DNA from: Anaerolineae bacterium
GTDB taxonomy: Bacteria > Chloroflexota > Anaerolineae > Aggregatilineales > Phototrophicaceae
Direction of reading: 5' to 3'
Assembly (NCBI GenBank): GCA_022843745.1
Contig: JALHNB010000004.1
Coordinates: 62,001-126,000 of the forward strand
Length of the DNA: 64,000 nt
This document shows positions 1 to 64,000 of this stretch, in pieces. The notes beneath the pieces were generated by a model. It saw nothing but the letters and a program-made list of their open reading frames with translations, was not told where the DNA came from and ran no database searches. The stretch's first letter is position 1. Each line of letters starts with the position of its first letter. The position numbers were made by a program, and so were the translations under genes.

Positions 1-96
1 CCCCAGTGCTCTAGTCAAACACCGGAAAATATATTAAGATGTTCATAACGAAATTCAACACCTGATACCAGTTTTAATGGGATAGAAATTACGACA

Positions 97-1557
97 ATGA
101 AAACAAAATCATCTATCAGGTCTTCTACAACAAAAATCGCACCCTTCATATTTTTGCTGGCTTTGTATATTTCGCCAGTTTTAGCGGCAGCGTTCGATTG
201 CCCGGAAATCGCGCAAACGGCTTTGCAGAGGACGGATACGCTTTGCGCGGATACAGGCCGCAATAGTGCCTGTTATGGCCACGATCTCCTCGAAGCCCAG
301 CCACAGCCTAATGTCGATATGTTCACGTTTAATCAACCCGGCCAAAAAGTTGACGTTGCCCAGATTCGCTCCTTACGCCTCTCGCCCATGAACATCACCG
401 ATCAGGTGTGGGGCGTGGCGCTGATGCGCTTACAGGCCAGTTTACCCGCATCGCAGCCCGAAGACGTAACCATGCTCATTTTTGGCTCTGTAGAGGTCGA
501 AAATGCCGTTATGCCCGCGACCAGCCAAACAATGACCGTCACAGCCCCTCAAAATATCAACGTTCGCAGCGATCCGTCTCCGACTTCAGCCGTGATCGGG
601 ACATTGCCGTCCGGCGCGACGGTGACAGCGCTCGAACGCCTGCCGGATAATTCCTGGCTGCGCGTTCAGATGCCCAACGATGCCAATGTGACGGGTTGGG
701 TATCCGCGTCGCTGTTGTCTGGTGACGTAGAAACACTCAATATCGCCCAGGCCAACGCCCCCTATTTACAATCGATGCAGTCCTTCTATTTTAAGAGCAG
801 TGATGACGCAGCAGCCTGCCAGGATATTCCCACCAGCGGCCTTTTGATCCAGACACCCGAAGGCGCAGGCAAAGTCCGACTGTGGATCAACGAAGTCAAA
901 TTCCAGATCGGCTCGACAGTTTTCCTGGAAGCGCAGCCCGGTGGTGAAATGACCATCCAGACGCTGGAAGGTGAAGCACTGGTCGAGACAGGCGGTGTGA
1001 CTCAGCGGGTTATGGCTGGCACACAGGCGCAAATCCAGATGAGTGAAAATTTGCAGCCGCTTTCATCGCCCAGTTTCCCTGAGCCTTATACGATGGATGC
1101 CGTACAAACGCTGCCCGTCGATCACTTAACCGATCAGATTACGATTGAGCCGCCGCTGACTCGTGAAGAAATTCAGGAGAGCATCGCCCAGGAAAATTCA
1201 ACAACTGACACCACCACTGACGATAGCAATAGCACGCCCCCTGCGAATGACACATCGGGTTCTGACGATAATTGCCCCGGCAATAGCTGCAATGCTCCTG
1301 GTCGTAATGATAATTGCCCCGGCAACAGTTGCAACGCGCCAGGTCGTAATGATGATTGCCCCGGCAATAGCTGCAATGCTCCTGGTCATGACGACAGTGA
1401 TAACGGCAATGGAAACGGAAACGGTAATGGCGGTGGTCAGGATAATGGCAATGGAAATGGTGGCGGCGACCAGGGTGATAACGACGACCAGAACGAAGAC
1501 GAGGGCGGCCTGTTAGATTGGCTTGGCGATATTTTGGACAAATTGCCCGTCTTGTAA
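97..1557 (+). CDS. Secreted SH3b-domain protein with Cys-rich tandem repeats
   Basis: The 486-residue product begins with a signal peptide (hydrophobic residues about 15-31, ending LAAA). Residues about 147-208 form a bacterial SH3 domain: the NVRSDPS motif, then IGTLPSGATV and GWVSASLL. Residues about 255-318 resemble the beta-rich FecR-type core (VFLEAQPGGEMTIQTLEGEA). From about residue 388 there are three near-identical 15-residue units with core NCPGNSCNAPG, then a Gly/Asn/Asp-rich stretch and a short hydrophobic amphipathic end (GLLDWLGDILDKL). The two cysteines per unit suggest disulphide-stabilised extracellular repeats. Role is probably at the cell surface; the ligand is unknown. It is convergent with the next gene, with only 11 bases between them. 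Confidence 0.75.
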   Translation: MKTKSSIRSSTTKIAPFIFLLALYISPVLAAAFDCPEIAQTALQRTDTLCADTGRNSACYGHDLLEAQPQPNVDMFTFNQPGQKVDVAQIRSLRLSPMNITDQVWGVALMRLQASLPASQPEDVTMLIFGSVEVENAVMPATSQTMTVTAPQNINVRSDPSPTSAVIGTLPSGATVTALERLPDNSWLRVQMPNDANVTGWVSASLLSGDVETLNIAQANAPYLQSMQSFYFKSSDDAAACQDIPTSGLLIQTPEGAGKVRLWINEVKFQIGSTVFLEAQPGGEMTIQTLEGEALVETGGVTQRVMAGTQAQIQMSENLQPLSSPSFPEPYTMDAVQTLPVDHLTDQITIEPPLTREEIQESIAQENSTTDTTTDDSNSTPPANDTSGSDDNCPGNSCNAPGRNDNCPGNSCNAPGRNDDCPGNSCNAPGHDDSDNGNGNGNGNGGGQDNGNGNGGGDQGDNDDQNEDEGGLLDWLGDILDKLPVL

Positions 1558-1568
1558 TTTCTTTAACT

Positions 1569-1871
1569 TCACGGTTCGATATTGGTCGCGATGCCGTAAA
1601 TGCAGTGAGCGCCTACCCAGCCGTTCGTCCCGCCGCGATTATTGCCGATTAAAAATCGCGCTCCATTGATGGCCTTAATCAGGTGAAGATAAACGTGGCC
1701 TTTCACCTTGACGAGAACAATATCCCCGACGGCTAATTTGTCGGTGCTACAAGGTTCTAATGTGACCAGAGCACCATCATCCACCTTGCCCTTCATCGAA
1801 TGCCCTCTGGGGCGGATTTTGGCGGATTCGCCCCGCTGCAAGGCTTCAATCGCGTGTGTAGCCCAATTCAT
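1569..1871 (-). CDS. Small S24/S26-like signal-peptidase-fold protein
   Basis: A 100-residue protein with the S24/S26 peptidase signature: GHSMKGKVDDGALVTLEP, in which the Ser of GHSM is the expected nucleophile, followed by a GDIVLVKVKGHVYLHLIKAI strand-pair where a Lys could be the general base. It has no helix-turn-helix, so it is the catalytic half of a LexA/CI-like fold alone, not a repressor. It starts 4 bases after the stop of the DUF255 gene upstream on the same strand and is surely co-transcribed with it. Substrate is unknown; self-cleavage or maturation of a partner are both possible. Confidence 0.65.
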   Translation of the reverse strand: MNWATHAIEALQRGESAKIRPRGHSMKGKVDDGALVTLEPCSTDKLAVGDIVLVKVKGHVYLHLIKAINGARFLIGNNRGGTNGWVGAHCIYGIATNIEP

Positions 1872-1875
1872 GATC

Positions 1876-3918
<2,043 letters not shown>

Positions 3919-3935
3919 GTCAATTTCCTTTGCGC

Positions 3936-4162
3936 GGTCAGCGGTCAGTTTTCAGCCTAAAACTCGTATGATTAACACGAATTTTTCTCACATTTATTTG
4001 CTTTATCCTACTTTATGGAGAATCAAAACGCAATTGTTTTTCGTGGTTGTGGGGAAATTCGGGCGCAAGGCCTTGCGCCCCTACAGCCAGATATGTTCCG
4101 TTTGCCTATGCCTTGAATTGGCTGATCGCTAACAGCTGATCTTTGATTGCTAAAAGCTTCTT
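3936..4162. repeat. Inverted GCTGA-heptamer arrays flanking a palindrome
   Basis: The gene-free stretch between two minus-strand genes is built largely from repeats. At 3936-3956 are three 7-mers (GGTCAGC, GGTCAGT, TTTCAGC). At 4121-4162 are six 7-mers in the opposite sense (GCTGATC, GCTAACA, GCTGATC, TTTGATT, GCTAAAA, GCTTCTT), the last running into the stop of the neighbouring gene. Between them, 4061-4080 is a perfect 20-bp palindrome GGGCGCAAGG/CCTTGCGCCC followed by CTAC, a truncated copy of the GTAGGGGCGCA family seen elsewhere in the window. The layout of inverted terminal arrays round a palindrome resembles a non-autonomous mobile element, though no target-site duplication was recognised. 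Confidence 0.6.
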
Positions 4163-4812
4163 TACCACGTTGTGATGAGCTTTTGCGAATCATCTAACGA
4201 AGGCGCGGGTTTCCACATATCGTCCAGCCAGTTGAGGAAAACCTGGCTCACTTCCGGGGTCAGCCGCGCAGCAGCTTCAAAATGTTGAGGTGAGAAGGCG
4301 TAAATATTCGTAAAATAAGGGTGAACCGCGCAAATAATATAATTGTTTTCCCAACGTCCTTTGCCCCACAGGAACGACAGCCCGCCCTGATCGCGACGCA
4401 TGGATTCCAGCCAGCGTGAACGATCCATATCGCTCAATTCCTGCAACTGAAAACGCAGCGCCAGCATCGAACGAAAGGCAAAGGTAAACTCAATGGCGTG
4501 AGTCTCGCCGTTGACATCGACATGAAGCGAGGCGGCGCTGTCCTGCGTTGTGAGCGCCGCAATCCCCCACTTCGCGCGTGTCCCCCGGAAATGGGCGGAC
4601 GACATCACAGGCATGGACGGAAAGCGCTTGCTCAACTCAGCGTCCAGATCAACTTCGCCATTAAAAAACTGTTGCAATATCCAGGGCGCGTCGGGCGCTG
4701 CCGATTCGACCCCGGTCAAATGAGCGAGTGATTTTTCAACGCCGATCTTCTTGTTGGGTCGTGAAGGCACCGTTTCGTCAACAGACTGATTTTGCATATT
4801 TTTGAAAGTCAT
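4162..4812 (-). CDS. Hypothetical protein, 216 aa
   Basis: No family recognised. The product is soluble, with no signal peptide or membrane segment. The first 30 residues are polar and likely disordered; the body alternates beta-like stretches (FRGTRAKWGIAALTTQDSAASLHVDVNG) and Trp/aromatic-rich segments (FLWGKGRWENNYIICAVHPYFTNIYAF). It stands alone, upstream of a divergent xylulokinase gene with 111 bases between the starts. Length, composition and an uninterrupted frame make it a plausible real gene. Confidence 0.55.
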   Translation of the reverse strand: MTFKNMQNQSVDETVPSRPNKKIGVEKSLAHLTGVESAAPDAPWILQQFFNGEVDLDAELSKRFPSMPVMSSAHFRGTRAKWGIAALTTQDSAASLHVDVNGETHAIEFTFAFRSMLALRFQLQELSDMDRSRWLESMRRDQGGLSFLWGKGRWENNYIICAVHPYFTNIYAFSPQHFEAAARLTPEVSQVFLNWLDDMWKPAPSLDDSQKLITTW

Positions 4813-4923
4813 CGGAAAATCCCTGCCTATATGTTCTTAATTATAACTTCTTTCAACCTTTCATGGAAATAAAAGGTTAAAATAGCGCAAATTTGTTGGA
4901 ACGCTTTATTCACAGGAGCAAAA

Positions 4924-6408
4924 ATGCCTTACTTACTTGGACTCGACATCAGCACGACGGGCGCGAAAGCCCTCATTATTGACGAATCAGGCAAAGTGAT
5001 CGCCTCGCATACCACGCCGCAGCCGATCAGCACACCCAAGCCGCAGTGGAGCGAACAAAATCCGTCCGATTGGTGGAATGGGATCGCGGAGTCGATTCGC
5101 GCGGCGCTATCGCAAAGCGGCATCGGTGGCGATGCGATTGCGGCGATTGGCCTCACCGGGCAGATGCACGGTCTGGTTCTGCTCGACAGCGCCGGAAATG
5201 TACTCCGCCCTTCGATTCTGTGGAATGACCAGCGCACACAGGAACAGTGCGATGCCATGACCGAAAAAATCGGCTTTAAGCGGCTGATCCAGTTAACCGG
5301 CAACCGCGCCCTGACGGGTTTCACCGCGCCGAAAATTCTATGGGTACGCCAGCATGAGCCAGATGTTTATGCCAAAGTCGCTCATATCCTGCTGCCAAAG
5401 GATTACATTCGTTTTATGCTCACAGGCGAATATGCAATGGACGTTTCCGATGCGTCCGGTACATCACTGCTCGATGTCGCGAATCGCCGCTGGTCAAACG
5501 AAGTTGTGGACGCGCTGGAAATTCCGGCATCGTGGCTGCCGCGTGTCTGCGAAGGCCCGGACATCACAGGGGGTATCAGCGAGAAAGCAGCTAGTGAAAC
5601 AGGTCTGAAGGCCGGAACGCCTGTGATGGGCGGCGGTGGCGATCAGGCAGCGGGCGCGGTAGGCGTTGGCGCGGTGAAGCCTGGAATCGTATCGCTGGTC
5701 GTGGGTACATCGGGCGTGGTCTTCGCGCCACTCGATAAATATGCCTATGAGCCGGATGGCCGCCTCCATGCTTTCTGCCACGCTGTGCCGGGGATGTGGC
5801 ATTTCATGGGCGTGATGTTGAGCGCGGCGGGCAGCCTGCAATGGTTTCACGATACGCTGGGACATGGCGAATCATTTGATGAACTGCTGCGCCCTGCCGC
5901 CGAGATTCCACCCGGCAGCGATGGTCTCCTGTTTCTGCCCTATCTCACAGGTGAGCGAACCCCGCACCCCGATCCGTTAGCACGTGGCGCATTCGTCGGA
6001 CTGACCGTGCGGCACACACGGGCGCATATGGCGCGTGCTGTATTGGAAGGGGTCTCCTTTGGCCTGAAAGATGGCTTCAAACTCATCGCCAACGCGGGTT
6101 TGCCGGATGATCTCGAAGTGCGTGTCAGCGGTGGCGGCGCAAAGAGCCTACTCTGGAAACAGATTTTAGCGGATGTGCTGGGCGCGACACTGGTCAGCAC
6201 CAATTCCACCGAAGGCGCCGCTTATGGAGCGGCTTTGCTGGCGGCGGTGGGCGCGGGTGTTTATCCGACAGTTGTCACAGCCTGTGCGCAAACCATCCAG
6301 ACCAGCGATGCCGTCACACCCAGCGACCAACGCGCCGCCTACGAAAAACCCTATCGCCTTTATGAGAATCTGTATCCTGCGCTTAAGGCAACATTTGCAG
6401 AAATCTAA
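4924..6408 (+). CDS. xylB: Xylulokinase (FGGY family)
   Basis: Phosphorylates D-xylulose to xylulose 5-phosphate, feeding the pentose phosphate pathway in the cytoplasm. The 494-residue length is normal. Family marks are the N-terminal phosphate-binding turn LGLDISTTGAKALI, the xylulokinase-specific GLTGQMHGLVLLD near residues 76-88, LWNDQRT, the catalytic-domain GGGGDQAAGAVGVGAV near residue 237, and the C-terminal SGGGAKSLLWKQILADV. A GGAG-type ribosome site (AGGAG) lies about 6 bases before the ATG. It is not next to xylose isomerase or a sugar transporter here, so the source of xylulose is not shown by context; another FGGY sugar kinase specificity remains possible. Confidence 0.85.
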   Translation: MPYLLGLDISTTGAKALIIDESGKVIASHTTPQPISTPKPQWSEQNPSDWWNGIAESIRAALSQSGIGGDAIAAIGLTGQMHGLVLLDSAGNVLRPSILWNDQRTQEQCDAMTEKIGFKRLIQLTGNRALTGFTAPKILWVRQHEPDVYAKVAHILLPKDYIRFMLTGEYAMDVSDASGTSLLDVANRRWSNEVVDALEIPASWLPRVCEGPDITGGISEKAASETGLKAGTPVMGGGGDQAAGAVGVGAVKPGIVSLVVGTSGVVFAPLDKYAYEPDGRLHAFCHAVPGMWHFMGVMLSAAGSLQWFHDTLGHGESFDELLRPAAEIPPGSDGLLFLPYLTGERTPHPDPLARGAFVGLTVRHTRAHMARAVLEGVSFGLKDGFKLIANAGLPDDLEVRVSGGGAKSLLWKQILADVLGATLVSTNSTEGAAYGAALLAAVGAGVYPTVVTACAQTIQTSDAVTPSDQRAAYEKPYRLYENLYPALKATFAEI

Positions 6409-6462
6409 TATTAAAAAAGGTACAATGGGCAATCAACTGAGATCTTCTCAAGGAATAACACA

Positions 6463-8412
6463 ATGCAATTCGGTCCGAGAAAAACGGGGAATGAACCCCC
6501 ATCTGATGGAAATAAGCCGCCGCAGTTCCGCATACCCGGTTGGGTAACAACGGCAATTTTGCTGTTGGCGTTACTGTGGTTCTTTTCACGCCTACCGTTC
6601 ATTATGGACGGTCTATCCTCCGAACAGCCGATTCAAGTGCCGTATTCGTTCCTCTATCAGCAAGCGGCTGAGGGAAATGTGGATACGGTTCAGGTGCAGG
6701 ATAACATCGCTGCGGGAGCGTTCAACTCTGTCGTGACCTATCCGCCGGATGGATCGGACGAAATCCAGCAAGGTGTCGAACAGCAGTCTTCACGACGGTT
6801 CGAGGCGACGATCCCACTGACCGACGAAGCGCTGCTCGAACAGCTTCGCAATAATGGCGCGACCATCGTCTACCAGCCCACCGAAGTATCACCGATTCTG
6901 CTGTTTCTGGTGAATTTTGGGCCGCTGCTGCTGCTGGTCGGATTTTTCATCTGGCAGGCCCGCCGCGCTCAGGGACAGGCTGGCAACGTTTTTGGCTTCG
7001 GGCGTTCGCAGGCACGTGAATATAACGCCGAAAGGCCACAGGTCACGTTCACGGATGTCGCAGGGCAGGATGCCGCCAAGTCCGAACTGGTCGAAATCGT
7101 GGACTTTTTGAGAGAGCCTGACAAATATGTGGCGCTGGGCGCACGTATCCCACGCGGTGTGCTGCTGGTTGGGCCTCCCGGTACAGGTAAGACGCTCATG
7201 GCACGCGCGGTAGCAGGCGAGGCGAAAGTCGCCTTTTTCAGCCTTGCTGCATCAGAATTTGTCGAAATGTTCGTCGGTGTTGGTGCTTCACGGGTGCGCG
7301 ATCTGTTCAAGCGTGCCAAAGACCATGCGCCAAGCATCATTTTTATTGACGAAATCGACGCTGTTGGTCGCCGTCGCGGTGCAGGTATGGGCGGGGGACA
7401 TGATGAGCGTGAACAAACGTTGAATCAGATGCTGGCCGAGATGGATGGTTTCGATCAGGCCGAGAGCGTGATCGTCATGGCAGCGACCAACCGCCCTGAT
7501 GTGCTTGATCCCGCGCTGCTGCGTCCAGGCCGTTTTGACCGTCAGGTAACAGTTGCCCTACCCGATAAAAATGGGCGTGAGGCCATCCTGAAAATTCACG
7601 CGCGTGGAAAACCGATGGCGGAAGATGTCAGCCTTTCCGATCTCGCCAAAGCGACGATTGGCTTCTCTGGTGCCGATCTTTCGAATCTCGCAAACGAGGC
7701 CGCCCTCACAGCCGCGCGGCGTTCGAGCAAGAAAATCACGTCGCTGGATTTTGCCGAGGCGTTTGATCGCATTGTGCTGGGTATTAAAAGCCCGCCGCTT
7801 TCAAACGAACGTGAACGCAGGCTGACGGCGTATCACGAAGCGGGTCATGCGCTCGTGGCATCGTTAACACCCAAGTCCGACCCGATCTTTAAAGTTACGA
7901 TTGTTCCGCGTGGGCAAGCGCTGGGTGTCACCTGGTATTTGCCAGAAGACGACAAACGCAGCCGAACAAAGGGTGAGTTGATCGCCCGAATCCTGGTTGG
8001 CCTGGGCGGACGCGCGGCTGAAGAAATCGTGCTGGATGACATTACAACGGGTGCTGTCGGCGATATTCGCCAGATTACTGATATGGCGCGGCGCATGGTT
8101 ATGCAGTTCGGCATGAGCGATGCTATTGGCCTCGTGAACCTGAATAATGAAGATCAGCAGCCATTCCTCGGCTACTCGATGACGCAGGAAAAGCACTACA
8201 GCGAGGAAACCGCCGCCAAAGTCGATGTGGAAGTCAAGCGCATCATTGACGAAGCTTATCACCATGTCCTCAATCTTTTGCGCGATAATCGCGATAAGCT
8301 GGAAGCACTGGCGCAGGAACTCCTGACCACCGAAGTGGTCGAACGCGCTCGTCTCCTTGAGTTGATCGGTGTGCCGCCGGGGATCGAAGAACCCGAAGTG
8401 ACAAACGCCTGA
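6463..8412 (+). CDS. ftsH: ATP-dependent zinc metalloprotease FtsH
   Basis: Membrane-anchored AAA+ protease that extracts and degrades membrane and regulatory proteins. Transmembrane segments lie at about residues 29-41 and 144-164 with a periplasmic domain between. The AAA module has Walker A GPPGTGKT (237-244), Walker B IIFIDEID (292-299), the pore motif [11 protein letters not shown] and the second region of homology [20 protein letters not shown]. The zinc site HEAGH is at 458-462, with the third ligand expected in the later ITGAVGDI-type region. The 649-residue length is usual. The C terminus ends in a divergent tail. An AGGA site precedes the ATG, and a strong terminator follows the gene. 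Confidence 0.97.
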
Positions 8413-8440
8413 GAACATTTGTAGCGCGAAATTGAATGCA

Positions 8441-8471
8441 AACGCCCCGATCAGTACCGGGGCGTTTTTTT
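8441..8471. terminator. Intrinsic terminator after ftsH
   Basis: Perfect 9-bp stem AACGCCCCG (8441-8449) with CGGGGCGTT (8458-8466), an 8-base loop and a T run to 8471. It ends ftsH transcription and sits just before the stop of the convergent EF-G-like gene. Confidence 0.93.
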
Positions 8472-8489
8472 AGCTAATATTTACTCAGA

Positions 8490-10562
8490 TCACGCTTTCG
8501 CGAGTGTCTTGTGCGCGTTGATAATCCCTTGCGCCAGATGCCCCGGCACTTGCTCATAACGGTTGAAGGTCATGGTGTAGATGCCGCGTCCGCCTGTCAT
8601 CGAGCGTAGTTCATTCCCATAGCGCATCATCTCCGAAAGCGGCACTTGCGCGAGGACCACACTTTTGCCCGCTTCCGTGTCCATACCCTGAACACGTCCG
8701 CGCCGGGTGTTGAGATCACCCAGAATATCACCCATCATCGATTCAGGTACAGTAATTTTTACGTCCATAATCGGCTCTTGCAGCACCGGGCTGGCATCCA
8801 TAAACGCCTCTTTAAAACCTTCGCGTCCGGCGATCTGGAAGGCAATATCTTTTGAGTCTACCGGATGTTCCTTGCCATCAAACACGACAACCTTGACATG
8901 AACAATCGGGAAACCCGCCATCACACCTTCCGGTAACACCGAATGAATGCCTTTTTCAATCGACGGCCAGTAGGATTGTGAGATCGAGCCGCCAACAATT
9001 TTCGTCTCAAAAATAAAATCGTTGTCCGGGTCGTGCATCACACGCAGGCTAACCTCGCCAAATTGCCCCGCGCCGCCTGTCTGCTTCTTGTGGCGATAGG
9101 TTGCCTCGGCAGTTTTGGTGACGGTTTCGCGATACGGCACTCTCGGCATTTCGGTGTCCAGCCCCACGCCCAATTTTTCGGCACGACTGATCGCCAGATT
9201 GACATGCGCCTCACCCATACCCTCTAAAATCGTTTGTTTGGTATCCGGGTCTAAACGCCAGCGCAATGTTGGATCGGATTGCGACAGGCTGGTGAGAATC
9301 GTACCCATCTTGGTACTGTCCGCCTGCGTTCTCGGCATCAGCGCCACCTGATACAGCGGTGTGGGGAATTCCGGCTTGCTGATCTCAATCGGGTTTGCTT
9401 TGGTGCTGATCGTATCGCCCGTCTTGGTTTCGGCCAGTTTGGCGACAACACCGATGTCCCCAGCATGTAAAACCTGAACGCTGGATTGGTCTTTGCCGCG
9501 AATGACAAACAGCGAGCCGAAACGCTCCTCAAGCTGGCGGGTCGCGTTGTAATAACGCTGGTCCGCGTGAATCGAGCCGGAGAAAATGCGGAAATAATTA
9601 AGCGTGCCTACGAAGCGATCATTGGTCGTTTTGAAGACATAAGCAGCCAGTGGGCCGTCATCGGTTTGTGGCGGCATCAGGAATGAGCGTTCGCCATTGG
9701 GGTCGATTTTCTGGACGCGGCGCAGTGTTGGCGGCGAAATATAGACGATCAGCGCTTCCAGCAGCGGCACAGTACCCACGTTTTTCGCGCCGGAGGTCAC
9801 AAAGACAGGGACGGTCTTGAGATTTGAATCACGCGCAGCTTTACGCATTCCATCGCGGATTTCTTCGTTCGTGAGCGTACCTTCACTAAAATATTTTTCT
9901 ATAAGTTGGTCATCGGCCTCCGCCGCCGCCTCGACCAGTTGCATCCGTGCTTCCTCTGACCAGCTTGCCATCGCATCGGGCAGATCGGAGCGCTCTGCAC
10001 CCGCGCCATAATAGGCTTTCATGGTCAGCAAATTCACGACGCCTTTAAATTCAGCTTGTTCCCCAATGGGCAGCATGACTGGAATAAATTTGTAGGCAGG
10101 AAAACGTTCTTTAAGATTGGTGAGAGTGCGGTTATAGTCGGCGTTTTCACGATCCATTTTGTTGATCGTGACGATAATTGGCTGCTGGTAAACCTCGGCA
10201 TATTCCCACGCCAGTTCCGTTCCGACTTCAACGCCGGATACGGCATCCACCACCACAATCACGGAGTCAGCCACACGGATCGCGTTTTTGACCTCACCTT
10301 GAAAATCTGTGTAACCAGGGGTATCTAAGACATTAACTTTGGTATCTTCAAATTCAATCGGGACTAAAGAAGTGGATAGTGAGAGGCCGCGTTCTTTTTC
10401 TTCTTCGTCCCAGTCGGAGACAGTATTCTTCTCCTCTACCCTGCCGATACGGTTGATCGCGCCGGTATTGTAGAGCAGGGCTTCTACAAGGGTAGTTTTA
10501 CCGGCGCTTTGGTGGCCTACGAGAGCAACATTCCTTAACTTATCACTGTCATATTCCTTCAT
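8490..10562 (-). CDS. Elongation-factor-G-like GTPase
   Basis: A 690-residue translational GTPase with all EF-G domains. G1 is GHQSAGKT (residues 16-23), G3 DTPGYTD, G4 NKMD; the domain IV/V region includes the family's GGAGQFGEVSLRV and EPIMDVKITVPESMMGDILGDLNTRRGRVQGMD. The switch I motif reads EEKERGLSLSTS in place of the canonical QERGITI, and G1 has HQSAGKT rather than DAGKTT, which places it in the EF-G-like (FusA2-type) branch rather than the main EF-G. The longer reading frame to 10673 adds 37 residues encoded by a tandem repeat and was rejected; MKEYDSDKLRNVALVG is the natural N terminus. Exact function (translocation, recycling or stress) is not resolvable from sequence. Confidence 0.85.
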   Translation of the reverse strand: MKEYDSDKLRNVALVGHQSAGKTTLVEALLYNTGAINRIGRVEEKNTVSDWDEEEKERGLSLSTSLVPIEFEDTKVNVLDTPGYTDFQGEVKNAIRVADSVIVVVDAVSGVEVGTELAWEYAEVYQQPIIVTINKMDRENADYNRTLTNLKERFPAYKFIPVMLPIGEQAEFKGVVNLLTMKAYYGAGAERSDLPDAMASWSEEARMQLVEAAAEADDQLIEKYFSEGTLTNEEIRDGMRKAARDSNLKTVPVFVTSGAKNVGTVPLLEALIVYISPPTLRRVQKIDPNGERSFLMPPQTDDGPLAAYVFKTTNDRFVGTLNYFRIFSGSIHADQRYYNATRQLEERFGSLFVIRGKDQSSVQVLHAGDIGVVAKLAETKTGDTISTKANPIEISKPEFPTPLYQVALMPRTQADSTKMGTILTSLSQSDPTLRWRLDPDTKQTILEGMGEAHVNLAISRAEKLGVGLDTEMPRVPYRETVTKTAEATYRHKKQTGGAGQFGEVSLRVMHDPDNDFIFETKIVGGSISQSYWPSIEKGIHSVLPEGVMAGFPIVHVKVVVFDGKEHPVDSKDIAFQIAGREGFKEAFMDASPVLQEPIMDVKITVPESMMGDILGDLNTRRGRVQGMDTEAGKSVVLAQVPLSEMMRYGNELRSMTGGRGIYTMTFNRYEQVPGHLAQGIINAHKTLAKA

Positions 10563-10619
10563 GAGTTTATGTCGGCATGTCCAATGACACGCCATCCCCT
10601 TTCCCAAAAAAGTATTTTG

Positions 10620-10660
10620 GCTAAAACGAGCGATAAACGTGCTAAACGAGCGATAAACGA
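10620..10660. repeat. Two-copy tandem duplication upstream of EF-G-like gene
   Basis: GCTAAAACGAGCGATAAACG (10620-10639) is followed at 10641 by GCTAAACGAGCGATAAACGA, about a 21-bp period with a single-base indel. It lies 58-98 bases before the start of the EF-G-like gene, inside its leader. Confidence 0.8.
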
Positions 10661-10664
10661 GAGC

Positions 10665-10686
10665 CAGTGGCATTGGATTGCCACTG
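10665..10686. other. Hairpin between dockerin gene and EF-G-like gene
   Basis: CAGTGGCA (10665-10672) pairs perfectly with TGCCACTG (10679-10686) across a 6-base loop. No T run follows on the minus strand, so it is a weak candidate for a terminator of the dockerin operon; it may protect the 3' end or act in the EF-G-like leader. Confidence 0.5.
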
Positions 10687-10766
10687 ACTATTGTTGTCTG
10701 CTCATTATGAACGTTATGGAGATTTTAAGGCGGGGTAAACAGAATGTCAAAGAAAAGTGATGTTCG

Positions 10767-11837
10767 TCAGTTCCAGGGCAGCGGACCTGCCAATCCGAAC
10801 TGCGAACCAACGACGGACAGATCGCGAATATCGACCCAGCCATCACCGTTGATGTCGGTTTCGACAACGGCTGCCGGGCCATCAAAATTGGCGGCGACCA
10901 GCGTCACATCCTTGATATCAATCAGGCCGTCCTGGTTAATATCGCCTGCCTTCAGGGTTGTCGGAGGAAGCTGCACTAGTTGTCCCTCAAGCACGCGGAC
11001 TTCCATCCGTGATGAGAGAAATCCCGGTGCGGAGGCATCCAACTGATAAATCCCCAGCGGCAGATCAGCGAATTGGAATGTGCCACTGCTATCGGAGGTC
11101 GCTTCGACCATTTCTGATGTGTTATCCAACCGCGTCAGGTTCAAACGGATCGCGACTTGCTTTTGCGTATTTTCATACAGCACAACGCCTGCGATTTGGC
11201 CCAGAGCTGCCGGAACGGGCGTGGGCGGAACCAGCGTCGGCGCACCATCAGGGACAAGCGTCGGTATCACCTCAGTCGGTTGGTCAATCACCTGTGTCGG
11301 CTGGACAACAGGGGTTTGCATGGCAGATTGTGGCGTTGTTTGTGTTGGCACTTGCGTCGCCTGAATAACCTGGGTCGGCACAGCCGACACTTGCGTAGGC
11401 TGGATAACCTGAGTCGGCACAGGCGGTACTTGTGTGGGCGAGGCAACGATAGGCGGCGCACTGGCAGGCGCGCCTGTCATCCATACAGACGGAATGACAA
11501 GCTTCTGATCTTTCATCACAGAAAAGCTGTAATTCCGAGGTGAATTACCCGGTTTTACAAGCGTTATCTGATAATTACCTTGTGGCAAATTCGGCACCAT
11601 GAACTGCGTGAAATCAAATTGGCTCGACACCGCCTGACGCACCTGTCCATCGGGCAGCGTAATCGTCACCTGAATATCGGGGTTGCTGCGCAGTTCGTTA
11701 TAGATCGCCAGTGTTGGCACCTGCGACATGGTAATCGTCATGGTCTGGCTAGAATCCTGTGCCAGGGCGATATACGCCCCGACGGTCATGAAAACTAGCC
11801 CGAAAATCGCAATAAGTGGAAAATATTTATTTACCAT
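10767..11837 (-). CDS. Secreted dockerin-type protein
   Basis: The 356-residue product has a signal peptide (residues 1-26, ending ALAQ), a short beta domain (about 30-118), a long Pro/Thr/Gln linker rich in PTQV units (about 128-210), a carboxypeptidase-regulatory-like beta sandwich (about 212-295) and a C-terminal type I dockerin (297-350). The dockerin shows two calcium loops, DINQDGLIDIKD and DINGDGWVDIRD, each followed by a helix (VTLVAANF, LSVVGSQF). Type I dockerins bind cohesins, and a cohesin protein is encoded just upstream, overlapping by 7 bases, so they are probably partners at the cell surface. No enzyme domain is present. Confidence 0.88.
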   Translation of the reverse strand: MVNKYFPLIAIFGLVFMTVGAYIALAQDSSQTMTITMSQVPTLAIYNELRSNPDIQVTITLPDGQVRQAVSSQFDFTQFMVPNLPQGNYQITLVKPGNSPRNYSFSVMKDQKLVIPSVWMTGAPASAPPIVASPTQVPPVPTQVIQPTQVSAVPTQVIQATQVPTQTTPQSAMQTPVVQPTQVIDQPTEVIPTLVPDGAPTLVPPTPVPAALGQIAGVVLYENTQKQVAIRLNLTRLDNTSEMVEATSDSSGTFQFADLPLGIYQLDASAPGFLSSRMEVRVLEGQLVQLPPTTLKAGDINQDGLIDIKDVTLVAANFDGPAAVVETDINGDGWVDIRDLSVVGSQFGLAGPLPWN

Positions 11838-12682
11838 ATCAACTGCTCCGATTGCTCTTGCAAAAGAAACTGACGACGCAAATTGACATAAACGCCGATA
11901 CTACTGGCGAACAACAGCAGACCAAGCAGGAACAAGAGGCTGCCGATGAGCAAAACCGGACGACCCATGATGCGCGGCGATACAGGCATTGATGCAGGGG
12001 CTGAAACTGGCGGCTCTGAATTGATCGGATCGGAAACTGATGGCTCTGCAACAGTCAGCGGGCGCATTTCCGGTGCAGGTTCCTGGGGCTGTATAACTTC
12101 TGTCTCAATATCGCCAGTATTGCCTGCATCGCTTGTATTGCCTGCATTACCCGCATTGATGGTTATTCCCTCAATCTGCGGCGTAACTTCATTAATATTC
12201 TGGGCGATTTTGCGACCATCCACTTCCGAAAATTCAGGCGAGAGCAGGCGCGCTTCGATGGGCATGATCTCCACAGCAGTGTCGGTCAATGCGCGGAATG
12301 TCAGAGTACCCAATACACCGCTGCCGCTTACAGGTTCGGCGGGCTGTGTGAGCGTCATCGCATATTCTACTGTTCCTTCGTTAGCGGTGTTCGCCAGCGT
12401 GAAGCTGGATTCCGTACCGAAAAACGGACCAGGCACAATCGCCTTATTTTCTGCTAAAACAACTTCGAGAGATTGCGAGTCATAGGTGAGTTTGAAGCTG
12501 CCACCATAGACCCCAACCGCATCGGCGATGTTGATGGTAACGCTGAACTCCTGCCCGGTGGTGACTTGTTGGTTGTCGGATGACAGCCAGACGCGGGGCG
12601 ACATTTCCTGAGCGCTGATAATGCCGATGAGCATCAAAGCGAGGCTGGCAGCGATAAGAATGATTAGGCTTTGAAGTTTCAT
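11831..12682 (-). CDS. Membrane-anchored cohesin-domain protein
   Basis: With the start at the second Met (12682, preceded by AGAGGA), the product has 283 residues. A signal peptide (1-24) leads into a cohesin module (about 26-176): VTTGQEFSVTINIADAVGVYGGSFKLTYD, then FTLANTANEGTVEYAMTL and LGTLTFRAL. A Pro/Glu/Ser linker follows, then a single transmembrane helix (about 241-265) and a short basic cytoplasmic tail. The likely topology is a cohesin displayed outside the cell, ready to hold a dockerin protein. It lies between two dockerin genes in one operon. An alternative ATG 24 bases upstream lacks a ribosome site. Confidence 0.87.
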   Translation of the reverse strand: MKLQSLIILIAASLALMLIGIISAQEMSPRVWLSSDNQQVTTGQEFSVTINIADAVGVYGGSFKLTYDSQSLEVVLAENKAIVPGPFFGTESSFTLANTANEGTVEYAMTLTQPAEPVSGSGVLGTLTFRALTDTAVEIMPIEARLLSPEFSEVDGRKIAQNINEVTPQIEGITINAGNAGNTSDAGNTGDIETEVIQPQEPAPEMRPLTVAEPSVSDPINSEPPVSAPASMPVSPRIMGRPVLLIGSLLFLLGLLLFASSIGVYVNLRRQFLLQEQSEQLIW

Positions 12683-12720
12683 GACTCTACAATCCTCTCG
12701 TTTCATAATTCATTAAAAGT

Positions 12721-12748
12721 GGGCATGTACCCGGTTGGATACATGCCC
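12721..12748. other. Intercistronic hairpin in cohesin/dockerin operon
   Basis: GGGCATGTA (12721-12729) pairs perfectly with TACATGCCC (12740-12748), loop 10 bases. On the minus strand it follows the 806-residue protein gene and is trailed by only ACTTTT, so it may be a leaky terminator or an mRNA-processing/stability element setting the ratio of the large protein to the two downstream ones. Confidence 0.65.
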
Positions 12749-12767
12749 TGGGGTAGTTCTTTATGGG

Positions 12768-15188
12768 TTATGGCAGCGGTGATTGCATACCGTAGTTGCC
12801 ACCCACCAGTGCCAGATCACTGACATTAACGTTGGTATCGCTGTTCAGATCGGCATTGCCAGGGACACCTGAGCCTTGCAGCCCGAAGTTTGCACCGATG
12901 AAGGTAGCGTCCACAATGTCAATCTTGCCGTTGTTATCTGTATCACCTGCGTTCAGCAGCAGCTTACCTGCATCAACGGTTGTGCCGTTGGCCGTCACGT
13001 TGAGCTGAGCTACGGCAGGAATATGCTGTGGCGAACTTACCAAAACGCCGTAAGTACCAATCGCCAGGCCAGTGAAACTGAATTTGCCGTCAGCAGCCGT
13101 GATAACTTCGCCTACTTTGGTTCGATCTGCCCTGTACAGTTCGACCTTAATCCCTGCGTTACTGGCACGATTCTGGTACTCTGCGACACCGGAAATCGTG
13201 CTAAGGCGTGCCGGGTCAGGTGTAGGTGTGTTCGTCGGCACGGACACAGGCGGTACAGTCGGTGTTGATGTCGGCACCAGCGTTGGCGCGGCAACAGTTG
13301 GTTCTTCCGTCGTCACGGGCGGAGCCGAAGTATAGGTGGTGTTGACGACGTTGATTTGCAGGTCGCGGCCATTTTCATCAACGGCCAGCACCGTACAATT
13401 CAGCTTACCGTCGCCGTTGCCAATCACGCTGTAAGCCAGGGTAAAGGCCGTCGCGTTACCAGTGATGGGTGTATTTGGCTGGATACGGCTGGCCGCCACC
13501 ATCCACTTACCATCTGCCTTGAAGCCATTATCGACAAAGAAGCTGTTGCTACTACCGAAGCCATCGCCATCGGTGCGTGTGGTGCCTTTCAGGATCGCCG
13601 GATCCACCGCGCACTGCGCCTGTATACCATAGACATTGCTCACGTTATACAACTTCAGCGCAACATTGATCATCTGGCCTACTGTCGCATTCGGAGGATT
13701 GACCTCAACGACGATAGCTGCGCCTGTGGGCGGGGGCTGCGTCGGTGCAGGTGTGGTCGGGACAGGTGTCTGTGGCACAGTCGTCGGGACAGGTGTAGTC
13801 GGGACAGGTGTGGGGGTATGATCGGTGCCATGCCCTGCGCCTGTGTATTTTGTGAAGAACCAGGTATTCCATTTTTTCCCCGCTGGCGAGATATCATGAT
13901 CTGCCTTAGCACAACTATTGCAAGGGTTATGGAAATATTGCCCCTCTTTATTAGCGAACGTGTTTAGAACGATGTCATCATAGTGAACAGGTACACAGTC
14001 CAATGAAGCCTGCGTACATGAGGTCTTCAGTGACATACCAAATCGATCAGCATAACCCCTGAAATTGGTTCTGCCGTTACCGTCTGGGTCAATCTTAACG
14101 TTACCAGTATGTTGCCCATCGAAAAACTCAGGAATAGGGGTTACATAGCCGATAAAAGCTGAAGTGACAGTTTGATCGTAACGGCAGTTGACATCTGCCA
14201 ACGTGCAATTAAATTGCCATTGATCCGGTGCGTTTATATTGATATTTCCGATAGGGTCAAATGACCGAACCTGGAAGCGGAAGCGACCACGTGCAAGCCC
14301 CCACCATTCCATCAAAGGACGCGGGCTGGTCTGCGTCGGTAAAGGTGATTGGAGTATTGGATGGCAGCGAACCTCATCACGCGCTTCAGGCCGATCCAGG
14401 GGCATATAAAGGGTATCGGCAGGCAGCGGGACAAATGTTTGTCGCACGCCATTGCCACATTCCAATGATCCTGCGGGGGGGACAAGTAACTGTCCAAAAT
14501 CGATCCAGCCACCCAATCGAATCATACCGCATGTACTGGGATCGCTGGGCTTATTGCATAAACGGCCTTCATAGCTGTAGGAATGCCAGCGCACAACGGC
14601 ATCGTGTGCTCCAAAAATACCATGAAACTGCAAACGGAAATCCGTCGTACAAGCGCTATCCGTTGGGCATTGCTGGTCACGCCTTACGATCCAGATGTAA
14701 CCTTCGTGCTTGAGGTCATTTTCCATTTGCTTATTGGCGATGAACTGGGCATTCGATTCGGTAGCCGTCGCAGCCTTAAAGGTCTGCCAGGGATATGAGA
14801 TCGATTTTCCGGGTTGTCCAAAATAAGAGCCTGGTTCCCCAAAAAGATCGTTCACATAATTGGGATCATCGCCGTGATTATGGTCGAAATGGCAGCGGGC
14901 CTCGATATTGACCAGCGAATGCCATTTATTCGGGTCATGCTCCGCCGCTGTACAGGGGCGGTCATAAACACCTGCATTAATATCGGCGCGTACCCGATTC
15001 AGATTTCCCATATTGATGCCAATTTCCAGTCCGTCGCCTCTGCCCGTACCAAAATTGGATGTAGAGACGGCGCTTTGAGCCGAGGTACTCCACATAATCA
15101 GAAGGTTAGGGAGGATAACGGTAGCCACAATTAGGAATATCTTTTTCCAGCGTTTTGCTGAACCTACGAGACTTAATCTATTCTCCAT
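12768..15188 (-). CDS. Large secreted protein with cohesin and dockerin modules
   Basis: 806 residues: signal peptide or N-terminal anchor (about 14-38); a cysteine-containing region I do not recognise (about 40-455); a Pro/Thr linker (457-487); a cohesin-type module (about 489-622, VVEVNPPNATVGQMINVALKLYNVSNVYGIQ); a second linker (621-660); a carboxypeptidase-regulatory-like domain (663-745); and a C-terminal type I dockerin (746-806) with calcium loops DTDNNGKIDIVD and DLNSDTNVNVSD. Bearing both partner modules it could chain with itself or with the membrane cohesin and the small dockerin encoded downstream. GAGGAG lies 8 bases before the ATG. The N-terminal region has many Cys, His and aromatic residues but no catalytic motif I can name. 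Confidence 0.85.
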   Translation of the reverse strand: MENRLSLVGSAKRWKKIFLIVATVILPNLLIMWSTSAQSAVSTSNFGTGRGDGLEIGINMGNLNRVRADINAGVYDRPCTAAEHDPNKWHSLVNIEARCHFDHNHGDDPNYVNDLFGEPGSYFGQPGKSISYPWQTFKAATATESNAQFIANKQMENDLKHEGYIWIVRRDQQCPTDSACTTDFRLQFHGIFGAHDAVVRWHSYSYEGRLCNKPSDPSTCGMIRLGGWIDFGQLLVPPAGSLECGNGVRQTFVPLPADTLYMPLDRPEARDEVRCHPILQSPLPTQTSPRPLMEWWGLARGRFRFQVRSFDPIGNININAPDQWQFNCTLADVNCRYDQTVTSAFIGYVTPIPEFFDGQHTGNVKIDPDGNGRTNFRGYADRFGMSLKTSCTQASLDCVPVHYDDIVLNTFANKEGQYFHNPCNSCAKADHDISPAGKKWNTWFFTKYTGAGHGTDHTPTPVPTTPVPTTVPQTPVPTTPAPTQPPPTGAAIVVEVNPPNATVGQMINVALKLYNVSNVYGIQAQCAVDPAILKGTTRTDGDGFGSSNSFFVDNGFKADGKWMVAASRIQPNTPITGNATAFTLAYSVIGNGDGKLNCTVLAVDENGRDLQINVVNTTYTSAPPVTTEEPTVAAPTLVPTSTPTVPPVSVPTNTPTPDPARLSTISGVAEYQNRASNAGIKVELYRADRTKVGEVITAADGKFSFTGLAIGTYGVLVSSPQHIPAVAQLNVTANGTTVDAGKLLLNAGDTDNNGKIDIVDATFIGANFGLQGSGVPGNADLNSDTNVNVSDLALVGGNYGMQSPLP

Positions 15189-15535
15189 CGATACATCTCC
15201 TCACATGCTTGTTTGGGATTCAATTTAGAAATAGTTGTGATGACTTTTCCTAAACACACTACCACAATACATTTACGCTTTTCGGAATACAAGTGTTGAG
15301 AATAGCCCCTTAGTCCTATAGGAAGTATTGATTAGGAGTTAAGTACCGTACATAATCTCTATTTTAATAATGTTTTGCAAACAAAAATTAAGTAAAGTAT
15401 AGTTTTTGTAACTTCCAGTGTTAACTTTATCTTTATTGATTTACGGATTTAAGAATCGGCTTTTCAATAGCAGAGGGTTCATGCACATGATAAAATACAT
15501 ACCGTTTTGCCCAACCAAACCAACAGGATACACCC
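15189..15535. other. AT-rich divergent intergenic region
   Basis: 347 bases between the cohesin/dockerin operon and the GlyA-GcvT fusion gene. It holds a good plus-strand promoter (15375-15403) and a possible weaker minus-strand one. I looked for a glycine riboswitch and saw neither its conserved pairing pattern nor a tandem aptamer. Confidence 0.5.
15375..15403 (+). promoter_or_regulatory. Sigma-70-type promoter for the GlyA-GcvT gene
   Basis: TTGCAA (15375-15380), 17-base spacer, TATAGT (15398-15403). Transcription would start near 15410, giving a leader of about 125 bases. Confidence 0.55.
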
Positions 15536-18500
15536 ATGCCACATTCTGACTTTTTATTTCGCGGGTATATTTCCGAGCTTGACCCGGATGTCGCCGAACT
15601 TATCCGGCACGAAACCGCGCGTCAGGCTCGCTACATTATTTTGATACCTTCCGAAAGCACGATTCCTGCTGCTGTGCGCGAGGCGCTGAGTTCCGCTTTC
15701 CATAATATTTATGCTGAAGGCTATCCACTGGACGAAACGCGCACCATGACCGAGGCGGAAATCCTCGATTACAACGCGCGTTTGCCGGAATATCGCCGAT
15801 TCGCCGATAAGCGCTATTACAAAGGCGTCGAGTATGCCAATATGCTCGAATCATTGGCGCGGCGGCGTGCGGCTGAACTATTCGCTACATCTCAATACTC
15901 CGCAGATCAACTCTTCGTCAATGTTCAGCCGCTTTCCGGCGCACCTGCCAACAATGCAATCTACACGGCGCTCCTTAATGTTGGCGATACGGTGATGGGC
16001 ATGGACTTAATTCAGGGTGGGCATCTTACGCACGGCAGCCCGGTCAACCGCAGCGGTATCAACTATAAAATTGTCAGCTATGGCATAAACCCCGAAACCG
16101 AACGTCTGGATTACGATCAGATCATGGCGCTGGCGAAAGAACATAAGCCCAGAATGATTATCGCAGGCTACAGCAGTTACCCATTTGCGCCGGATTTTCA
16201 TAAGTTCCGCGAGATCGCGAACGCGGTTGGCGCTTATCTGATGGCGGACATCGCTCATGTCGCTGGGTTGACCATTGCTGGTGAATATCCTAATCCGGTT
16301 GGCATCGCCGATGTCGTCAATTTCACGACGCATAAAACGCTGGCTGGGCCGCGTGGTGCAATCGTCATCACCCACCGCGCCGATCTAGCTGCCAAAATTG
16401 ACCGTGCGGTTTTCCCTGGCGAACAGGGCGGCCCGCATATGAACACCATCGCGGCGATGGCTGTCGCGCTCCGGCTGGCACACAGCGATCAATTTAAGCA
16501 ATTGCAGAAGCAAACTGTGCGGAACGCGGCACGGCTGGCGCAAAAATTGACCGAACATGGCCTCCACGTTCCCTATGGTGGTACGGATACGCATTTAATG
16601 GTGGTCGATTGCAAAAGTGTTGTCGGTCCTGACGGCACGACCTTGAGCGGCGATATGGCGGCGCGTATTCTCGATCTGACCGGAATCGTGCTGAATCGTC
16701 AAACTATTCCCGGCGATACAGGAGCGCTGCGGCCTTCCGGCATCCGCATCGGTACGCCCTGGATCACCCAGCGCGGATTTGGCGATGCTGAAATCGACAA
16801 ACTGGCCGAAATTATCGCACGAGTCTTGAAAGCTTGTGTACCTTTTAGCTACAGTGGCAAGCGGCGACCAGAACCCCGCGCGAAAATTGATTTTGACGTA
16901 TTGCAGCAGGCGAAAATAGATGTGCGCGATCTGGCAGCGAGTGTCGGCATTGATACCGATGCCACAGCCGACGCTTATCCACACTTCTATTATATGGAGA
17001 GCGACCCCGCAGCACGTGCATGGCAAACGCTGGCGATTAAAGGCGAATTGGCTGAATCATTCCTGAATACCGTCCTCACCAGCGATGTACTCGTGCTCCA
17101 ACCGGGCGACCAACAGCCAACATGGGTGCTTGGCGCGGACGGCGCACCGATCACGCGCGGCGTTTTGCAGCACACAGAGGACGGCTATCTACTGAATATC
17201 GCTCAAAATACCAATCGCGTCGCGGCGTGGCTGCGGGCTTTGTCCGATGGCTTTGCACTGTTCGATTCAAGCGATCCCTATGCCAAAGTTCCCGGCCCGG
17301 TGGATGTGCAAGTCATTGGTGCGGCACTAACCGATCAATTGACCGTTGATACCCATCGTGATTGGCCGGAAGGCACAGGTTATGCGCAAAAAGCCTATTT
17401 CATCGGCATCAATGGTGCGCCAAAAGCTGCGCCGCTGCCCGCTTTTAATTGGCAAGAACCGCAAATTAATGAACTCAAGACAACGCCGCTTCACGCGCTG
17501 CATAAAGAATTGAACGCGAAAATGGTCGAGTTCGCCGGATACGATATGCCTGTCTGGTACACTTCTGTAACCGAAGAACATCAGGCCGTGCGCATTCATG
17601 CAGGCATTTTCGATGTGACACATATGGGTGTTTTCGATGCCAAAGGCCAAGGCGCGGCGGCTTTTCTGGATACCGTCACGACCAACGATGTCGCAAAACT
17701 GGCAATTGGCGATTCGCACTACACCTATTTTCTGGATACCAACGGCATCCCATTTGACGACCTGATGATCTATCGTATGGCAGCCGATCATTTCCTCATC
17801 GTCGTGAATGCCTCCAATAACGACAAAAACTGGGCATGGCTCAACGCGGTAAAAGACGGCATGGTCATGATCGACTCCGCCGACCCCGGACGGCGCATCG
17901 AGGGCGCGGATCGCTTTGTCCTACGCGATTTACGCGCCGCTTCGTCAGGGGCGGATCAACGAGTAGACATCGCGCTGCAAGGGCCAGATAGCAAAAATAT
18001 TTTGCTCTCGCTGGGCGGCAGCGAAGAAGCCAAAGCCAAAATTAACGCACTCACATGGGCGAACGTGGCGCATGTCAACCTCGGCGGCTATGATTTGATC
18101 GTCTCGCGCACGGGCTACACGGGTGAACGTGTCGCTTATGAATTGTTCGTCCATCCTGACCGCGCCGCGCAGTTGTTCCGCGAGTTAATTTTGCACCATG
18201 CGACTCCCTGCGGATTAGCCGCCCGCGACAGTCTGCGCACCGAGGCCGGGCTGCCGCTTTATGGTCACGAACTCGCCGGGCCGCTGAATCTCAACCCTGC
18301 CGATGCCGGATTTAGCAATTACGTCAAATTGTGGAAGCCATTCTTCGTCGGTAAACCCGCCTACATCGCTCACGAACGCGAACGCGATGCCGAAATCGCG
18401 CGTTTCCGTCTGGATGTGAAGGGCGCACGTCCAGCGCACCAGGGCGACCCGGTAATCGACAAAAAAGGCCGCGTGGTTGGCATCGTCGCCAGTTGTAGCA

Positions 18501-18700
18501 TCGACGGTGATGGCTATCAAACCGGACAGGCTTATCTGAAGGCCGAATTTGGCGCGGAAAATACGCAGATCGCCGTATTCGCGGGTTCTGCCCGAACAAA
18601 AAGTGGCAAAGCCATCGTTGAGTTAGCGCTTGGCGACAAAATCCCGATGCCCGAACCGGCAACGGTGCTGAGCCGCTTCCCGAAAGCAAAGAAGAAGTAG
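15536..18700 (+). CDS. Serine hydroxymethyltransferase fused to aminomethyltransferase (GlyA-GcvT)
   Basis: A single 1054-residue chain. Residues 1 to about 440 are serine hydroxymethyltransferase (serine + THF to glycine + methylene-THF): IPSESTIPAAVREA, PLSGAPANNAIYTAL, DIAHVAGL and the PLP lysine K267 in FTTHKTLAGPRG. A 27-residue insertion (about 65-91) separates IYAEGYP from KRYYKG, which adjoin in ordinary SHMT. Residues about 650-1050 are GcvT, the T-protein of the glycine cleavage system: VEFAGYDMPVWY, IFDVTHMGVF, GYTGERVAYELFV, GLAARDSLRTEAGLPLYGHEL. Between them, residues about 498-582 look like a decayed copy of the GcvT N-terminal subdomain. Both enzymes handle THF one-carbon units and glycine, so fusion could link them. 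AGGA lies 7 bases before the ATG. GcvP, GcvH and Lpd are not in the window. Confidence 0.93.
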   Translation: MPHSDFLFRGYISELDPDVAELIRHETARQARYIILIPSESTIPAAVREALSSAFHNIYAEGYPLDETRTMTEAEILDYNARLPEYRRFADKRYYKGVEYANMLESLARRRAAELFATSQYSADQLFVNVQPLSGAPANNAIYTALLNVGDTVMGMDLIQGGHLTHGSPVNRSGINYKIVSYGINPETERLDYDQIMALAKEHKPRMIIAGYSSYPFAPDFHKFREIANAVGAYLMADIAHVAGLTIAGEYPNPVGIADVVNFTTHKTLAGPRGAIVITHRADLAAKIDRAVFPGEQGGPHMNTIAAMAVALRLAHSDQFKQLQKQTVRNAARLAQKLTEHGLHVPYGGTDTHLMVVDCKSVVGPDGTTLSGDMAARILDLTGIVLNRQTIPGDTGALRPSGIRIGTPWITQRGFGDAEIDKLAEIIARVLKACVPFSYSGKRRPEPRAKIDFDVLQQAKIDVRDLAASVGIDTDATADAYPHFYYMESDPAARAWQTLAIKGELAESFLNTVLTSDVLVLQPGDQQPTWVLGADGAPITRGVLQHTEDGYLLNIAQNTNRVAAWLRALSDGFALFDSSDPYAKVPGPVDVQVIGAALTDQLTVDTHRDWPEGTGYAQKAYFIGINGAPKAAPLPAFNWQEPQINELKTTPLHALHKELNAKMVEFAGYDMPVWYTSVTEEHQAVRIHAGIFDVTHMGVFDAKGQGAAAFLDTVTTNDVAKLAIGDSHYTYFLDTNGIPFDDLMIYRMAADHFLIVVNASNNDKNWAWLNAVKDGMVMIDSADPGRRIEGADRFVLRDLRAASSGADQRVDIALQGPDSKNILLSLGGSEEAKAKINALTWANVAHVNLGGYDLIVSRTGYTGERVAYELFVHPDRAAQLFRELILHHATPCGLAARDSLRTEAGLPLYGHELAGPLNLNPADAGFSNYVKLWKPFFVGKPAYIAHERERDAEIARFRLDVKGARPAHQGDPVIDKKGRVVGIVASCSIDGDGYQTGQAYLKAEFGAENTQIAVFAGSARTKSGKAIVELALGDKIPMPEPATVLSRFPKAKKK

Positions 18701-18701
18701 C

Positions 18702-18722
18702 TTTCAGCGGTCAGCAATCAGC
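18702..18722. repeat. GCTGA-core heptamer array (3 units)
   Basis: Directly after the GlyA-GcvT stop codon: TTTCAGC, GGTCAGC, AATCAGC, in strict 7-base register. Same family as 3936-3956 and 28712-28739. Confidence 0.75.
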
Positions 18723-18733
18723 TTAATTACAGT

Positions 18734-18767
18734 AAAAGCGCGGGGCAAAATGACCTCGCGCTTTTGT
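18734..18767 (+). terminator. Intrinsic terminator of the GlyA-GcvT gene
   Basis: AAAAGCGCG (18734-18742) pairs with CGCGCTTTT (18757-18765), extended inward by GGG/CCT pairs, followed by GTT; a T-rich 3' arm serves as the tail. Confidence 0.85.
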
Positions 18768-18847
18768 TACACTTTGGAAAGCAACCTGACACTCATAAGG
18801 TTGTATAATCAATACAAATATGATGTTCGGGTTTGATTGGAGAATTG

Positions 18848-20611
18848 ATGATCCCTTTTCGCATATTGTTCCTTGTCATGCTGCTGAGTTTATTCACGAT
18901 TCGGCCAGCCCAAGCGGCAGGCGTAGTCATAGATTGTACGCAATATGGCCCCGGCGCAGGCACATTGCAAGATGAACTTGCCAGCGGCGGCACGATTACC
19001 TTTACGTGCAGCGGGACAATCATCGTTCCGGAAATCATCATTTCGCAAGATACGACCATTGATGGTACTGGGCAGGATGTGACCTTAAGTGGAAATAATG
19101 CCAATCAGGTTTTTTATGTCAATGCTGATATAACCCTTAATTTGCATTCACTAACGATTACTGAGGGATATGATCGGGACATAACGGCTATCGAAAGTTA
19201 CGGCACATTAACGATTACCGACAGTAGAATATCCCACAATAACGGCCCTTTTGTCATCCAGAGCGAAGGGCCAACGACAATCCTCCGTACAATCATATCG
19301 AACAATGAAGGAACCGGTATACGCGCATTTGATACACTTCACATTATTGACAGCGAGATATCTGACAATACTCAACCAAGCACCATAGCCGATGGAGGCG
19401 CTGTATTTGCTGAAGATAATTTAACTATTGTCAACAGTGTGATTGCGAACAACAGCACCGCTTCTAACGGCGGCGGGATCACTTTTGGGCTTGGCGATAC
19501 TCTGACAATTAGTGACAGTTCGTTCATTGGCAATTCGGCTGACCTGATTGGCGGCGCAATATTTGCCCTTTGTTCAGATGCGAATGTGACAATCACCAAC
19601 AGTACATTCTTTGATAACTCCGCTTTATACGGCGGCGCCATCGTTAACACTTGCAACCTACTATCCACCAATAATACATTTCTAGAAAACACGTCTTCTT
19701 GGCCTAATCGTTCCGAAACGATTCACAATTGGACTCATGGGGTCGCTACCTTTAGAAACACAATTATTGCGGGGATCGCAGATGGTCCTCATTGTGAGAA
19801 TTGGCAAGAATTCGATGGCACAGCTAATAATCTGGCTACCGACGATTCGTGCCCTGGCTTTACGCAAACGACATTGGGCGATTTAAAACTTGGAACCCAA
19901 GAAGGTGATCCTGTCTATTTTCCGCTTTTAACCGGCAGTCTAGCCATTGATAGTGGAAATTACGAAGCATGTCCCCTTACTGATCAGCGTGGGATCAGCC
20001 GTCCACAGGGGTTTGCATGTGATGTCGGCGCATATGAATATGAACCCGAACAATCCCTTTCACAGCCTGTACTGAATACTCCATCAGATGGTTTTTCGAC
20101 AAGCAACGCCCAGACTCAATTCACCTGGAATCCGGTTGATAACGCAACGGGTTACCAGTTCCAAATCGGCACAACCAACCCTCCGACTTCGCGGCCTCAT
20201 TTTATAAGTACAACGAGCTATACTTCAGTTTTGCTAACGACTACTTACTATTGGCGTGTGCGGGGAATTCAACAAGATGAAGATACGATTTCACCCTGGA
20301 GTGAAATACGCTCTCTGACCATTGAAGCGCAGCCGGATGCCGTGCCATTAAGCAATATATTCACGACTTTAACGCCACATTTAACATGGAATAAAATCAC
20401 CTGGGCAACTGGATATGAAGTCCACGTCAGCGCAGATTCGAATTTCAGCAGTCTTAACTTTCAAAATAATACGCTTGCCTTCTATAATTTATCGGTCACA
20501 ACCTCGCAACTTGGGAATAATGTTTATTATTGGCGCGTCCGAGCCAAACGTCAGAACGGCACTTGGGGAGATTGGGGTGCTGTTCAAAGATTCGTTGTAA
20601 GTGTGCCATAA
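18848..20611 (+). CDS. Secreted beta-helix repeat protein with fibronectin-like tail
   Basis: 587 residues from the ATG preceded by GGAG at 5 bases. A signal peptide (ending AQAAG) is followed by a right-handed parallel beta-helix region built of short repeats such as LTITDSRISHN, IVNSVIANNSTASNGGG and ITNSTFFDNSALYGG, typical of polymorphic-membrane-protein and choice-of-anchor surface proteins. The helix is capped by the familiar ending ACPLTDQRGISRPQG...CDVGAYEYEP. Two Trp-rich beta-sandwich repeats follow (FTWNPVDNATGYQFQI; LTWNKITWATGYEVHV), each resembling fibronectin type III. No anchor or sorting signal is visible. Likely an adhesin-like or polysaccharide-binding surface protein. Confidence 0.78.
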   Translation: MIPFRILFLVMLLSLFTIRPAQAAGVVIDCTQYGPGAGTLQDELASGGTITFTCSGTIIVPEIIISQDTTIDGTGQDVTLSGNNANQVFYVNADITLNLHSLTITEGYDRDITAIESYGTLTITDSRISHNNGPFVIQSEGPTTILRTIISNNEGTGIRAFDTLHIIDSEISDNTQPSTIADGGAVFAEDNLTIVNSVIANNSTASNGGGITFGLGDTLTISDSSFIGNSADLIGGAIFALCSDANVTITNSTFFDNSALYGGAIVNTCNLLSTNNTFLENTSSWPNRSETIHNWTHGVATFRNTIIAGIADGPHCENWQEFDGTANNLATDDSCPGFTQTTLGDLKLGTQEGDPVYFPLLTGSLAIDSGNYEACPLTDQRGISRPQGFACDVGAYEYEPEQSLSQPVLNTPSDGFSTSNAQTQFTWNPVDNATGYQFQIGTTNPPTSRPHFISTTSYTSVLLTTTYYWRVRGIQQDEDTISPWSEIRSLTIEAQPDAVPLSNIFTTLTPHLTWNKITWATGYEVHVSADSNFSSLNFQNNTLAFYNLSVTTSQLGNNVYYWRVRAKRQNGTWGDWGAVQRFVVSVP

Positions 20612-20694
20612 ACACTTACAACCGCTGGGGATTGGCGGGTCAATCAGCGGATTGTACAATAATCAACTTTGTTTAGCTGCACAGAATAAACACC

Positions 20695-21009
20695 ATGCCA
20701 GACGAAATTCAACCCATTCCTGCCGACCAAGCCCGCGCCATTCTCGATGCCGCTATCCGCGAACGTGTCGGCGATGATTGGGAAGATGACGAAGACGGTT
20801 GGGTGCTGGTCACAGGTCATGACTACATGGCACGCCTGACCAAAGGCCGCACCAACCTCGATTTTTACGTCGATCTGCTCGGCAACGTGACCATCGAGCA
20901 AAAAGAAATCACGCTGCCGCAGGACAGTGGGCGATTATTTGCCTGGATATTTCTCATTCTGTCGCTGGGCATCGCTTATCTCCTCGCGCGTATTGCCGGA
21001 CTTGTATGA
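20695..21009 (+). CDS. Small protein with C-terminal membrane helix
   Basis: 104 residues: an acidic soluble part (DDWEDDEDGWVLVTGHDYMARLTKGRTNLDFYVDLLGNVTIEQKEI) and a C-terminal transmembrane helix (about residues 82-102). No family recognised. Its stop overlaps the start of the membrane glycosyltransferase gene by 4 bases, so the two are translationally coupled and may work together. Confidence 0.6.
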   Translation: MPDEIQPIPADQARAILDAAIRERVGDDWEDDEDGWVLVTGHDYMARLTKGRTNLDFYVDLLGNVTIEQKEITLPQDSGRLFAWIFLILSLGIAYLLARIAGLV

Positions 21010-22604
21010 CGCGGCGCTCCAACCTCATTTTTTTCGCGCTGTTAATCGCTATCATAGTCCTCGCGCTGCCTGTGCTGACTTATCCGCCGGGGCGCGATCA
21101 GGGTGAATTTGCCACCATCGGGCGCGGCGTCCTCGACGGCAAAATCCCTTACATTGACCTGTGGAATCCCAAGCCACCCGCCGTATTTTACGTCTATGCG
21201 CTGGCAATCCAAGTTTTCGGACGCACGGCGGAAGCGCTGCGGGCAATTGATTTTTTTATCGTCCCGGCGCTGTGTGCGGCACTTTACTGGCTTGGCGAGC
21301 GCATCGCGAATCGGCGGGTTGGTCTGTTCGCCGCGCTGCTGTTTGGCGTTTTCTATTTCACCGAGAGTTTTTGGACGCTCACGCAAAACGACGGCATTGT
21401 CGCGCTGCCGATGACGCTGGCGATGATCTGTGCCTTCAAAGCCTCTGAAAATTCAAAACGCGGCTGGATTTGGGCATTTGGCGCGGGCGCGTTGAGTGCC
21501 TATACGGTCTGGTTCAAATATCCTTTCGCACTGTTCGGTGTGGCGCTGGTGTTGGGATATTTTTTCATCAATACGAAAGACGCACCTACAGAGATAAAGT
21601 CACCTACCCCACCCCTAACCCTTCCCCTTGCAAGGGGAGGGGAAAAGGGGTGGGGTAGGTTGGATTCTTGGTGGTTCAGTTTTCTTGCCTTTTCCATGGG
21701 CGTCCTCATTATCATGTTGGCCGGAGTCGCCGCGCTCATAGCGATGGGCGCGTGGGGCGATTTGGTCGAAAGCGCACGGGTCACGTCGCAATACACAGCG
21801 CTGACCTTTAATTTTCAGGACTTCACGGAATTGATGGCGACGGCAATCGGCTTCCGCTGGCAGCAGTGGGGACTGTTGTGGATATTAGCCGCATTGTGGT
21901 TCGTATTGCGGCGAGAACGAGCGCGAGAATGGTACGCGATCATTATTTGGGCGTTGGCAGGGCTGGCGATCATGCTTGTCCAGGCTAAAGGTTATGATTA
22001 TCACTGGCTGCCGATGCTCCCGCCGCTGGTATTGCTCGGCGCGGATACGCTGGATCGCCTTCTCAAAATGATCGCAAAACGTTGGGAAATCCTGGCGACT
22101 ACTGCGTCAATATTAGTTTTACTGCTCATCATGATCGTGCGAATCTGGCCGAGCGCCTGGCCTTATCTGACCGGACAAGAATCGCAGGTGACCTATTATG
22201 GGCGCTTCCAGGCAGGCGAATTTATCGCGGATGAATCGTTAGAGGTCGCGACTCTGCTGCGCGAACGGGTATTACCGGGCGATTCGCTGTATATTTGGGG
22301 CTTCAGGCCAGAAGTCTATTATCTCAGCCAATTGAACCCGCCCACCCGCTTTATTTTCCAGTTTCCGCTGGTCGGGAACTGGTATCCACCTGAATGGCGC
22401 GAGGAAAATGCTGAAATTCTGTGGGCAGCCCTGCCACCCTACGTCCTCGTGCTTCAGGTCGATTATATGGCCTGGGTGACAGGCAGCGAAGAAGATTCCA
22501 ACACGCTGCTTCAGGAGTATAATGAATTGAATGATTGGCTGGTTTTTAATTACGAATTCGACACACAGGTAGGCAACTTTTTTATATGGCGACGCAAGAT
22601 TTGA
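21006..22604 (+). CDS. ArnT/PMT-like membrane glycosyltransferase
   Basis: 532 residues, multi-spanning, of the GT39/GT83-like group that moves sugar from a polyprenyl-phosphate carrier to an acceptor outside the membrane. Near the N terminus, YPPGRDQGEFATIGRGVLDGKIPYIDLWNPKPP holds the Asp/Glu pair expected in the first extracytoplasmic loop. About ten hydrophobic helices follow, then a soluble C-terminal part (LYIWGFRPEVYYLSQLNPPTRFIFQFP) seen in this family. A 59-bp palindrome (21602-21660) is embedded in frame in a loop, coding PTPPLTLPLARGGEKGWG. The gene overlaps its neighbours on both sides (4 and 19 bases). Confidence 0.8.
   Translation: MTRRSNLIFFALLIAIIVLALPVLTYPPGRDQGEFATIGRGVLDGKIPYIDLWNPKPPAVFYVYALAIQVFGRTAEALRAIDFFIVPALCAALYWLGERIANRRVGLFAALLFGVFYFTESFWTLTQNDGIVALPMTLAMICAFKASENSKRGWIWAFGAGALSAYTVWFKYPFALFGVALVLGYFFINTKDAPTEIKSPTPPLTLPLARGGEKGWGRLDSWWFSFLAFSMGVLIIMLAGVAALIAMGAWGDLVESARVTSQYTALTFNFQDFTELMATAIGFRWQQWGLLWILAALWFVLRRERAREWYAIIIWALAGLAIMLVQAKGYDYHWLPMLPPLVLLGADTLDRLLKMIAKRWEILATTASILVLLLIMIVRIWPSAWPYLTGQESQVTYYGRFQAGEFIADESLEVATLLRERVLPGDSLYIWGFRPEVYYLSQLNPPTRFIFQFPLVGNWYPPEWREENAEILWAALPPYVLVLQVDYMAWVTGSEEDSNTLLQEYNELNDWLVFNYEFDTQVGNFFIWRRKI
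21602..21660. repeat. C/G-rich palindrome embedded in a coding region
   Basis: Arms ACCTACCCCACCCC (21602-21615) and GGGGTGGGGTAGGT (21647-21660) are exact reverse complements; the inside is also symmetric (CTTCCCCTTG/CAAGGGGAGG). It adds about 20 residues to a loop of the glycosyltransferase without breaking the frame. Confidence 0.85.
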
Positions 22605-23029
22605 AACCGTCCATTATCATTCGTCCGGCGCAGCCTGGGGATATTGACCCACTGTGCGAATTGATCGAGCCATTTGTCGAAGATGGCAAGCTGCTCCCGC
22701 GCACCTATGATGAATTGGAAGAACTGCTGCCTAACTGCTTTGTTGCCGAATTATCTGAAGAGCAAAAAATCGTCGGCTGCGCGGCGCTCGAAATTTATTC
22801 GAAGAAATTAGCCGAAGTCCGTAGCCTCGCCGTCGCACCATCAGCACAGCGCATGGGTGTTGGCAAAATGCTGGTCGAAGCCTGTGTCAACCTTGCCCGG
22901 GAACGTCAAATTCTGGAAGTGATGGCGATCACTTCATCGGAAGATTTCTTTAAATCCTGCGGCTTCGATTTCACGCTCCCCGGCGAGAAAAAAGCCCTGT
23001 TTATCCAGAGTCGCCATACACAGGACTAG
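22586..23029 (+). CDS. GNAT N-acetyltransferase, short NAGS (ArgA-like)
   Basis: 147 residues forming one GNAT domain. The motifs RPAQPGDIDPLCELIEPF, LLPRTYDELEELLPNCFVAE, CAALEIYSKKLAEVRSLAVAPSAQRMGVGKMLVEAC and EVMAITSSEDFFKSCGF match the short N-acetylglutamate-synthase-like GNATs that start arginine synthesis from glutamate and acetyl-CoA. The acetyl-CoA loop is QRMGVGKM. It overlaps the end of the glycosyltransferase gene by 19 bases, an odd partner for an arginine enzyme. A second, closely similar gene follows 315 bases downstream. Confidence 0.78.
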   Translation: MATQDLKPSIIIRPAQPGDIDPLCELIEPFVEDGKLLPRTYDELEELLPNCFVAELSEEQKIVGCAALEIYSKKLAEVRSLAVAPSAQRMGVGKMLVEACVNLARERQILEVMAITSSEDFFKSCGFDFTLPGEKKALFIQSRHTQD

Positions 23030-23130
23030 ACCCAATCTTTAGGGGTATGATTTCAAAATTTTGTTATATTATAAGTAAGCTGTTCAACATGATCCGTTTA
23101 TGAAAATTTCGTAAATTTCGTAAATTGGTC

Positions 23131-23160
23131 TTGATGAATAACCACAAATGTTTGTATAAT
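23131..23160 (+). promoter_or_regulatory. Sigma-70-type promoter for second GNAT gene
   Basis: TTGATG (23131-23136), 18-base spacer, consensus TATAAT (23155-23160). Start would be near 23167, about 178 bases before the TTG start codon. Confidence 0.7.
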
Positions 23161-23259
23161 TTCTATATGGTTATGCCCCATGTAATTGTTCCTTCTGCAC
23201 GATAGCAAAAAAGACGAATACCAATTCGTTCTCAAATACCAAGTCAATATCAACGCAAA

Positions 23260-23283
23260 CTAAGCGCAAGAGCTTGGTTTTTT
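23260..23283 (+). terminator. Leader terminator / possible attenuator
   Basis: CTAAGC (23260-23265) pairs with GCTTGG (23272-23277, one T-G pair), loop GCAAGA, followed directly by six T. It lies after the promoter and before the gene, the usual place for attenuation. Confidence 0.55.
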
Positions 23284-23344
23284 CTGTCTGTTTTAACTGA
23301 TCGGGGTTTTTGGTTTGTATCTATACAAGGAGGATTTTTTAGAG

Positions 23345-23797
23345 TTGGAACCCTATCAACAGGTGGTGACACAAAACTGCACGCCGACGATCACCATTCG
23401 TCTGGCTCAAACTTCAGACATTGATGCACTTTCGAACTTGATTGAGCCGTTTGTCGAGCAAGGAAGACTCCTTCCTCGGACTTACGATGAACTTGAAGAG
23501 TTACTGCCAAACTGTTTTGTGGCCGTGCTGGACGATGGACAGATCGTTGGCTGCGCCGCACTCGAAATCTACTCCAAAAAACTGGCCGAAGTCCGCAGCC
23601 TCGCTGTCGCATCCCGGATGCAGGGCATGGGAGTCGGCAAGATGTTGGTGAACGCCTGTGTCGATCTTGCCAGCGAGAAAAATGTCCTTGAAGTGATGGC
23701 GATCACGTCGTCTGAGGAGTTTTTCAAGTCGTGCGGCTTCGACTTCATGCTGCCCCAGAAGAAAAAAGCGCTGTTTATCCAGACGCGCGATCTCTGA
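23345..23797 (+). CDS. GNAT N-acetyltransferase, second NAGS-like paralogue
   Basis: 150 residues with a TTG start chosen because a strong AAGGAGGA (23327-23334) lies 10 bases before it; an earlier TTG at 23315 would place that site inside the gene. It shares almost all conserved blocks with the gene at 22586 (FVEQGRLLPRTYDELEELLPNCFVA, LEIYSKKLAEVRSLAVA, LEVMAITSSEEFFKSCGFDF), so the two arose by duplication. Unlike the first copy it has its own promoter and a leader with a terminator-like hairpin. Likely N-acetylglutamate synthase; how the copies divide the work is unknown. Confidence 0.78.
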   Translation: MEPYQQVVTQNCTPTITIRLAQTSDIDALSNLIEPFVEQGRLLPRTYDELEELLPNCFVAVLDDGQIVGCAALEIYSKKLAEVRSLAVASRMQGMGVGKMLVNACVDLASEKNVLEVMAITSSEEFFKSCGFDFMLPQKKKALFIQTRDL

Positions 23798-23820
23798 ACA
23801 GAACGCTATAACACCAAATA

Positions 23821-23850
23821 AAACGACTCTCAGATTTGAGAGTCGTTTTT
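23821..23850. terminator. Intrinsic terminator after second GNAT gene
   Basis: AAACGACTCTCA (23821-23832) and TGAGAGTCGTTT (23837-23848) form a 12-bp perfect stem with a 4-base loop and a T tail. Confidence 0.93.
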
Positions 23851-23918
23851 AATTGTCGATAAATGCGATCCACTGAACCGCTTTTATAAACGATACTCGA
23901 TTTATAAAACGATCAGGT

Positions 23919-24935
23919 TTAGCCCGATGATTCTTCAGTTGCCGCCGGATCAGGCATTGCGACTTCCATCATTGGCAAGCTGGCGCACGAACCTGTCGCG
24001 GTCACAACATCTGAGCGCACCCATGACCCGCTGGTCAGGTGATACCACATCGCTCCGGTGCTGCCGGGTGCTTGCCCATCAACAGCCGCCGTCTCACCGG
24101 CTCTGAGCGTACCGACAGATGCAAAACTTGTGCCTGGGCCGCTGCGCAGGTTAACGGTCTGGTTGCCTGCGGGGGTTACGCTGCAATCGCCTGCGGGAGC
24201 GCTGGCTTCCGGCGCGGGCATCGCTGCAAACGGCACCGTGTTGACATAGCCCAGCGCATCAGCTTCAGCACGGATCGCCGCAATGTCCTCAGCTGTTGGC
24301 GGTTGAACCGGGCCGACAAAGCCTTCACCCGAACCGTCGAGGAATGGCATCAGAACGGGTACAGCGTCGGACACATTATCAAATTGATATTGCGCGTAGG
24401 GAATATTGTTGGCGATACGTCCGCCAATCTGACGAACCAACGCACGATGTTCAGCTTCGACAGCGGCGATCTGTGCGGTAGTTACCGCAAATGGGACAGC
24501 CCCTGCTGCCGTGAAAATGCGTGTCGCAGCCAGATAGGCAGATACAAAGGTGGTTTCAGCCACTTCGGTAATCTGCGAAAACAAGTCTTTATCGGCAAAC
24601 AGGCCATCCGGCACGTAGAACTCGGTGAATAAAGGTGTTGCGCCCAATGACATGAGCAGTTCGAGGTGATCCTGCTCGGCCAGGAAGCCTGTCTTCAAAT
24701 AATTGACCTGAATTTCGTCCAGACCCATCGCCTCTGCGCCATTAATGCCCGCCAGATAATGTGTCGTCGCGAAAAGCTCGGCGGTGGCGGCCAGATTGAT
24801 GATCGTTTGCGTGTCGTCATCACCATCCTGCGCGAATGCGGTGCTGATTCCAAAAAGCTGGGTCATGCCCACCAGTGATGCGCCTGCTGCACCCGCTTTA
24901 ACAAAATTGCGTCGTGATACGGTCTTGTTTGTCAT
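23919..24935 (-). CDS. Tat-exported ferritin-like protein with SH3 domain
   Basis: 338 residues. The N terminus is a twin-arginine signal (SRRNFVKAGAAGASLVG, cleavage near AFAQ). Residues about 40-190 form a ferritin-like four-helix bundle of the Ferritin_2 (DUF4439-like) type with acidic/His residues in LFATTHYLAGING, EQDHLELL and VEAEHRALVRQI that could bind a di-metal site. The C-terminal quarter is an SH3b-like domain (VNLRSGPGTSFASVGTLRAGE, GSWVRSDVV). It follows a close paralogue lacking the SH3 part by 93 bases. Role outside the membrane unknown; metal handling or oxidant defence are guesses. Confidence 0.8.
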   Translation of the reverse strand: MTNKTVSRRNFVKAGAAGASLVGMTQLFGISTAFAQDGDDDTQTIINLAATAELFATTHYLAGINGAEAMGLDEIQVNYLKTGFLAEQDHLELLMSLGATPLFTEFYVPDGLFADKDLFSQITEVAETTFVSAYLAATRIFTAAGAVPFAVTTAQIAAVEAEHRALVRQIGGRIANNIPYAQYQFDNVSDAVPVLMPFLDGSGEGFVGPVQPPTAEDIAAIRAEADALGYVNTVPFAAMPAPEASAPAGDCSVTPAGNQTVNLRSGPGTSFASVGTLRAGETAAVDGQAPGSTGAMWYHLTSGSWVRSDVVTATGSCASLPMMEVAMPDPAATEESSG

Positions 24936-25028
24936 TCTTCATCCCATCCTCAAAAGCTATAGAAGTTATAGACTGTAGAGATTGCAGGGCATGGCTCCCC
25001 CAGGGTGGCGTGCCATGACCCAAATAAT

Positions 25029-25751
25029 TTACATTGCCGCGAAGGGCTGAACGGTGTTGTCATAACCCAGCGCTTCGGATTCGGCGCGAATGGCCGCAAT
25101 TTCATCGGCGGTAGGCGGTGCAACCGGGCCAACGAAGCCTTCACCTGAACCATCGAGGAACGGCATCAGGACGGGTACTGCATCGGATACATTGTTAAAT
25201 TGATACTGCGCATAAGGGATATTATTGGCGATCCGTCCGCCGATTTGGCGAACTAACGCACGATGTTCCGCTTCGACAGCGGCGATCTGCGCCGTAGTCA
25301 CGGCAAACGCAGTCGCGCCAGCGGCAGCGAAAATGCGCGTCGCGGCCAGATATGCCGATACAAACGTGGTTTCAGCCAATTCGGTAATCTGCGAAAACAG
25401 TTCGACATCGCTGAACAGTGTTTCCGGCACATAAAATTCGGTGAAAAGAGGCGTTGCACCCAATGATATGAGCAGTTCGAGGTGATCCTGCTCGGCGAGG
25501 AAGCCCGTCTTCAGATAATTGACCTGCGCTTCTGCCAGCCCCAGGTCGCCATTGATCGCCGCCAGATAATGAGTCGTTGCGAAAAGTTCGGCGGTGGCTG
25601 CCAGGTTGATGATCGTTTGTGTGTCATCGTCAGCAGCTTGCGCGAACGCGGTGCTGATACCGAACAGGCTGGTGTAATTGGCAAGCGCCACTGCACCCGC
25701 CGCCGCACCCGCCCCCTTGAGAAAATTACGTCGTGACAGTTGATTCTTCAA
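25029..25751 (-). CDS. Tat-exported ferritin-like protein
   Basis: 240 residues: a twin-arginine signal (SRRNFLKGAGAAAGAVA, cleavage near AFAQ) and the same ferritin-like bundle as the neighbouring gene (LFATTHYLAAING, EQDHLELLISLGATPLFTEFYVPE, VEAEHRALVRQIGGRIANN). It ends where the paralogue continues into an SH3 domain. The two are adjacent on the same strand, so this is a tandem duplication followed by gain or loss of the SH3 module. Confidence 0.8.
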   Translation of the reverse strand: MKNQLSRRNFLKGAGAAAGAVALANYTSLFGISTAFAQAADDDTQTIINLAATAELFATTHYLAAINGDLGLAEAQVNYLKTGFLAEQDHLELLISLGATPLFTEFYVPETLFSDVELFSQITELAETTFVSAYLAATRIFAAAGATAFAVTTAQIAAVEAEHRALVRQIGGRIANNIPYAQYQFNNVSDAVPVLMPFLDGSGEGFVGPVAPPTADEIAAIRAESEALGYDNTVQPFAAM

Positions 25752-26070
25752 GATTTTGTTCTCCTTAAAACCCCATTACACTCTAAATTATCATCATGTT
25801 ATGACGATGCTATTTCATACGCCACTTTGATTGAAATTAGATTTCTAATTACAAGTTTTTTATCACTATTACAATAATTAAGTGATTTTTAGGCTTAAAT
25901 ATCCAAAAGCAGCGCAAAAACACATTTTGCTATTGCTGCCTATGCAATTTAATATGGTTTTTAAGCTTTTAACGGATTGAAAAGCAGAATCGTTCTTATC
26001 AGATTCTCATCAAGGGAAATAAAAAGACCCTGCCATCACAACAGGGTCTTCTTATCATGGGAGGGAGATG
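25752..26070. other. AT-rich intergenic region
   Basis: 319 bases between the start of the ferritin-like gene and the end of a glycosyltransferase gene, both minus strand. It holds the terminator at 26022-26050; the rest is AT-rich and probably carries the ferritin-gene promoter, but no clear boxes were picked. Confidence 0.5.
26022..26050 (-). terminator. Intrinsic terminator of the GT2 gene
   Basis: AAGACCCTG (26025-26033) and CAGGGTCTT (26042-26050) form a 9-bp stem; read on the minus strand it is followed by TTTATTT. Confidence 0.88.
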
Positions 26071-26892
26071 TTAGTTATCGTTAATGGCTGGTCGCTGCCG
26101 AGTGACTCTGGCAACTAGCCTTTCCTTTGATCGAGAAGTAATCTGGTTAGCAGCCGTTTTCATTCGATACGCTCTTTTATTGAGCGCAAATCCCGGCAGT
26201 TTGGAAAGATGCAAAATATGGGCAAATGTCAGCTTGAGCGTACTCATTTGTGAGCGTCCTGAAGCACGTTCATGTAAATTGACAGGAATCTCAGAAACTT
26301 TATAACCTGCGTGCATGGCGCGAACCAGAAGTTCGGTGCTGGCGAGCGCACTGTCACTGTTAAAAGGCACACGCTCGACCACATAACGCCGATAGGCACA
26401 AAACAACGATGTCCAGGTATGGATATGTCGGTTGACGAATAATCGGTAGAGCAACGAAACTCCACCTTCGAGCAGAACATGGTGTCCGGTGGAATGATGA
26501 ATTGAACCATTCGGATGATAGGGTGAGGCCACGACAATATCTGCCTGATCGACGATCATCCGCGCAACCAACTGCGGAATCGCGTTGAATGGATATGTCC
26601 CGTCGAAATCTGTGGTGATAATCACATCGCCATCCGCATGGTCAAAGCCGGTACGAAGAGCTGCGCCAACGCCTTGATTCACAACGTGAGAAATGATTTT
26701 CACATCCGGTACATCAGCAAATGCTGCCGTTAACATACGCGGCGTTCCATCCTGGCTGCCATCATCGACCAGAATGACTTCTATGTTATAGGTTTTGCGC
26801 AGGTAGCCCAGGGCGGAGCGCAGCCGGGCAGCGGAATCGGTGACACAGGCGGCTTCGTTGTAAACAGGTATAATCAACGATAGTTTCATCAT
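26071..26892 (-). CDS. Family 2 glycosyltransferase (dolichol-phosphate-sugar synthase-like)
   Basis: 273 residues with a GT-A fold. LSLIIPVYNEAACV opens the nucleotide-binding site, VILVDDGSQDGT is the sugar-nucleotide motif, and TTDFDGTYPF supplies the metal-binding DxD-like residues. The late NLHERASGRSQMSTLKLT is characteristic of polyprenyl-phosphate hexose synthases. There is no membrane domain, so it probably charges a lipid carrier for the several ArnT/PMT-like transferases in this window. GGGGAG precedes the start. A hairpin (26917-26952) occupies its leader. Confidence 0.82.
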   Translation of the reverse strand: MMKLSLIIPVYNEAACVTDSAARLRSALGYLRKTYNIEVILVDDGSQDGTPRMLTAAFADVPDVKIISHVVNQGVGAALRTGFDHADGDVIITTDFDGTYPFNAIPQLVARMIVDQADIVVASPYHPNGSIHHSTGHHVLLEGGVSLLYRLFVNRHIHTWTSLFCAYRRYVVERVPFNSDSALASTELLVRAMHAGYKVSEIPVNLHERASGRSQMSTLKLTFAHILHLSKLPGFALNKRAYRMKTAANQITSRSKERLVARVTRQRPAINDN

Positions 26893-26916
26893 AGGCGCTC
26901 CCCTTTCTTTACATAC

Positions 26917-26952
26917 TTAGGACTTTAGTCCCGATACCTTGCCGAGTCCTAA
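26917..26952. other. Leader hairpin upstream of GT2 gene
   Basis: TTAGGACT (26917-26924) pairs with AGTCCTAA (26945-26952), and the overlapping GGACTTTAGTCC is itself symmetric, so two alternative folds compete. It sits 25-60 bases before the minus-strand start codon. Confidence 0.5.
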
Positions 26953-27104
26953 CAAGGTTTGTAAGGGAAGATTAAAAGTTATAAAAATATTATAAAGATG
27001 AATATTAAGGAGAATAACGGGCTTTTTCGTTGTACTTTTTGCCAATGGGCATCTTATAAATCTTGGTTAAAATCTACAGAGGGTAATGTACAAAGGATAA
27101 CCCA

Positions 27105-27710
27105 ATGTCAGACGCAAATTATTCAATCACTGATGACCTGAAAGAAGCCCAGGCGATGGCAAACGGGCTGGAGTCCTATCTCCAGGGGAGTGAGCTTTAT
27201 GGCCGAGTCGGTGGCGGCGGAATTTTCAGCGGCGGTAAGATGCCCAGCCTTACCCTCGGCGCACTCATTATGCGGCTGCGACGGCTGCACCTGTTCCGTG
27301 ACCAGATGACTCCCGCGCAGCAGAGCCAACTGGACTCGATTGAGGAACAGCACGAAAACGCGCGGAAAGAATGGCGGACGCATTATGATAACTGGCTGCT
27401 CAAAGAGGCTAATTCGCGCCTGGATGCTATGAATCCATATTTTCAGGAAGTCCGCGATACACCGACAATGGCCGCTTTCGCCTATAAACCCGAAGCCCAG
27501 CGCCGTACCATCGTTCAGGAAATTCTGGACAAGATGGAGGAATTGGGAATCCGCAGCGCTGACCTGGATGCCAAAGCCCGCAAGATCGACAGCCGGTTAC
27601 GCGGTCTGGGTTTGCAGCCATCAGATTTTATCTGGGCTTCCGCGTTGCAGCCCGCCTATCCGCAAAAGGTCTATTGGTGGCTGTACAGCAAACCACGCCA
27701 AAATCTGTAA
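27105..27710 (+). CDS. Hypothetical helical protein, 201 aa
   Basis: Soluble and mostly helical with no signal or membrane segment. Charged heptad-like stretches (DSIEEQHENARKEWRTHYDNWLLKEANSRLD) suggest a coiled coil in the middle third; a Gly-rich segment GRVGGGGIFSGGK precedes it and the C terminus is aromatic-rich (QPAYPQKVYWWLYSK). No family is recognised with confidence. Its end overlaps the possible start of the following membrane glycosyltransferase gene. Confidence 0.6.
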   Translation: MSDANYSITDDLKEAQAMANGLESYLQGSELYGRVGGGGIFSGGKMPSLTLGALIMRLRRLHLFRDQMTPAQQSQLDSIEEQHENARKEWRTHYDNWLLKEANSRLDAMNPYFQEVRDTPTMAAFAYKPEAQRRTIVQEILDKMEELGIRSADLDAKARKIDSRLRGLGLQPSDFIWASALQPAYPQKVYWWLYSKPRQNL

Positions 27711-29601
27711 ACATCTTATCTGTGGCGGCGATCCTGCTGCTGGCTTTTTTGCTGACATCCTATCATCTGACACGCGAAAGCCTGTGGGATGATGAAGGCT
27801 ATACTATCTGGTTCGTTCACGACGATGCAAAGGCGCCCGAAGGCATTGTCCAGTCAGCTCAGTTTATCCGCAGCAGCCTGACTAATGTATTCGCGCGGGT
27901 GAGCGCCGATGTTCACCCACCTCTTTATTTTTTGACACTCGATGCCTGGGTGCTGTTGACAGGCGACTCGATTTACACCGTTCGACTGTTATCGACATTT
28001 TGTGGTTTGATCGCACTGGCAGCAACTTATGCCGTCGGCAAGCAGTTATTTGATCCACAAACAGCATTGATCGCTGTCGTCATCCTGGCGACGGCGAGTT
28101 TTTTTGTTTACTACACCCGCGAAGCTCGCATGTATACGCTTCTGATTGCGCTGTCGGCCTTGTCTATGTGGGCATATTTGCGCTTTCAACAGCAAGCGAC
28201 GATTTGGCGCATGGTCGTTTATGGCGCTGTCATGGCCGCGCTGCTGTACACCCATTACGTCGGTGCGCTCATTATTCTGACCCAGATTGTCCATTTTTTG
28301 ATTACGAATAAAAGGACCCATCGCCTTCCCCTACGCCGTTTGATTTTCCCCTATATCCTCGCTGCGATCCTCTATCTTCCCTGGCTTCCCGCGCTATTGC
28401 ATCAAATCCGCGCTCAAGGTGGCCCATCCGCGCTGCCTGTGCCAACCGATTGGGCGGCGATTTCCGCGCTGCTTTTGATTCTGACCAGCGGCAACTGGGG
28501 ATTATATGTCGCACCATTTGTGATCGGGAGCGCCCTTACAAAAATCCGCGAATACAAAAATGCGCTGATTTTGCTTGCTCTCTGGCTGCTGATAACCCCG
28601 CTGATTTTGCTGGCGGTCAACGCCTGGATACGCCCGATTTTTCAGATTCGTTACACGATTGCGATTTTACCTGCGTGGGCGCTGCTGATAGCCTATGGCT
28701 TGCGATTTAGCTTTCAGCGATCAGCGGTTAGCGGTCAGCAATACGCACGAAAAACATCGGGAATTTTCTCTGTGTCCTCTGTGCCTCTGTGGTTCAGATT
28801 TATTTTGCCAATTGCGCTCTTAATCTGGCTGGCCTACACCCAACTCGCCATGTACACCCAATTCTGGCCGGACAAACCGCGCTGGGAGGAGGCCGTTCAG
28901 CAGATGACCGCTATCCGCCAGCCGCTTGAGCCTGCGATCACGGCGATCTCCCCGCAGAGTCCCGCCGCCTATTATGATCGTCAGTATGGCATTCGGCAGG
29001 GAATCGCGCTGGATTTATCGTGGCGCTGGCAGGAAACGGTGGGCATCAATCGTTATGTCGAGCATGTCGCGGACTCGCCATCAGTTTGGGTGGTCATGCC
29101 CAGCAACGTCGTCAGCACCTGGGATACTATTGTGGGCTTATCAGGTGGTCGCCACGTCGGCTACCGTGACAGCGTGATGAATATGATTTTTTATCGTTTC
29201 GACGCGGGTGAAGGCGATAATCTGCATTTTCGTTTTGGCGATGATGTAGCCTATGATGGCGGAATTGGTCATCGACTGTATGCCCGTGCGGGAGAACCTT
29301 TTTGCTTCCACACAAGCCTGACAGCACTTAGGCCGCTCGAAAACGAAAAAATCGAATGGCAGTTGACACAGGGATACGGCACAGTACGCACCGCATTATC
29401 AACCGAAATCGGTCACACGCCGCCGGAGAGACGATCAATTTTTCACCCTGCATCGACATCCCGCCCAACAGTCCGGCGGGGCCACACCATCTGCGCATGA
29501 GTGTCACCGACAACGTACCGCTGCCATTGATCGAAAGCGAAAATTTATATTGGGGCGAACAGCTTGTGCTGGCCCAGGTCAGCGTCTCGGCAGGTGAGTA
29601 A
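27674..29601 (+). pseudogene. ArnT/PMT-like membrane glycosyltransferase, frameshifted near the 3' end
   Basis: The open frame runs 27674-29500 (608 residues; TTG or GTG start). It has an Asp/Glu motif ESLWDDEGYTIWF after the first helix, then about ten transmembrane helices and a soluble C-terminal part, typical of polyprenyl-phosphate-sugar transferases. At about 29415-29428 the sensible protein passes to another frame: the open frame turns into Arg/Pro/Thr-rich nonsense, whereas the +2 frame continues AGETINFSPCIDIPPNSPAGPHHLRMSV...LYWGEQLVLAQVSV to 29601. One missing base in the CCGCCGG run explains this; it may be a sequencing error or a true mutation removing the last 60 or so residues. 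Short repeats at 28712-28795 are embedded in frame. Confidence 0.72.
28712..28795. repeat. Heptamer array plus CTCTGTG repeat inside a glycosyltransferase gene
   Basis: Four 7-mers TTTCAGC, GATCAGC, GGTTAGC, GGTCAGC occupy 28712-28739. Some 28 bases later a second repeat type, TCTGTGTCCTCTGTGCC and TCTGTGG, spans about 28768-28792. Together they code the loop RSAVSGQQYARKTSGIFSVSSVPLW between two membrane helices without breaking the frame. Confidence 0.75.
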
Positions 29602-29679
29602 GATGTTTCAGAGAAATTTCTCTATCTGGCAAGTTTTAAATGTCCCTTTTGTTGATTCATCCTCAGCGCTATATGCGTT

Positions 29680-29730
29680 TTTCTCCCCCTTTCTCCATGC
29701 AATGGGGAAAGGTGGTTGGGGGGATAGGGG
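29680..29730. repeat. C/G-rich palindromic repeat before a glycosyltransferase gene
   Basis: CCTTTCTCCATG/CAATGGGGAAAGG is a near-palindrome with flanking CCCC and GGGG runs, akin to 21602-21660. Its right end (GGGGGGATAGGGG) directly abuts the TTG start at 29731 and may serve as the ribosome site. Confidence 0.65.
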
Positions 29731-30879
29731 TTGAATTATTATCCTGATCTTACCCGGCGGCAGTTCCGCTTCGGACTATTAGCAACCTACGCTTTGCACC
29801 TGCTCGTTTTAGGCCTGTTCATTTTCAGCGTGATTCCCCAAGTTTATCACCCGGCGGATCGACTGTTCTGGCTGCATCAGGGCGGCGATAATGTCGGTTA
29901 CTTCGAACTGGCGCGTGGCATCTTGAACGGCGATGTACCACCTAGCAAATATCCGTTGGGCTACCCTCTGCTCCTGATCCCCTTCATGGCGATTTTGCGC
30001 CCGCCCTTTCAGGAAGATTTGTTAGAGCCTGTTTCAGCCTTCTGGGGACTGGTCATGTTCCCCATCGGTCAGCTTTTGTTGGCTTACATCGCACGCCAAA
30101 TGACCGGGAGACGTTGGCTATCCCTCCTGAGCGTCTTCATCTGGACGGCGCTCCCGCTGGTGATTTACGGCCTGATCCGTATCGTTTCATCGCCTGAAGC
30201 TGCCGAAATCGGCGCATCTCATTTGATGTGGGCGCAAATGCTCTCCGATGGCCCATCCGCGCTAGTGACTCTGATGATTCTCGCGGTATTTCTCGCGCGT
30301 CACGAGGGCGATATACGCTGGTCTATTTTACTCGGCGTGCTGTGCGGCTTTTTGATGCTCATCCGCCTGACAGGCGCACTCACAGTCGTCGCCCTGATCG
30401 CTGTCATGCTCTACCAACGACGTTGGCGCGATACGGCTGTCATCGCGATTACGGCGTTGATTATTTTTTCGCCGCAGATGATCTATAACGCGCATTTTTT
30501 CGGCAGTTCCCTCACCAGCGGGTATCAGGTCTTAGACCAAATTCCGCCGCAAGGGTTATTCAGCATTAGCTATCTTCTGGAAACATTAGCGGAAGCGTGG
30601 GCGCGAATCGGGATTTTATTACCGATTGCAGCAATCATCAGCTTCATTTCCGGGGCAGTCGGACTGTGGTTTTTGCTGCGGCATCATCGTGCGGGTGCGC
30701 TGGTCATCGGCTTATCGACAGCGCTCACGATTGGCCTCTACAGCATCTATTATTATTCATGGACAGGCAGCCTGACACGGTTTATGATTCCCATTTACCC
30801 CTTGCTGGCGATCATTGCGGCAGGAGTGATCGGCTGGCTGGCTGCGAGGTTTGAAAATGCGCCTGTTCGTAGCGATTGA
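29731..30879 (+). CDS. Multi-spanning membrane glycosyltransferase-like protein
   Basis: 382 residues with about nine transmembrane helices. The first extracytoplasmic loop, LHQGGDNVGYFELARGILNGDVPPSKYPLGYPLLLIPF, has the Asp-Asn and GYPLL pattern of ArnT/GT39-like transferases. The soluble C-terminal domain found in the neighbours is missing, so it is a short member. The TTG start touches a repeat and is uncertain; the RNA-ligase-like phosphodiesterase gene overlaps its end by 23 bases. Same operon direction as the preceding transferase. Confidence 0.7.
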   Translation: MNYYPDLTRRQFRFGLLATYALHLLVLGLFIFSVIPQVYHPADRLFWLHQGGDNVGYFELARGILNGDVPPSKYPLGYPLLLIPFMAILRPPFQEDLLEPVSAFWGLVMFPIGQLLLAYIARQMTGRRWLSLLSVFIWTALPLVIYGLIRIVSSPEAAEIGASHLMWAQMLSDGPSALVTLMILAVFLARHEGDIRWSILLGVLCGFLMLIRLTGALTVVALIAVMLYQRRWRDTAVIAITALIIFSPQMIYNAHFFGSSLTSGYQVLDQIPPQGLFSISYLLETLAEAWARIGILLPIAAIISFISGAVGLWFLLRHHRAGALVIGLSTALTIGLYSIYYYSWTGSLTRFMIPIYPLLAIIAAGVIGWLAARFENAPVRSD

Positions 30880-31396
30880 TTTTCCCGATGAGATTAAAGA
30901 CCGGGTTAGCGCGTTGAAAGCGGAAATTCCAACGGCGCGTTGGGTCAGCCGCGATCAGATGCACCTGACTCTGTTTTTCATTGGTGAAACCGAGCGAATC
31001 GAGGCCGTCAAAGGTGCGCTGGCAGAAGTCAAATCCGCACCGTTTGATCTCACACTTTCCGGCGTTGGGCGTTTCCCACCCGGAGATCGAAAGCCACCGC
31101 GCGTCATCTGGGTTGGTATCAATCCGCAGCCCGCGCTCAACAATTTGCAAGCCAGCGTGACGGCAGCGCTGACGACTATAGGCTTCCAGCCTGAAGAACG
31201 CCCCTTCAGCCCACACCTGACGCTGGCACGTCTGAAAACCGAGCGACAATCACCGGAAACCGCGCAATTTCTGGACGCGCACCAATCATTCCAGACTCAA
31301 CCGATTTCAATTTCGTCGTTTACGCTCTATTCCAGCGCCCTTTCCGCCAGCGGCCCACACTATACGCATGAAGCCGTTTATCCACTTTTAGGGTAA
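30857..31396 (+). CDS. thpR: RNA 2',3'-cyclic phosphodiesterase (ThpR/LigT)
   Basis: 179 residues of the 2H phosphoesterase superfamily, which opens 2',3'-cyclic phosphates at RNA ends. The two catalytic HxTx motifs are HLTL at residues 36-39 and 120-123, the second in FSPHLTLARLK. MRLFVAIDFPDEI is the usual N terminus. The ATG at 30857 is preferred to TTG at 30851 because GAGG lies 7 bases before it. It overlaps the upstream transferase gene. Real RNA substrates of the family are uncertain. Confidence 0.9.
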   Translation: MRLFVAIDFPDEIKDRVSALKAEIPTARWVSRDQMHLTLFFIGETERIEAVKGALAEVKSAPFDLTLSGVGRFPPGDRKPPRVIWVGINPQPALNNLQASVTAALTTIGFQPEERPFSPHLTLARLKTERQSPETAQFLDAHQSFQTQPISISSFTLYSSALSASGPHYTHEAVYPLLG

Positions 31397-31491
31397 ATTT
31401 TAGCTTACTGATTAGGGCAAATTTTAGGCCAGCGTTCGGTGCTTCCCGGTACAACTGTAGAATGGTTAACCGTTTCATAGTGGAGAAACGC

Positions 31492-32325
31492 ATGTCGATT
31501 TTCTCAAAGAACGCTCTTTTAAAGCTCATGGGTGCGGCGTTGGTCGGGACAGCGATTTATGCCACGCGCATCGAACCAGGATGGCTGCGCGTGAAATATG
31601 TTCCTCTTAAGCTGTCCCGGCTGCCAAAAGCTTTTCACGATTACCGGATTGTCCAGATCAGCGATATTCACATGGGCGGCTGGATGACGCGCGAACGTTT
31701 GTGGGAGGCGGTAGACCTGATTAACCTGCTGCGCCCCGACGCGGTAGCCATTACCGGCGATTTTGTCGAACGCCGATCCCATTCACTCATGGACGATTTG
31801 ATCCTGCCGTTAAGCGCCTTAAAGCCATCGGATTTGACCGTTGCAGTGATGGGTAATCACGATTATTCGTTTAACGTGGGCGCGATTCGGCGCGTACTGC
31901 AAGCGGCAAATATCCTTGAACTGCGCAACAGCGTTCATACGCTCAAGCGTGGCGATGCAGCCCTGCATCTCGCGGGTGTCGATGATATAGCGCGACATCG
32001 CGACTGTATGGACGCTGTGCTTGACAACCTGCCTAATGACGGCACAGCTATTTTACTGGCACACGAGCCGGATTTTGCCGATGTCAGCGCGGCAACTGGG
32101 CGCTTTGATTTGCAGATTTCCGGTCACACACATGGTGGTCAAATTCGCCTGCCGCTGCTGGGGACTCCCTTGCTGCCATCCTACGGCAAACGCTATCCGG
32201 CAGGGCGCTATCAAATCGGCAATATGATTCAATACACTAATCAGGGCCTCGGCATGATCCGGCCTTATGTTCGCTTCATGGCACGTCCCGAAATCACCGT
32301 TTTTATACTGGAAGCGACTCGATGA
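31492..32325 (+). CDS. Membrane-anchored calcineurin-like metallophosphoesterase
   Basis: 277 residues. An N-terminal hydrophobic segment (LLKLMGAALVGTAIYAT) likely anchors it. The dimetal motifs are in order: QISDIHMGGW, ITGDFVE, VMGNHDYSF, LLAHEPDFAD and SGHTHGGQIRLP, matching the YkuE/YaeI group of phosphoesterases, some of which act on phospholipid intermediates. ATG chosen because GGAG lies 6 bases before it; an upstream in-frame ATG adds 10 residues without a site. Its stop overlaps the Nudix gene by 4 bases (ATGA). Confidence 0.87.
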   Translation: MSIFSKNALLKLMGAALVGTAIYATRIEPGWLRVKYVPLKLSRLPKAFHDYRIVQISDIHMGGWMTRERLWEAVDLINLLRPDAVAITGDFVERRSHSLMDDLILPLSALKPSDLTVAVMGNHDYSFNVGAIRRVLQAANILELRNSVHTLKRGDAALHLAGVDDIARHRDCMDAVLDNLPNDGTAILLAHEPDFADVSAATGRFDLQISGHTHGGQIRLPLLGTPLLPSYGKRYPAGRYQIGNMIQYTNQGLGMIRPYVRFMARPEITVFILEATR

Positions 32326-32867
32326 CCAAGAAATGGCGTATTCTCGATTCCGAAATGGCACTCAAAAACCGCTGGATTTCCCTCCGGCGTGACACCTGCG
32401 AACTGCCCAACGGCAGAGTGATAGACGATTATTTTGTGCTGGAAGAAAATGATGTCGGCTGCGTGTTCGCGCTGACCCCAGATCGCAAACTCATCATGGT
32501 CGAGCAGTATAAACATGCTATCCAGGAGATGTGCCTGGAAGTCCCGGCGGGCTTTTTCGAAAATCGAGTGGGCGACCCGCTGGAAGAATCGCGCCGCGAG
32601 TTCCGCGAAGAAACGGGCTACGATGCTGATAAATACCACTACCTCGGCAAACTTTCGCAAAGCCCCACACGCATGACCAATTATTTTCACCTGTTCGTGG
32701 CGGAAAATGCTTATCCGGCAGGTGCGCAGAATTTCGACCCCAACGAGGACATCACCGTGCGCCTGCTGCCGCTGGACGAGGTTTTCGCGATGATCGCTTC
32801 CGGCGAAATCAATTCCGTCTCGACTGTCGCCTGCATCTATCGAGCCGTGAGCTTTCTCAAATTATGA
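32322..32867 (+). CDS. Nudix hydrolase (ADP-ribose pyrophosphatase-like)
   Basis: 181 residues. The Nudix helix is recognisable as PLEESRREFREETGY, and the preceding EVPAGFFENRVGD aligns with the family's EVPAGK-type lead of ADP-sugar pyrophosphatases. The first half of the box is one residue long and lacks the usual first Glu. VEQYKHAI and LYxSPTRM-like (LSQSPTRMTNYFHLF) also fit the ADP-ribose branch. Cleaves nucleoside diphosphates linked to another group, using Mg or Mn. It sits between two ATGA overlaps in a three-gene operon. Confidence 0.83.
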   Translation: MTKKWRILDSEMALKNRWISLRRDTCELPNGRVIDDYFVLEENDVGCVFALTPDRKLIMVEQYKHAIQEMCLEVPAGFFENRVGDPLEESRREFREETGYDADKYHYLGKLSQSPTRMTNYFHLFVAENAYPAGAQNFDPNEDITVRLLPLDEVFAMIASGEINSVSTVACIYRAVSFLKL

Positions 32868-33655
32868 CCGACCAGAACGTATTTCAGCACCATCTCCCCC
32901 AATCGCTCAAAAACATCATTGGCGATGCGACCTGGGAGCGCACTTTTGAAGGCTATTCTGGCACGCATGTGTTTCGTCTGAGCAGCGGTAACTATCTAAA
33001 AATCGCGCCAATGGATTTTTATAATAGCCTGCTGCCGGAAAAAGAGCGTCTGGTGTGGCTGCAAGGCAAACTGCCCGTGCCGCAGGTATTGGGCTTTGAC
33101 CACGACAGCAGACATCATTATTTGCTGATTTCGGAAATGTCCGGTGTCCCCACGCATGACCGCCAATTTGAGAATCAGCAGGATGGCCTGATTTCTGCGT
33201 TGGCGGCTGGCCTGCGGATGATGCACAGCGTCGATATTCGCGATTGTCCATTTGACCAACGCCTGCAAGTGACGATCAAGGAAGCGCGACGACGATTGGA
33301 AAATAAATGGGTCGATGCCGAGGATTTTGACGACGAGCGCCAGGGGCGAACGGCGCAGAGTGCCTTTGATCAACTCTTGCGGACGCGCCCCAAAACCGAA
33401 GACGTGGTTTTCACACACGGCGATTACTGCCTGCCCAATGTTTTTATCGACCCGCAAACGTGGGCGGTCACAGGTTTTATTGATTGGGGACGCGCCGGAA
33501 TCGCGGATCGTTATCAGGATTTGGCGTTGGCAGCCCGCAGCCTGGTTTATAACTTTGGGGATGCCGGGGTCGAGCAGTTATTTAAGCAATATGGCCTCGA
33601 CACGATTGACCATGACAAAATCGCCTATTACAAGCTGCTCGACGAATTTTTTTAA
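32864..33655 (+). CDS. APH(3')-like aminoglycoside phosphotransferase family kinase
   Basis: 263 residues with an antibiotic-kinase fold. VVFTHGDYCLPNVFID holds the catalytic Asp and Mg-binding Asn; GFIDWGRAGIADRYQDLALAARSL holds the metal-binding Asp; and the C-terminal YKLLDEFF is exactly the ending typical of APH(3') enzymes. The N-terminal lobe has LSSGNYLKIAP for ATP binding. Similarity is closer to true APH(3') than to generic choline/fructosamine kinases, yet the operon (phosphoesterase, Nudix) suggests housekeeping rather than a resistance cassette. Whether it confers kanamycin-type resistance cannot be told from sequence. Confidence 0.82.
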   Translation: MTDQNVFQHHLPQSLKNIIGDATWERTFEGYSGTHVFRLSSGNYLKIAPMDFYNSLLPEKERLVWLQGKLPVPQVLGFDHDSRHHYLLISEMSGVPTHDRQFENQQDGLISALAAGLRMMHSVDIRDCPFDQRLQVTIKEARRRLENKWVDAEDFDDERQGRTAQSAFDQLLRTRPKTEDVVFTHGDYCLPNVFIDPQTWAVTGFIDWGRAGIADRYQDLALAARSLVYNFGDAGVEQLFKQYGLDTIDHDKIAYYKLLDEFF

Positions 33656-33665
33656 TCGCGCCGCC

Positions 33666-33719
33666 GATGGCAGGCTGCGCAGTGTAAGTCATTAATCCCC
33701 GATAGCAGGCTGCTTAGTG
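33666..33719. repeat. Diverged tandem duplication at the 3' end of the FAD gene
   Basis: GATGGCAGGCTGCGCAGTG (33666-33684) and GATAGCAGGCTGCTTAGTG (33701-33719) match at 16 of 19 positions, 35 bp apart. The second copy is the coding end of the minus-strand FAD gene, the first lies just beyond its stop. Confidence 0.6.
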
Positions 33720-35113
33720 CGCGTTTTATAGCTCTGTACAGGCGCGTTGAGCGGACTGTCCTTTTCGAATCCCAATAGATGGTAGCGCAGCACCGTAGAC
33801 AAAATTCGTGGGCTGAGGAGTGCGGTTGGCGGGCGGGAAAGATTCATCACCTTCATAAACGTGAGCGTGGCGTGGTTATCGTAAGGCAAAATCGTCAGTA
33901 CGTGGTCAATGTACTGCTGAATGAAGCGCACAAATTTCCCCGGACGCTCGCCCTCCGTCGCCGGATAACGCAAATCCTCGCCTGTCGCCATCAACCACGC
34001 ATTTTCCGCCACTTTCGGGAGACGCTTCTGGAACTGGCTGCTCAATCCGGTCAGATCGCGTGCGCCGCGCTGCTTCAACATCGTGTCGAGTTCACGGGCT
34101 TCCAACGCCGCGACGGTCATACCCTGCCCATAAACCGGATTAAACGAGCAAAAAGCATCACCCATGACGACAAAACGCTCTGGAAAACGTGTCAGCCGTT
34201 CATAATGTCGCCAACGATTTTCGGTGCGGCGGTAGCCATAAATGGACGAAATCGGCGTGGCATTTTTGATGGCCTCATAAAGCGTGGGCGACGAAAGGCT
34301 GTGGGCAAATTCCAAAAATCCTTCTTCGTCAGTTGGTGGATAATCCTTGCTCATCCCCACCAGTGTTGCGATCCAGCGGTTGCCCTCGACCTGAAAAATC
34401 CCGCCGCCCCGTAAAATACCCTCATTGGGCCGCGTGAGCAGGGTCAACGATTTCCAATCATAAGCAAAATCGGCAGGGGGTTCATACCAGCGCGTCGCAT
34501 AACCCAGATAGGCATTAATCACCGTTTGCTCTGGCGCCTCATAACCGATCTGCTGCAACCATTCTGGCGTTTTCGATTCCCGTCCGCTGGCATCGACAAT
34601 CAAATCGCCGTGCAGCGTTTGCGTCGATTTATCCTCGCGTGACTGAAGATTGACCCCGATGATAGTCTGGCGATCAGCGCTGGCGATCAGCGATTGAACA
34701 TCCGTATGCGTCAAAAAATGGACATTTTTGAGAGCCGTTACATACTGCCGCACATGCCATTCCAGCCGGATGCGCGTCACAATATTCGACTCAAAGCCAC
34801 TTTCGAAACGTTTGACCCACCCGCCCGGTGTCAGCGAGGCCGTGTCGCGCCCCCAGACTATTCGCGGCGCACCCATTTCGATAAAATCCTCCGCGAGGCC
34901 AGGGAATAAGTCTTCCATAATCTTCTGCCCCTGCGCCAGCAAAGCGTGAATATGCCGCGCCTGTGGCACACCATTTCGAAAATCCGGTTCTTCAGGCAGG
35001 CTATCGCGATCAATCAGCGTTACACGGTCAAAATGTTCGCTCAGAATACGCGCGGCAAGCAGACCTGCCATACTCGCGCCAATGATAATCGCATGAGATT
35101 CAGATGTAGACAT
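33692..35113 (-). CDS. FAD-dependent oxidoreductase / monooxygenase-like
   Basis: 473 residues. The Rossmann dinucleotide-binding site is AIIIGASMAGLLAARILSEHF; DLIVDASGRESKTPEWL is the second conserved motif of this group; MGDAFCSFNPVYGQGMTVAALEA is the FAD-binding GD motif. It resembles 2-polyprenylphenol hydroxylase / geranylgeranyl-reductase / halogenase-like flavoproteins. No membrane anchor. Substrate unknown; the adjacent genes are regulatory (kinase operon on the same strand), which gives no metabolic hint. An alternative is a tetracycline-modifying-type enzyme, but no feature supports that specifically. Confidence 0.78.
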   Translation of the reverse strand: MSTSESHAIIIGASMAGLLAARILSEHFDRVTLIDRDSLPEEPDFRNGVPQARHIHALLAQGQKIMEDLFPGLAEDFIEMGAPRIVWGRDTASLTPGGWVKRFESGFESNIVTRIRLEWHVRQYVTALKNVHFLTHTDVQSLIASADRQTIIGVNLQSREDKSTQTLHGDLIVDASGRESKTPEWLQQIGYEAPEQTVINAYLGYATRWYEPPADFAYDWKSLTLLTRPNEGILRGGGIFQVEGNRWIATLVGMSKDYPPTDEEGFLEFAHSLSSPTLYEAIKNATPISSIYGYRRTENRWRHYERLTRFPERFVVMGDAFCSFNPVYGQGMTVAALEARELDTMLKQRGARDLTGLSSQFQKRLPKVAENAWLMATGEDLRYPATEGERPGKFVRFIQQYIDHVLTILPYDNHATLTFMKVMNLSRPPTALLSPRILSTVLRYHLLGFEKDSPLNAPVQSYKTRTKQPAIGD

Positions 35114-35188
35114 TGAAATAATCCTAGGCTAGTGGCAAGTTCGTTATAGAGTACGTGGATCGCTGAGGATACAGATTGTTCAGGGTGA

Positions 35189-36736
35189 TTATTGAGGCAC
35201 AGCGGTGGGTGTAACGGGCCAGTTGAAGCGGCATTCTCCAGCCTGACCACGTGAAACCGTGTCGCAGCGCGTAATCACTTCGCCATCGTAGCGAATTTCA
35301 AAGGTGCTGATCTTTCCGCTGTCCTGCGTTTCGGCACGCCAATAAAATAGCAGCGGTTCCACCAACGCGACCTGGCTGTGGCGGTGTTCGCTGATCGGCT
35401 GGCACTGCGGCGGCACACTGGCCTGGCTGCCCTGCAAAACGATCTGAAAACACTTGCCCGGCGGCACGACATCCCCGGCGATTCGATCCCCGGAGAAATC
35501 ATCGCGGTCATTTTCCACGCCGCGCACAAACAATAGCTTTTGCGATTGCAGCGGATAATCGCCACCGTTAATCATCGTAAACGTATTCTCATCGTAAATA
35601 AGCGTAACCAGTGCGCCCGTTGCCGCGCCACCACCCGATCCGCTGATGCTATTAAAAATGAAAATCCCTGCAAGCACCAAAGCGACAGCCGCCGCAAATG
35701 CCATCAGGATCATGGGTGTTTTGGTACGCTGCTGCGCCTTTATAGGAATTTCTTCCGAGATCGGCACAGAAATCGTTTGAACGCCAATTTCCTGCGTTTT
35801 CTTGAGTGCGCTCTGTGGGATTTCGATCTTCACCGTTGGCGAAGTCTTGTCCGGCGTAACCGGCAGGCCATAACCCCGCTGGATCGCATTGACCAGTTTC
35901 ATCGCCGTAGGATGGCGTTTTTCCGGCTCTTTTTCCAGCGCTTTGAGCAGTTCTTTTTCAATCTCAACCGGAATATTGGGGTTGATTGAGCGCGGCGGGG
36001 GCGGTGGATCGCTGATCTGGCTGAGGGCAATTTCCATCGGTGAATCGCCGTTAAACGGCGTTTGCCCCGTCAAAATCTCATAAAAAATCACGCCCAGCGC
36101 ATAAACATCGCTTTGCGGCACAGCTTTATTCGAAGATATCGCCTGTTCCGGCGCGACATAACGCGGCGTTCCAAAGGCTGTGCCAAGCGTCGTTTCCACC
36201 GATGCCCGTAAAACCAACCCAAAATCGGTCAGGATTGCCTTATCGTCTTTATCAAGCAGGATATTGGAAGGTTTGACATCGCGGTGGATAATGCCAGCAG
36301 CGTGGGCATAGTCCAGCGCAGAGGCCACCTGCGTCATGATCCGCGCGGCGCGTTCGACATCCATCAGCGTTTTCGATTTTCGGAGGCGACTCAGTTCTTC
36401 AGAAAGGTCTTTGCCTTTAATCAGCTTCATCGCCAGAAAATAAACGCCCGATTCCTCGCCGAATTGATAGAGCGTGATGATATTTTCGTGTTCCAGCGCA
36501 GCGACAGCCCGCGCCTCGCGCAGAAAGCGCTTTGTGAGCGATTTGTCGCCGTCGATTCGATCCTGTTCCAGAACCTTGACCGCAGCCTGGCGTTGCAGCT
36601 TATAGTCCATCGCTTTATAGACGCGAGCCATGCCGCCGGATGCCAAACGACTGGTCAGGCGATAATCACCTAACTGTTTGCCGATCAATTCATCTTTGAA
36701 TTTATTGGTGTCGTTTTCTTGCTTTGCCACGCTCAA
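35189..36736 (-). CDS. Membrane Ser/Thr protein kinase (PknB-like)
   Basis: 515 residues. The Hanks kinase domain (about 23-290) is complete: LASGGMARVYKA glycine loop, K54 in AVKVLE, HRDVKPSN (151-158), DFG (171-173), APE and a C-terminal PEKRHPTA motif. A juxtamembrane region of about 50 residues follows, then one transmembrane helix (340-362) and an extracytoplasmic beta-rich domain (about 370-510, ending RYDGEVITRCDTVSRGQAGECRFNW) unlike PASTA. The next gene on the strand, 57 bases upstream, encodes a pseudo-receiver/roadblock protein; they probably form a signalling pair. The ligand is unknown. Confidence 0.92.
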   Translation of the reverse strand: MSVAKQENDTNKFKDELIGKQLGDYRLTSRLASGGMARVYKAMDYKLQRQAAVKVLEQDRIDGDKSLTKRFLREARAVAALEHENIITLYQFGEESGVYFLAMKLIKGKDLSEELSRLRKSKTLMDVERAARIMTQVASALDYAHAAGIIHRDVKPSNILLDKDDKAILTDFGLVLRASVETTLGTAFGTPRYVAPEQAISSNKAVPQSDVYALGVIFYEILTGQTPFNGDSPMEIALSQISDPPPPPRSINPNIPVEIEKELLKALEKEPEKRHPTAMKLVNAIQRGYGLPVTPDKTSPTVKIEIPQSALKKTQEIGVQTISVPISEEIPIKAQQRTKTPMILMAFAAAVALVLAGIFIFNSISGSGGGAATGALVTLIYDENTFTMINGGDYPLQSQKLLFVRGVENDRDDFSGDRIAGDVVPPGKCFQIVLQGSQASVPPQCQPISEHRHSQVALVEPLLFYWRAETQDSGKISTFEIRYDGEVITRCDTVSRGQAGECRFNWPVTPTAVPQ

Positions 36737-36793
36737 AATTCCCGTCCTTCAGCACAGGTAACACGCAGCTTTCAGGGGAGCTAAAAGCTTTCT

Positions 36794-37954
36794 TTATTTG
36801 GAGTCTAGGTCGGGCATGATGCCCATTTGTTGGGCTTTATCAAAATCAATCGGGCCGCCTGCACGCATCGTTTCGCTGGCAAGTTCAGCCAGGCTATCGA
36901 GGCTAAACAGATCATTCGCGGCATCCGAACTAACATTTTGAAGCTGGTCAAAGATGCTAAAATCCATGTCACCAACAGGTTCGAGCCGGAATGGTTCTGG
37001 CTCCGTTACCTTCACTTCAGCCCGTGCGATTGGCTCAAAAACTTCTTGAACTGGCTGGGCGGCAGCTTGCTTGCTCTTTTTCTCAACCTGTGGCGGTTTC
37101 GGTTTCTGGATGACGAAAGCGGAAGTCCCTAAAAGCACGATCAGGTCTTCGGCAGCACGGCGGCCAAAACGATTCACCGCCCCAAACTGGCGATTTCCAG
37201 CCGCACCATCAAATACCAGACACAGGAAATGATGAATGCCGACAGACAGCACAAAAACGTCGTAGTCTTCACCATCATAAAATTGAAGTGTGGAAGATCG
37301 CCCACCGACCAATTCGCCCATATCAATGCTGGTGATGACCATCGGCAGCAGCGCACCCGTCAATTTTTCGCGATCCAGGTAGCCGACTGCGCCGCGCTCC
37401 AGCAGAACTTCACCTTTACGGTTGGCAAGCACAATTGCCATCGCGCCTACATCCGACAGCAGTTTATCAATGCTCACCCGCGCAGCTTCAACATCCAGGT
37501 GAGGCACATCACCCATATCGCGCACCTGGGGTGTACCGCTGTCACTCTGCGGCGGTTGCAGGGCGGCAAAAATATCGTCTCCATCCAGGCCAGCGATCAG
37601 CACACGCAGAAATTGGTGAATATCTACCGGACGATGGAGATAAACGAAGGGTGAGCCAACAATATCTTCGGGGTCAAGATCAGGGTCGTCAACATCCGCC
37701 AGAATAATGACGTGGGTGTTGGGGTTGGCCTGTCGCACTTCGATGGCTAGCTGATAGCCTTTAATATCATGATCGAGTTCGACATTCGTCACGACCAGTT
37801 GACACGGGCGACTCTTAATCTCTTCCAGCGCTTCTCGGCCACTGGACATATCGATCAGAATAACCTGGCGACCCACTAAATCCATCGCGGCACGGACAAT
37901 ACGCGCAATAGTCCCTGTTGGATCTACGGTGATAATTCGCGGCGAAGCACCCAT
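36794..37954 (-). CDS. Pseudo-receiver fused to roadblock/LC7 domain
   Basis: 386 residues. Residues 1-125 have the receiver fold (IITVDPTGTIARIV, QLVVTNVELDHDIKGYQLA, VIILADVDD, YLHRPVDIHQF), but the phospho-acceptor position is Asn57, only one acidic residue (Asp11) remains in the pocket, and the conserved Lys is Arg108; it therefore should not be phosphorylated. Residues about 155-280 form a roadblock/LC7 domain (SIDKLLSDVGAMAIVLANRKGEVLLERG), the kind that dimerises and regulates small GTPases (MglB-like). The C-terminal 100 residues are charged and disordered-looking. It lies directly upstream of the kinase gene; no MglA-type GTPase is in the window. Confidence 0.8.
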   Translation of the reverse strand: MGASPRIITVDPTGTIARIVRAAMDLVGRQVILIDMSSGREALEEIKSRPCQLVVTNVELDHDIKGYQLAIEVRQANPNTHVIILADVDDPDLDPEDIVGSPFVYLHRPVDIHQFLRVLIAGLDGDDIFAALQPPQSDSGTPQVRDMGDVPHLDVEAARVSIDKLLSDVGAMAIVLANRKGEVLLERGAVGYLDREKLTGALLPMVITSIDMGELVGGRSSTLQFYDGEDYDVFVLSVGIHHFLCLVFDGAAGNRQFGAVNRFGRRAAEDLIVLLGTSAFVIQKPKPPQVEKKSKQAAAQPVQEVFEPIARAEVKVTEPEPFRLEPVGDMDFSIFDQLQNVSSDAANDLFSLDSLAELASETMRAGGPIDFDKAQQMGIMPDLDSK

Positions 37955-38102
37955 AAACTATTTCCGTCTTAAGCCTTAATTGAATACGACTAAACATCAT
38001 TATACTGCAAAATCGGCTCAACAATGAGCCGATCCTATAGGTTGAATTAAGAAATTACTCCTAATTTTTTGTGAACCCGCTGCAATCTTAAGATTTCAAG
38101 CC

Positions 38103-38465
38103 TCAAATAATCCTGAGTCGTAAGCAGCTTGTCGAGTGGCAATGTATAACCTGCTCAGAGCCAATTAACGTAATGAAGTGATAGCGATCAATGGTATAAC
38201 GATTGGTCGCTGCCCGCTGGTAGCCTGCGTCATCGGTGAGCAGAAATGACAAACATCGAGCTACAAACAGAACGCCGCTCTCCAATTTACTAAGTCGTGG
38301 GGCTTGTACACGCGGGGGAATCGCATAAGGTGTTAACTGCACCTGATGAGCGGCCTTTGCCTGCAACTTTTCCCACGCGCGTTTCTTCTGGACAGAAGTG
38401 ATAAACGTTTCAGTTTCCAGAGTAAGCGCAATACGATCATCCAGACGGTTATTTGGTGTATCCAT
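38103..38465 (-). CDS. Small protein overlapping the ECF sigma gene
   Basis: 120 residues, starting at an ATG inside the end of the sigma gene (17-base overlap), hence translationally coupled to it. Positively charged N-terminal half (EKLQAKAAHQVQ), a hydrophobic stretch (LESGVLFVARCLSFLL) and a C terminus rich in His/Cys (EQVIHCHSTSCLRLR). The position is that of an anti-sigma factor, but no zinc-binding HxxxCxxC motif or clear membrane helix is seen. The longer frame to 38627 is a shadow of the sigma gene. Confidence 0.45.
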   Translation of the reverse strand: MDTPNNRLDDRIALTLETETFITSVQKKRAWEKLQAKAAHQVQLTPYAIPPRVQAPRLSKLESGVLFVARCLSFLLTDDAGYQRAATNRYTIDRYHFITLIGSEQVIHCHSTSCLRLRII

Positions 38466-39045
38466 GTGCGACCTGTGGCTCTTCGTTAAGAACGTTACCC
38501 AGACGGTGCCGCAAATTTTCCCGTGCATAGTACAAACGGCTTTTGACGGTACCCACCGGACATTCCAGGATTTCAGCGATGTCTTCCAGGCTTTGACCAT
38601 TGAGATAATGCAGGACGACGACCACACGCTGGTTAAAATTCAACTCACGTATCGCCTGTCGTATTTCTGCCTGCAATCCTGCGCTTTCCGCCAGTTGATC
38701 GGGGGCGTTACGCGCCGGACTCATCAGATAGTCAACCACTGTTTCTAATGATACACGACGTTTCTTATGACGTGTTACCCAAGTATAACTGAGGTTAACG
38801 GTCACACGATAGAGCCAGGGCGCAAGAGGTAAGGAAGTGTCAATACGGCTCGCATAACGGTGGAGGCGCAAAAAACAATCTTGGGTAATATCTTCAGCGA
38901 CAGCGCTATCGTGGGTAATCGCGTTGGCAGTACGATAAATTTGTGAGTAATAACGATCAAAGAGGACACCCAACGCGGTCAAATCATCAGCACGCAGATT
39001 GACGATCAATTCTGCGTCACTTAATTCGGGCTGATTGGCAAACAT
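38449..39045 (-). CDS. ECF-type RNA polymerase sigma factor
   Basis: 198 residues. Sigma region 2 is at about 20-95 (FDRYYSQIYRTANAITHDSAVAEDITQDCFLRLHRY, LAPWLYRVTVNLSYTW) and region 4 at about 120-180 (QRVVVVLHYLNGQSLEDIAEILECPVGTVKSRLYYARENLRHRL), with no region 3, as in extracytoplasmic-function sigma factors. GGAGAAGG precedes the ATG. A long-range hairpin (39060-39115) frames the leader. The coupled downstream gene may modulate it. Confidence 0.93.
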   Translation of the reverse strand: MFANQPELSDAELIVNLRADDLTALGVLFDRYYSQIYRTANAITHDSAVAEDITQDCFLRLHRYASRIDTSLPLAPWLYRVTVNLSYTWVTRHKKRRVSLETVVDYLMSPARNAPDQLAESAGLQAEIRQAIRELNFNQRVVVVLHYLNGQSLEDIAEILECPVGTVKSRLYYARENLRHRLGNVLNEEPQVAHGYTK

Positions 39046-39059
39046 ACCTTCTCCAAAAT

Positions 39060-39115
39060 GAGGGGGATAAACAATTTTTATAAAACGTCTCTATTTTTTC
39101 GAAAGAAACCCCCTC
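39060..39115. other. Long-range hairpin in the sigma-gene leader
   Basis: GAGGGGG (39060-39066) can pair with CCCCCTC (39109-39115), a 7-bp GC-rich stem across 42 bases. It lies just upstream of the GGAGAAGG ribosome site of the ECF gene. Confidence 0.5.
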
Positions 39116-39250
39116 AAAACAGGGGATGTATATTAGAAAATACTAGCATACTTTTGTTATATTTTGCCAATTTTCACACACATGATTAATATTGCCTTAG
39201 AAAGTCGTCGTAAACTATGGGCTTCACGGCATACTCGCGCGTTCTTTTAC

Positions 39251-39308
39251 TTGGGCAGTAGGAATTGACTAAGAAAGCTATGGGGGAGTAGGAATTGATT
39301 GAGAAAGC
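39251..39308. repeat. Tandem duplication of a translation start (30-bp period)
   Basis: AGTAGGAATTGACTAAGAAAGC (39257-39278) and AGTAGGAATTGATTGAGAAAGC (39287-39308) match at 20 of 22 positions, 30 bp apart. The second copy contains the ribosome site and TTG start of the YqhA-family gene. The first opens an in-frame 8-codon reading frame from TTG 39265 that ends at TAG. Confidence 0.8.
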
Positions 39309-39846
39309 GTTTGAAGGGGTCTTATGGAGCAGCCGTTGGGCGATGCTGCTCGCAGTCATTTTTAGCCTGATCCTTGCCCTGGGCGTTCTGCTCGTCACGA
39401 CGATTGATGCGCTGCATCTGCTCGGTCAGATGTTATCCTATCTCGATTTCAGCCTGACCGAAGAGATACGGAGCAAAATGCGCCTGGAAACGATTGCGGA
39501 TGTCGTCGGCATCGTCGATGGTTACTTAATCGCCTCGATTCTCATCATTTTTTCGCTGGGCATCTACGAGCTGTTTCTCAACAAAATCAATATGGCAGAG
39601 GGATCGGAGTTTGCATCACGCCTGCTGCTGATCCGCAGTCTGGACGACCTTAAAGATCGCCTTGCCAACATGATTCTGCTGATTTTGATCGTCAAGTTTT
39701 TCCAACAGGCACTGAACACCAAATTTACCAATGCCCTTGAAGTCTTATATCTGGCGATTGGTGTCCTGTTTGTAGCAGGTGCGTTGTTCCTGAGCGCTCG
39801 TGCAAAAACGTCTAAAACCCTCAAAGCTGAAGAGAAGCAATTATAG
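39295..39846 (+). CDS. YqhA family (UPF0114) membrane protein
   Basis: 183 residues with three to four transmembrane helices. The N-terminal ENDxFESVLWSSRWAML-like run (IEKAFEGVLWSSRWAMLLAV) and DGYLIASILIIFSLGIYELFLNKI with LLIRSLDDLKDRLANMILLILIVKFFQ are the family's hallmarks. Function of the family is unknown. TTG start with GGAG 6 bases before it; the start lies in the second copy of a duplicated segment (39287-39308). Confidence 0.87.
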   Translation: MIEKAFEGVLWSSRWAMLLAVIFSLILALGVLLVTTIDALHLLGQMLSYLDFSLTEEIRSKMRLETIADVVGIVDGYLIASILIIFSLGIYELFLNKINMAEGSEFASRLLLIRSLDDLKDRLANMILLILIVKFFQQALNTKFTNALEVLYLAIGVLFVAGALFLSARAKTSKTLKAEEKQL

Positions 39847-39874
39847 GCCAACGGCTAATGTAGCGATTTGTCTT

Positions 39875-39902
39875 GTAGGGGCGCAGCGCGCTGCGCCCCT
39901 AC
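39875..39902. repeat. REP-like palindrome
   Basis: GTAGGGGCGCAGCG (39875-39888) and its exact reverse complement form a perfect 28-bp palindrome between convergent genes. Reference copy of the family also seen at 4061, 44321, 46451 and 48182; here it can serve as a bidirectional terminator-like hairpin. Confidence 0.85.
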
Positions 39903-39927
39903 CGGAAAATATATGCGAATATTTTGA

Positions 39928-40311
39928 CTACATTTCCCAGGGGGTCACAAGTTGAATAAAGTTGCCATCGGGATCAGCCAGAGTCGCAACCCAGCCGCCA
40001 CCCATCTCATACGGCTCTTTGATGACGGTGACATTCAGATTTTTCAGCCGATCAAATTCTTCTTTTACAGCCTTTGTTTCAAGGTTAAGAATAATCCTTG
40101 ATGGCTCTTTCGCCTGGCCCTTGACTTCAGAATGCTCGCCGATGCTCAGAGAGCAACTGCCAACCTGCCACATATACCAGTCTTCTTCGTGCATGTCTGC
40201 GGGTCTGGCAAAAACTTTCTCATAAAATGCCCCAAGTGCGCCGGGTTGGTTGCTCCCCAACATGACTGAATTGAAATTTAGGGTAGACGGCGGATTTTCC
40301 TGATTTGCCAT
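39928..40311 (-). CDS. VOC-family (glyoxalase-fold) protein
   Basis: 127 residues, a single vicinal-oxygen-chelate domain of two beta-alpha-beta-beta-beta modules. MLGSNQPGALGAFYEKVF opens module 1 and GGGWVATLADPDGNFIQLV closes module 2, the latter typical of bleomycin-resistance/glyoxalase relatives. Metal-ligand residues are not complete enough to assign a reaction. Not in an operon. Confidence 0.85.
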   Translation of the reverse strand: MANQENPPSTLNFNSVMLGSNQPGALGAFYEKVFARPADMHEEDWYMWQVGSCSLSIGEHSEVKGQAKEPSRIILNLETKAVKEEFDRLKNLNVTVIKEPYEMGGGWVATLADPDGNFIQLVTPWEM

Positions 40312-40467
40312 GATGATTTATCCTCTACAAAACTTCTTGATTTTGGAAACGCTTTTTCTCAAGCAGTTTTATTATACCACAAATTCAGACCACTTGTTCT
40401 AATCCAGCAACAAATTCATTTCCACCTTCAAAATCTGTAGGGTTTTTCAACAGATTGAGCAGTACCG

Positions 40468-42222
40468 CTACGACCCTGCCAGCGCGTCCAATTCCGCAAT
40501 CGACACCCAACTATCGGGGCTTTCTGTAGTGCCGTTAAGCCGGATACCCGTCACCATCAACGGCGATGACAACACAAAGTCGATAATCTGAAAGGGTGTG
40601 AGCGGATCAAACGGCTGCGAGAGGCTGAAATCCGAAGGGAGCGCCTGCCATTCTCCATCCATCAGCACCTCTGGCACAGCCTCTATAAATCCGGCGTTGT
40701 CGGTGTGCTGGTTGCCTTCTATAAATCGGATGGTCTGCACTTCAACGGGGCGATCATAGATAACCTCAAGTGTGAGCGTTCCATCCTGCACTTCCATACT
40801 TGTATAAGAAGGCTGCAACTCTTCATATCCATAAAAGTTGTGTTCCCAACCATCGGCGATGATGCTGCTTCTGCCCTCGCCTGAAGAGATATGCGCTTCG
40901 ACAGTGCCGCCATCCAGACGTACTCGATTATTGGCACTGCGGCGGTACTCTTGCTCCAGCGGATTCAAATCCAGCGGGTCATCGGCGGACAGCGGCGGCA
41001 AAGTCCAATTGTCACCATCCACTCTGCCATCGCCTTCGATAATTGTGCGCTCGACCAGCGGGATCATGCGCTCGGCTATCATCGTAAAGGTATCTTCAGC
41101 GTCGAAATCATCGGGCAGGTAATCCGGCAGATTTTCGCGTGTCCGGTAGATGTGATAACGATCTGACAAAACCACATCGGGAAATTGCGCCTCCAACGCC
41201 TCCGTACCCATCATCAGGCCAAGCAAACCGCCCATCGTCGCGGTGCCGTTGTCGGAATCCCAACCGGATAGCATACCGATCTGCACGGTGCGCTTAAAAT
41301 CGCCTTCCCCGTACAGAATTGCCATCAAACCTGTCGCAAAATTGACCGATGATTCCCACCATTCGCGATAAACGAAGCCACTCCGATCCGCAGCCCGTTG
41401 GTAACGCAGACCAATCGCATCACGGGTGCGCTCCCAGTCATCGACATCAGGATTGTTCAAAAAATCTTCCAGCACGAAATCGGCAATATCCGCCGTTTTG
41501 GACGTGTCGGGGATATACTGCCGCGCCTGCTCGACCAGCCAGATGACCTGATCGCGCCCGCTTTGCGTCTGCTCAACCAGCGGCGCGAGCGCATACATCA
41601 CGACGAAAAACTGCGCGGCGTGGGCGGCATATCCGGCGGCTGTAGTGCGGATCGGCAGGTTCGCTAGTCGCAGCGCCTCTTGTGGCATTCCAGGGGCAAG
41701 TGCGCCGAAAAACTCCGTCGTCAACTGCGCGTCGATCATCAGATAATCCGAATTGACGACACCCATTCCTGTCGCTGGCGGCAGAACGCCCACATCCATC
41801 CAATCCCGCGCCTGACGGTTGGAAACCCAGATGAAGTCATTGATATGGGCCTTCCAGCCGTCGGCAATCTGCTGGGGTGTGAGTAGATTGGTATCGTGCT
41901 GCGTCATCAAATGCAGATAGACATACTCAATATCGGTGTCATCGTCCGAACCCCAGGGATTTTGAAGGATAAAATCGAGCTTTCCAGAATGCCCTTGATT
42001 GCTGCCCCAGTCGTCATCTGTATAAAATGGACGGCGGGTGCGCTGACCTTCGGTATTCAGCCCTGTCCAGTTGGCGATGCTCTCGCCCAGCCACATCGCC
42101 CGCAGGTGATCGGCATAATCCGCGCGGCTGATCTGCAAGTCATCTTGCGCGCTGACAGGAGAAATAACAGTGATTAACAAAATTATCAGGCAAAAAAATC
42201 GGCTTTTTACGTGGGACATCAA
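40468..42222 (-). CDS. Secreted ADP-ribosylglycohydrolase-like protein
   Basis: 584 residues with a signal peptide (ending PVSAQ). Residues about 28-400 are ADP-ribosylglycohydrolase (DraG)-like: WGSDDDTDIEYVYLHLM supplies the first metal-binding acidic cluster and LSGWDSDNGTATMGGLLGLMMG matches the family's GGDxDTxAAixGALLGA site. The C-terminal 150 residues are beta-rich, resembling an F5/8 type C (discoidin) carbohydrate-binding module. Cytosolic DraG relatives remove ADP-ribose from proteins; export is unusual and suggests an extracellular glycosidic or ADP-ribosylated substrate. The stop is 10 bases before the PFK gene on the same strand. Confidence 0.7.
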   Translation of the reverse strand: MMSHVKSRFFCLIILLITVISPVSAQDDLQISRADYADHLRAMWLGESIANWTGLNTEGQRTRRPFYTDDDWGSNQGHSGKLDFILQNPWGSDDDTDIEYVYLHLMTQHDTNLLTPQQIADGWKAHINDFIWVSNRQARDWMDVGVLPPATGMGVVNSDYLMIDAQLTTEFFGALAPGMPQEALRLANLPIRTTAAGYAAHAAQFFVVMYALAPLVEQTQSGRDQVIWLVEQARQYIPDTSKTADIADFVLEDFLNNPDVDDWERTRDAIGLRYQRAADRSGFVYREWWESSVNFATGLMAILYGEGDFKRTVQIGMLSGWDSDNGTATMGGLLGLMMGTEALEAQFPDVVLSDRYHIYRTRENLPDYLPDDFDAEDTFTMIAERMIPLVERTIIEGDGRVDGDNWTLPPLSADDPLDLNPLEQEYRRSANNRVRLDGGTVEAHISSGEGRSSIIADGWEHNFYGYEELQPSYTSMEVQDGTLTLEVIYDRPVEVQTIRFIEGNQHTDNAGFIEAVPEVLMDGEWQALPSDFSLSQPFDPLTPFQIIDFVLSSPLMVTGIRLNGTTESPDSWVSIAELDALAGS

Positions 42223-42232
42223 TGCTTCCTTT

Positions 42233-43186
42233 TTACAACCCGTTTATCTGATTATAGAGATTTTGATCCGGCAGGCGCGGCGGCAGGTCAGCCAATTTTC
42301 CGCCATGTAAGCTGATTTTTCCGCCCGAAACGACCACCGTTCCCATCTTTGTGCCTGCCCGCAGCGCATCATAGGCGGCATTTGCCATTCCCGCCGCCAA
42401 AATGCGATCACGGTGCGAGGGTGTCGTGCCGCGCTGTCCATGCCCCAATCGAGTATCGCGGATTCGCAAGCCTGCTTTTTCTTTCAGATCGTCGAGCAGC
42501 GTCCGGCTGGCGGTAATGCCTTCGGAGAGAATCACCAGCGCGTACTGCTCTCGTTTTACAGAATCTTCCAAACGCTGAATCAGCCACTCGTCGGTGTAGG
42601 CGTACTCCGGCACGAGAACCGCATGTGCGCCTGCCGCAGCCGCAATATCCAGCGCCAGTATTCCCGTATTGCCGCCCAAAGTCTCGACTGAAAATATGCG
42701 TCCCGGCAGCGCCCGCGCCGTCGCCAGCAGGCCGTCAATCGTTTGATGCGCGAAATTACAGGCGGAATCAAAGCCAATCGTCATCTCGGTTCCCGGCACA
42801 TCATTGTCAATCGTCGTTGGAATGCCGATGCAGGCGATTCCCATCTCGGCCAGAATCGGCGGGATATTACGCAGTGTGCCATCACCGCCGAACAAAACGA
42901 CATTATCAATCTGGTGAGATGCCAAAACTTTGCCTAGTTGGTCGCGATTTTTCGTTTCTTTGAGGACGGGTTCGCGGCTGGATGCCAGATAAGTGCCGCC
43001 CAGCGCCGCAACAGGCGCGATCATCTCCGGCTGCAAGTCGATGATTTTCCCAGCCAGCGCCCCAGCGAAACTGCCTACCGCACCCAGTGTGACATCGCCA
43101 TTCTGCCGCGTCAAACGGGTATATTGGAGCAGCGCCGTATTGATCCCCGGCGCATCGCCCCCGCTGACAACCAGTAATGTTTTCAT
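42233..43186 (-). CDS. 6-phosphofructokinase (PfkA family)
   Basis: 317 residues. The family motifs are present: VVSGGDAPGINTAL (nucleotide/phosphate loop), VLFGGDGTLRN, IPTTIDNDVPGTEMTIGFDSA, VETLGGNTGILALD, VPEYAY. The GGDG motif suggests ATP rather than pyrophosphate as donor (PPi enzymes have GGDD), but the next diagnostic residue is Thr (PTTIDND) where ATP enzymes have Gly and PPi enzymes Lys, so specificity is unsettled. ATG at 43186 is preferred over TTG at 43195. Divergent from the LacD-type aldolase 137 bases away, together giving hexose-phosphate phosphorylation and cleavage. Confidence 0.85.
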   Translation of the reverse strand: MKTLLVVSGGDAPGINTALLQYTRLTRQNGDVTLGAVGSFAGALAGKIIDLQPEMIAPVAALGGTYLASSREPVLKETKNRDQLGKVLASHQIDNVVLFGGDGTLRNIPPILAEMGIACIGIPTTIDNDVPGTEMTIGFDSACNFAHQTIDGLLATARALPGRIFSVETLGGNTGILALDIAAAAGAHAVLVPEYAYTDEWLIQRLEDSVKREQYALVILSEGITASRTLLDDLKEKAGLRIRDTRLGHGQRGTTPSHRDRILAAGMANAAYDALRAGTKMGTVVVSGGKISLHGGKLADLPPRLPDQNLYNQINGL

Positions 43187-43267
43187 ATGGCTCAATCCCT
43201 ATGGTGAAATTTTGGTTTACGCTGCCAATTATGGCATAGTATAGTCTTTCAACCAGTGACCTAAAAA

Positions 43268-43299
43268 GCTGAAATGCTGATAGGCTGAAACGCTGACAA
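43268..43299. repeat. GCTGA octamer array (4 units)
   Basis: GCTGAAAT, GCTGATAG, GCTGAAAC, GCTGACAA in strict 8-base register, followed by GCC, in the divergent spacer 25 bases before the aldolase start. Confidence 0.8.
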
Positions 43300-43323
43300 G
43301 CCAAATTAACAGGAGTTCCGATC

Positions 43324-44289
43324 ATGCCCCAAACACTCACCCCAGGCCGTTGGCGCGGCTTGAAATTGACTAGTGATAACAATGTTTTTACAATTCTGGC
43401 ATTTGACCAGCGCGACAGCTACACCAAAATGCTGCCCGCGCAGGCTTCCTATGACGATGCGGTGTCGATCAAGCATGAGGTTGTCGCGGCGCTTGCTCCC
43501 AACGCCAGCGCTGTCCTGCTCGATGCGACCTACGGCATGAAATCTGCGCTCAACCTGAACCGGACTTCCGGCCTGCTCATGGCGCTGGAAAAAAGCGGTT
43601 ATACAGGTGATTCCACCTATCGCCGCGTCGAGTTTTACAATGATTGGACAGTAGCGAAAATCAAGCGTATGGGCGCATCGGCGGTCAAGCTGCTCATCTA
43701 TTATCATCCTGGCGCAGGCGAATTGGCGCAGGAAATTGAGGATTTGGTGAAGCGGGTACGTGCCGAATGTACGAAGTATGATATTCCGCTGTTTTTAGAA
43801 CCCGTCTCCTACAGCCTGGATAAAAATATCTCCAAATCCAGCGCCGAATTCGCCGCCACCCGTCCACAGGTCGTGCGCGAAACCGCCGAACGCCTTAGTC
43901 CGCTTAAGCCCGATGTCCTCAAGCTCGAATTTCCCGTCGATACTGAATTTAACGACGATCAAAAATCCTGGCGCACCGCTTGCGAAGCCATCAGCAAGGT
44001 TTGCGATGTCCCCTGGGCGCTCCTCAGCGCGGGCGTTAATTTTGAAGTGTTTGAGCCGCAGTTGAAAGTCGCTTGTGAATCCGGCGCGAGTGGTTACTTG
44101 GCGGGACGCGCCATCTGGAAAGAGTGCATCGCTATGTCGCCGGAAGATCGCAAGCAGTTCCTCGCGCAGAAAGGCGTTGATCGCTTCAAACGCCTCGCGG
44201 ACATCGCGAATCAAAATGCTCGTCCCTGGACAGACTTTTACCAACCGTCCATTGGTGGCGAAACCTGGTATTCTGAATATTCCGAATAA
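43324..44289 (+). CDS. Class I aldolase, LacD/YihT (tagatose-bisphosphate/sulfofructose-phosphate) family
   Basis: 321 residues of the (beta/alpha)8 DeoC/LacD superfamily. LAFDQRDSYTKMLP opens the active-site region, AVLLDATYGMKSALNL and SAVKLLIYYHPGAGEL with DVLKLEFPVD each carry a Lys, the latter two being Schiff-base candidates; YLAGRAIWKECI is the family's C-terminal phosphate loop. A GGAG precedes the ATG. Beside a divergent PFK gene the likely substrate is a ketohexose 1,6-bisphosphate, but sulfofructose-phosphate aldolases share the fold, so substrate is open. Confidence 0.78.
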   Translation: MPQTLTPGRWRGLKLTSDNNVFTILAFDQRDSYTKMLPAQASYDDAVSIKHEVVAALAPNASAVLLDATYGMKSALNLNRTSGLLMALEKSGYTGDSTYRRVEFYNDWTVAKIKRMGASAVKLLIYYHPGAGELAQEIEDLVKRVRAECTKYDIPLFLEPVSYSLDKNISKSSAEFAATRPQVVRETAERLSPLKPDVLKLEFPVDTEFNDDQKSWRTACEAISKVCDVPWALLSAGVNFEVFEPQLKVACESGASGYLAGRAIWKECIAMSPEDRKQFLAQKGVDRFKRLADIANQNARPWTDFYQPSIGGETWYSEYSE

Positions 44290-44320
44290 GCCTTTTTAAA
44301 CCTCAATATGGTCATATTCT

Positions 44321-44348
44321 GTAGGGGCGCATCATGATGCGCCTTTAT
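44321..44348. repeat. REP-like palindrome, diverged copy
   Basis: GTAGGGGCGCATCA (44321-44334) followed by TGATGCGCCTTTAT; the right arm has three changes from a perfect palindrome. Lies 31 bases after the aldolase stop. Confidence 0.75.
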
Positions 44349-44367
44349 ATTTTAACATTCCAACCTA

Positions 44368-44395
44368 TTGACAAGTAAAAATTTATTTTTATAAT
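44368..44395 (+). promoter_or_regulatory. Consensus sigma-70-type promoter
   Basis: TTGACA (44368-44373), 16-base spacer, TATAAT (44390-44395): both boxes match consensus exactly. It would start near 44402 and drive the ArsR-like regulator. Confidence 0.82.
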
Positions 44396-44397
44396 AA

Positions 44398-44417
44398 AAG
44401 TAGTTTTTAAAATACTT
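44398..44417. promoter_or_regulatory. Palindromic operator candidate for the ArsR-like regulator
   Basis: A 20-bp imperfect palindrome (AAGTA...TACTT with a TTTTAAAA core; 8 of 10 positions per half symmetric) directly after the -10 box and over the expected start point, where an autoregulating ArsR-type dimer would block transcription. Confidence 0.55.
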
Positions 44418-44437
44418 GTTCTATAGGCAGCACACAA

Positions 44438-45022
44438 ATGCAGGACGTTTTTTACATTGATGGAGTTGAACAGGCAACCGCGTTGCTGAAACCCGCGCGC
44501 ATGGAACTGCTCAAGCGCCTGGATCAGCCGCGCACCTGCCCGGAACTCGCCGACTATTTTGGCGAAACGGCGCAAAAGGTTTACTACCATGTGAAAGCGT
44601 TGGAAAAAGTCGGCTTGGTCGAAAAAGTGGACGAAAAGCGCGTGCGCGGCGTGGTTGAAGGCTATTACCAAGCTAAAGCGCGTTCGTATTGGCTGGCACC
44701 CGCGCTCGTCGGCAAGATCGGCGGGCAGCGTATGGCGCAAAATCAGGCCAGCCTGCGCGTCCTGCTCGGCCTCGCCGAAGAAATCCATGAAGACGTTGGT
44801 CGCCTGGGGCATAAAGCCGAAGCCGGAAAAGATGTGCCTTCGGTTTCACTTTCGGCCCATATCTCTCTCCCCGATGGCAGCCGCCGCGCCGAGTTTTTGC
44901 GCGAACTGCAAACCGTTTTCGAAAATCTCGCCCGTAAATATGGCACACCGCAAGATGACATTGAAATCGCCAACGAGCAAGGGTATCGCCTCGTGCTGGT
45001 CTGTTATCCGAAAAACGAATAG
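44438..45022 (+). CDS. ArsR-type winged-helix transcriptional regulator
   Basis: 194 residues. Residues about 15-75 hold a winged helix (PARMELLKRLDQPRTCPELADYFGETAQKVYYHVKALEKVGLVEKV) of the ArsR/HTH-20 kind; the C-terminal half is a helical and beta domain of unknown ligand (LSAHISLPDGSRRAEFLRELQTVFENLARKYG). No metal-binding Cys pair is seen. It is co-transcribed with an SRPBCC protein 20 bases downstream; such regulator-AHSA1 pairs are common and the SRPBCC protein may bind or sense the inducer. Driven by an unusually strong promoter. Confidence 0.83.
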   Translation: MQDVFYIDGVEQATALLKPARMELLKRLDQPRTCPELADYFGETAQKVYYHVKALEKVGLVEKVDEKRVRGVVEGYYQAKARSYWLAPALVGKIGGQRMAQNQASLRVLLGLAEEIHEDVGRLGHKAEAGKDVPSVSLSAHISLPDGSRRAEFLRELQTVFENLARKYGTPQDDIEIANEQGYRLVLVCYPKNE

Positions 45023-45042
45023 GGATCAATCAGAGATCAATC

Positions 45043-45948
45043 ATGGAAAACACCTTTCATATTCAGATCAAATTAAAAGCAATGCCTGAAGCCATCTTTC
45101 ACGCCCTGACTGACTCAACCGCGCTTGCGGGTTGGTTCGCAGAATTTGCGGCGGTCAGCCTCAACGAGAAATCTTACGACTTTTGGGGGCGATTCACGCC
45201 TGAAACGCCCACGCAAGACACCGGACATCACCCCATTCTGGAATTTGAGCCAGCCAAGCATCTGAAATTTAAGTGGAATCTGGCAAAGACCGATACGATT
45301 GCCCACATGCAGATTGAGAAACGCGATCAACAGACTCTCGTGATCGTCAAACACGATGCTGAACTTCAGAACACAGACTTCAGCCGATATTCCGTTGAGG
45401 ATTTCTGGTTCTTATCGCTGGAAAATCTGCGCCGCCATCTGGATGGTAAAGCGCCCGTTCGCTGCGATTTCTCTGGCCCCATGAAGGGCGATATTCGACA
45501 TACGGTTGAAGTTGATGGGAGTGCGCAGGCAGTTTTTGACACGCTCATCAAACCCGAACAGCTTCAGCGGTGGATCGCCAGCAACGCCAGTGTCGAACAA
45601 GTCGTTGGCGGGCGTTATGAAATTGGTTGGGAGCATGGTGGCCCGACCAAAATTCTGGAGTTGGTGCCGAATCAAAAATTGTCAACACTATGGCCGGGGG
45701 AACAGGACACGGTTGTCACCTGGACTCTCGAAGAGTCCGGCGGCAAAACACGTTTGACCATCGTCCACAGCGGATTTGCGCCCGATCAGGATACCGGAGG
45801 ATTGCAAGTCGGCTGGCTAAATTTTACAAGTTGGGTGAAATCGCTCGTGGAGTATGGCGAAGACTGGCAGCCTGCAACCGTTAAAATTCCTGAAGGCTTC
45901 AAGTGGCTCTATCCTGCCTCGATTTACGCAGCGCAGAACGAGATTTAG
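45043..45948 (+). CDS. Double SRPBCC (AHSA1/START-like) protein
   Basis: 301 residues made of two START-fold domains. Domain 1 (about 3-138) has AMPEAIFHALTDSTALAGWFAEFAAV and ends with a helix ENLRRHLDGK; domain 2 (about 150-290) has GSAQAVFDTLIKPEQLQRWIASNASVEQVVGGRYEIGW and ends with TSWVKSLVEYGEDW. The cavity of this fold binds hydrophobic ligands; the internal duplication is notable. Probably in one transcription unit with the ArsR-type regulator. Confidence 0.85.
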   Translation: MENTFHIQIKLKAMPEAIFHALTDSTALAGWFAEFAAVSLNEKSYDFWGRFTPETPTQDTGHHPILEFEPAKHLKFKWNLAKTDTIAHMQIEKRDQQTLVIVKHDAELQNTDFSRYSVEDFWFLSLENLRRHLDGKAPVRCDFSGPMKGDIRHTVEVDGSAQAVFDTLIKPEQLQRWIASNASVEQVVGGRYEIGWEHGGPTKILELVPNQKLSTLWPGEQDTVVTWTLEESGGKTRLTIVHSGFAPDQDTGGLQVGWLNFTSWVKSLVEYGEDWQPATVKIPEGFKWLYPASIYAAQNEI

Positions 45949-45960
45949 CTGCCTAGCGGG

Positions 45961-45992
45961 TCAGTATTTCAGCCAGTCAGCTTGTCAGCCAT
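45961..45992. repeat. GCTGA octamer array (4 units, reverse sense)
   Basis: TCAGTATT, TCAGCCAG, TCAGCTTG, TCAGCCAT in strict 8-base register, between the SRPBCC stop and the VOC gene. Its reverse complement shares GGCTGACAAGCTGACTGGC with the array at 63310. Confidence 0.8.
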
Positions 45993-46037
45993 TGCAGTTG
46001 AGAACTCTATTTTTTATGAATAGCCCAGGAGGCAAAT

Positions 46038-46409
46038 ATGAATCTCGGTGCATTTTCGGTCAGTTTGAGTGTCAAGGATTTAGAAGCGTCGAAATCCTTC
46101 TATGAGAAGCTTGGTTTTAGCGTTTTTGGTGGCAATGCAGAGCAAAATTGGCTCATTGTGAAAAACGGCGACCACATCATTGGGCTGTTTCAGGGCATGT
46201 TCGAGAATAACATTTTGACCTTCAATCCAGGTTGGGATCAGGACGCCAAAACCCTTGAGTCTTTCACCGACGTGCGCGACCTTCAACGAGCGCTAAAAGC
46301 GCAGGGCATAAAAATTGTAGCTGAGGCCGATGAGAGTACAAGCGGGCCAGCCAGCCTTGTGATTGTTGATCCTGATGGAAACCAAATCCTGGTTGACCAA
46401 CACGTTTGA
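46038..46409 (+). CDS. VOC-family (glyoxalase-fold) protein
   Basis: 123 residues, one vicinal-oxygen-chelate domain: [27 protein letters not shown] opens it and [21 protein letters not shown] closes it, a pattern common in small glyoxalase/bleomycin-resistance-like proteins. An AGGAGG-type site (CAGGAGGC) precedes the ATG. The reaction cannot be named. Confidence 0.87.
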
Positions 46410-46450
46410 TCTTGAATGCGATGAACACCGCAATCTGAAACGTCGCATTT

Positions 46451-46477
46451 GTAGGACGCAACGTGATGCGCCCAAAT
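46451..46477. repeat. REP-like palindrome, decayed copy
   Basis: GTAGGACGCAACG/TGATGCGCCCAAAT resembles the consensus with several substitutions. It overlaps the first in-frame GTG and ATG of the next gene's longer frame, so those starts were rejected in favour of ATG 46493. Confidence 0.7.
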
Positions 46478-46492
46478 GAGGAAATGATATTT

Positions 46493-47689
46493 ATGACTGT
46501 TCTCACCGACTATCACGAATTTGAAGGCCTCCATTGGGAAACAGGCACCCTACGCAATGTTCTGGCTTATCAAGGCGTGAAATATGACGGGAAGCCGCTG
46601 AGTGAGGCGCTGCTGATGGGTATCAGCGGGGGGATTGCCGCCGGATATTTCACGTTTGAATACCAGGGTCATGACCCCTGGTTGCATTTCCTGACTCTGT
46701 TTTTGTATAACGGTGCGCCGGGGAGAGCTTACGAGCGACTCAATATCCCCAAGCAGGCCAAGCAAACGGATAAACCTGAGAAAGCCGTCGCAAATTTACT
46801 GAATGTGCTGGAGGCAGGAAAACCTGTAATCGTCTGGGCAGATATGTTCAGTCTCCCCTACAACAATCTGAACGGTTCGCAGGTAATGTGGGGAATGTTC
46901 CCACTGGTCGTCTATGGCTATGATGAAAAAGCAAACCTCGTTTATATAGCAGACCGTGCTAGCGTCCCATTAACCGCCACAATCGACGATTTCGCCGCTG
47001 CCCGCGCCCGCGTAAATACCAACAAAAATCGACTGATGACGGTTGGTGCGCCGGATTTGAGTAAGCTGCCGGAAGCCATCAAAGCCGGGATTGAGGAATG
47101 TATCAGCGGTTTTCTCGACGATCCGCCCAAAGCACCGATGAAAGGCAAATATGGGCTGGATGCGTTTACCCGCTGGGCGAATCTGCTGGGCGATAAAAAA
47201 GGCTGGGCGAAGCAGTTCCCACCGGGGATTAAAATGTATGCTGTACTGAAATCGGCTTTTCAATATACCCACTTATGGTACACGGGCGGCTGCGGGGGTC
47301 GCACTGTTTATGCCGATTTTCTGGATGAGGCTGCCACAAGTCTAGCAAAACCTGCGCTCAAGGATGTGTCTGTACAATATCGCACGACGGCAAAATTATG
47401 GGATGAGCTTTACGAAGCTATGCTGCCCGATTCCGTTCCGCTATTCAAAGAAACCCGTGAACTTATGACGCGCAGCTCATCACTGTTTCACGAACAGGGC
47501 GCGGCGTCGTTACCGGAACGTCAGCAAATTTCGGCGCGTTTAGATGCCATTCACGAGATTGTCGCTGCCGACTTCCCATTGACGGATGTCGAGGCTGCTG
47601 CCTTGCGAGAAAATCTGCGCGATCATGTCCTCAAAATTCATGATGCGGAAAAAGAGGCTATTTTGACGCTTAAAGACGCGATGGCCTGA
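46493..47689 (+). CDS. BtrH-N-terminal / DUF4872-type protein
   Basis: 398 residues. The N terminus HEFEGLHWETGTLRNVLAYQGV, GISGGIAAGYFTFEY and LEAGKPVIVWADMFSLPYNN resembles the BtrH N-terminal domain (papain-like fold that transfers an acyl chain in butirosin synthesis), followed by a DUF4872-like helical domain (LFKETRELMTRSSSLFHEQ). Start ATG 46493 follows GAGG by 11 bases and excludes the repeat-derived upstream codons. Such proteins occur widely outside antibiotic clusters; no acyl carrier or amino-glycoside genes are near, so the substrate is unknown. Confidence 0.75.
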   Translation: MTVLTDYHEFEGLHWETGTLRNVLAYQGVKYDGKPLSEALLMGISGGIAAGYFTFEYQGHDPWLHFLTLFLYNGAPGRAYERLNIPKQAKQTDKPEKAVANLLNVLEAGKPVIVWADMFSLPYNNLNGSQVMWGMFPLVVYGYDEKANLVYIADRASVPLTATIDDFAAARARVNTNKNRLMTVGAPDLSKLPEAIKAGIEECISGFLDDPPKAPMKGKYGLDAFTRWANLLGDKKGWAKQFPPGIKMYAVLKSAFQYTHLWYTGGCGGRTVYADFLDEAATSLAKPALKDVSVQYRTTAKLWDELYEAMLPDSVPLFKETRELMTRSSSLFHEQGAASLPERQQISARLDAIHEIVAADFPLTDVEAAALRENLRDHVLKIHDAEKEAILTLKDAMA

Positions 47690-47693
47690 ATTT

Positions 47694-49313
47694 TCATTCG
47701 CTTTCGTAGGGTATTGGTCTGCGGTCAAAATCGTAATAGATCACAAACGGGCCGATTTGCGCGATTTGGTAATCAATCCCCTGTGAATCGAATGAATCTT
47801 GAAGGCGTTCATCCAGCGTGGGCAGATTCGTCGTGATATAGGCGACACGTTCGGCGTTTTCCGTCGCATCCTGATAGGGCGCGTGACGATTATCAGCGGC
47901 GTTGTAGCCGAGGTCGGCCTTATAGGGCAGTGCAGAACTGTACTGCATTCGTTCGCCCGTGAGAAAGGCCAACCGGAAAGCTGTCCAATAATTCGTGTAC
48001 CCGTTGTAGAGCTGTTGTTCGTCCAGAAATGTGATAAGCGCTTCGTCGTGATCGTTTGGAAGATGCGAAATAAGATCAAATTGTGTCGTCAGTCCAGGTG
48101 GATTTGTCATGGCAACAATTTGACCGACAGCCTGATAGCCAACGACGAGCGCGATCAAAAGTATTGGCAGGATACGATTTTGTAGGGGCGCAGCGTGCTG
48201 CGCCCCTACGGTGGTCGCCCATTCCGCCAATGTCCCCAGCACAATGCCTAACGGCAGCAGCATCGGCAAAAAGTAGCGCCCAGTAGGGTCTGCGCCGAAG
48301 GTCGAGGCGATAAAAATGGCGCAGAACAGGCCAAGCATGCCCAAAACCAGCCCACGTGCGTCCGGCTTCAGCAGGTTTTGTCCGCGCAAAAGCCGAAAAA
48401 TCGCGACAATGTGGATCATCAGCACGAGCACACCGACAGGCAGTAGAAAATAGGCCGCGTTCCAGGGAAAACGCATCCCGATCAGCGTGGGCAAGCCGAT
48501 GAACGCCAACCCGAAGGCTCGTTGTGCGGGCGGCACATAGGGAATTCCGATGCCCTCAAATTCGCCTGTCTGCCTGTTGGAGATAAACGTCGCCAGTGCC
48601 GCATGATTGTGCGTAAAGTCAAAAATCAGCCAGGGGGCAGCGCCGATCAACACGCCAATTACAGCCGCCGAGATTTGAATCGGAAGCGATAATCTCGATT
48701 TTTCGCGCAGTGGTCGCCAGATCAGCGCGTAAAAAATCAGCAGGCAGACGGGCAGTGCATAGGCGACGATCAGGCCATTTGTCCACCAACCCAGCCCACC
48801 GAAAATACCGAGCAAGCCCCAGCGCCACCACGAATGCTGATACTCATGCGTGACTTCGTAACCGAGCAACAAAATCAGGCCGCCGAAAATCAGCGTTTCG
48901 TTGTAACCGCCAAGTGTCGCCGTTGTATATAGCGCGGTATTCACAGGCGGGACAGCCATCACCAGCCCTGCGACAAACGCGACTTTTGCCTTGCCGGAAA
49001 GCCGCCACGCAGCCGTAAAGCCAATCGCGATAGAGAGCAAATACAACACACTCTGCACAACGCGCACACTCATCACCGACTCGCCGATCAGCCGGAAGCC
49101 GATTGCGATCAGCCACGCATCCAGGCTGCCCATATAAGCTTGCCCATAGAAAAATGTCGGACGCTCTCCCTGGTTGATATGTCGCGCCATTAAAGAGACG
49201 ATTGCTTCATCGGAATGGAACGAAACCGCGCCGCTGGCAAGCAGCAGGAGTCGGGCGGCGAATGCAATCAACAAAACGGCGACCAAAGTACGCCAGGGAA
49301 ATTTCATCGTCAT
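47694..49313 (-). CDS. ArnT/PMT-like membrane glycosyltransferase
   Basis: 539 residues from ATG 49313; the longer frame to 49892 lies over the divergent gene and was rejected. First helix LVAVLLIAFAARLLLLASG, then FHSDEAIVSLMARHINQGERPTFFYGQAYMGSLDAWLIAI with the catalytic-loop Asp-Glu, then about ten helices. A REP-like palindrome (48182-48209) codes VGAQHAAPLQ in frame in a loop. A soluble C-terminal tail ends with a DFDRRPIPYESE motif. Transfers sugar from a lipid carrier outside the membrane. Convergent with the BtrH-like gene, 4 bases between stops. Confidence 0.8.
   Translation of the reverse strand: MTMKFPWRTLVAVLLIAFAARLLLLASGAVSFHSDEAIVSLMARHINQGERPTFFYGQAYMGSLDAWLIAIGFRLIGESVMSVRVVQSVLYLLSIAIGFTAAWRLSGKAKVAFVAGLVMAVPPVNTALYTTATLGGYNETLIFGGLILLLGYEVTHEYQHSWWRWGLLGIFGGLGWWTNGLIVAYALPVCLLIFYALIWRPLREKSRLSLPIQISAAVIGVLIGAAPWLIFDFTHNHAALATFISNRQTGEFEGIGIPYVPPAQRAFGLAFIGLPTLIGMRFPWNAAYFLLPVGVLVLMIHIVAIFRLLRGQNLLKPDARGLVLGMLGLFCAIFIASTFGADPTGRYFLPMLLPLGIVLGTLAEWATTVGAQHAAPLQNRILPILLIALVVGYQAVGQIVAMTNPPGLTTQFDLISHLPNDHDEALITFLDEQQLYNGYTNYWTAFRLAFLTGERMQYSSALPYKADLGYNAADNRHAPYQDATENAERVAYITTNLPTLDERLQDSFDSQGIDYQIAQIGPFVIYYDFDRRPIPYESE
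48182..48209. repeat. REP-like palindrome inside a glycosyltransferase gene
   Basis: GTAGGGGCGCAGCG/TGCTGCGCCCCTAC, 13 of 14 pairs, nearly identical to the intergenic copy at 39875. On the minus strand it codes V-G-A-Q-H-A-A-P-L and keeps the frame. Confidence 0.87.
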
Positions 49314-49424
49314 GGTTAATCTTTCAAACGTCAATCTAAAATCATTGTGACCGAAAATCGTCCGCAAAACCCTACAGGTTGCGCTATACTTGCGCGAAAG
49401 GGTAATTTCCGCTGGAGAATGGTC

Positions 49425-51374
49425 ATGCGAAAACGAACGCTGTGGGTGTTCATGCTTCTGGTGCTGCTGATAAGCGGCGTTGGCGTTCATGCGCAAGCCA
49501 ATACCGCACCGCTCATCTTCCTGAAGGATGGCGATTTGTGGTCTTGGGATGGCACAACACGGCAGTTGACCAACAGCGGCTATAATGAGCGTCCGATCCT
49601 CTCGCCGGATGGCAGCCGTATCGCCTACAGCGCGATGAACGAAATTGGCATCACCGCGCTCGAAACAGGTTTTATCGGCGATTCGCCCCTTCCCAATGAC
49701 ATTTGGGTTTTGAACATCGCCAGTGGACAGACTACACGAATCGTTGCGCAGCCCATTGGAGCTACATTTAATATCCAGAATACGCCCAGCAATTTTATCG
49801 TTCGTTCCGAACCCTCGTGGTCGGCAGATAGAAACCGAATCGCCTGGAGCGAACTCGTATTCCCCAATTTTACGCACCATCTGGTCATGCACGATCTGAC
49901 GACCAATTCGACAACGATTATCGCCGATTTGCCCGAACCCGCTGGCATACCCGGCCCTGCGACTGTGCGTTGGGTGGGTTCGTGGATCACAATTCTGACC
50001 AGTCTGTACGATGCCACCGCAGACACGATCACCGACGCGACGCAGGCATACAGCACCACCGGAACGCGCTCAATCAATGTGCATCTGACGGGCAGCGATG
50101 ACAATGATTTTGTCACGGATATTTCTGAGGTGATGCAAGCGGGACAAGCCTATATCGGCATCTCCTACATCTCTGGCTTCTGGCAATTGATCGACCCACA
50201 GACGGGCGCAGACCAGCAGATCAATGTTTTGCCGGAACTTTATGGCCTTCTAGCGCCCAACGATTCGTTATCGCTTCAATTTTTCCCGTATCTCAGCACC
50301 GACGGTACGCAGCGAATTTATGATTGGTCGCTGATAACGCCGTTTCAGCCTGTTAATTTGCCCTACAACGGCTTTGTTTCAGGGATCGCCCTTTCGCCAG
50401 ATGGTCAATCTATCGCTTATCTTGGTGAGAATGGCGTACAGATATGGCAGGGACAGGTTATCGCAGGGAGCGAAAATGCGGCTGCGATTGCCTGGGGGCC
50501 AGTTAGCTTACGGATACCGGAATTACTCGATCAGGGTGGCAGCGCTGCAAACGCCTGTTCCGGTTTTATGCCCTCGCGCCTGTTCCCCGGCGGGCTGGGG
50601 CGCGTGACGCCCGGCGACCCCAACAATCTCCGCACCGCGCCAGGTTATGCCAATGCCGCGCTTGGCCTGATTCCGGGAGGCGATGTGTTCGAAGTCCTCA
50701 CTGGGCCAATCTGCGCGGATAATACGGCATGGTGGCAGGTCGTTCATCTGGGACGACTCGGCTGGATTGCTGAAGGGAACGGCAATATTTATTGGCTAGA
50801 GCCAGCCGCCAGCTACCCCACGCCAACGCCTTTCGCGACGCAGCCTCCGATTTGTACGATGTCACCGCGTTTGACCGTCGGCGCAACCGCGCAGGTTACA
50901 TTCGGCCCCAGTAACACGCTGCGGGCTGCACCCGGATTCAACGGCGCTGTGACAGGCGAGCTTGTGGGCGGCACGATGGTCAGGGTATTGAGTGGGCCGC
51001 GCTGTGTGGATGGTGTCAATTGGTGGCAGGTCGATGAGCAGTTTGTTTTCGTGGGTTGGACTGCTGAAGGACAAAATGGTGAATACTGGCTGGTATCCGT
51101 CGTCTGCCCGAACGGACTTATCTCGCGCCTTGCGCCCAATCGTCCAGCGCGTGTCACCCCCGGTACACCGAATAATCTGCGCGACCAACCACCAACCGGC
51201 GCAACAACCAGCAGCGTCATCGGTCAGATTCCCGGCGGCGCAAATTTCAACGTTATCAGTGGGCCACAATGCGGCTCGGACGGCTTGATGTACTGGCAGG
51301 TCAATTTCAACGGCACAATCGGCTGGACGGCTGAGGGCGATCAGGGCACATATTGGCTGGAGCCAAATTCGTAA
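49425..51374 (+). CDS. Secreted PD40 propeller and triple SH3b protein
   Basis: 649 residues from ATG with GGAG 7 bases upstream; the longer frame adds 26 residues with no site. Signal peptide (ends VHAQA). Residues about 35-385 form a TolB-like beta propeller with PD40 blades (LFLKDGDLWSWDGTTRQLTNSG, PILSPDGSRIAYS, GIALSPDGQSIAYLGENGVQIW). Three SH3b domains follow, each with an ARVTPGxPNNLR-like start (RVTPGDPNNLRTAPG, QVTFGPSNTLRAAPG, RVTPGTPNNLRDQP) and a WWQV/GWTAEG core. Likely a cell-wall or extracellular scaffold. Its stop overlaps the next start by one base (TAATG). Confidence 0.85.
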   Translation: MRKRTLWVFMLLVLLISGVGVHAQANTAPLIFLKDGDLWSWDGTTRQLTNSGYNERPILSPDGSRIAYSAMNEIGITALETGFIGDSPLPNDIWVLNIASGQTTRIVAQPIGATFNIQNTPSNFIVRSEPSWSADRNRIAWSELVFPNFTHHLVMHDLTTNSTTIIADLPEPAGIPGPATVRWVGSWITILTSLYDATADTITDATQAYSTTGTRSINVHLTGSDDNDFVTDISEVMQAGQAYIGISYISGFWQLIDPQTGADQQINVLPELYGLLAPNDSLSLQFFPYLSTDGTQRIYDWSLITPFQPVNLPYNGFVSGIALSPDGQSIAYLGENGVQIWQGQVIAGSENAAAIAWGPVSLRIPELLDQGGSAANACSGFMPSRLFPGGLGRVTPGDPNNLRTAPGYANAALGLIPGGDVFEVLTGPICADNTAWWQVVHLGRLGWIAEGNGNIYWLEPAASYPTPTPFATQPPICTMSPRLTVGATAQVTFGPSNTLRAAPGFNGAVTGELVGGTMVRVLSGPRCVDGVNWWQVDEQFVFVGWTAEGQNGEYWLVSVVCPNGLISRLAPNRPARVTPGTPNNLRDQPPTGATTSSVIGQIPGGANFNVISGPQCGSDGLMYWQVNFNGTIGWTAEGDQGTYWLEPNS

Positions 51375-51907
51375 TGCTGAAATCGACTCATCCCAAACCA
51401 ACGATTGACCGTATCACACAATATGGTGCGCTGGCGCTTGTGGCCGTCATGCTGGTGGCGGCGCTGGCGCAAATCGTGCTGGCGTTGACCGTGCGGCCTG
51501 CGCTGCTGTTCATCCTGACCGCGATTATCACGATTCTGTTAATTCCCTTCGTCCTCATGCTCACGGCCTCAACGCCAGGTGTGACCGTCACTAAAGAAGG
51601 CCTCAAAATTGAGCCGCTGATCTGGAAAACGCATTTTGTCACCTGGCAGGATGTCAAAGCCGTAAAATATTATCCTTTGCTGCCCCATGTGGGCGCTGAA
51701 GTGACACGCAAAGCCATGACCGGACGCAAAAACTATCGCCCTGCCGAGGGGATCATGCTGGTGATTCCCAGTTTGCCACCGCAATATCGCATCACCGGGC
51801 TGCTGGCGGGAGAGGGTTTAACCTCGGTCATCGGCGTGACCACACGAACCCACAGCAATTACGATCAGTTAACCGAGAAAATTTTCACCTATACCGGAAC
51901 GATATGA
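51374..51907 (+). CDS. Membrane protein with PH-like domain
   Basis: 177 residues: two N-terminal transmembrane helices (about 18-38 and 42-66) then a soluble domain TVTKEGLKIEPLIWKTHFVTWQDVKAVKYYPLLP with the pattern of bacterial pleckstrin-homology/bPH domains. The ATG overlaps the previous stop in TAATG; its own stop overlaps the glycosyltransferase ATG by 4. Function unknown. Confidence 0.72.
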   Translation: MLKSTHPKPTIDRITQYGALALVAVMLVAALAQIVLALTVRPALLFILTAIITILLIPFVLMLTASTPGVTVTKEGLKIEPLIWKTHFVTWQDVKAVKYYPLLPHVGAEVTRKAMTGRKNYRPAEGIMLVIPSLPPQYRITGLLAGEGLTSVIGVTTRTHSNYDQLTEKIFTYTGTI

Positions 51908-52872
51908 TCTCGATTATCGCAACAGTGCTCAACGAGGGCGAGAGCATCCGGCGCTTGCTCGATTCATTGGTGGCGCAGACTCGACAGCCCGACGAAATCG
52001 TCATCACCGATGGCGGCAGCAGTGACCAGACCGTCGCGATTCTGCAAAGCTATACAGCTCGTTTACCGCTGAATGTGCTGGTGATACCCGGATGCAATAT
52101 CAGCGCCGGACGTAACCGAGCGATTGAAGCGGCGCATGGAGACATCATCGCCGTCACTGATGCCGGGGTGCGATTAGAAAATGATTGGCTGGAACACCTG
52201 ACACAACCGCTGCTCATTGATTCTTCAACACAGGTCGTTGGCGGTTTTTTTAAAGCCGATACACACAACACATTTGAAGCCGCGATGGGTGCGACGGTTT
52301 TGCCACTGTCTGACGAAATCGACCCTCAGACATTTTTACCAAGCAGCCGCAGTATCGCATTTCGTAAATCGGCATGGTTGGGTGTTGGTGGCTATCCTGA
52401 ATGGCTGGACTACTGTGAAGACCTGATTTTTGATTTGCGCCTCAAGCAAGCTGTCGGGAATTTCGCTTTTGCGCCCACCGCAGTGGTGCATTTTCGCCCG
52501 CGTGGATCGCTGCGTTCATTTTATAAGCAGTATTATTTGTATGCGCGTGGGGATGGCAAAGCCGATTTGTGGCGCAAGCGTCACCTGATTCGCTATCTGA
52601 CCTACCTCGTCGCTGCGCCGCTGGTATTGTTATTGGGGTTGTTTATTCACCCGCTTTTATGGGCGCTCTATCTGCCCGGTGCAGCTTATTATCTCTACCA
52701 ACCCTACCGCCGCCTACCTTCGATTTTGAGAAATATCCCCAATCGCAGCGTTCTGAAGGCGGTTTTGCTTGTGCCAATTATTCGGATTCTCGGCGACATC
52801 GCCAAGATGATCGGCTATCCGGCAGGGCTGCGTTGGCGACGAATCCACCAGCCTCCAGATTGGCGATCATAA
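51904..52872 (+). CDS. Family 2 glycosyltransferase with membrane tail
   Basis: 322 residues. GT-A domain: ISIIATVLNEGESIRRLLDSL, IVITDGGSSDQTVAIL, ISAGRNRAIEAAHGDIIAVTDAGVRLENDWLEHL (metal-binding TDAG instead of a DxD), SRSIAFRKSAWLGVGGYPEWLDYCEDLIFDLRLK. Two hydrophobic helices near residues 230-270 tie it to the membrane. Translationally coupled to the PH-like gene. Probably adds sugar to a lipid or surface polymer. The stop codon lies in a duplicated segment. Confidence 0.85.
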   Translation: MISIIATVLNEGESIRRLLDSLVAQTRQPDEIVITDGGSSDQTVAILQSYTARLPLNVLVIPGCNISAGRNRAIEAAHGDIIAVTDAGVRLENDWLEHLTQPLLIDSSTQVVGGFFKADTHNTFEAAMGATVLPLSDEIDPQTFLPSSRSIAFRKSAWLGVGGYPEWLDYCEDLIFDLRLKQAVGNFAFAPTAVVHFRPRGSLRSFYKQYYLYARGDGKADLWRKRHLIRYLTYLVAAPLVLLLGLFIHPLLWALYLPGAAYYLYQPYRRLPSILRNIPNRSVLKAVLLVPIIRILGDIAKMIGYPAGLRWRRIHQPPDWRS

Positions 52873-52927
52873 ACAAAGGGTAAACAGCCCTTATTGGCGG
52901 ATCATAAACAAAGGGTAAACAGCCCTT
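52861..52927. repeat. Tandem duplication over a stop codon (34-bp period)
   Basis: GATCATAAACAAAGGG with TAAACAGCCCTT occurs at 52865-52892 and again at 52900-52927, preceded by TGGCG and TGGCG-G. The first copy contains the stop codon of the glycosyltransferase; both contain the small hairpin AAGGG/CCCTT. Confidence 0.8.
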
Positions 52928-52992
52928 TCAAATCTGTATATAATAAGAAGATTAGTGTATCGCGCTGGTCAAGTCGGAATGAAGGGGGCAAC

Positions 52993-53784
52993 ATGTCACC
53001 AAACATCAGCCATATCAATCTTAAAGTTCTGGTCATGGATACCGACTTTTTTGCTCTCCAGGCCATAAACAGCTACCTCGCCTGGGATCGTCGGACGCGC
53101 GTCACCAATTTATCAGAAACGCTTGATGGCATGTGGGGATATATCCGGCGAACACCTCTCGCGGAGCTGCCCGATATTGTGATTCTCGACTCCGATCACC
53201 TGGGAGGGCCGGAACTTCTAAAGAATGCCATTCACCAGCTTCAGAAAAAAATTGAAGACGTGAAAGTGTTATGTCTGGCGCAGATGATTGATCCTCCGCT
53301 TATCGAGGCGGCGGCGGATGCCGGAGCGTGTGGATTTTTGCTGAAACAGGATGTTCGCCTTCAGATTGCCTGGGCGATTGTCTACAGCTACAACCACGAC
53401 TTTATCGTCACCACTGAGATCGCCAAAGCCTGTGAAAACCTGTTTAATCATCGTATTCGCTATGCCAAAGTGCTGCCTGAACAGCGCGAATACCCCGAAC
53501 TGACGGATCGGATTCGTCAGGCGATCAAATTATGCGTGGTGGAGGGAATGCCTGCGCATCTGGCTGCCGATGAGATGGGCATCAGCCTGCATACCATTCG
53601 CGGCTATATCAAGGAAGGCTACCGCATCATGGAAGCCTACGACGAAACGGAATATCCTGTCGATATGACTCCCCAGGAACGCGCGTTTATGCGCTTCACG
53701 GCCTTTGCCGACGAAAACCAAGCCCCTGAAGAACCTAAAAGCCGCAGCGAAGATACTTCCAAGAATGGTAAGAAGTCGTCTTAG
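52993..53784 (+). CDS. Receiver-domain DNA-binding response regulator
   Basis: 263 residues from ATG with AAGGGGG before it. Residues about 8-130 are a receiver domain (KVLVMDTDFFALQAINSYL, IVILDSDHLGGPELLKNAI, VLCLAQMIDPPLIEAAADAGACGFLLKQD) with phospho-acceptor Asp in LDSD and Lys in FLLKQD. Residues about 175-225 look like a LuxR/NarL-type helix-turn-helix (QAIKLCVVEGMPAHLAADEMGISLHTIRGYIKEGYRIM). The tail is charged and disordered. No partner histidine kinase in the window. TATAAT at 52939-52944 may be its -10 box. Confidence 0.8.
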   Translation: MSPNISHINLKVLVMDTDFFALQAINSYLAWDRRTRVTNLSETLDGMWGYIRRTPLAELPDIVILDSDHLGGPELLKNAIHQLQKKIEDVKVLCLAQMIDPPLIEAAADAGACGFLLKQDVRLQIAWAIVYSYNHDFIVTTEIAKACENLFNHRIRYAKVLPEQREYPELTDRIRQAIKLCVVEGMPAHLAADEMGISLHTIRGYIKEGYRIMEAYDETEYPVDMTPQERAFMRFTAFADENQAPEEPKSRSEDTSKNGKKSS

Positions 53785-53831
53785 CCCTTCAAGAAACCGA
53801 CCTGGCATTCACAAAATGACCAGGTGCTTAA

Positions 53832-53899
53832 GGAATCCAACTCTGCCTAAACTGAATTGTCTTGACTCATGGAATCCAACTCTGCGTAAACTGAATCGT
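53832..53899. repeat. In-frame tandem duplication including a stop codon
   Basis: GGAATCCAACTCTGC plus C/G plus TAAACTGAAT occurs at 53832 and 53871, 39 bp (13 codons) apart, 27 of 29 bases alike. The second copy ends the M23 peptidase gene (minus strand); the first lies past its TGA and would code nearly the same 12 residues before another stop. Confidence 0.85.
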
Positions 53900-54835
53900 A
53901 TCGACAAAGTTGCCGTTGACGGCCATTTCCCAGTGGAAATGTGGGCCACTGCTGCGCCCGGTATCGCCTGTCACGCCGATAATCTGGCCTTTGACAATTG
54001 TTTGCCCGCGCGTCACATGAATCTGCGACAGGTGGCAGTAGGCCGTAAATACGCCATAGCCGTGATCGATAATGACGATATTGCCACGAATGTCCAACAA
54101 TCCGGCAAAAGCAACTTTTCCGCCTGCCGAAGCCATGATCGGCATACCCAATATCGTCCGAATATCCCAACCTGTATGGCGGGTCTGAAGCGCACCGTTG
54201 AAGTTCCGAAATGCGCCAAAGGGTGAGGTCAATTCTGAGCCTAATATCGGCAGTTGAAAGCCGTTCGCGTCCCACATATGCTCCGGCGTGACCGGGCTAA
54301 AGACGCTTTCCAGCCGCGCCAGCTCATCCCGTTCGATTTCGGCATCGACCAGATAGAGGCGATCAGGAGCCATCGTGATGTCCTGGCGAATAAATCCACC
54401 CAGCACGACCTCGACCTGCGTATTAATCGTCACGCGCGTACCATCGTCATACCATGCAAACACCGAGATGTCATATTTGCGCGGGGTTTGCTCCATATTA
54501 ACCGACAAAATGCCATAATAACCATCACCAGGGACGGGGTAAAAATCGACGATATTATTGATGAAACGCGCACGTCCCCCGGCGATATTCTCGCCATTCA
54601 CATGAATTAACCCGACCTGACCCTGCGCAATCGACTGGAAATAAAGCTCAACGGTTGTGCCATCCTGTTCGAGGATGCTCATCGGGGTTGGACGCGGAAC
54701 AGGAGTCGCGGTATAGATCGGGGCGGGCGTGCCTACCGTTGGCGGGGGCGGCGTTTCGTTGATGCCTTCGTCGGCATAAGCCAGGGATACAATGCTCAGG
54801 AACACCGTCAGCGCGATAAACACGAGTCGTTTCAA
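53867..54835 (-). CDS. Secreted M23-family metallopeptidase
   Basis: 322 residues: signal peptide (ends AYADE), Pro/Thr linker, an Ig-like beta domain (about 55-165) and a C-terminal M23 (lysostaphin/LytM) domain. The zinc site is HTGWD (His and Asp) and the partner His in GPHFHWEM; GVFTAYCHLSQIHVTRGQTIVKGQIIGVTGDTGRSSG is the family core. The typical active residues are present, so it should cleave peptide crosslinks of cell wall or other Gly-rich peptides. Its last 12 codons are duplicated in tandem downstream. Confidence 0.92.
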   Translation of the reverse strand: MKRLVFIALTVFLSIVSLAYADEGINETPPPPTVGTPAPIYTATPVPRPTPMSILEQDGTTVELYFQSIAQGQVGLIHVNGENIAGGRARFINNIVDFYPVPGDGYYGILSVNMEQTPRKYDISVFAWYDDGTRVTINTQVEVVLGGFIRQDITMAPDRLYLVDAEIERDELARLESVFSPVTPEHMWDANGFQLPILGSELTSPFGAFRNFNGALQTRHTGWDIRTILGMPIMASAGGKVAFAGLLDIRGNIVIIDHGYGVFTAYCHLSQIHVTRGQTIVKGQIIGVTGDTGRSSGPHFHWEMAVNGNFVDTIQFTQSWIP

Positions 54836-54922
54836 GAATCAATCTCCACCGAATAAACGTGCAGCGCTTTTAGATTACAGTCTCGAATGGAGTCTTGCAA
54901 GGCGCGAAGAACCAATCGTCGG

Positions 54923-55666
54923 TCATTCGTCCGGTACGCGGAAAATCACTGTATCGAGAATAGCCTGCAATTCGTCGTCCGCCGCAGTCATGGCCTCTAT
55001 CGGCTCGGCATAAACGAAAAAGACGAAATTAATCTCTTTAACCTGCACCCCGGCGAACCAACCGCGCGTATCCGGCGAGTCCGGGCAGTCGATAATCGAG
55101 AATTGCGTACCACTGGCGGATTGATTACCAATGCGATAGGTACGCTGCAAATCGGTGCCGGAATTGCAGCCTCGGTCAACCATCGCCAACCGGAACAGGC
55201 GCAGACCATCCGACCATAAATCGGCTTCGGCAACGGGTTCACCGGGTTGGGTGAAGGGGTCTACCATGTTCGGGAATGCCCAGAAAATCAGGATTTTGCC
55301 CGTGCCACCCGTCACTGGCCCTTCATAATAAGCAATCGGTACAGAGCGCATTCCATCGACATCGGGCAGCGCATAATTGTCATAGCGATAACCCCATCCT
55401 GGCGGGAAAGTCATATCCAGCGGCGGCGGATCGCCAATGCCTGCAAGCTGCGTAATCTGCATGACGATTGTTGGCTCTTCGGTGGCATCCGGCGCGGGCA
55501 AAGTCGCCGTGAGTGTGGGGAGCGCGGTTTGTGTGGCTTCCAGCGTGGGTGTTGATGATGGAACGAGTGTGGCTGTTGGCGCGGCAGCGGGCGCACAAGC
55601 GCTGATGAACAGCATGAACCAGGCGTAACGCCAGATGCGTTTAAGATGCGGAGTGCTGTGGAACAT
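54923..55666 (-). CDS. Lipoprotein of unknown function
   Basis: 247 residues from ATG 55666. A signal peptide with lipobox FISAC places the mature Cys near residue 24; a Pro/Thr linker (PTATLVPSSTPTLEATQTALPT) follows, then a beta-rich domain (about 75-245: MTFPPGWGYRYDNYALPD, ILIFWAFPNM, AEADLWSDGLRLFRLAMVDRGC). No family recognised; the domain resembles small surface lipoproteins that sense or bind. The longer frame to 55768 adds 34 residues with three tandem repeats and was rejected. Confidence 0.72.
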   Translation of the reverse strand: MFHSTPHLKRIWRYAWFMLFISACAPAAAPTATLVPSSTPTLEATQTALPTLTATLPAPDATEEPTIVMQITQLAGIGDPPPLDMTFPPGWGYRYDNYALPDVDGMRSVPIAYYEGPVTGGTGKILIFWAFPNMVDPFTQPGEPVAEADLWSDGLRLFRLAMVDRGCNSGTDLQRTYRIGNQSASGTQFSIIDCPDSPDTRGWFAGVQVKEINFVFFVYAEPIEAMTAADDELQAILDTVIFRVPDE

Positions 55667-55685
55667 GAGACAACCCGTTCTGTAT

Positions 55686-55743
55686 AAATTCGTGCAGCAC
55701 AATTGAAATCGTGCATCGCAATAAAAATCGTGCATCACAGTAT
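55686..55743. repeat. Three-copy direct repeat, 19-20-bp period
   Basis: AATTCGTGCAGCACA, AAATCGTGCATCGCA and AAATCGTGCATCACA recur at about 55687, 55706 and 55725. They lie upstream of the lipoprotein gene and about 110 bases before the divergent FHA gene; helical-turn spacing (two turns) would suit a regulator. Confidence 0.8.
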
Positions 55744-55854
55744 AGCATCGGACTGTAAAGAAATTCAAACCTCATAACTCATAAGTAACCAGGTTGTTAA
55801 AAGCAAATTGATGTAAGATAGAGACAGCATTGAATATAACTTTCAGGATAGAGA

Positions 55855-57093
55855 ATGTCTGAAACGCCAGTTATTCCCTGGGTAATTGAACTCTACAACC
55901 CCAAGATGCCGACACCGCTCAAAATACGGTTAGAAAATCGTGTGATTATAGGCCGGAATGATAAAAACCAGACTCAACAGCCTGATATTGATCTGGGGCC
56001 ATATGGCGCAGAAGCCGAGGGTGTGTCGCGCCAGCATTTAGCGCTGCACACCGAAAATGATTTGCTCATGATTACCGATCTGAAAAGCGGTAATGGCACC
56101 ACTCTGAACGATGTCCGCCTCGACCCCACCAAGCCGCAAATTCTGAAGAACAATGACATCCTCCACCTGGGACGCATGGAAATCACCGTCCGTGTGATTA
56201 TCTCGCCAGCGGAAGGCAGCATTTTCCGTAAACAAACGGAACTCCAACTGGATGATCGCTCACACCCCGGCAAAGGGCAGTTTGTTTTGATCGTCGAAGA
56301 TCACCCGGAAGTGGCAAAAGTTTTCGCGCTGATTCTGGAACGTGCCGGCTACAGCGTACAGATTTGCCCGGATGTGGTCAGCGCAATGCGTGCTTTTAAC
56401 CACAAACGCCCCAGTGCGCTCATCCTTGATCTGATGCTGCCGGATATGAACGGCCTGGAATTATGTCGCTATGTGCGCCGCAATATCCAGCGAAACACCG
56501 TGCCGATTGTCATCGTCAGCGCCGCTAGCACGCCCGATAAAGTCGCCGAGGCGATTGACGCCGGAGCAGATATTTTCCTGGGCAAGCCCGTGAGCGCCAA
56601 AGAACTGCGCCACGTCATCTCGTCGCTCATTCACCAGCACGAAAGCGGTGTGACCATGCTGGCAACCAAGCATCTGGTCGGCACCGCACCGCTTCAGGCA
56701 ATGGAACCGGAATCACGTCAAAGCGCGGTTGTGCTGTTCGTAGCGGGACACAGCGAAACCCCGATCACGATCAGCGTTCAGCAGCCTGTCTCGTTTGGTC
56801 GCTCCGCCGATCTGCCAGCGAAAAGTTATGTTGACCTGAGCCGTTTTAATGCCATTGATAACGGTGTCTCGCGCATTCATATGACGCTGCACAGCAAAGA
56901 TGGCGCTTTCTATGTTGAAGATAACAACAGCGTCAATGGCACTTACCTCAATGGCGACCCACTGAAGCCGCACCAGCAAAAGCAATTGGGTAACTCTGAC
57001 GAAATTCGCCTGGGCCAGTTACGGATGTACATCTATTTCCTGACCGACAAGGATAAAGAAGTCACTCAAAACCCCGGCGAGACTTCAAAATGA
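55855..57093 (+). CDS. FHA - receiver - FHA signalling protein
   Basis: 412 residues: FHA domain 1 (about 28-112; RVIIGRN with G33/R34, GVSRQHL S59/H61, NGTTLND N80/G81); receiver domain (about 142-262; VEDH D149, phospho-acceptor D192 in LILDLMLPDMNG, K244 in FLGKP); FHA domain 2 (about 308-390; SFGRS, GVSRIHM, NGTYLNG). Both FHA sites keep the phosphothreonine-binding residues. No output DNA-binding or enzyme domain. It could dock on kinase-phosphorylated partners (the kinase at 35189 is a candidate) while a phosphorelay sets its state. The last 28 bases overlap the convergent gene. Confidence 0.88.
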   Translation: MSETPVIPWVIELYNPKMPTPLKIRLENRVIIGRNDKNQTQQPDIDLGPYGAEAEGVSRQHLALHTENDLLMITDLKSGNGTTLNDVRLDPTKPQILKNNDILHLGRMEITVRVIISPAEGSIFRKQTELQLDDRSHPGKGQFVLIVEDHPEVAKVFALILERAGYSVQICPDVVSAMRAFNHKRPSALILDLMLPDMNGLELCRYVRRNIQRNTVPIVIVSAASTPDKVAEAIDAGADIFLGKPVSAKELRHVISSLIHQHESGVTMLATKHLVGTAPLQAMEPESRQSAVVLFVAGHSETPITISVQQPVSFGRSADLPAKSYVDLSRFNAIDNGVSRIHMTLHSKDGAFYVEDNNSVNGTYLNGDPLKPHQQKQLGNSDEIRLGQLRMYIYFLTDKDKEVTQNPGETSK

Positions 57094-59246
57094 TGCAGCA
57101 CATTTTCCATGATGGCGCTCCATGTCGGGTCTTTCGCCAATCCCCACCCCGCTCCAATTGACCCGGCGAAAAAAACATGTCCACCGCCTGGCTTTTCCCA
57201 GTAAATCATTTCGCTAATCACCGCGTCGCCGTTCACCGGACGCATGAAATAATCCCAAAGGGTGTCATCGTCGCCACGTTTGCACTGCCCCAGCAGCATC
57301 ATTCCCGGCTGGTCATAGGGTAAACCCGCTGGCTCCATCTGGCTAACGCGCACATCCCATTCATGCCCAACGGAATCATGCGCAAATTTCGCGCCCTCCG
57401 TGAGTCCTACATCATGAGGATATTTAAAGAGGAAGAAATCAGGTGCCATGCAGGTGTAAGCCTGGGGCTTGTTATTATTCCAGAAGCCGACGCTTTCCAG
57501 CCCGATCAGTTCATAGGCCGGATAGCCGCATTCGCGCATGAGGTTGCCACGCAGCCCATCGTGGCTGTGGAAAATTTCGCCAATGGGCGTGTCACCGCCG
57601 GGGATACCTTCCAGCTTGTGGCATTCCATGACCGTCTGCTCATCGTCAAAACTCACGCGCCAGAACATCGTATTCCCTGACAGCACGATCAATTTTCCGC
57701 CACGATGCAAAAACGCCTGAACCGCCTTATACGCCGGAATCGACCAGTATTCGCTGTGGCCGTTCATCATGAACACATCATAATGATCGAGAATCGACGG
57801 TTCACGGTGCAGGTCAAAATCGGTGGTCACGTCGTAGTCATAGCCGTGTTGATCGAGCCAGATATGGGTAAAGCGTTCGCCGCGCATCAAATGGCTGTAA
57901 CCGATATTCTGAGGGCTGTACAACACATAAGGCTGCGCGTCCGGCCAGGGTGTGCGCAAACCCATTTTGGAGGTCGGCTGTCCGTGACGGTGCGAACGAT
58001 AGCAGGAATAGGCGGGCGCGTCGGGGTGGCTGTTTTCGCGCCCCGATGTCCCCCAAAACTGGCGATATTCCGTGCTGGTATTATTCATGGCGAACGACGA
58101 GGCGTTATAGGCCAGCCATGTACTTGTCGCGCACAGGACAAGCATTTTCGCTTTCGGGCGGCTGGGCGCTTTACGAACGACAAAGGTCACATCATAAATA
58201 TATTCAAAATCCGCGCCGAAACGGATTCGCCCCACATAAATACCTGGTTTCGCGTCTTCAGGGATGCGATAGGTATGGCTCACGCCCCAGCCGCAGTCGT
58301 AAAGATCATCGGAGGCAAAACGCAGGCCATGTCCGCGCCGCGTATCTTCTTCCGGGTCATAATGCCCGAATCGCGGGACGGAATCATGATTAAAACTCGG
58401 CCCGCCGATCATCCAGGTCGCACAATTGATGATTTGACCGTGACGACGATAAACGCTGACATCTTCAATCTGGTCGCCTTGTTCCTCCCACAACGGCCAG
58501 CAACCCAACACGCCGTCAATATCTGGTGGTTCAAGCGCCTGGGTTTTGTATCGTGCGTGAATCTCGTCCGCAGTCAGCCCTCGGTCATAAATCACGGGCA
58601 TAGCAAGATCGCCGTCGAGAAAATGGCTGGTCTGCCCGTTTTCACCATACGCTCCTAACCGCAGCGGCGCGACTCCTGGCTTGACCATGCCGCTAAATGG
58701 CTGTTGATGATTGAGTTCGCCATTGATCCATATGAAAACCTGTTCACCATCCCACACGCCGACGATGTGCTGCCATTCGCGCAATTTGAGAGCCGCCTCA
58801 CTGACGAAAAAATTGTCGCCATTAAACTGACCGCCGTCGCCCGCATAAAACGCTGCTTTGCCTTCAGGCGTGATAAACAACCCCAAACCGCAAGCATTAG
58901 GCGCTGTATATTGGGTCAATACACCTTGCCACGAATCCAGCTTCCAGGGGCGAATCCAGCATTCCAGTGTCAGCGCCCTCAACGCCTGATACGCCGGAAT
59001 CGACGGCTCAATATTGACATATGAGCCGGGGTGTATTGGCTGTTGGCTGGGTGTAGTTGTCGCAAATCGAAAAAGTTCGTTGTCCTGCGCTGGGCTGTCA
59101 GCGTCCGCGCCGAGTTTGACAACAGCAAGTTCATAGAGTACGTCGCTGCTGACGCGAAAATGGATCATTTCGCCCGCCGCCACACTCTTTTCCGCATAAG
59201 CATGAATACCCGGCAGCCAGATTGGAGTTGAGTTTTCTCTTGACAT
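57066..59246 (-). CDS. N,N-dimethylformamidase large-subunit-like protein with LamG domain
   Basis: 726 residues. Residues about 65-250 are a concanavalin-like LamG domain (TLECWIRPWKLDSWQGVLTQY, WQHIVGVWDGEQVFIWINGE, DGDLAMPVIYDRGLTADEIHARY). The C-terminal two thirds resemble the beta (large) subunit of DMFase (YRIPEDAKPGIYVGRI, STWLAYNASSFAMNN, DHYDVFMMNGHSEYWS, GGKLIVLSGNTMFW). DMFase opens dimethylformamide using mononuclear iron held by Tyr and Glu residues. No separate small subunit gene is near, so natural substrate may differ. Codes no signal peptide; its terminal end overlaps the FHA gene. Confidence 0.8.
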   Translation of the reverse strand: MSRENSTPIWLPGIHAYAEKSVAAGEMIHFRVSSDVLYELAVVKLGADADSPAQDNELFRFATTTPSQQPIHPGSYVNIEPSIPAYQALRALTLECWIRPWKLDSWQGVLTQYTAPNACGLGLFITPEGKAAFYAGDGGQFNGDNFFVSEAALKLREWQHIVGVWDGEQVFIWINGELNHQQPFSGMVKPGVAPLRLGAYGENGQTSHFLDGDLAMPVIYDRGLTADEIHARYKTQALEPPDIDGVLGCWPLWEEQGDQIEDVSVYRRHGQIINCATWMIGGPSFNHDSVPRFGHYDPEEDTRRGHGLRFASDDLYDCGWGVSHTYRIPEDAKPGIYVGRIRFGADFEYIYDVTFVVRKAPSRPKAKMLVLCATSTWLAYNASSFAMNNTSTEYRQFWGTSGRENSHPDAPAYSCYRSHRHGQPTSKMGLRTPWPDAQPYVLYSPQNIGYSHLMRGERFTHIWLDQHGYDYDVTTDFDLHREPSILDHYDVFMMNGHSEYWSIPAYKAVQAFLHRGGKLIVLSGNTMFWRVSFDDEQTVMECHKLEGIPGGDTPIGEIFHSHDGLRGNLMRECGYPAYELIGLESVGFWNNNKPQAYTCMAPDFFLFKYPHDVGLTEGAKFAHDSVGHEWDVRVSQMEPAGLPYDQPGMMLLGQCKRGDDDTLWDYFMRPVNGDAVISEMIYWEKPGGGHVFFAGSIGAGWGLAKDPTWSAIMENVLHHFEVSPGF

Positions 59247-59424
59247 GTTGCCCCTTTATTTCAGCATGTAAATAACGCTATTCAAAAGCGCACGTGACTT
59301 TTGTCCCCAAAAGTTGCGTCCGGCTAAAATTAAGCTAAGATACACGAATAAATATAACAGGTCTTGAGGGCTGCCTGCCGTAGACCACGTCCTTACTTTC
59401 CAGGCATCTGTAGGAGGGGGCGAG

Positions 59425-62400
59425 TTGAGAAAAGCGCTGCTCGCAATCATTTTTGCTCTAATTTTGCTGCCAGTGGCAATCGCAGCCATGCAGGATTCTC
59501 CTGCGCCCACCATCGAAATCACTGGCGTAAATCCAACCGAACTACCCGTTATCACCGTTACAACGACGGTTCTCGACAGCCTGGGGCAGCCTGTGGATGG
59601 TTTAACCACAGCCAGCTTTCAGGTCGTGGGCGAGTTAGCCGATCAAGCACAGATCGTCAGTGTGCGCCGCATCGAGGATGAAGATCTTCCGGTGGCTGTC
59701 GTGCTGGTGATTGACATCAGCAGCAGCATGGCGGGTCGGCCTTTTGCCGATGCCCAGGAATCGGCTAAAATCTTTGTGAATGCGATGGATGACAATACCT
59801 CAATTGCGATTGTCACCTTTGGAAATAATGTACAGGTTATCCAGGATTACACGACTGATAAATCGGTGCTGCTGAATGCAATCGACAATTTGGGTTATGG
59901 CGGTCAGACGGCGCTCTATGAAGGCGCTTTGGCTGGTGTACAAAAAGCAGCCCAGGCACCCAGCCCACGCCGCTTCATGATTTTATTGAGCGATGGCGCA
60001 CAGTACGAAACCGGTAAACTGCCCTCCGCTTCTCGTGAAGCTGCCGCTACCGAAGCACTCGCTCAAGGTGTGCCTGTCTATACCATTGGTTTAGGCTTTG
60101 GCGCAGATCGCAGCTACTTAGATCAAATCGCTTCGCTGACCAACGCGCGTTTTTATGAATCGCCTGCTTCCAATCAACTCCAACAAATTTATACCAATCT
60201 CGCGCAGCTTCTCCGCAGCCAATATGAAGTCGTTTTGAATATTGACCTCCCGGCGGACGGCACATTTTATGATCTTGGGTTACAGGTTACGACGCAGCAA
60301 GGCACAGTGAGTGCCTCGTCGTCGCTGCGCACACCGATCCCAGTGCCGATTGTCCAGGCACCGATTCTTGATGGCCCGGTCAGTGAGCTTACCGAAGCCC
60401 GCGCTGCCGTGCTGACCGATGACGGCGTGGCATCTGTCGAAATCAGGCTCGATGGAATCAGCCAATCGACGCTGACGGAAGAACCCTACAGCTTCATGAT
60501 CGACCCGCTGGCGATTACCCCCGGCGCACATACCCTGGAATATATCGCCACCGATACCAACGGCGATTCTGGATCGGCGACGCTGGAATTTGAAGTCGTT
60601 TCGCTCGAATCGACCATCACATTGTTGCCGGAACTCCCAACGGAAGAAATTACGCAAGCCGTGAATTTCGGGCTGCAAATTACCGGACAGACCTTGCCCG
60701 AAACGGTTTCGTATACCCTTGACGGCGGTGAAGCGATGACGCTCGCTCCGCCCGTTTATGGTTTCACCATTGACCCGCTGGCACTGACTCCTGGTGAACA
60801 TACCTATGCTTTCACAGTCGTAAATCAAGCGGGTATAACCACGACAGTTGAACGCACGGTCACGATTGCCGATCTGCCGCCGCGCTTCGTCGTGACTGGC
60901 CTGCAAGAGGGTGATGTATTAACCGAATCGACGGAAGTTTTAGTTGATATTCTCACCAGTCAGGCTGAAGTCACGAGCCTGGAATTTGCATTAAATGGTG
61001 AAGTCATCAGTACCGGAGATCGTGCGCCCAACTCGCTCATCCTGGAAGCAGTGAATTTGCCGCCAGGGTCATCAACGCTATCCGTTACGGTCAACAATGC
61101 GGCTGGACAATCTGCTTCAACGGACATTAATTTCCAGGTCGCAGCCTTGCCGCCAGAAATCAGCATCAGCAGCATTGAATTAGGCGAGACACTGGAAGAA
61201 AATCGCGAAATTGAAGTGTCTGCTGTCAGCCAAACACCCATCAACAGCGTCGTTTTCCTGCTGGATAATGTCGAAGTTTCCAGCGCGGATGTTGCTCCGG
61301 CGACCTTTACGCTGGATGTATCGGCAATTGAGCCGGGGCCGCATATCCTGTCGGTGACAGCCAGTAATGAAGGTGGCGAAAGCACGACGAGCGATATTGC
61401 GTTTGTGGTTGGCGAAGGGCCATCGCTGACGCTGACAGCGCTGGTCACGCCGACGGATACGCCCACACTTACGCCCACTGTCACCTTAACGCCGACACTG
61501 ACCTTCACGCCCGCGCCAACGTTGACGATTGACCGAACAGCGACAGTCGTGGCAGAAAATGCCGCTTTACTCATTACTGCCGATGCGCAAGCCACTGCGG
61601 ATGCAGTCATCGCGTTCGCAACCAGCACGGTTGAGGCGGAAATTGCGGCAACTGGGACTGCCGATACCGAAAATCTCGCGACAACACAGGCTCAGGGGAC
61701 AATCGACGCGCAGGCAACCATAGATGCCCAGGCGACCCTGAGCAGTGATGAACAGGCCACAGTCGATGCACAGGCTACGATTGACGCGCAAGCTGCCCAG
61801 GCGACAGCCGATGCAGAAGAAACCGAAGAGGCGATTGCCCGCGCGACAGCCAATGTCGAAGCAACTACCGTTGTTGAAACCGTTCAATCTGTTCTGACTG
61901 CGACCCAAATCATAGCCGATCAGCAGGCAACGCTCGATACTCAAGCGACATCTGATGCCCAGGCCACAGCCGATTCTCAAGCAACAGTGGATGCCGAAGC
62001 GATGGCGGCGATGGTAGCGACTGCCAACGCGCCGCTGACGGCAACGGCTGAGGCACAGGAAATCGCAAACGCGCAGGCGACAGCCGATGCCGAAGCCAGC
62101 GCGACGGCGGCACAAGCTGCGTTGGACGCGCAAAGCACACTCGATGCACAAGCAACACTGGATACACAAGGTACTGCGACACAATCCGCTGCGGACGTGG
62201 CAGCCACCAGCAGCGCTCAGGAGGCATCGGATGCGGATGCAACTGCATCTGCTGAAGCTCAAGAGGCAGCAGATGCGCAAGCGACCCTTGATGCGCAAAG
62301 CACGCTCGATGCACAAGCGACACTTGACGCGCAAAGCACACTTGATGCTCAGGCAACGCTCGATGCCGAGGATGCCGAGGCAACAGCGGACGCACAAGCA

Positions 62401-62718
62401 ACAATTGATGCTCAAGCCGTGATTGCTGCTGAAACCGAAGTTGTGACGGAAGAAGCGACTCAGGTCGAGCCAACGGAAGCCGGAACACCGATTGCCCAGG
62501 CATCTACTGAAATCAGCCCGACAGCAACGATTGATGAAATTGATCGCACACCCGTGTCCACCGTGACACCCATCGGCACACTCATCCCGCAGCAGGCCGA
62601 GACAGCGCCCGCAAGCAACAATGCGCTGCCGATTCTCGTAATCATAGTCATCGGCATTGTCATCCTGCTGATCGTTTTCCTGGTTCTTAACCGGGCGCGG
62701 CGGCGGGATCGTAGATAA
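59425..62718 (+). CDS. VWA surface protein with LDAQAT repeat stalk
   Basis: 1097 residues from a TTG preceded by AGGAGGGGG. Signal peptide (1-21); VWA domain (about 88-265) with a complete MIDAS (D97, S99, S101 in VIDISSSM, GGQTALYEGA, LLSDGAQ); several Ig-like beta domains (about 300-665; PVYGFTIDPLALTPGEHTYAF repeats); a Thr/Pro segment (TPTDTPTLTPTVTLTPT); an Ala/Thr/Gln/Asp repeat region (about 715-1030) of hexapeptides such as LDAQAT, LDAQST, IDAQAT; a C-terminal transmembrane helix (about 1066-1087) and Arg-rich tail. A membrane-anchored adhesion or metal-dependent binding protein held out on a stalk is likely. A holin-like membrane protein gene follows. Confidence 0.88.
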   Translation: MRKALLAIIFALILLPVAIAAMQDSPAPTIEITGVNPTELPVITVTTTVLDSLGQPVDGLTTASFQVVGELADQAQIVSVRRIEDEDLPVAVVLVIDISSSMAGRPFADAQESAKIFVNAMDDNTSIAIVTFGNNVQVIQDYTTDKSVLLNAIDNLGYGGQTALYEGALAGVQKAAQAPSPRRFMILLSDGAQYETGKLPSASREAAATEALAQGVPVYTIGLGFGADRSYLDQIASLTNARFYESPASNQLQQIYTNLAQLLRSQYEVVLNIDLPADGTFYDLGLQVTTQQGTVSASSSLRTPIPVPIVQAPILDGPVSELTEARAAVLTDDGVASVEIRLDGISQSTLTEEPYSFMIDPLAITPGAHTLEYIATDTNGDSGSATLEFEVVSLESTITLLPELPTEEITQAVNFGLQITGQTLPETVSYTLDGGEAMTLAPPVYGFTIDPLALTPGEHTYAFTVVNQAGITTTVERTVTIADLPPRFVVTGLQEGDVLTESTEVLVDILTSQAEVTSLEFALNGEVISTGDRAPNSLILEAVNLPPGSSTLSVTVNNAAGQSASTDINFQVAALPPEISISSIELGETLEENREIEVSAVSQTPINSVVFLLDNVEVSSADVAPATFTLDVSAIEPGPHILSVTASNEGGESTTSDIAFVVGEGPSLTLTALVTPTDTPTLTPTVTLTPTLTFTPAPTLTIDRTATVVAENAALLITADAQATADAVIAFATSTVEAEIAATGTADTENLATTQAQGTIDAQATIDAQATLSSDEQATVDAQATIDAQAAQATADAEETEEAIARATANVEATTVVETVQSVLTATQIIADQQATLDTQATSDAQATADSQATVDAEAMAAMVATANAPLTATAEAQEIANAQATADAEASATAAQAALDAQSTLDAQATLDTQGTATQSAADVAATSSAQEASDADATASAEAQEAADAQATLDAQSTLDAQATLDAQSTLDAQATLDAEDAEATADAQATIDAQAVIAAETEVVTEEATQVEPTEAGTPIAQASTEISPTATIDEIDRTPVSTVTPIGTLIPQQAETAPASNNALPILVIIVIGIVILLIVFLVLNRARRRDRR
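61573..62430 (+). repeat. Coding region for LDAQAT hexapeptide repeats
   Basis: 18-base units coding (L/I/V)-D-A-Q-(A/S)-T recur, most regular around 62101-62400. The encoded run fits the left-handed beta-helix consensus [LIV]-[GAED]-x-x-[STAV]-x, but its high Ala content also suits a long helix. Confidence 0.75.
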
Positions 62719-62731
62719 AAGGGGTGTGAAT

Positions 62732-63094
62732 ATGGGAAGTATTATTCTGCGGATTATCGTCAACGCGATTGCGATTGCCATCACAGCGGCGATCCTGCCA
62801 GGCATTCATGTTACCAACAATGATGTTGGCACGTATCTCATCATCGGTATCGTTTTTGGCCTGGTTAACGCTGTCGTCAAACCGATTGTAACCTTGCTGA
62901 CCTGCCCATTGGTCATTGTATCGCTGGGGCTGTTTATCCTGGTCATTAACGGCTTGATGCTCATGCTCACCGCCGCGCTGATCCCGGAACGCCTGACCAT
63001 TGACGGCTTCGGCTGGGCGATCATCGGCGGCATTATCATGGGCGTTGTCGGTATGGTCATGGAAAGTGCGCTCGGCCTGAATAAGGATGAATAA
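62732..63094 (+). CDS. Small membrane protein, PF04020/YvlD-like
   Basis: 120 residues, four transmembrane helices: LRIIVNAIAIAITAAILPGIHV, LIIGIVFGLVNAVVKPIVTLLTCPLVIVSLGLFILVINGLMLML, then a further pair. The GLVNAVVKPI...CPL...GLFxLVINxLMLxL pattern is the 'phage holin family' PF04020 signature; despite the name these are chromosomal, often in envelope-stress loci. ATG at 62732 with AAGGGG 7 bases before; the upstream GTG is too close to that site. Follows the VWA protein gene by 13 bases. Confidence 0.85.
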   Translation: MGSIILRIIVNAIAIAITAAILPGIHVTNNDVGTYLIIGIVFGLVNAVVKPIVTLLTCPLVIVSLGLFILVINGLMLMLTAALIPERLTIDGFGWAIIGGIIMGVVGMVMESALGLNKDE

Positions 63095-63099
63095 GCAGA

Positions 63100-63349
63100 T
63101 TAGCGTTTCAGCTTGTCAGCAGTTCAGCAATTCAGCTTTTTTAGGATAAATAATAAGTAGTGCCGATTAGAAAGTGCTGAGTGCTAAGTCATTTAGGATT
63201 GAGAACAGTGATGAGGTAAAAATGATGAGTGTTGAGCTTTAAAACCTGTCTTTTACTCAGCACTCGGTACTCAGCACTTTCTACTGTCAACTCAGTTCTT
63301 TGCATTTTGGCTGACAAGCTGACTGGCTGACTGGCTGACTGGCTGAAGT
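63100..63349. repeat. Nested inverted GCTGA-core arrays
   Basis: An outer pair of 8-base arrays: TCAGC sense at 63100-63139 (five units) and GCTGA sense at 63310-63349 (five units, three being exactly GCTGACTG). Inside, an inverted 7-base pair: GCTGAGT, GCTAAGT (63176-63189) and ACTCAGC, ACTCGGT, ACTCAGC (63255-63275), with the flanking TAGAAAGTGCTGAGT/ACTCAGCACTTTCTA complementary at 15 of 16 positions (63168-63183, 63268-63283). Confidence 0.75.
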
Positions 63350-63390
63350 GCTATAATACAAGTCCCGTTAGTGAGCAAAGGTTTATTGGT

Positions 63391-64000
63391 ATGGATAAAC
63401 GGATGGTGGATTTTATACGGGCTTTACGGGCAGCGGGGGTACGCATTTCGCTGGCCGAAACTCAGGATGCCATGTACGGCGTGGAAAACGTCGGCGTGGG
63501 AGATCGCAAATTTTTCAGTTCCACTTTGAAGGCCACGCTGGTCAAGGAAATGCGCGACCAGCAAACTTTTGAGTATTTTTTCCCGCTGTTCTTTGGCTCA
63601 GGACAGCCTCCGATGCAGGACATCCCCGGCAATCTCTCGTCTGAGGATCAAAAGACGTTACGCGAAGCACTGCAATCGCTCATGGGCAATATGCAAGCCC
63701 TGCGCGATCTGCTCAATCAACTCATGCAGGGACAGCGTTTCAGTCAGGATCAGCTTGACCAGATGGGGCAGCAGTCCGGTGTCCCCCAGGCAGGCGATAT
63801 GAGCCAGCGCCAGTGGTTCGAACGGCGTATGAACCGGCAGGCGGGTATGCAGCAGTTGCAGGAAATGATCGAGCAGTTGATGCAGCAGTTGGAAGAAATG
63901 GGCATGAGTGCCGAAGCGCGACAGGAAATTCGCGAGATGATGGAGCAGAACGCCGAAGGCCTGTCCGAGCAGATTTCGCAGTATGTGGGCGCGTCACTGG
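63391..64000 (+). CDS. VWA-containing CoxE-like protein, N-terminal part
   Basis: Open reading frame from ATG 63391 to the window edge (203 codons, no stop). MVDFIRALRAAGVRISLAETQDAMYGVENVG is the conserved start of the CoxE-like / YehP-type VWA family that works with MoxR ATPases; FFSSTLKATLVKEMRDQQTFEYFFPLFFG continues it. A Met/Gln-rich charged helix region follows (QQLQEMIEQLMQQLEEMGMSAEARQEI). The VWA domain itself should lie beyond the window. TATAAT (63352-63357) directly after the octamer array is a candidate -10 box. Confidence 0.72.
   Translation, partial: MDKRMVDFIRALRAAGVRISLAETQDAMYGVENVGVGDRKFFSSTLKATLVKEMRDQQTFEYFFPLFFGSGQPPMQDIPGNLSSEDQKTLREALQSLMGNMQALRDLLNQLMQGQRFSQDQLDQMGQQSGVPQAGDMSQRQWFERRMNRQAGMQQLQEMIEQLMQQLEEMGMSAEARQEIREMMEQNAEGLSEQISQYVGASL

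Follow-up and report, generated by a model that had tools for sequence, protein, structure and literature searches.

A remnant GcvT domain in the connector of a predicted bifunctional SHMT-GcvT fusion of Chloroflexota, probably kept as a structural module

Here we describe a predicted bifunctional one-carbon enzyme with an N-terminal SHMT and a C-terminal GcvT, encoded in a stretch of 64,000 nucleotides from an Anaerolineae bacterium (the window). The connector between the two enzymes contains the reduced first copy of a former tandem GcvT, an ancestry well supported by trees and structure models, and this piece has probably been kept as a non-catalytic structural or docking module; we put the probability of this reading at roughly 0.6. 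Two central folate enzymes are joined in a large part of the phylum, and in this cell the fusion is the only SHMT. It offers a natural test of methylene-THF channelling between glycine cleavage and serine synthesis, which bears on glycine-based one-carbon assimilation. Its relatives still show how a duplicated enzyme becomes a non-catalytic part, in stages that run from a near-complete second GcvT to one subdomain, and the same domain appears to have been lost in parallel at least five times on the way. The features are as follows, in window coordinates.

15536..18700, + strand: SHMT-connector-GcvT fusion gene, 1054 aa, stop included, single open reading frame
15536..16957, + strand: SHMT part, residues 1-474 (Pfam SHMT, VIA structure match, active-site mapping)
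16334..16336, + strand: PLP lysine codon, K267, equivalent to E. coli GlyA K229, identical in 133/133 fusions
17012..17323, + strand: connector remnant of GcvT domain 2, residues ~493-596 (Pfam, BLASTP, AF2, Foldseek, VIA)
17039-17296, + strand: strong GcvT match, residues 502-587 (BLASTP to the protein's own GcvT)
17153..17155, + strand: Thr540 codon, at the site of the catalytic Asp in GcvT (E. coli D97; alignment)
17228..17251, + strand: WLRALSDG motif, residues 565-572, conserved more in connectors than in working GcvT
17390..17407, + strand: KAYFIG, residues 619-624, remnant of the motif that starts domain 3 (working copy: KPFFVG)
17471..18688, + strand: working GcvT part, residues 646-1051 (Pfam GCV_T E 2.5e-76, VIA)
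17756..17758, + strand: catalytic Asp741 of the working GcvT, equivalent to E. coli D97 (alignment)

The gene is present as the earlier note had described it, a forward-strand open reading frame for an SHMT-GcvT fusion. Its product consists of SHMT (residues 1 to ~474), a connector (~475-645) and GcvT (646-1051); Pfam recognizes SHMT with E 2.8e-125 and GCV_T in two stretches. The linker named in that note exists, but its limits had to be moved to ~475-645, since the SHMT structure runs to ~474. The full-length AF2 model, computed as a single chain although SHMT usually functions as a dimer or tetramer, has a mean pLDDT of 89.8 and a pTM of 0.87, the latter suggesting a defined placement of the domains. 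An assembly join of two genes is ruled out, because most close relatives share this fused frame (the connector is matched in 54 of 61 genomes), as do 69 complete fusions on independent contigs.

The architecture, which the earlier note had proposed to look for in other Chloroflexota, is thus common among close relatives. The phylum tally of 73 out of 301 genomes includes about a dozen weak matches to stand-alone GcvTs in ~400-aa frames; with these discounted, about 60 of the 301 genomes carry true fusions. A scan of the genome collection for the connector motif delivered 421 confirmed relatives, and the 80 that were kept, 69 of which are complete and are full fusions, all have Chloroflexota-type titles. 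Within this order and class, SHMT and GcvT also occur unfused, in other families. Three genomes of the family f10 (G097, G321 and G212; L059, L061 and L053) encode SHMT joined to domain 2 (D2) as stand-alone proteins of 591-612 aa that stop just past D2, with GcvT encoded apart, by a neighbouring gene in G212 and on a different contig in G097 and G321. Genomes G071 and G252 hold two fusion genes each, in G071 one long and one shorter form; these could be paralogues or the product of a mixed bin.

Residues ~10-474 match SHMT structures in VIA (Z 37, 1.5 A), and the NF000586 profile scores 441 bits against a cut-off of 335. The E. coli GlyA residues E57, H126, D200, H203, K229 and R363 correspond to E61, H163, D238, H241, K267 and R404 of the fusion; the last five are identical in all 133 fusions and E61 in 132 of them, with one gap. 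In sequence, fold and retained active-site residues the part therefore resembles SHMT (PF00464) as known elsewhere, whereas the GcvT-derived domain and the GcvT at its C-terminal side set the fusion, the genome's only SHMT, apart. An insertion following the motif YAEGYP (residues ~65-92, window ~15728-15811), adjoining the active site, is present in the fusions aligned and absent from E. coli GlyA.

The C-terminal part (~646-1051) matches GcvT (PF01571/PF08669, TIGR00528) over its full length of three domains: TIGR00528 gives 237.6 bits against a cut-off of 235.85, and VIA aligns 352 residues to the T. maritima T-protein at Z 45.7 and 1.6 A. The catalytic Asp is kept, here and in 130 of 133 fusions. 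This part differs from other GcvTs in that SHMT and a reduced GcvT copy precede it on one chain, and the fused GcvTs form a clade apart from the stand-alone Chloroflexota GcvTs. The genes gcvH, gcvPA and gcvPB are clustered on another contig without gcvT. GCV_T proteins elsewhere in the genome are limited to one of SoxA-like type, a short frame next to that one, and a divergent protein of 371 aa; the fused GcvT is therefore probably the working T-protein. In two divergent fusions, L078 (G176) and L079 (G165), the C-terminal GcvT is long-branched and the D97-equivalent position is not Asp; their second copy may be losing activity too.

The similarity between the linker and the protein's own GcvT segment, on which the earlier note was built, is confirmed by BLASTP, in which connector residues 502-587 align to residues 703-790 with 32/88 identical (36%) and 50/88 similar positions (55.5 bits, E 2e-14). 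Chance similarity is ruled out by the shuffle test: the Smith-Waterman score is 136, whereas 2000 shuffles average 32 (standard deviation 5) and never exceed 61. Window positions 17000-17420, submitted alone to hmmscan, match Pfam GCV_T positions 50-155 with 27.8 bits (E 1.8e-6), above the curated cut-off of 25.6, and in the PDB a family profile picks up GcvT-superfamily chains only, with 1yx2 as the best match (E 4e-11).

The fold agrees with this result. AF2 modelled the connector alone, from 56 aligned sequences, with a pLDDT of 89.8 and a pTM of 0.86, which rules out an unfolded linker. GcvT heads the Foldseek matches of the model (1.5e-6), the leading ones all being of the GcvT superfamily, and in VIA the model matches 32 GcvT-superfamily entries at Z 8.6-12.7, followed by the next match at Z 5.9; the linker is thus predicted to have the GcvT-like fold whose absence would have spoken against the earlier note. 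The tail of the model (to ~634) aligns at GcvT chain positions ~276-287 in most T-protein entries, and in the relative G268 it aligns directly to GcvT 276-307. A second remnant, KAYFIG, hence lies downstream of the segment noted earlier, and the connector comprises GcvT domain 2 and the first motif of domain 3, without domain 1, the barrel or the catalytic Asp. Judged from its sequence, with Thr540 in place of Asp and domains 1 and 3 missing, the piece is non-catalytic. An Asp equivalent to D97 occurs in 2 of 133 connectors (L065 and L066) and is lost in the other 131.

These two proteins retain the tandem stage through which, according to the earlier note, the fusion had passed. In L066 (1252 aa) SHMT is followed by a first GcvT (Pfam 2-237, E 2e-44), which aligns to positions 2-299 of the window's GcvT, and then by a second GcvT; L065 (1283 aa) has a near-complete first GcvT (Pfam 31-229, E 2e-21) between SHMT and the second. 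Both first copies end at KPYF[IV]G, the same motif that ends the window's connector, and the barrel is missing from every first copy seen. The spacing from SHMT to GcvT is 371 residues in L066 and 346 in L065, then 308, 283 and about 200 in most; L070 and L072 appear, by eye, to retain vestiges of domain 1.

In the GcvT tree (412 columns) the L065 and L066 first copies form one clade (99/98) within the fused-GcvT clade (98/99), distant from stand-alone GcvTs and from SoxA-like and other divergent GCV_T rows. A recent re-duplication in L065 and L066 is ruled out, as their first copies group together and not with their own second copies. The separate GcvTs of f10 nest among the fused second copies, which points to gene fission. 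A tree of D2 only, with few columns (93) and moderate support, places all connectors and both first copies in one group (85/96) adjoining the second copies. In the SHMT tree the fused SHMTs are monophyletic (98/97), and the deepest split of their clade separates L066 from L065, which argues that the long form is ancestral. Taken together, the trees indicate that the fusion arose once and GcvT was duplicated once, and that domain 1 was lost in parallel at least five times, namely in L058; in L078/L079/L082; in L069; in L067/L072/L080; and in the main Anaerolineae group. This count is our reading of the well-supported branches and assumes that domain 1 was never regained.

In 25 close pairs, pooled dN/dS amounts to 0.084 in SHMT and 0.109 in GcvT, compared with 0.174 in connector domain 2 and 0.291 in the connector tail; the values are approximate, as one genome pair was counted twice (L020/L021 = L176/L177) and some dS exceed 1. 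Connector domain 2 is under purifying selection. In sequences selected without the motif, WLRxLSDG is nearly fixed in the connector (R in 53, S in 62 and D in 61 of 64), whereas the working GcvT is variable at the equivalent columns (N/E/T, K/R/N and D/E/N), which indicates that the remnant has gained a constraint of its own. In the motif-scan set its conservation of 90-100% is inflated, because the scan itself searched for the motif. The copy described earlier as decayed has therefore lost catalysis and domain 1 but is held under selection, with its own conserved motif.

SHMT interconverts glycine plus 5,10-methylene-THF and serine plus THF, and GcvT transfers the aminomethyl group on H-protein to THF, giving methylene-THF. 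The GcvT part would thus make the methylene-THF that the SHMT part uses, and because both activities meet at this compound, local transfer and a fixed stoichiometry are possible. As sequences, trees and predicted structure show, the ancestor carried SHMT followed by two GcvTs, the first of which lost its catalytic Asp and, independently in several lineages, domain 1; domain 2 and the domain-3 start motif were retained. The remnant would pack against SHMT as a non-catalytic structural or docking module and fix the position of GcvT, a placement that may let the two active sites exchange methylene-THF and THF locally, and the fusion would ensure that the two activities are produced one to one. 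Only tentatively do we go further and suggest that the duplicated domain was convergently trimmed into a dedicated docking part, in a unit that hands methylene-THF directly to serine synthesis.

The three f10 genomes count against the docking reading, as their GcvT is separate from the SHMT-D2 protein, so that not every lineage depends on covalent coupling. The same proteins support the main rival, namely that the connector domain mainly serves the SHMT part, in stability or oligomerisation, and that GcvT is attached incidentally; these proteins retain D2 and stop shortly behind it. They come from a single family, however, and elsewhere D2 lies between both enzymes with the domain-3 motif kept too, and we regard this rival as rather unlikely. 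A pure tether, one of the roles raised in the earlier note, is disfavoured for the same reason, since a piece that remains on SHMT after the separation of GcvT must do more than tether; dimerising and channelling, raised there too, are candidate roles. That the connector is a neutral relic or passive spacer, its role limited to linking, would fit the loss of the catalytic Asp in nearly all connectors, the repeated loss of domain 1 and an evolution faster than that of SHMT or GcvT. With an omega of 0.17, well under 1, a WLRxLSDG stretch more constrained than its counterpart in the working GcvT, a domain kept after fission and a confident fold, this is improbable.

An auxiliary folate site or an H-protein docking site could be expected from the descent from a folate enzyme and the retained domain-2 fold. 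GcvT domains 1 and 3 help to form the folate cavity, and a lone domain 2, with no Asp and only one of the three domains lining that cavity, is unlikely to bind a ligand. Docking of H-protein fits no better, as in a simulated E. coli H-T complex it is T-protein domains 1 and 3 that move elements of H-protein (PMC7733448), and both are missing here; we consider either function quite improbable. An origin from another GcvT-fold protein (YgfZ/IBA57-like or sarcosine-oxidase-like) in place of a GcvT duplication is suggested by YgfZ and DMGDH, which are among the fold matches with comparable Z. The nearest sequence match is nevertheless GcvT (E 4e-11), with YgfZ at E 0.3 only, the trees, although built without reference YgfZ, favour GcvT, and the long first copies fall within the fused-GcvT clade and away from the SoxA-like rows, which makes this origin scarcely credible. 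The structural or docking module in a bifunctional SHMT-GcvT is the reading we prefer.

In DMGDH, sarcosine oxidase alpha and TMAO demethylase a single GcvT module is attached to an oxidase or demethylase. These enzymes are among the fold matches and resemble the fusion in having a GcvT-like module on an enzyme that feeds it one-carbon units, and differ from it in that the partner here is SHMT and a second, reduced GcvT copy is present. Nothing relevant was found on an SHMT-GcvT or GlyA-GcvT fusion in a search of open-licence papers, weak evidence of absence; PMC5715807 concerns other fusions.

A secreted-looking protein is encoded on either side of the fusion gene. Window 12768-15188 (- strand) encodes 806 aa with a carboxypeptidase-regulatory-like domain and, on the same chain, cohesin-like (493-591) and dockerin-like (746-794) segments, both weak and under the Pfam cut-offs. 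Window 18833-20611 (+ strand) encodes 592 aa with parallel-beta-helix-like repeats followed by fibronectin/Ig-like segments and a single weak Pfam match.
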